Part shown: in pieces, positions 1 through 10,363 of the stretch
How the letters are laid out: each line of letters opens with the position of its first letter
Numbering within the stretch: position 1 is the first letter of the stretch
Assembly (NCBI GenBank): GCA_003978805.1
Contig: QNYI01000112.1
Location: forward strand, 1-10,363
Direction of reading: 5' to 3'
Length of the DNA stretch: 10,363 nucleotides
From: Desulfurobacterium sp.
GTDB lineage: Bacteria; Aquificota; Aquificia; Desulfurobacteriales; Desulfurobacteriaceae
Notes under the pieces: model-generated
Seen by the model: the letters and a program-made list of their open reading frames with translations, nothing else
What the model was told of the DNA's origin: nothing
Database searches by the model: none
Position numbers and translations under genes: made by a program

Positions 1-11
1 AAGTTCCTTGT

Positions 12-33
12 TGCTCTCCCCTCGGGGAGGGCA
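12..33 (+). terminator. GC-rich hairpin upstream of nrdG, possible terminator of an upstream gene
   Basis: An inverted repeat folds into a 9-bp stem (one T-G wobble) closed by a CTCG tetraloop at 21-24. On the plus strand it is followed by a pyrimidine-rich but not pure T stretch (CCTTCATTCTT). It could be the terminator of a gene left of the window or a structured leader. The weak T tract makes the terminator call tentative. Confidence 0.35.
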
Positions 34-57
34 CCTTCATTCTTACCCTCCTTGCGG

Positions 58-63
58 TAAAAT
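58..63 (+). promoter_or_regulatory. Possible -10 element (TAAAAT) for the nrdG operon
   Basis: TAAAAT matches five of six bases of the bacterial -10 box and lies about 45 bases before the nrdG start, leaving room for a short leader with the ribosome site at 98-103. The candidate -35 region (TTCATT at 36-41) matches only about half the consensus. This is the only intergenic space before the operon, so a promoter is expected nearby, but this exact assignment is weak. Confidence 0.22.
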
Positions 64-107
64 TCTTTCTCAGGAATAACCACACATAAAATCTCCGAAG
101 GTGTCTA

Positions 108-773
108 ATGGCTCTTTCCCCCTTCCTCAAACTTGACATTCCTATTACATTTAAGGATCATCCGGGGGTTCAGTCGGCAGTTCTTTACACAGACATCAAT
201 CTATGCAACCTCAACTGTTTTCAGTGCCACAATAGATACGCCTATAGTGGCAAAGAAGAGAAATTCACCTACGAGGAGCTAAGAGAAAAGCTTTCAATGT
301 TAAAGCTCCTCGGAGTTGAGCTTATAATCGTTTCCGGAGGTGAGCCGACGCTTGAGGAAAACCTTGAAGAAGGTCTGAGGTTCATAAAGGAGCTGGGATT
401 CCCCGTAAGGGTTGACACGAACGGAACAAACCCGGAAGTCGTAGAAAGACTGATTGAGAAAAGGTTGGTAGACGGATTTGCCGTTGACGTGAAGATTCCC
501 CTTAAAGGTGAGTACACCCCTTCAGAGCTCCAACGCTTTAAGAGAGTTCTATTTTCGGATGATGGTGTCCCTGACGAGGCAGTATACGAATATGCCAATA
601 GACTAAGGATTACAATAAACACGATAAAAAGATACTCCCTGCCCTTCACACTCTTTAGGACTGTCACCTATCCCCTCCTCACCGAAGAGGACAGAACACT
701 CATCTCGGAAGAGTTAAAATCTTTACCCCACCAGTTTAACCCTTTCTACTCTGTGGAGGAGGTAGATGAATAA
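108..773 (+). CDS. nrdG: Anaerobic ribonucleotide reductase activating protein (radical SAM)
   Basis: A 221-residue radical SAM activase that would reductively cleave S-adenosylmethionine and put the glycyl radical on class III ribonucleotide reductase. The cluster motif CX3CX2C is C33, C37, C40 (CNLNCFQC), coordinating a [4Fe-4S] cluster. A GGE SAM-binding motif is at 77-79, followed by VDTNGT at 102-107, typical of the family. The ATG at 108 has AAGGTG four bases upstream, and an in-frame TAA at 87-89 rules out a much longer start. It overlaps nrdD by 8 bases (ATGAATAA), so translation is probably coupled. By length and motif layout it resembles the NrdG2/TIGR02495 type. Assignment to NrdD rather than another glycyl radical enzyme is supported by the adjacent gene. 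Cytoplasmic. Confidence 0.92.
   Translation: MALSPFLKLDIPITFKDHPGVQSAVLYTDINLCNLNCFQCHNRYAYSGKEEKFTYEELREKLSMLKLLGVELIIVSGGEPTLEENLEEGLRFIKELGFPVRVDTNGTNPEVVERLIEKRLVDGFAVDVKIPLKGEYTPSELQRFKRVLFSDDGVPDEAVYEYANRLRITINTIKRYSLPFTLFRTVTYPLLTEEDRTLISEELKSLPHQFNPFYSVEEVDE
755..762 (+). promoter_or_regulatory. Shine-Dalgarno of nrdD inside the end of nrdG
   Basis: GGAGGAGG lies three bases before the ATG at 766, within the last codons of nrdG. This supports ATG 766 as the nrdD start and coupled translation of activase and reductase. Confidence 0.6.
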
Positions 774-3546
774 GTACTTTAAGCTGATAGAGCTTTTCAT
801 TGACAACGATGACATCTCCCGTAACAATGCCAACTTCGTAAGGGGTATTCCCGTCCTTGAGCACGTTGTAGTTGGCGAAATAATGAAGGATTACCTCTTT
901 GACGAGGTATATAAAGGTCTTCCGGTAAGAATTCACCACGAGGAAGGTTGGTCATACCACCACCAAACATATAGGCTTTCAGCCTACTGTATTGGCTTAT
1001 CAGCTAAAGACATTGCCTTTCATGGTCTCCAAAGCAACGCAAAGAACGAAAGGAAAGCAGCTCCTCCAAAAAGGCTGGAAACCCTCTTTATGCAGTGTGC
1101 AAACCTTATATGCCTTGTAGCTCAGGAAGTTTCCGGAGCAACCTCTTTAAACGACCTTTCAACAGTTGCCGCCGGATACCTCTACTACTTAGAAAAGGAG
1201 GGCAGGAAGAGCTACTCAGACTACGAGCTTGAAAACCTCTGGCAGGAGTTCCTCTACAACATTAACCTTCCCTTTAGGAGTGGAAACTCCCCCTTCTCAA
1301 ACATTACATTGGACTTCGGGAAGCCAAACAGTAGACTTAAGTACGAACCGGTCGTTTACGCGGGGAAACTCTTAAACATCACCTACAGTCAGATTCCATC
1401 CAACTACTTTGACAGGATAAACATCGCCTTTATAAAGGCAATGAGGAAAGGGGACGCAGACGGTAACCCATTTACATTCCCTCTCATAACTGTAAACATC
1501 ACAGAGGACTTTGACAGGAATAACCCTGCTTGGAAGCTCCTCCTCAAAGAAAGCGAGTATTTTGGTGGATTTTACGTTCAAAACTACCTGAGAGAACCTT
1601 TTGAAAAGCCTTCCATTTATAAGCAGAAAAACCCGTACATAAAACCCTTTGATGAAGGGATGATTTACTCTAACTGCTGTCTCGTTCCAGAAACAGAGCT
1701 CTTTGTTTACATCAAAGGAAAAGAACACCCAGAGTGGCTAACTTTACAGGAAATCAAGGAAAGGTTCGCAAAAAAGGTTATCGCCGAGGGGAGCTCCGAA
1801 AAGTGGTGGGAAGTAGAAGGCATCTTCGTCCCTTCCGTGAATCCCCAAACGGGCAAGCTTGAAAAGAAAAGAGTAACTAAGCTCTTAGAAGTTCGCTCAA
1901 AGAAGGAAGTAAGAATCAGGTTCAGGAACGGCTTTGAGATTGTCTGCGACCCGACTCACAGGGTAGCTGTATTCTCACCTGAAGAGAACAGAATAACGTG
2001 GAAACCTGCCTGTGAAGTTAAGCCCGGAGATTTTGGCCTTACCGTCAAGAAGCCGTTGTTTGAAACCAAGTCGTACGCCAAACTATCAGACGGAACTGAG
2101 CTAAATGAAGAACTTGCATGGTTCTTTGGATACTTCTACGCAGAAGGTTGCTTTATAAAGGATTATCGCAACCGTACCAAGCTAAACGGAATCGTGCTTA
2201 CTGCCGGTGTAAACGAAAGGGAAAAACTTGAAAGGGCAAAAGAGACGGCCTTTAAGTACTTTGGCAACTTTATCTCCTCTGCGAAAATCTACACTAAGAA
2301 GTGGCAAGGAAAGGAGAGCTCCTTACAGCTCTGGATATACGGAAGACGTTTTGCAGAATTTCTCGTCAAGAACGGAATCGTCAAGTACGGAAAACTACCA
2401 CCTGTCTTAAAAACGTCTCCAAGGTCTGTAGTTGAATCCTTCCTAAAAGGCTTTGTTGACGGAGACGGTTACAGGAGAGGGAAACATACAGAGATTCACA
2501 TAAACGACGAGCCCTTAGTAAAAGAACTCTCCTCCCTCCTCTGGATTCACGGAATCAAACATACTCTAAGGATAAGAAAAGACTCACAGACACTGAAGAT
2601 TTCAAAACCCACAAAGTCCTCTTGCTACTCACTCGTTCCGACTACCCTCATTGAAGAAAAGGCTGTAGTTACTGCTTCCGGCAACAGAAGCTACATTAAA
2701 ACTCCAACGGTATCTTGGGACTTCGTTAAAAAGTACGGATTGACAAATGAAAAGCTTGAGGATTACGAAAGCTGGGATGTTGAAATCGTTAAAATTGAAT
2801 CTGTTGAGGAGAAAGTTTTAGAAGAACCTAAACAATTCCTTGACATAGAAGTTGAAGATAACGAGACATTTGTCCTTGCGAACGGAATCCTTAGCTTTAA
2901 CTGCCGTATGCTGTTCAACATCTCACAGGTTGAGGCAGTTACAGGCTCAAACCCATTCCACTCTGGAAGCGGAGTTGGAGGAATCGGCGTATACGCCATC
3001 AATATGAACAGGCTCTTATTCCTTGCAAAAGACGACTTTGAGTTCTTAAAGAGTATGATTGACTACCTAATGGACGTCGGAGCGAGAGCTCTCCAGAGGA
3101 AGAGAGAGTGGCTAAAGAAGCACTGGAATGACCTTTTCCCATACCTATCCTTCTACCAGAAAGACGACAGATCACTATTTAACATCTTCTCCGTAGTCGG
3201 CGTCCACGAAGGAATGATAAACGCAGGCTTTAAAGGTGGCCTATTTAACGACGAGGCCAAGGAGTACGCCCATAGAATTGCCCAGTACCTTTACACGAAA
3301 CTTCAGGAGTTTATGGAGAGGGACAAAGTCCTCTACTCCCTTGAGTATGCCCCGAGCGAAAACGCCGCCTGCAGGATGGCAGAGAAAGACCTCCGGTTTG
3401 CAAAAGCGTTAGCAGACGTCCTAAACGGAGAAAGGGACTACAAGATTTCAAAAGACCCTTACTTAAACCTCTTCATAAAGGAGGCGATCGTTAAATTTGG
3501 CGATAAGATTTTTGAGCTTGTGGAGGTCGGAAATGGAGAGCATTAA
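766..3546 (+). CDS. nrdD: Class III (anaerobic) ribonucleoside-triphosphate reductase, main barrel part, with intein
   Basis: A 926-residue precursor holding most of the oxygen-sensitive reductase that makes deoxyribonucleotides. N-extein 1-304, intein 305-712, C-extein 713-926; the spliced product is 518 residues. C75 in SAYCIGLS fits the first active-site Cys (T4 NrdD C79). The spliced NCCRM loop (C304, then C713) fits the radical cysteine loop. GVGGIGVYAINMNRL after it and APSENAACRMAEKD near the end are typical NrdD segments. There is no N-terminal ATP-cone, so dATP shut-off by that domain is not expected. The reading frame ends before the last barrel strands, zinc site and radical glycine, which are supplied by the next gene in another frame (14-base overlap). 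Calling it a split NrdD is strong; that the parts assemble is inferred. Confidence 0.92.
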   Translation: MNKYFKLIELFIDNDDISRNNANFVRGIPVLEHVVVGEIMKDYLFDEVYKGLPVRIHHEEGWSYHHQTYRLSAYCIGLSAKDIAFHGLQSNAKNERKAAPPKRLETLFMQCANLICLVAQEVSGATSLNDLSTVAAGYLYYLEKEGRKSYSDYELENLWQEFLYNINLPFRSGNSPFSNITLDFGKPNSRLKYEPVVYAGKLLNITYSQIPSNYFDRINIAFIKAMRKGDADGNPFTFPLITVNITEDFDRNNPAWKLLLKESEYFGGFYVQNYLREPFEKPSIYKQKNPYIKPFDEGMIYSNCCLVPETELFVYIKGKEHPEWLTLQEIKERFAKKVIAEGSSEKWWEVEGIFVPSVNPQTGKLEKKRVTKLLEVRSKKEVRIRFRNGFEIVCDPTHRVAVFSPEENRITWKPACEVKPGDFGLTVKKPLFETKSYAKLSDGTELNEELAWFFGYFYAEGCFIKDYRNRTKLNGIVLTAGVNEREKLERAKETAFKYFGNFISSAKIYTKKWQGKESSLQLWIYGRRFAEFLVKNGIVKYGKLPPVLKTSPRSVVESFLKGFVDGDGYRRGKHTEIHINDEPLVKELSSLLWIHGIKHTLRIRKDSQTLKISKPTKSSCYSLVPTTLIEEKAVVTASGNRSYIKTPTVSWDFVKKYGLTNEKLEDYESWDVEIVKIESVEEKVLEEPKQFLDIEVEDNETFVLANGILSFNCRMLFNISQVEAVTGSNPFHSGSGVGGIGVYAINMNRLLFLAKDDFEFLKSMIDYLMDVGARALQRKREWLKKHWNDLFPYLSFYQKDDRSLFNIFSVVGVHEGMINAGFKGGLFNDEAKEYAHRIAQYLYTKLQEFMERDKVLYSLEYAPSENAACRMAEKDLRFAKALADVLNGERDYKISKDPYLNLFIKEAIVKFGDKIFELVEVGNGEH
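1678..2901 (+). mobile_element. Intein with LAGLIDADG homing endonuclease inside NrdD
   Basis: A 408-residue in-frame insertion, residues 305-712. Block A begins with C305 (CLVPETELF). Block B carries H398 in CDPTHRV, with Asp where Thr is usual three residues before the His. Two LAGLIDADG dodecapeptides are present: LAWFFGYFYAEGC at 450-462 (acidic E460) and FLKGFVDGDG at 559-568 (acidic D567), so the endonuclease looks intact. The C-terminal block is FLDIEVEDNETFVLANG followed by ILSFN, ending in N712, with C713 as the +1 nucleophile. The penultimate residue is Phe instead of the usual His. Insertion is between the two cysteines of the conserved NCCR loop, a typical choice of a highly conserved active site. 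Boundaries are set by Cys1 and Asn-Cys and by the resumption of NrdD sequence. Confidence 0.93.
3522..3527 (+). promoter_or_regulatory. Shine-Dalgarno of the separate glycyl-radical gene
   Basis: GGAGGT sits five bases before ATG 3533, inside the last codons of nrdD. The good match and spacing argue that the downstream frame is translated by its own initiation, not that it is a recent accidental frameshift product. Confidence 0.7.
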
Positions 3547-4075
3547 GAGGACAAAAAGGGTAAAACCAAGGATGTTCGTTAACGGCGACCCGGCATCCGG
3601 AAGGGTATTTCTAACCTCCGGGTTTCAAGCTCCGTTTCAGGAAGGAGACCTCCTAAAGCAGATAGACGTAAACTCTCACTTCCAGTCTTATGCTACCGGC
3701 GGTAGCATTATGCACCTTTTCACCGCCGAAGAGATGAAGCCCGAGGAACAGGAAAGGCTCATATTTAACATCATCAAGAACTTCCCGATACAGTACCTTA
3801 CAAAGACGCCTTTCTTAACTACGTGTAACAGCTGCGGCTACAAGATGGTTGGTAGGAAGACGGCATGCCAAAAGTGCGGTTCAGAGGACGTAACCCTGTG
3901 GTCAAGACCGATAGGCTACTTCAGGCCGGTAATGAGAGGAAAGATATCAAAGGACTTTAAGAGCGCAGAATACCTTTTTTGGCTTTCCGGCCGAATAGAA
4001 GACTTTGCCACGAGAAAAGAGGTTACCAAGAAGGACGTTGAAGAGATAATCAACGAGCTTTCCTCCATTACTTAA
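3533..4075 (+). CDS. Stand-alone C-terminal glycyl-radical and zinc-site subunit of class III ribonucleotide reductase
   Basis: A 180-residue protein equal to the missing C-terminal part of NrdD. The segment SYATGGSIMHLF (52-63) matches the ATGG segment near the end of the NrdD barrel. Four cysteines in two CX2C pairs (C98, C101, C112, C115) form the zinc ribbon. RPIGYFRPV follows, with G128 (codon 3914-3916) as the expected radical glycine made by NrdG. Some 52 residues follow the glycine, somewhat longer than the roughly 30 usual in NrdD. An upstream in-frame ATG at 3497 exists, but ATG 3533 has the good ribosome site GGAGGT at 3522-3527. It overlaps nrdD by 14 bases in the +1 frame. It probably docks on the main NrdD part, much as GrcA (YfiD) supplies a glycyl-radical domain to pyruvate formate-lyase. 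Association is inferred. Confidence 0.88.
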   Translation: MESIKRTKRVKPRMFVNGDPASGRVFLTSGFQAPFQEGDLLKQIDVNSHFQSYATGGSIMHLFTAEEMKPEEQERLIFNIIKNFPIQYLTKTPFLTTCNSCGYKMVGRKTACQKCGSEDVTLWSRPIGYFRPVMRGKISKDFKSAEYLFWLSGRIEDFATRKEVTKKDVEEIINELSSIT

Positions 4076-4102
4076 GGAGTGTTAAAATTATGTAACAACT
4101 CC
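4076..4102 (+). other. Short inverted repeat between the reductase genes and the Csd6-like gene
   Basis: GGAGTGTT pairs with AACAACTCC (8 bp, one bulged A) around a 10-base AT-rich loop. It starts immediately after the stop codon at 4073-4075. No T tract follows on the plus strand, so it is not a classical terminator; it could stabilise mRNA ends or be chance. Confidence 0.3.
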
Positions 4103-4118
4103 AAGAACGGAGCGCTTG

Positions 4119-5021
4119 ATGGGAAAAAGTTTTTTCCTATTGCTCCTTTTTATCTCTATCTTTAACGTTAAATCTTTTGCTTTCCAAGAGGTTGTTTCTA
4201 ACGTTTTTACTTTGCCTCGGAACTCTGTCGCGATCCTTGTAGACAAAACCAAAGAGGTTCTCTACATAGTAAAGATAAATAAAGGTCTCCCCCAAATAGT
4301 TGCAAAGTTCCCCTGCATAACGGGAAAACGGCCGGGAGACAAGCTTGAAGAAGGAGACCTCAGAACTCCGGAAGGTATCTACTTTCCCCTCTACTGGAAG
4401 AGTGGACTTCCACCTATGTACGGCATAGGCGCTTACCCGCTAAACTACCCTAACCTCCTTGACAGGAAGGTTTTAAAACGCGATGGACACGGCATCTGGA
4501 TACACGGAACGGATAACCCAAACCGTCCTCCTCACAGTACTAACGGGTGCATCGTCCTAAAAAACGAGTATTTAGAAAAGCTTAGAAAGTTCATAAAACC
4601 GAAGGTCACCCCCGTTGTCATTGTTTCAGACCTTTCTTTCGCCGATAAAGAGGAGTACTTGAAAGAGAAGGAATCCATCCTCAACTTCGTTCTTAGGTGG
4701 AAGGAAGCTTGGGAAAACACGCCCCGCAACATCAGCGACTACCTTAACCTATACTCGGAAAACTTCGTTTGGAAAAGGGGTGGATATAAAGAGTGGGTAA
4801 AGTACAAGAGGAGGGTAACCCGGTACAAGAGGTGGATAAAGATAAAGATTTCCGACATAGCTATTACCAAGGACGGTAGGCTCCTTCAATTTGGTAATAT
4901 TTACGTAGTTAGCCTGAAACTTGACTATCGCTCAAACAACTTTTCATCTAAGGGTAGAAAACTCCTCTACGTTATAAAAGAGGGTGGGCAGTGGAAAATC
5001 TTGGGAGAAGAGAATTTATAG
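4119..5021 (+). CDS. Exported YkuD-fold L,D-transpeptidase/L,D-carboxypeptidase, Csd6-like
   Basis: A 300-residue periplasmic peptidoglycan enzyme. A signal peptide is visible: short MGKS n-region, hydrophobic core to about residue 17, likely cleavage after SFA (about 21). The YkuD catalytic region has H129 (IHGT) and C144 (STNGC), with the spacing expected of the Cys-His site. The residue two after the Cys is Val, where transpeptidases usually have Arg (GCIR). The tail from about 185 (RWKEAWENTPRNISDYLNLY onwards) looks like the NTF2-like domain of Helicobacter pylori Csd6, which acts as an L,D-carboxypeptidase shortening tetrapeptides to tripeptides. ATG 4119 is chosen because GGAG at 4109-4112 is six bases upstream; a TTG at 4116 is less well spaced. 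The last 31 bases overlap the next gene. Transpeptidase versus carboxypeptidase activity cannot be settled from sequence. Confidence 0.87.
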   Translation: MGKSFFLLLLFISIFNVKSFAFQEVVSNVFTLPRNSVAILVDKTKEVLYIVKINKGLPQIVAKFPCITGKRPGDKLEEGDLRTPEGIYFPLYWKSGLPPMYGIGAYPLNYPNLLDRKVLKRDGHGIWIHGTDNPNRPPHSTNGCIVLKNEYLEKLRKFIKPKVTPVVIVSDLSFADKEEYLKEKESILNFVLRWKEAWENTPRNISDYLNLYSENFVWKRGGYKEWVKYKRRVTRYKRWIKIKISDIAITKDGRLLQFGNIYVVSLKLDYRSNNFSSKGRKLLYVIKEGGQWKILGEENL

Positions 5022-6076
5022 TCGGAGCTCTTTCCTCCCTGTTTTTTGCCTTCCCCAAGAGGGCTGAGGCTGCAAGGAGGAAGGGAGTAAGGGTAAAGCT
5101 TCCTCCGTTTCCTTTTCAAGAGACGGTGATTACGGGAAAGAAAAAAGGAAAAAGGATACTCGTTGTAGGCGGTATCCACGGCAACGAGCCGGGAGCTTAC
5201 AAAGCAGCAGATATCCTACGCACCGTGGAGGTTGAAGAGGGAGAGCTCATAGTAGCTCCGAGGAGTAACTTCCTCTCTGTACTGGCCAACGTAAGGGGCT
5301 ATAACGGAGATATGAATAGAAAGTTCGCGACACTTTCACCAAAAGATCCCGATTACCCTTACGTTGAAAAGTTAAAAGAACTGATAAGGGAGCTCCGTCC
5401 CGACGTTGTTTTATCCCTTCACGACGGCTACGGTTTCCACATCTTGAACCCACGGTTCTGGGGGCAGTGTATAGTAATTGATGAAGAGAACTTTAATGGT
5501 TACCCTCTCGGAAAGATTGCCAGAGAAGTCGCAAGGGCGGTAAACGAGAAAGTTTCAAGGAGGAGGTGGAAGATACCGGTATTCAATACAAGAACCTTCT
5601 CCCCTGATACCAAGCACCCGGAGCAAAGGAAGTCCCTTACCTACTACTGCCTCTCTAAGTGCAACATTCCCGCCTTCTGCCTTGAAGCGTCCAAACAACT
5701 CCCTACCCTTGAGACAAAGGTTAGGTTTCACCTACTTATGATGAAGGAGTTCTTTAAGATCTACGGGATAAAGATAAAGCCCGACTTTGACACACTAATT
5801 TCTGAAACGGGGAAGTTCCTTGAAAGGAAGAGGATCTATACGGCAAGGATAAGAATCAACGGGAGGGAAGTGGAAATCTCCTCCGGCAAAACCTTTAAGG
5901 TTCCAAAGGGGAGCACCTTTGAGTTTGTCGCTTTTCACGGAAGTGAAGGAACGAACGTAATATCAAGGGACGTAAATATGAACTGGAGGAACTTCTTAGT
6001 CAGAAGGCGAATCTCCTTTGAGGTAAAGGACGACTTTAAAAGGATCTTTAACGTTAGGTTAATAGTTACTTCTTGA
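4991..6076 (+). CDS. M99/M14-type zinc carboxypeptidase, Csd4-like murein D,L-carboxypeptidase, with Tat-like signal
   Basis: A 361-residue exported metallopeptidase. The N-terminus GRREFIVGALSSLFFAF followed by AEA looks like a twin-arginine signal (R6, R7). Zinc ligands are H63 and E66 (GGIHGNEPG) and H144 (LSLHDG); E232 in CLEASK is the likely general base, and GDMNRKF carries substrate-binding Asn/Arg as in M14 enzymes. The stretch from GGIHGNEPG through DMNRKF, DPDYPYV and LHDGYGF to WGQ resembles H. pylori Csd4, which trims muropeptide tripeptides to dipeptides. Csd4 uses Gln where this protein has the ordinary His63. A C-terminal region of about 110 residues is probably beta-rich. GTG 4991 is the start, with GAGG about seven bases upstream. 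It overlaps the Csd6-like gene by 31 bases and rsmG (opposite strand) by 11. A general succinylglutamate desuccinylase-like role is the less likely alternative. Confidence 0.82.
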   Translation: MENLGRREFIVGALSSLFFAFPKRAEAARRKGVRVKLPPFPFQETVITGKKKGKRILVVGGIHGNEPGAYKAADILRTVEVEEGELIVAPRSNFLSVLANVRGYNGDMNRKFATLSPKDPDYPYVEKLKELIRELRPDVVLSLHDGYGFHILNPRFWGQCIVIDEENFNGYPLGKIAREVARAVNEKVSRRRWKIPVFNTRTFSPDTKHPEQRKSLTYYCLSKCNIPAFCLEASKQLPTLETKVRFHLLMMKEFFKIYGIKIKPDFDTLISETGKFLERKRIYTARIRINGREVEISSGKTFKVPKGSTFEFVAFHGSEGTNVISRDVNMNWRNFLVRRRISFEVKDDFKRIFNVRLIVTS

Positions 6077-6686
6077 TAAATAGGAAGTGTCTTTTAAAGT
6101 CAACTCCAGATAGTCTTAAAGAAATACACCTTAGCTCATAGCCAAGGAGCTCTCCTCTAAACTCCTCTTTTCCTCGGTAGATGCACAGGAGAGCTCCCTT
6201 CTTTAAGAGGTGTTCCGTTATCTCCACAGCTCCCTTAGGGTCTTTAACAGCCCTCATAAGGAGAATATCGTAATTTCCGTCGTGTTCTTCTACGCGGGAA
6301 CAGAAAACATTCACGTTAGAAAGCCCTAGTTCCCTCTTTAACTGCTCCAAAAAGACACACTTTTTGTGGCGGGATTCCACAAGGGTAAAGGATGAATTCT
6401 CAAGGACTATGGCCAACGGAACGCCGGGAAAGCCCGCCCCTGAGCCAATGTCACAAAAGGACTTACCCTGCGGATTAAAGCCGTAAACCTCAAAGGCCTT
6501 TAGTCCCAAAAGGGAATCAAAAAAGTGCTTCTCTTCTATTTCCCTATCATTAAGGATAGAGGTAAGGTTTATTTTCTTCCCCCACTTTTTTAAGAGCTCC
6601 TTATACCTCTCAAACTTCTCAAAGTGTTCTCTTTTTAGTTCTATCCCGTTAAGAAGGCAGAGCTCCCTCAACCTCTCAAGAGCCAT
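6066..6686 (-). CDS. rsmG: 16S rRNA (guanine-527 N7) methyltransferase
   Basis: A 206-residue protein, the usual RsmG/GidB length, which methylates N7 of G527 in 16S rRNA using SAM. The N-terminal part has WGKKINLTSI at 35-44 and KHFFDSL at 53-59, the family signature. The SAM-binding loop is CDIGSGAGFPGVPLAI at 78-93, followed by VESRHKK. ATG at 6686 follows a modest GGGG ribosome site and overlaps the end of the mnmG C-terminal frame by 11 bases, so it is likely co-translated. The mnmG-rsmG pairing (gidA-gidB) is classical in bacteria. It converges on the Csd4-like gene with an 11-base overlap. Confidence 0.95.
   Translation of the reverse strand: MALERLRELCLLNGIELKREHFEKFERYKELLKKWGKKINLTSILNDREIEEKHFFDSLLGLKAFEVYGFNPQGKSFCDIGSGAGFPGVPLAIVLENSSFTLVESRHKKCVFLEQLKRELGLSNVNVFCSRVEEHDGNYDILLMRAVKDPKGAVEITEHLLKKGALLCIYRGKEEFRGELLGYELRCISLRLSGVDFKRHFLFIKK
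6068..6095 (+). terminator. Weak hairpin at the convergent junction
   Basis: ACTTC at 6068-6072 pairs with GAAGT at 6084-6088 across a loop of about 11 bases, and a TTTT tract follows at 6092-6095. It lies at the end of the Csd4-like gene and inside the 3' end of rsmG. The short stem makes this a weak candidate for plus-strand termination; nothing better was seen at this junction. Confidence 0.22.
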
Positions 6687-7248
6687 TCTTTCCCCTTTTC
6701 CACTTCTCTATGTAGATGGCCAAAATAGGAATGGACGCAGGCCTTATCCCTTCAAGCCTTGCAGCCTGACCAAGTGTTAAAGGCCTCATCTCCTTTAGTT
6801 TCTGCCTTTCCTCCGTTGAGATGGGGACTTTATCGTAGTCAAAGTCTTCGGGAATTTTCACGTTTTCAAGTTTCCTGAACTTCTTTACCTCCTCAAGCTG
6901 GCGCTTTATGTAGCCTTCGTACTTTACTTCTATCTCTACTTCCTCTAAAACCTCCTTTAGCAACCCATCGTCCTCTAACCGGAACTCCGGTAGGAGCTCC
7001 AACAACCTACTAAGCGGAACTTCTGGCCTCCTGAGAACCTCATAGGCACTTTTTGTCTCCTTTAAAGGCGTTGAACCACAGGCCTCTAAGATGGGGTTTA
7101 CCTCTTGAGGCTTTAACTTAGCTTCCTTGAGCCTATCAATAAAGACCTTAACCGTTTCATACTTTTTCTTTACCCTTTCGTACTGCTCCCTCGTCAAAAG
7201 ACCAAATTTGTAGCCGTACTCTGCAAGTCTATAGTCGGCGTTATCGTA
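6676..7248 (-). pseudogene. mnmG: C-terminal part of MnmG, out of frame with the N-terminal part
   Basis: Read on the minus strand from 7248, this frame begins [19 protein letters not shown], exactly the sequence that should follow AEYRLLL in MnmG. It runs to the conserved C-terminal helical domain (YEGYIKRQ, then LGQAARLEGIRPASI), which contacts tRNA and MnmE. A TAG at 7251-7249 blocks the frame just upstream. The first possible start (TTG at 7197) has no visible ribosome site, so it is unlikely to be an independent gene. Joined to the upstream part the protein would be about 630 residues, the normal MnmG length. No internal stops or decay are seen in about 190 codons, so the break is recent, a sequence error, or bypassed by frameshifting. 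Confidence 0.85.
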
Positions 7249-7253
7249 CTAGG
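7241..7253 (-). other. Frameshift position in mnmG
   Basis: On the minus strand the codons read CTC CTA GTA CGA TAA, giving LLLVR-stop. The conserved continuation (YDNAD) is in the +1 frame starting at TAC 7248. The family has LLLR-x-DNAD here, so a 2-base loss after CTA explains both the shift and the missing Arg better than a single inserted base. Any simple +1 ribosomal shift yields a product one residue short. Confidence 0.8.
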
Positions 7254-8569
7254 AGCAACCTATACTCCGCCCTTGACGTAAATAGTCTGTAGGGTTCTCT
7301 AACACCTTTGTTAACAAGGTCGTCTATCATGACACCTATGTAGGCCTCGTCCCTCCCGAGGATAAACCTCTCATCCCTTCCGAGAGCATAAAGGGCGGCG
7401 TTTATACCGGCAACGATTCCCTGACCGGCAGCCTCCTCGTATCCTGTTGTTCCGTTTATCTGACCGGCATTGAAAAGCCCTTTAATTATTTTTGTCTCCA
7501 AGGTAGGGTAAAGGTGTGTAGGGTCAACAAAGTCATACTCAATAGCGTAGGCAGGACGGGTAATCTTAGCGTTCTCTAAACCGGGTATAGAGTGGATTAT
7601 CTTCTCCTGAACGTCGTAGGGAAGGCTTGTAGATGTACCGTTAGGGTAAAATTCAACGGTATCTCTCCCTTCCGGCTCCACAAAAACGTGGTGTCTCTCC
7701 TTTTCCGGGAACTTAACGATTTTGTCCTCAATTGATGGACAGTACCTAACGCCAACACCGCTTATAAGTTTACACTCACCGTACATAGGAGAGCGGTGGA
7801 GGTTTTCCCTTATTATCCTGTGGGTCTCTGGGGTAGTGTAGGTAAGCCAGCAGGGTATCTGCTCAACTTCCTTCGGTTCTGTCCAGTAAGAGAAAAAGGG
7901 AGGTGGTTCATCACCGTCCTGCCTTTCCATCTTAGAAAAATCTATGGTAGTCCCGTCAATCCTCACGGGAGTTCCCGTCTTTAATCTACCCACCCTAAAG
8001 CCGTGGCGAAGGTAAAACTCTGTAAGCTTGTTTGCGGCAGGTTCCCACATCCTACCGCCCTCAAACTCGTTGAACCCGATGAAAATTTTTCCCCTTAAAA
8101 ACGTTCCGGTGGTAACCACAACGGCCTTAGCGCCGTACCTTGCCCCTATGTGGGTGACAACTCCCTTTACCCTTCCCTCCTCAACGACAATGTCGTCAAC
8201 TATCTGCTGTATAACGTCAAGGTTAGGAGTGTTCTCTATGACTTTCCTCATCCTCTCCCTGTAGGCACGCTTGTCGGCCTGAGCTCTCGGTGCCCTTACT
8301 GCAGGGCCTTTACGTCTATTCAGAATCCTGAACTGAATTCCCGTCTCGTCTATGTTCTTTGCCATCTCCCCGCCAAGGGCATCTATCTCCCTAACAACCG
8401 TCCCTTTAGCAACACCACCTATGGCGGGGTTACAGGACATCTCGGCAATTCTATCCACGTTGATTGTAAAGAGTGCCGTCCTACAACCCATCCTTGCCGC
8501 AGCTAACGCAGCCTCACAGCCGGCGTGACCTGCACCGATGACTATGACATCATAAACCGCATCCCACAT
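7241..8569 (-). CDS. mnmG: tRNA U34 carboxymethylaminomethyl synthesis enzyme MnmG, N-terminal two-thirds (frameshifted)
   Basis: The FAD-dependent subunit that, with MnmE, modifies uridine 34 of certain tRNAs. Visible are the Rossmann motif [11 protein letters not shown] (10-20), SCNPAIGG (45-52, C46), the GidA signature YCPSIEDK (276-283, C277) and [17 protein letters not shown] (368-384). C46 and C277 match the two functional cysteines of the family. This frame ends after 442 residues at [12 protein letters not shown], where the normal protein continues for about 190 more, encoded in another frame by 6676-7248. ATG 8569 has AAGGGG about seven bases upstream, lying in the end of the preceding gene; the genes are three bases apart. 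The truncated product would keep FAD and NADH regions but lose the tRNA/MnmE-binding C-terminal domain. Confidence 0.92.
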
Positions 8570-8572
8570 TTG

Positions 8573-9346
8573 TTACCCCTTAAAGGCCACCCTGACCTTC
8601 ATTCCCCTTCTCACCTGTAAAGCTTGAGCTGCATTAGCCATGTAGGCAACTATCTGGAAGTAACCTTCCGGGTTTACAGAGAGGAAGAGCTCCCCTTTTT
8701 GGGCACCGGCGAAAGAGCTCCTTACCTTCTGTATCTTCTTGCCGGATACTTCTGCGTAGAGGGGCTCTTTCCCGGTATACTCCAAGTTAAGAACGATGTT
8801 ACCGAAGTGGTCAATGTCTAAGACTATCGTCTCAACAACACCGGGGGAGACCTCCTTAGGCTGGGGCAACCTAAACCGCTTGAGCTTTGTAAGTTCAAGC
8901 TCTTCCCCAAAGTGGCGGGCAGAACCGAGGCGCGAAAGTTCAGCAGCAATAGGAGCAAGCTGGTTCCTACCTCTAAAGTTACCCTTTCCCTTGATAAAGT
9001 AGTGGTCTGCATTTATTCTGTAAACGGCCTCCGGGGGTTCCTCCTCAAACATTAGACTGCCAACTCCGTTGTTAGGACAAACAACGAAAAACCTTTCGGT
9101 AGTAACTATAATCGGCTCTGCAGTCGGATCCGGGTCAACGAGGACTAAGAACACCGTTCCCGTAGGAAAGTACTTGTAAGACCACTTAAGCTTAACGGCT
9201 GCATCAACTAAGTCAAAAGGTCTAACGTTGTGGGTAATGTCAACAACCTGAATCTCCGGAGAAATGAGTTTTATAACTCCGTGAAGAGTCCCTACGTAGT
9301 GGTCCTTAAGCCCGTAGTCTGAAATTATTGCTACTAAACTTTCCAT
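8573..9346 (-). CDS. SAM hydroxide adenosyltransferase family (DUF62) protein with altered catalytic triad
   Basis: A 257-residue protein of the family that hydrolyses SAM to adenosine and methionine and is related to fluorinases and chlorinases. The N-terminal ISDYGLKDHYVGTLHG (8-23) matches the TDFG..D.YVG signature; VDITH is at 35-39, PNNGVGSL at 91-98 and a C-terminal IDHFGNIVLN matches the usual DRFGN..TN. The known triad is Asp-Arg-His. Asp is kept (D71 in VDP), but the following GVGxxRR is replaced by DPTAEP. The usual FHGRD is FRGRN, putting R125 in place of His and N128 in place of Asp. The rest is well preserved, so this is a diverged member, possibly a SAM or nucleoside binder. ATG 9346 has GGGGAG five bases upstream and overlaps the acyltransferase gene by 13 bases. 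Cytoplasmic; physiological role unknown. Confidence 0.85.
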   Translation of the reverse strand: MESLVAIISDYGLKDHYVGTLHGVIKLISPEIQVVDITHNVRPFDLVDAAVKLKWSYKYFPTGTVFLVLVDPDPTAEPIIVTTERFFVVCPNNGVGSLMFEEEPPEAVYRINADHYFIKGKGNFRGRNQLAPIAAELSRLGSARHFGEELELTKLKRFRLPQPKEVSPGVVETIVLDIDHFGNIVLNLEYTGKEPLYAEVSGKKIQKVRSSFAGAQKGELFLSVNPEGYFQIVAYMANAAQALQVRRGMKVRVAFKG

Positions 9347-9957
9347 CCCATCTCCCCATCACAGGTTTTCGTTAACCTCTGCAGTTCTAATTCTACCTTT
9401 TTGACGAGCTCATCTTCCCCGTACTCTTGCGGGAAAATCGGTTCACCCAGAACCACTTTACACCGGGAAAAGGGATAGGGAATCAAGAACTCATCCCAAG
9501 AGCCGAGCTTCTTGCCAAAGTCTGTAGAAAACGTAAGGGGGTAAATGGGAACTCCCGTTTTCTTGGCAAGGCGGGCAATTCCCGGCTTTACCACCTCCCG
9601 CGGTCCGCGGGGACCGTCAGGCGTTATGGCGACCACTTTTCCCGATTTTAAGAGGTTAACCATCTGGAGGAAAGCTCTATCCCCTCCTTTCCCTTTCCCG
9701 GTAGAGCCCCTTACAGTAGAAAAACCTAAAGCCTCAACCAGACGGGCTACAAATTCACCATCTCTGTGACGACTTATGAGGATTGAGACCCTAGATGCGT
9801 AATGCCGAAAGGCAAAAGGCAAAAGGAACATCCTGCCGTGCCAGAAGGCAACAATAGACGGAAAAGCCGGCTTTGCAAGGAATACAACTTCTACGCGAAG
9901 GGTTTTCACCCAAGCCTTCAAAAAAAGTGAAGCGACGTAAGGTGTACTTAACCTCAA
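9334..9957 (-). CDS. Lysophospholipid acyltransferase-like protein (DUF374 family)
   Basis: A 207-residue protein of the DUF374 branch of the acyltransferase superfamily, probably working on a lipid or lipid A-like acceptor at the inner membrane. Family motifs in order: AFWHGRM (37-43), SRHRDGEFV (62-70, H64 and D66), VRGSTGKG (82-89), TPDGPRGPREVVKPG (112-126) and SWDEFLIPYPFSR (153-165). The N-terminal 20 residues form a short hydrophobic stretch (VASLFLKAWVKTL). An in-frame TGA at 9963-9961 leaves TTG 9957 as the earliest start; it has AAGGTG about four bases upstream. It overlaps the TonB-like frame above it by 167 bases and the SAM-adenosyltransferase gene by 13. The acyl donor and acceptor cannot be read from sequence. 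Confidence 0.86.
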   Translation of the reverse strand: MRLSTPYVASLFLKAWVKTLRVEVVFLAKPAFPSIVAFWHGRMFLLPFAFRHYASRVSILISRHRDGEFVARLVEALGFSTVRGSTGKGKGGDRAFLQMVNLLKSGKVVAITPDGPRGPREVVKPGIARLAKKTGVPIYPLTFSTDFGKKLGSWDEFLIPYPFSRCKVVLGEPIFPQEYGEDELVKKVELELQRLTKTCDGEMGWKV

Positions 9958-10363
9958 AGTTCACCTTTACCCTTACCTTATCAAGGTTTATAGAAGGAGG
10001 AATTGGGTCAAAAGGTTCTGAAGAATAAATAGCAGAAATCGCCGAACGGTTAAAGGCCATATCTGGAGAAAATCGCTCAACGTTAATCTCGTCAAGTTTC
10101 CCGTTTCTGTTAATAGTTACGTAGATAACGACCCTTTTTTCCTTTTGTGCCAGAGGTTTTCCGATGTAGGGATTATTCCAGTTGGACATTATCTTGTCCC
10201 TAACTTTTAAAAGGTAAGGGACTATCTTCCGAGCGCTAACGGCTGGCAACCTTTTACTGTGCTTGCTATCGGGAACGTTAACCGACCAAGAAAGGGTAAG
10301 CCGACCGTTCCCTCTCCTAACGCTTAGAACTTTTTTAGCAGAGGTAGAGGCCTTTTTTCCTCT
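9791..10363 (-). CDS. TonB-family protein, C-terminal part (partial, runs off the right window edge)
   Basis: The frame is open from the window edge through 190 codons, so the true start lies outside; a TTG at 10249 is not the start. From about YLLKVRDKIMSNW the sequence fits the TonB C-terminal domain: YVTINRNGKLDEINVERFSP, FNRSAISAI, FDPIPPSINLDKVRVKVNFEVKY. Upstream is a basic, Ser/Pro-containing stretch, as expected of a periplasmic linker. TonB domains transmit ExbBD-driven force to outer-membrane transporters or act in envelope protein complexes. The domain should end near FEVKY (about 9940), but the frame continues for about 50 more residues of low-plausibility sequence that overlaps the acyltransferase gene. 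A 7-T run (minus strand, 9926-9920) lies just after the domain; one more T would end the frame at once. Confidence 0.78.
   Translation of the reverse strand, partial: RGKKASTSAKKVLSVRRGNGRLTLSWSVNVPDSKHSKRLPAVSARKIVPYLLKVRDKIMSNWNNPYIGKPLAQKEKRVVIYVTINRNGKLDEINVERFSPDMAFNRSAISAIYSSEPFDPIPPSINLDKVRVKVNFEVKYTLRRFTFFEGLGENPSRRSCIPCKAGFSVYCCLLARQDVPFAFCLSALRI

Follow-up and report, generated by a model that had tools for sequence, protein, structure and literature searches.

A divided class III ribonucleotide reductase in the Desulfurobacteriaceae, with the presumed radical glycine on a separate small protein

The class III ribonucleotide reductase NrdD of the Desulfurobacteriaceae is encoded in two pieces, and a genuine, old gene fission has very probably made it an obligate two-subunit enzyme that carries its radical on a co-translated small subunit. 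The halves are separate conserved genes that retain the motif residues and evolve under purifying selection, and in structure prediction they form one composite fold. The core of the original prediction, a class III reductase split into a barrel protein and a separate glycyl-radical/zinc protein, is supported; it held up against both a search for relatives with a continuous NrdD and the suspicion of a misread base at the junction.

The window, the whole stretch of DNA analysed (10,363 nt), is one entire contig (G000:C32) of a draft genome that is 62% complete, and the nrdG and nrdD features described here lie on its forward strand. An nrdG-like radical SAM activase gene (108..773) matches Radical_SAM PF04055 with 58.2 bits and the NrdG2 model TIGR02495 with 109.2 bits, the latter under the curated cut-off of 131.15, and shares 8 nt with the start of nrdD. 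The large part of nrdD (766..3546), which holds the catalytic cysteine region and neither radical glycine nor zinc ribbon, encodes a precursor of 926 aa and ends in a TAA stop at 3544-3546. The small part (3533..4075), a separate glycyl-radical/zinc-ribbon subunit of 180 aa, is read in the +1 frame relative to the large part, with the likely start at ATG 3533-3535, a stop ending at 4075 and an overlap of 14 nt as read from the sequence. A Shine-Dalgarno-like GGAGGT (3522..3527) sits in the large part's final codons, 5 bases upstream of this ATG. The sequence confirms the predicted +1 frame, own ATG, GGAGGT and 5-base spacing, as well as the claim that the nrdD frame stops before the ATGG strand, the zinc ribbon and the radical glycine; position 3497, given as the start, is where the open frame has its first TTG, and ATG 3533 is likelier.

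Two stretches of the large protein match the Pfam NRDD profile (PF13597; 186.6 bits, the best one covering profile positions 2-240), and the small protein matches positions 437-549 of 562 (80.7 bits), both exceeding the cut-off of 26.2; in the whole-genome profile search, the match of the large protein stops at position 429. Against the full-length NCBIfam NrdD models, each half scores under the model cut-off.

The large protein is interrupted by an intein of 408 aa with a LAGLIDADG domain (1678..2901; PF14890, PF14528, TIGR01443 above its cut-off and TIGR01445 under it), which occupies residues 305-712, immediately before C713 of the CCR motif. The extein (766-1677 plus 2902-3543) has a spliced length of 518 aa. 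An intein occurs at this nrdD site in the window and four relatives, and none was found there in 17 of the 22 family loci; since it adjoins C713, splicing must presumably precede enzyme function where it is present. A CRM cysteine motif lies at the extein junction site in 21/21 loci and aligns to the CCR of Thermotoga maritima NrdD; which of the two CCR cysteines bears the radical is our assumption. A split intein rejoining the halves was considered and rejected: no intein piece was recognised by eye in the tail of the large part or the head of the small part, and the intein detected by profile is the one at residues 305-712.

In the small part, the four cysteines of the presumed zinc ribbon C98-x2-C101 ... 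C112-x2-C115 (3824..3877) and G128 (codon 3914..3916), which lies in RPIGYFRPV and is presumed to carry the radical, are invariant in an alignment of 28 small subunits (A2). Both the zinc-ribbon pattern and RPIGYFRPV are kept in 20/21 loci, the remaining locus ending at a contig end. Judged from sequence, the enzyme would belong to class III by its NRDD profile, its finger-loop cysteine motif CCR and its NrdG activase; the C-terminal zinc site and radical glycine motifs are present too, though on a separate chain, and the entire catalytic protein lies on one chain in 0/22 family genomes. The original prediction equated 518 + 180 residues with one full NrdD: the two lengths stand, the equality does not, the sum of 698 being 30 residues above an intact relative of 668 aa (L065), and the two new termini combined exceed the linker length of intact NrdD proteins. 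Its division into barrel and radical protein stands with one refinement: the small part extends beyond the radical domain and includes the conserved VFLTSGF...ATGG region, and the large part is thus not the entire barrel.

A model of the read-through chain is predicted to fold as one NrdD with confidence below 50 only at the junction, although building it from one chain imposes the closeness of the halves. The C-terminal part modelled alone is mediocre (pLDDT 77.5, pTM 0.62; TM to NrdD chains 0.38-0.47 among the best rows) and lends the fold weak support. Under the fission reading, overlapping or adjacent genes would yield two chains, the small one initiated at its own ribosome site, and these would assemble stoichiometrically into a single NrdD-shaped body. 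Most of the barrel would come from the large subunit, along with the cysteine on which the thiyl radical forms; the small subunit, of about 175 aa, would contribute the C-terminal tail, the zinc ribbon and the radical glycine in addition to the VFLTSGF...ATGG region. NrdG would load the radical onto the small-subunit glycine, and during turnover the radical would cross the subunit interface to the large-subunit cysteine; assembly would be obligate rather than exchangeable.

A search with the small protein matched 43 of 61 genomes. Within the family, 21/22 genomes matched, all with short frames (176-224 codons stop to stop, and one of 105 that a contig end truncates); outside it, the best matches share 41-47% identity and fall within continuous frames of 666-678. 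The same split, which had been expected in related genomes, is thus present in 21 of 22 members; in the 22nd (G014) the large part runs up to the contig end. A profile search of 24 genomes of the order found a continuous NrdD in 0/22 family members, and the predicted split therefore survives comparison with its relatives. The split is also seen in the single-contig genome G003 and in a 177-aa protein of Desulfurobacterium thermolithotrophum (P0009), whose public record name is plain anaerobic ribonucleoside-triphosphate reductase. An nrdG match lies directly upstream of the large part in all 22 family loci read.

The small protein might instead be an exchangeable radical cartridge, which replaces an oxygen-cleaved one while the large part is kept, as YfiD/GrcA does for pyruvate formate-lyase; by this analogy the reading is conceivable but rather unlikely. 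It is the same type of part as YfiD as described in passages of PMC8683613, and a phage arrangement in which the activase gene lies between the halves would suit it, as would the detached glycine segments of other lineages described below. Against it, one small-part copy was found per family genome, adjoining the large part in the 21 loci, which fits stoichiometric co-assembly, and YfiD, by contrast, adds to a complete enzyme. No spare small-part copy was found in the family genomes. The idea in the original prediction that the small part could be renewed once oxygen has damaged it is accordingly weakly supported, if plausible as an extra to the obligate two-subunit enzyme.

Detached glycine segments also occur outside the Desulfurobacteriaceae. 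In the sister-family genome G022 (95% complete), an NrdD of another subfamily ends before the glycine motif, and profile positions 531-560 are found in a 51-aa ORF on a different contig from nrdD, directly upstream of an activase gene, a placement that speaks for the cartridge; two more 51-aa homologues exist, and a profile search of G022 gave no PF02867 match. The second sister-family genome, G023 (64% complete), has an NrdD without the glycine, and no glycine ORF of the 51-aa type was found in it. In genus g17 (G043, G051), NrdD is 703 aa long and stops at profile position 530-533, and the remainder lies in an ORF of 54-61 aa that overlaps it and is followed by nrdG; G043 additionally encodes an undivided NrdD that belongs to the other subfamily, both genomes have class I/II matches, and the third g17 genome (G057) gave no NrdD match. 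The detached radical-bearing segment measures about 175 aa in the Desulfurobacteriaceae and 51-61 aa in the two other lineages.

The cuts in the sister family and in g17 fall just before the glycine motif and that of the window's family elsewhere, and in the tree the NrdD proteins with short ORFs belong to a different subfamily from the window's family. From the different cut point and subfamily, we infer that the glycine segment was detached at least twice, with a separate cut point in each of two NrdD subfamilies; we do not claim three events, because a single origin of the two short-ORF lineages is not rejected (p 0.38) and the sister-family sequence sits on a long branch of unsure placement. 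These two detachments favor the cartridge, and suggest that the glycine domain is modular rather than inseparable from the barrel. That Aquificota more than once turned the NrdD radical segment into a free, NrdG-loaded protein swappable after oxygen damage, a natural spare-part system, is an idea we consider improbable. P0147 and P0164, two full-size split proteins from unknown hosts, cluster with intact NrdDs in the same tree (support 100/98); a single clade of all full-size splits, those of the family with P0147/P0164, is weakly rejected (AU p 0.026), for a group defined after the tree was seen.

In a wider survey, 68 of 136 genomes of the phylum matched a divergent small part. Outside the family, G029 has a 90-codon short frame, and PF13597 recovered no large part in that single-contig genome; G074 and G089 have frames of 303-402. 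A short frame was also seen in G027. Phage and plasmid collections gave 5 and 8 matching records, respectively; none of the phage-collection matches reaches 80% query coverage, and the features listed for them are reductases or activases, with one record unannotated. Scanning viral sequences with P0108, P0046 and P0147 revealed no relative. A viral match at 25% identity (L070) was discarded, as it sits in a continuous 715-aa NrdD.

The junction between the halves varies. Among 21 loci, 14 have an overlap of 11-29 nt in the +1 frame and one has a 1-nt gap; four loci of genus g7 have an in-frame stop and 3-6 nt. In the two loci of genus g5 the halves are separated by 61 and 337 nt, and the 337-nt spacer holds two short hydrophobic ORFs. 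A Shine-Dalgarno-like motif precedes the small gene in 21/21 loci, against a background of 6.5% in 10,500 random windows and 16/274 for internal ATGs; here the count of 21/21 is not independent, the motif having been one criterion for the choice of start. Of the conserved overlap and ribosome site that were expected in relatives, the motif is therefore general and the overlap is not (14/21). In a phage contig (IMGVR_UViG_3300026512_000234, L069), the order is large part, nrdG, small part, with matches to tail-fibre assembly and structural proteins downstream. A programmed +1 frameshift at the overlap, yielding one fused NrdD, would suit the 14 loci with a +1-frame overlap and the closeness of the motif to it, but is very unlikely: the in-frame stops of g7, the two spacers, the 1-nt gap and the entire gene that the phage carries between the halves all oppose it, and the in-frame-stop, spacer and phage arrangements rule it out as a general mechanism. 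The junction variants instead indicate that the halves are, on this sequence evidence, two separately translated genes.

Strong purifying selection acts on both halves. In the stretch of the large part that follows the intein site, dN/dS is 0.012-0.076 in 7/8 pairs, and for the small part it is 0.013-0.060 in 6/8, the remaining pairs being saturated and several synonymous distances exceeding 1. Class I/II matches (PF02867) occur in 18/22 family genomes, in which NrdD need not be essential; in genus g7 (4/4 genomes, 85-99% complete), profile searches gave neither a PF02867 class I/II large-subunit match nor a TIGR02505 match, and there the split NrdD is probably essential. It is hardly credible that the gene is decaying into nonfunctional pieces: it could be dispensable in the 18 genomes with another reductase match, but the constraint on both halves, the kept motif residues and the retention across the family argue otherwise, as do its place as the only reductase found in g7 and its carriage by a phage.

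Errors probably occur in the draft genome, given that mnmG on the same contig is broken at about 7200-7243 of the window in a way common to no relative: among the 21 relatives compared, the frame is full, at 631-642 aa, in 18 and measures 548 in G013 and 423 at a contig end in G018, with no match to this gene in G010. A sequencing or assembly error as the cause of the nrdD split is nonetheless negligible even for a draft at 62% completeness, because the split recurs in 21 assemblies, including the single-contig G003 and the named D. thermolithotrophum protein; the break does so with other spacing and frame, which also disposes of the misread base that might have fused the frames.

Divided reductases and free glycyl-radical proteins are both known, as the original prediction rightly noted (passages of PMC9669993 and PMC8683613). 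In phages, reductase genes are interrupted, nrdD most commonly (6 cases), with nrdA-a/nrdA-b split by mobE, the phiAS4 nrdD in three pieces and the nrdD of Lactococcus phage 949 among the examples, and the relevant passages of PMC3653736 attribute the breaks to homing endonucleases, introns, inteins or unexplained fragmentation. These splits concern single phages, whereas in the Desulfurobacteriaceae the separation of the radical domain is fixed family-wide. The phage with the mobE-split nrdA is presumably Aeh1. Part of PMC9669993 describes a split class II reductase, NrdJa/NrdJb of Pseudomonas aeruginosa. That enzyme uses adenosylcobalamin, and the split enzyme here is of class III. Class II reductases are not known to store a protein radical that could be passed to a second chain. 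Searches of open-access literature gave no description of an NrdD whose glycine sits on a conserved chain of its own.

The closest likeness is to YfiD/GrcA, in that the radical glycine lies on a small separate protein. In the passages of PMC8683613 available to us, YfiD/GrcA and the phage T4 protein Y06I are spare parts for pyruvate formate-lyase, YfiD being activated by the radical SAM enzyme of its partner; only these two are validated there, and the possibility is raised that further glycyl radical enzymes have spare parts too, which the split NrdD makes testable. YfiD comes in addition to a complete enzyme, whose C-terminus it duplicates, whereas the large part here is without a glycine of its own, a single small-part copy was found, and a search for NrdD detected no complete copy in the 22 family genomes. 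Class III NrdD enzymes are known from T4, T. maritima, Prevotella copri and Streptococcus thermophilus. In the five distinct class III sequences with solved structures that were found, the stored radical and the catalytic cysteine share one chain; the split NrdD differs from them in its two chains and longer new termini. With the glycine on a separate protein, the radical part could be loaded, mutated, labelled or swapped independently, so that recognition of the target by NrdG and any need for the domain to swing out of the barrel for activation would become testable, and the divided enzyme would offer a natural system for studying how the radical part docks.

NrdD terminates upstream of the glycine in both genomes of the sister family (G022 and G023; loci L061, L062:1558-1713, and L063). 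G022 encodes a 51-aa ORF carrying CEVYARVVGYHRP on a different contig from nrdD, immediately 5' of an activase gene, and no class I or II reductase was found in this genome; an ORF of this type was not found in G023, the genome of which is 64% complete. The 703-aa NrdD of genus g17 (G043, L077:1677-3960; G051, L078:2978-5246) likewise stops short of the glycine motif: The radical glycine is encoded on an ORF of 54-61 aa that overlaps nrdD and is followed by nrdG.

Within the family of the window, the NrdD halves of G005 are separated by a 337-nt spacer (L044, oriented positions about 3970-4306) coding for two short hydrophobic ORFs, and the 61-nt spacer of G010 appears to retain the end of the second of these. 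Additional splits of NrdD are possible among the proteins P0147, P0164, P0044-P0046, and P0108, which include divergent large parts of 525 aa, small parts of 167-178 aa, and, on four contigs, a 478-aa NrdD that ends near the cut point of the large part and has archaeal sequences close by in its match list. In the single-contig genome G029, from outside the family, the only PF13597 match is a C-terminal NrdD fragment of 87 aa that includes the zinc region and the glycine (L072:3176-3439); it could be either a remnant or a free protein.

The window also contains a broken mnmG (6676-8569, minus strand), split into 442 and 173 aa around 7200-7243. As 18 of 21 relatives encode mnmG in a single frame of 631-642 aa, this break is probably an error or a private mutation of this assembly.

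Two inteins were observed in the NrdD large part of G017 and G018 (L056 and L057), one past about residue 75 and the other at the catalytic cysteine. A phage on an IMG/VR viral contig (L069:142-3885) encodes both NrdD halves with nrdG in between, and its large part carries an intein with an HNH domain, inserted at the identical site to the LAGLIDADG-type intein of the window.
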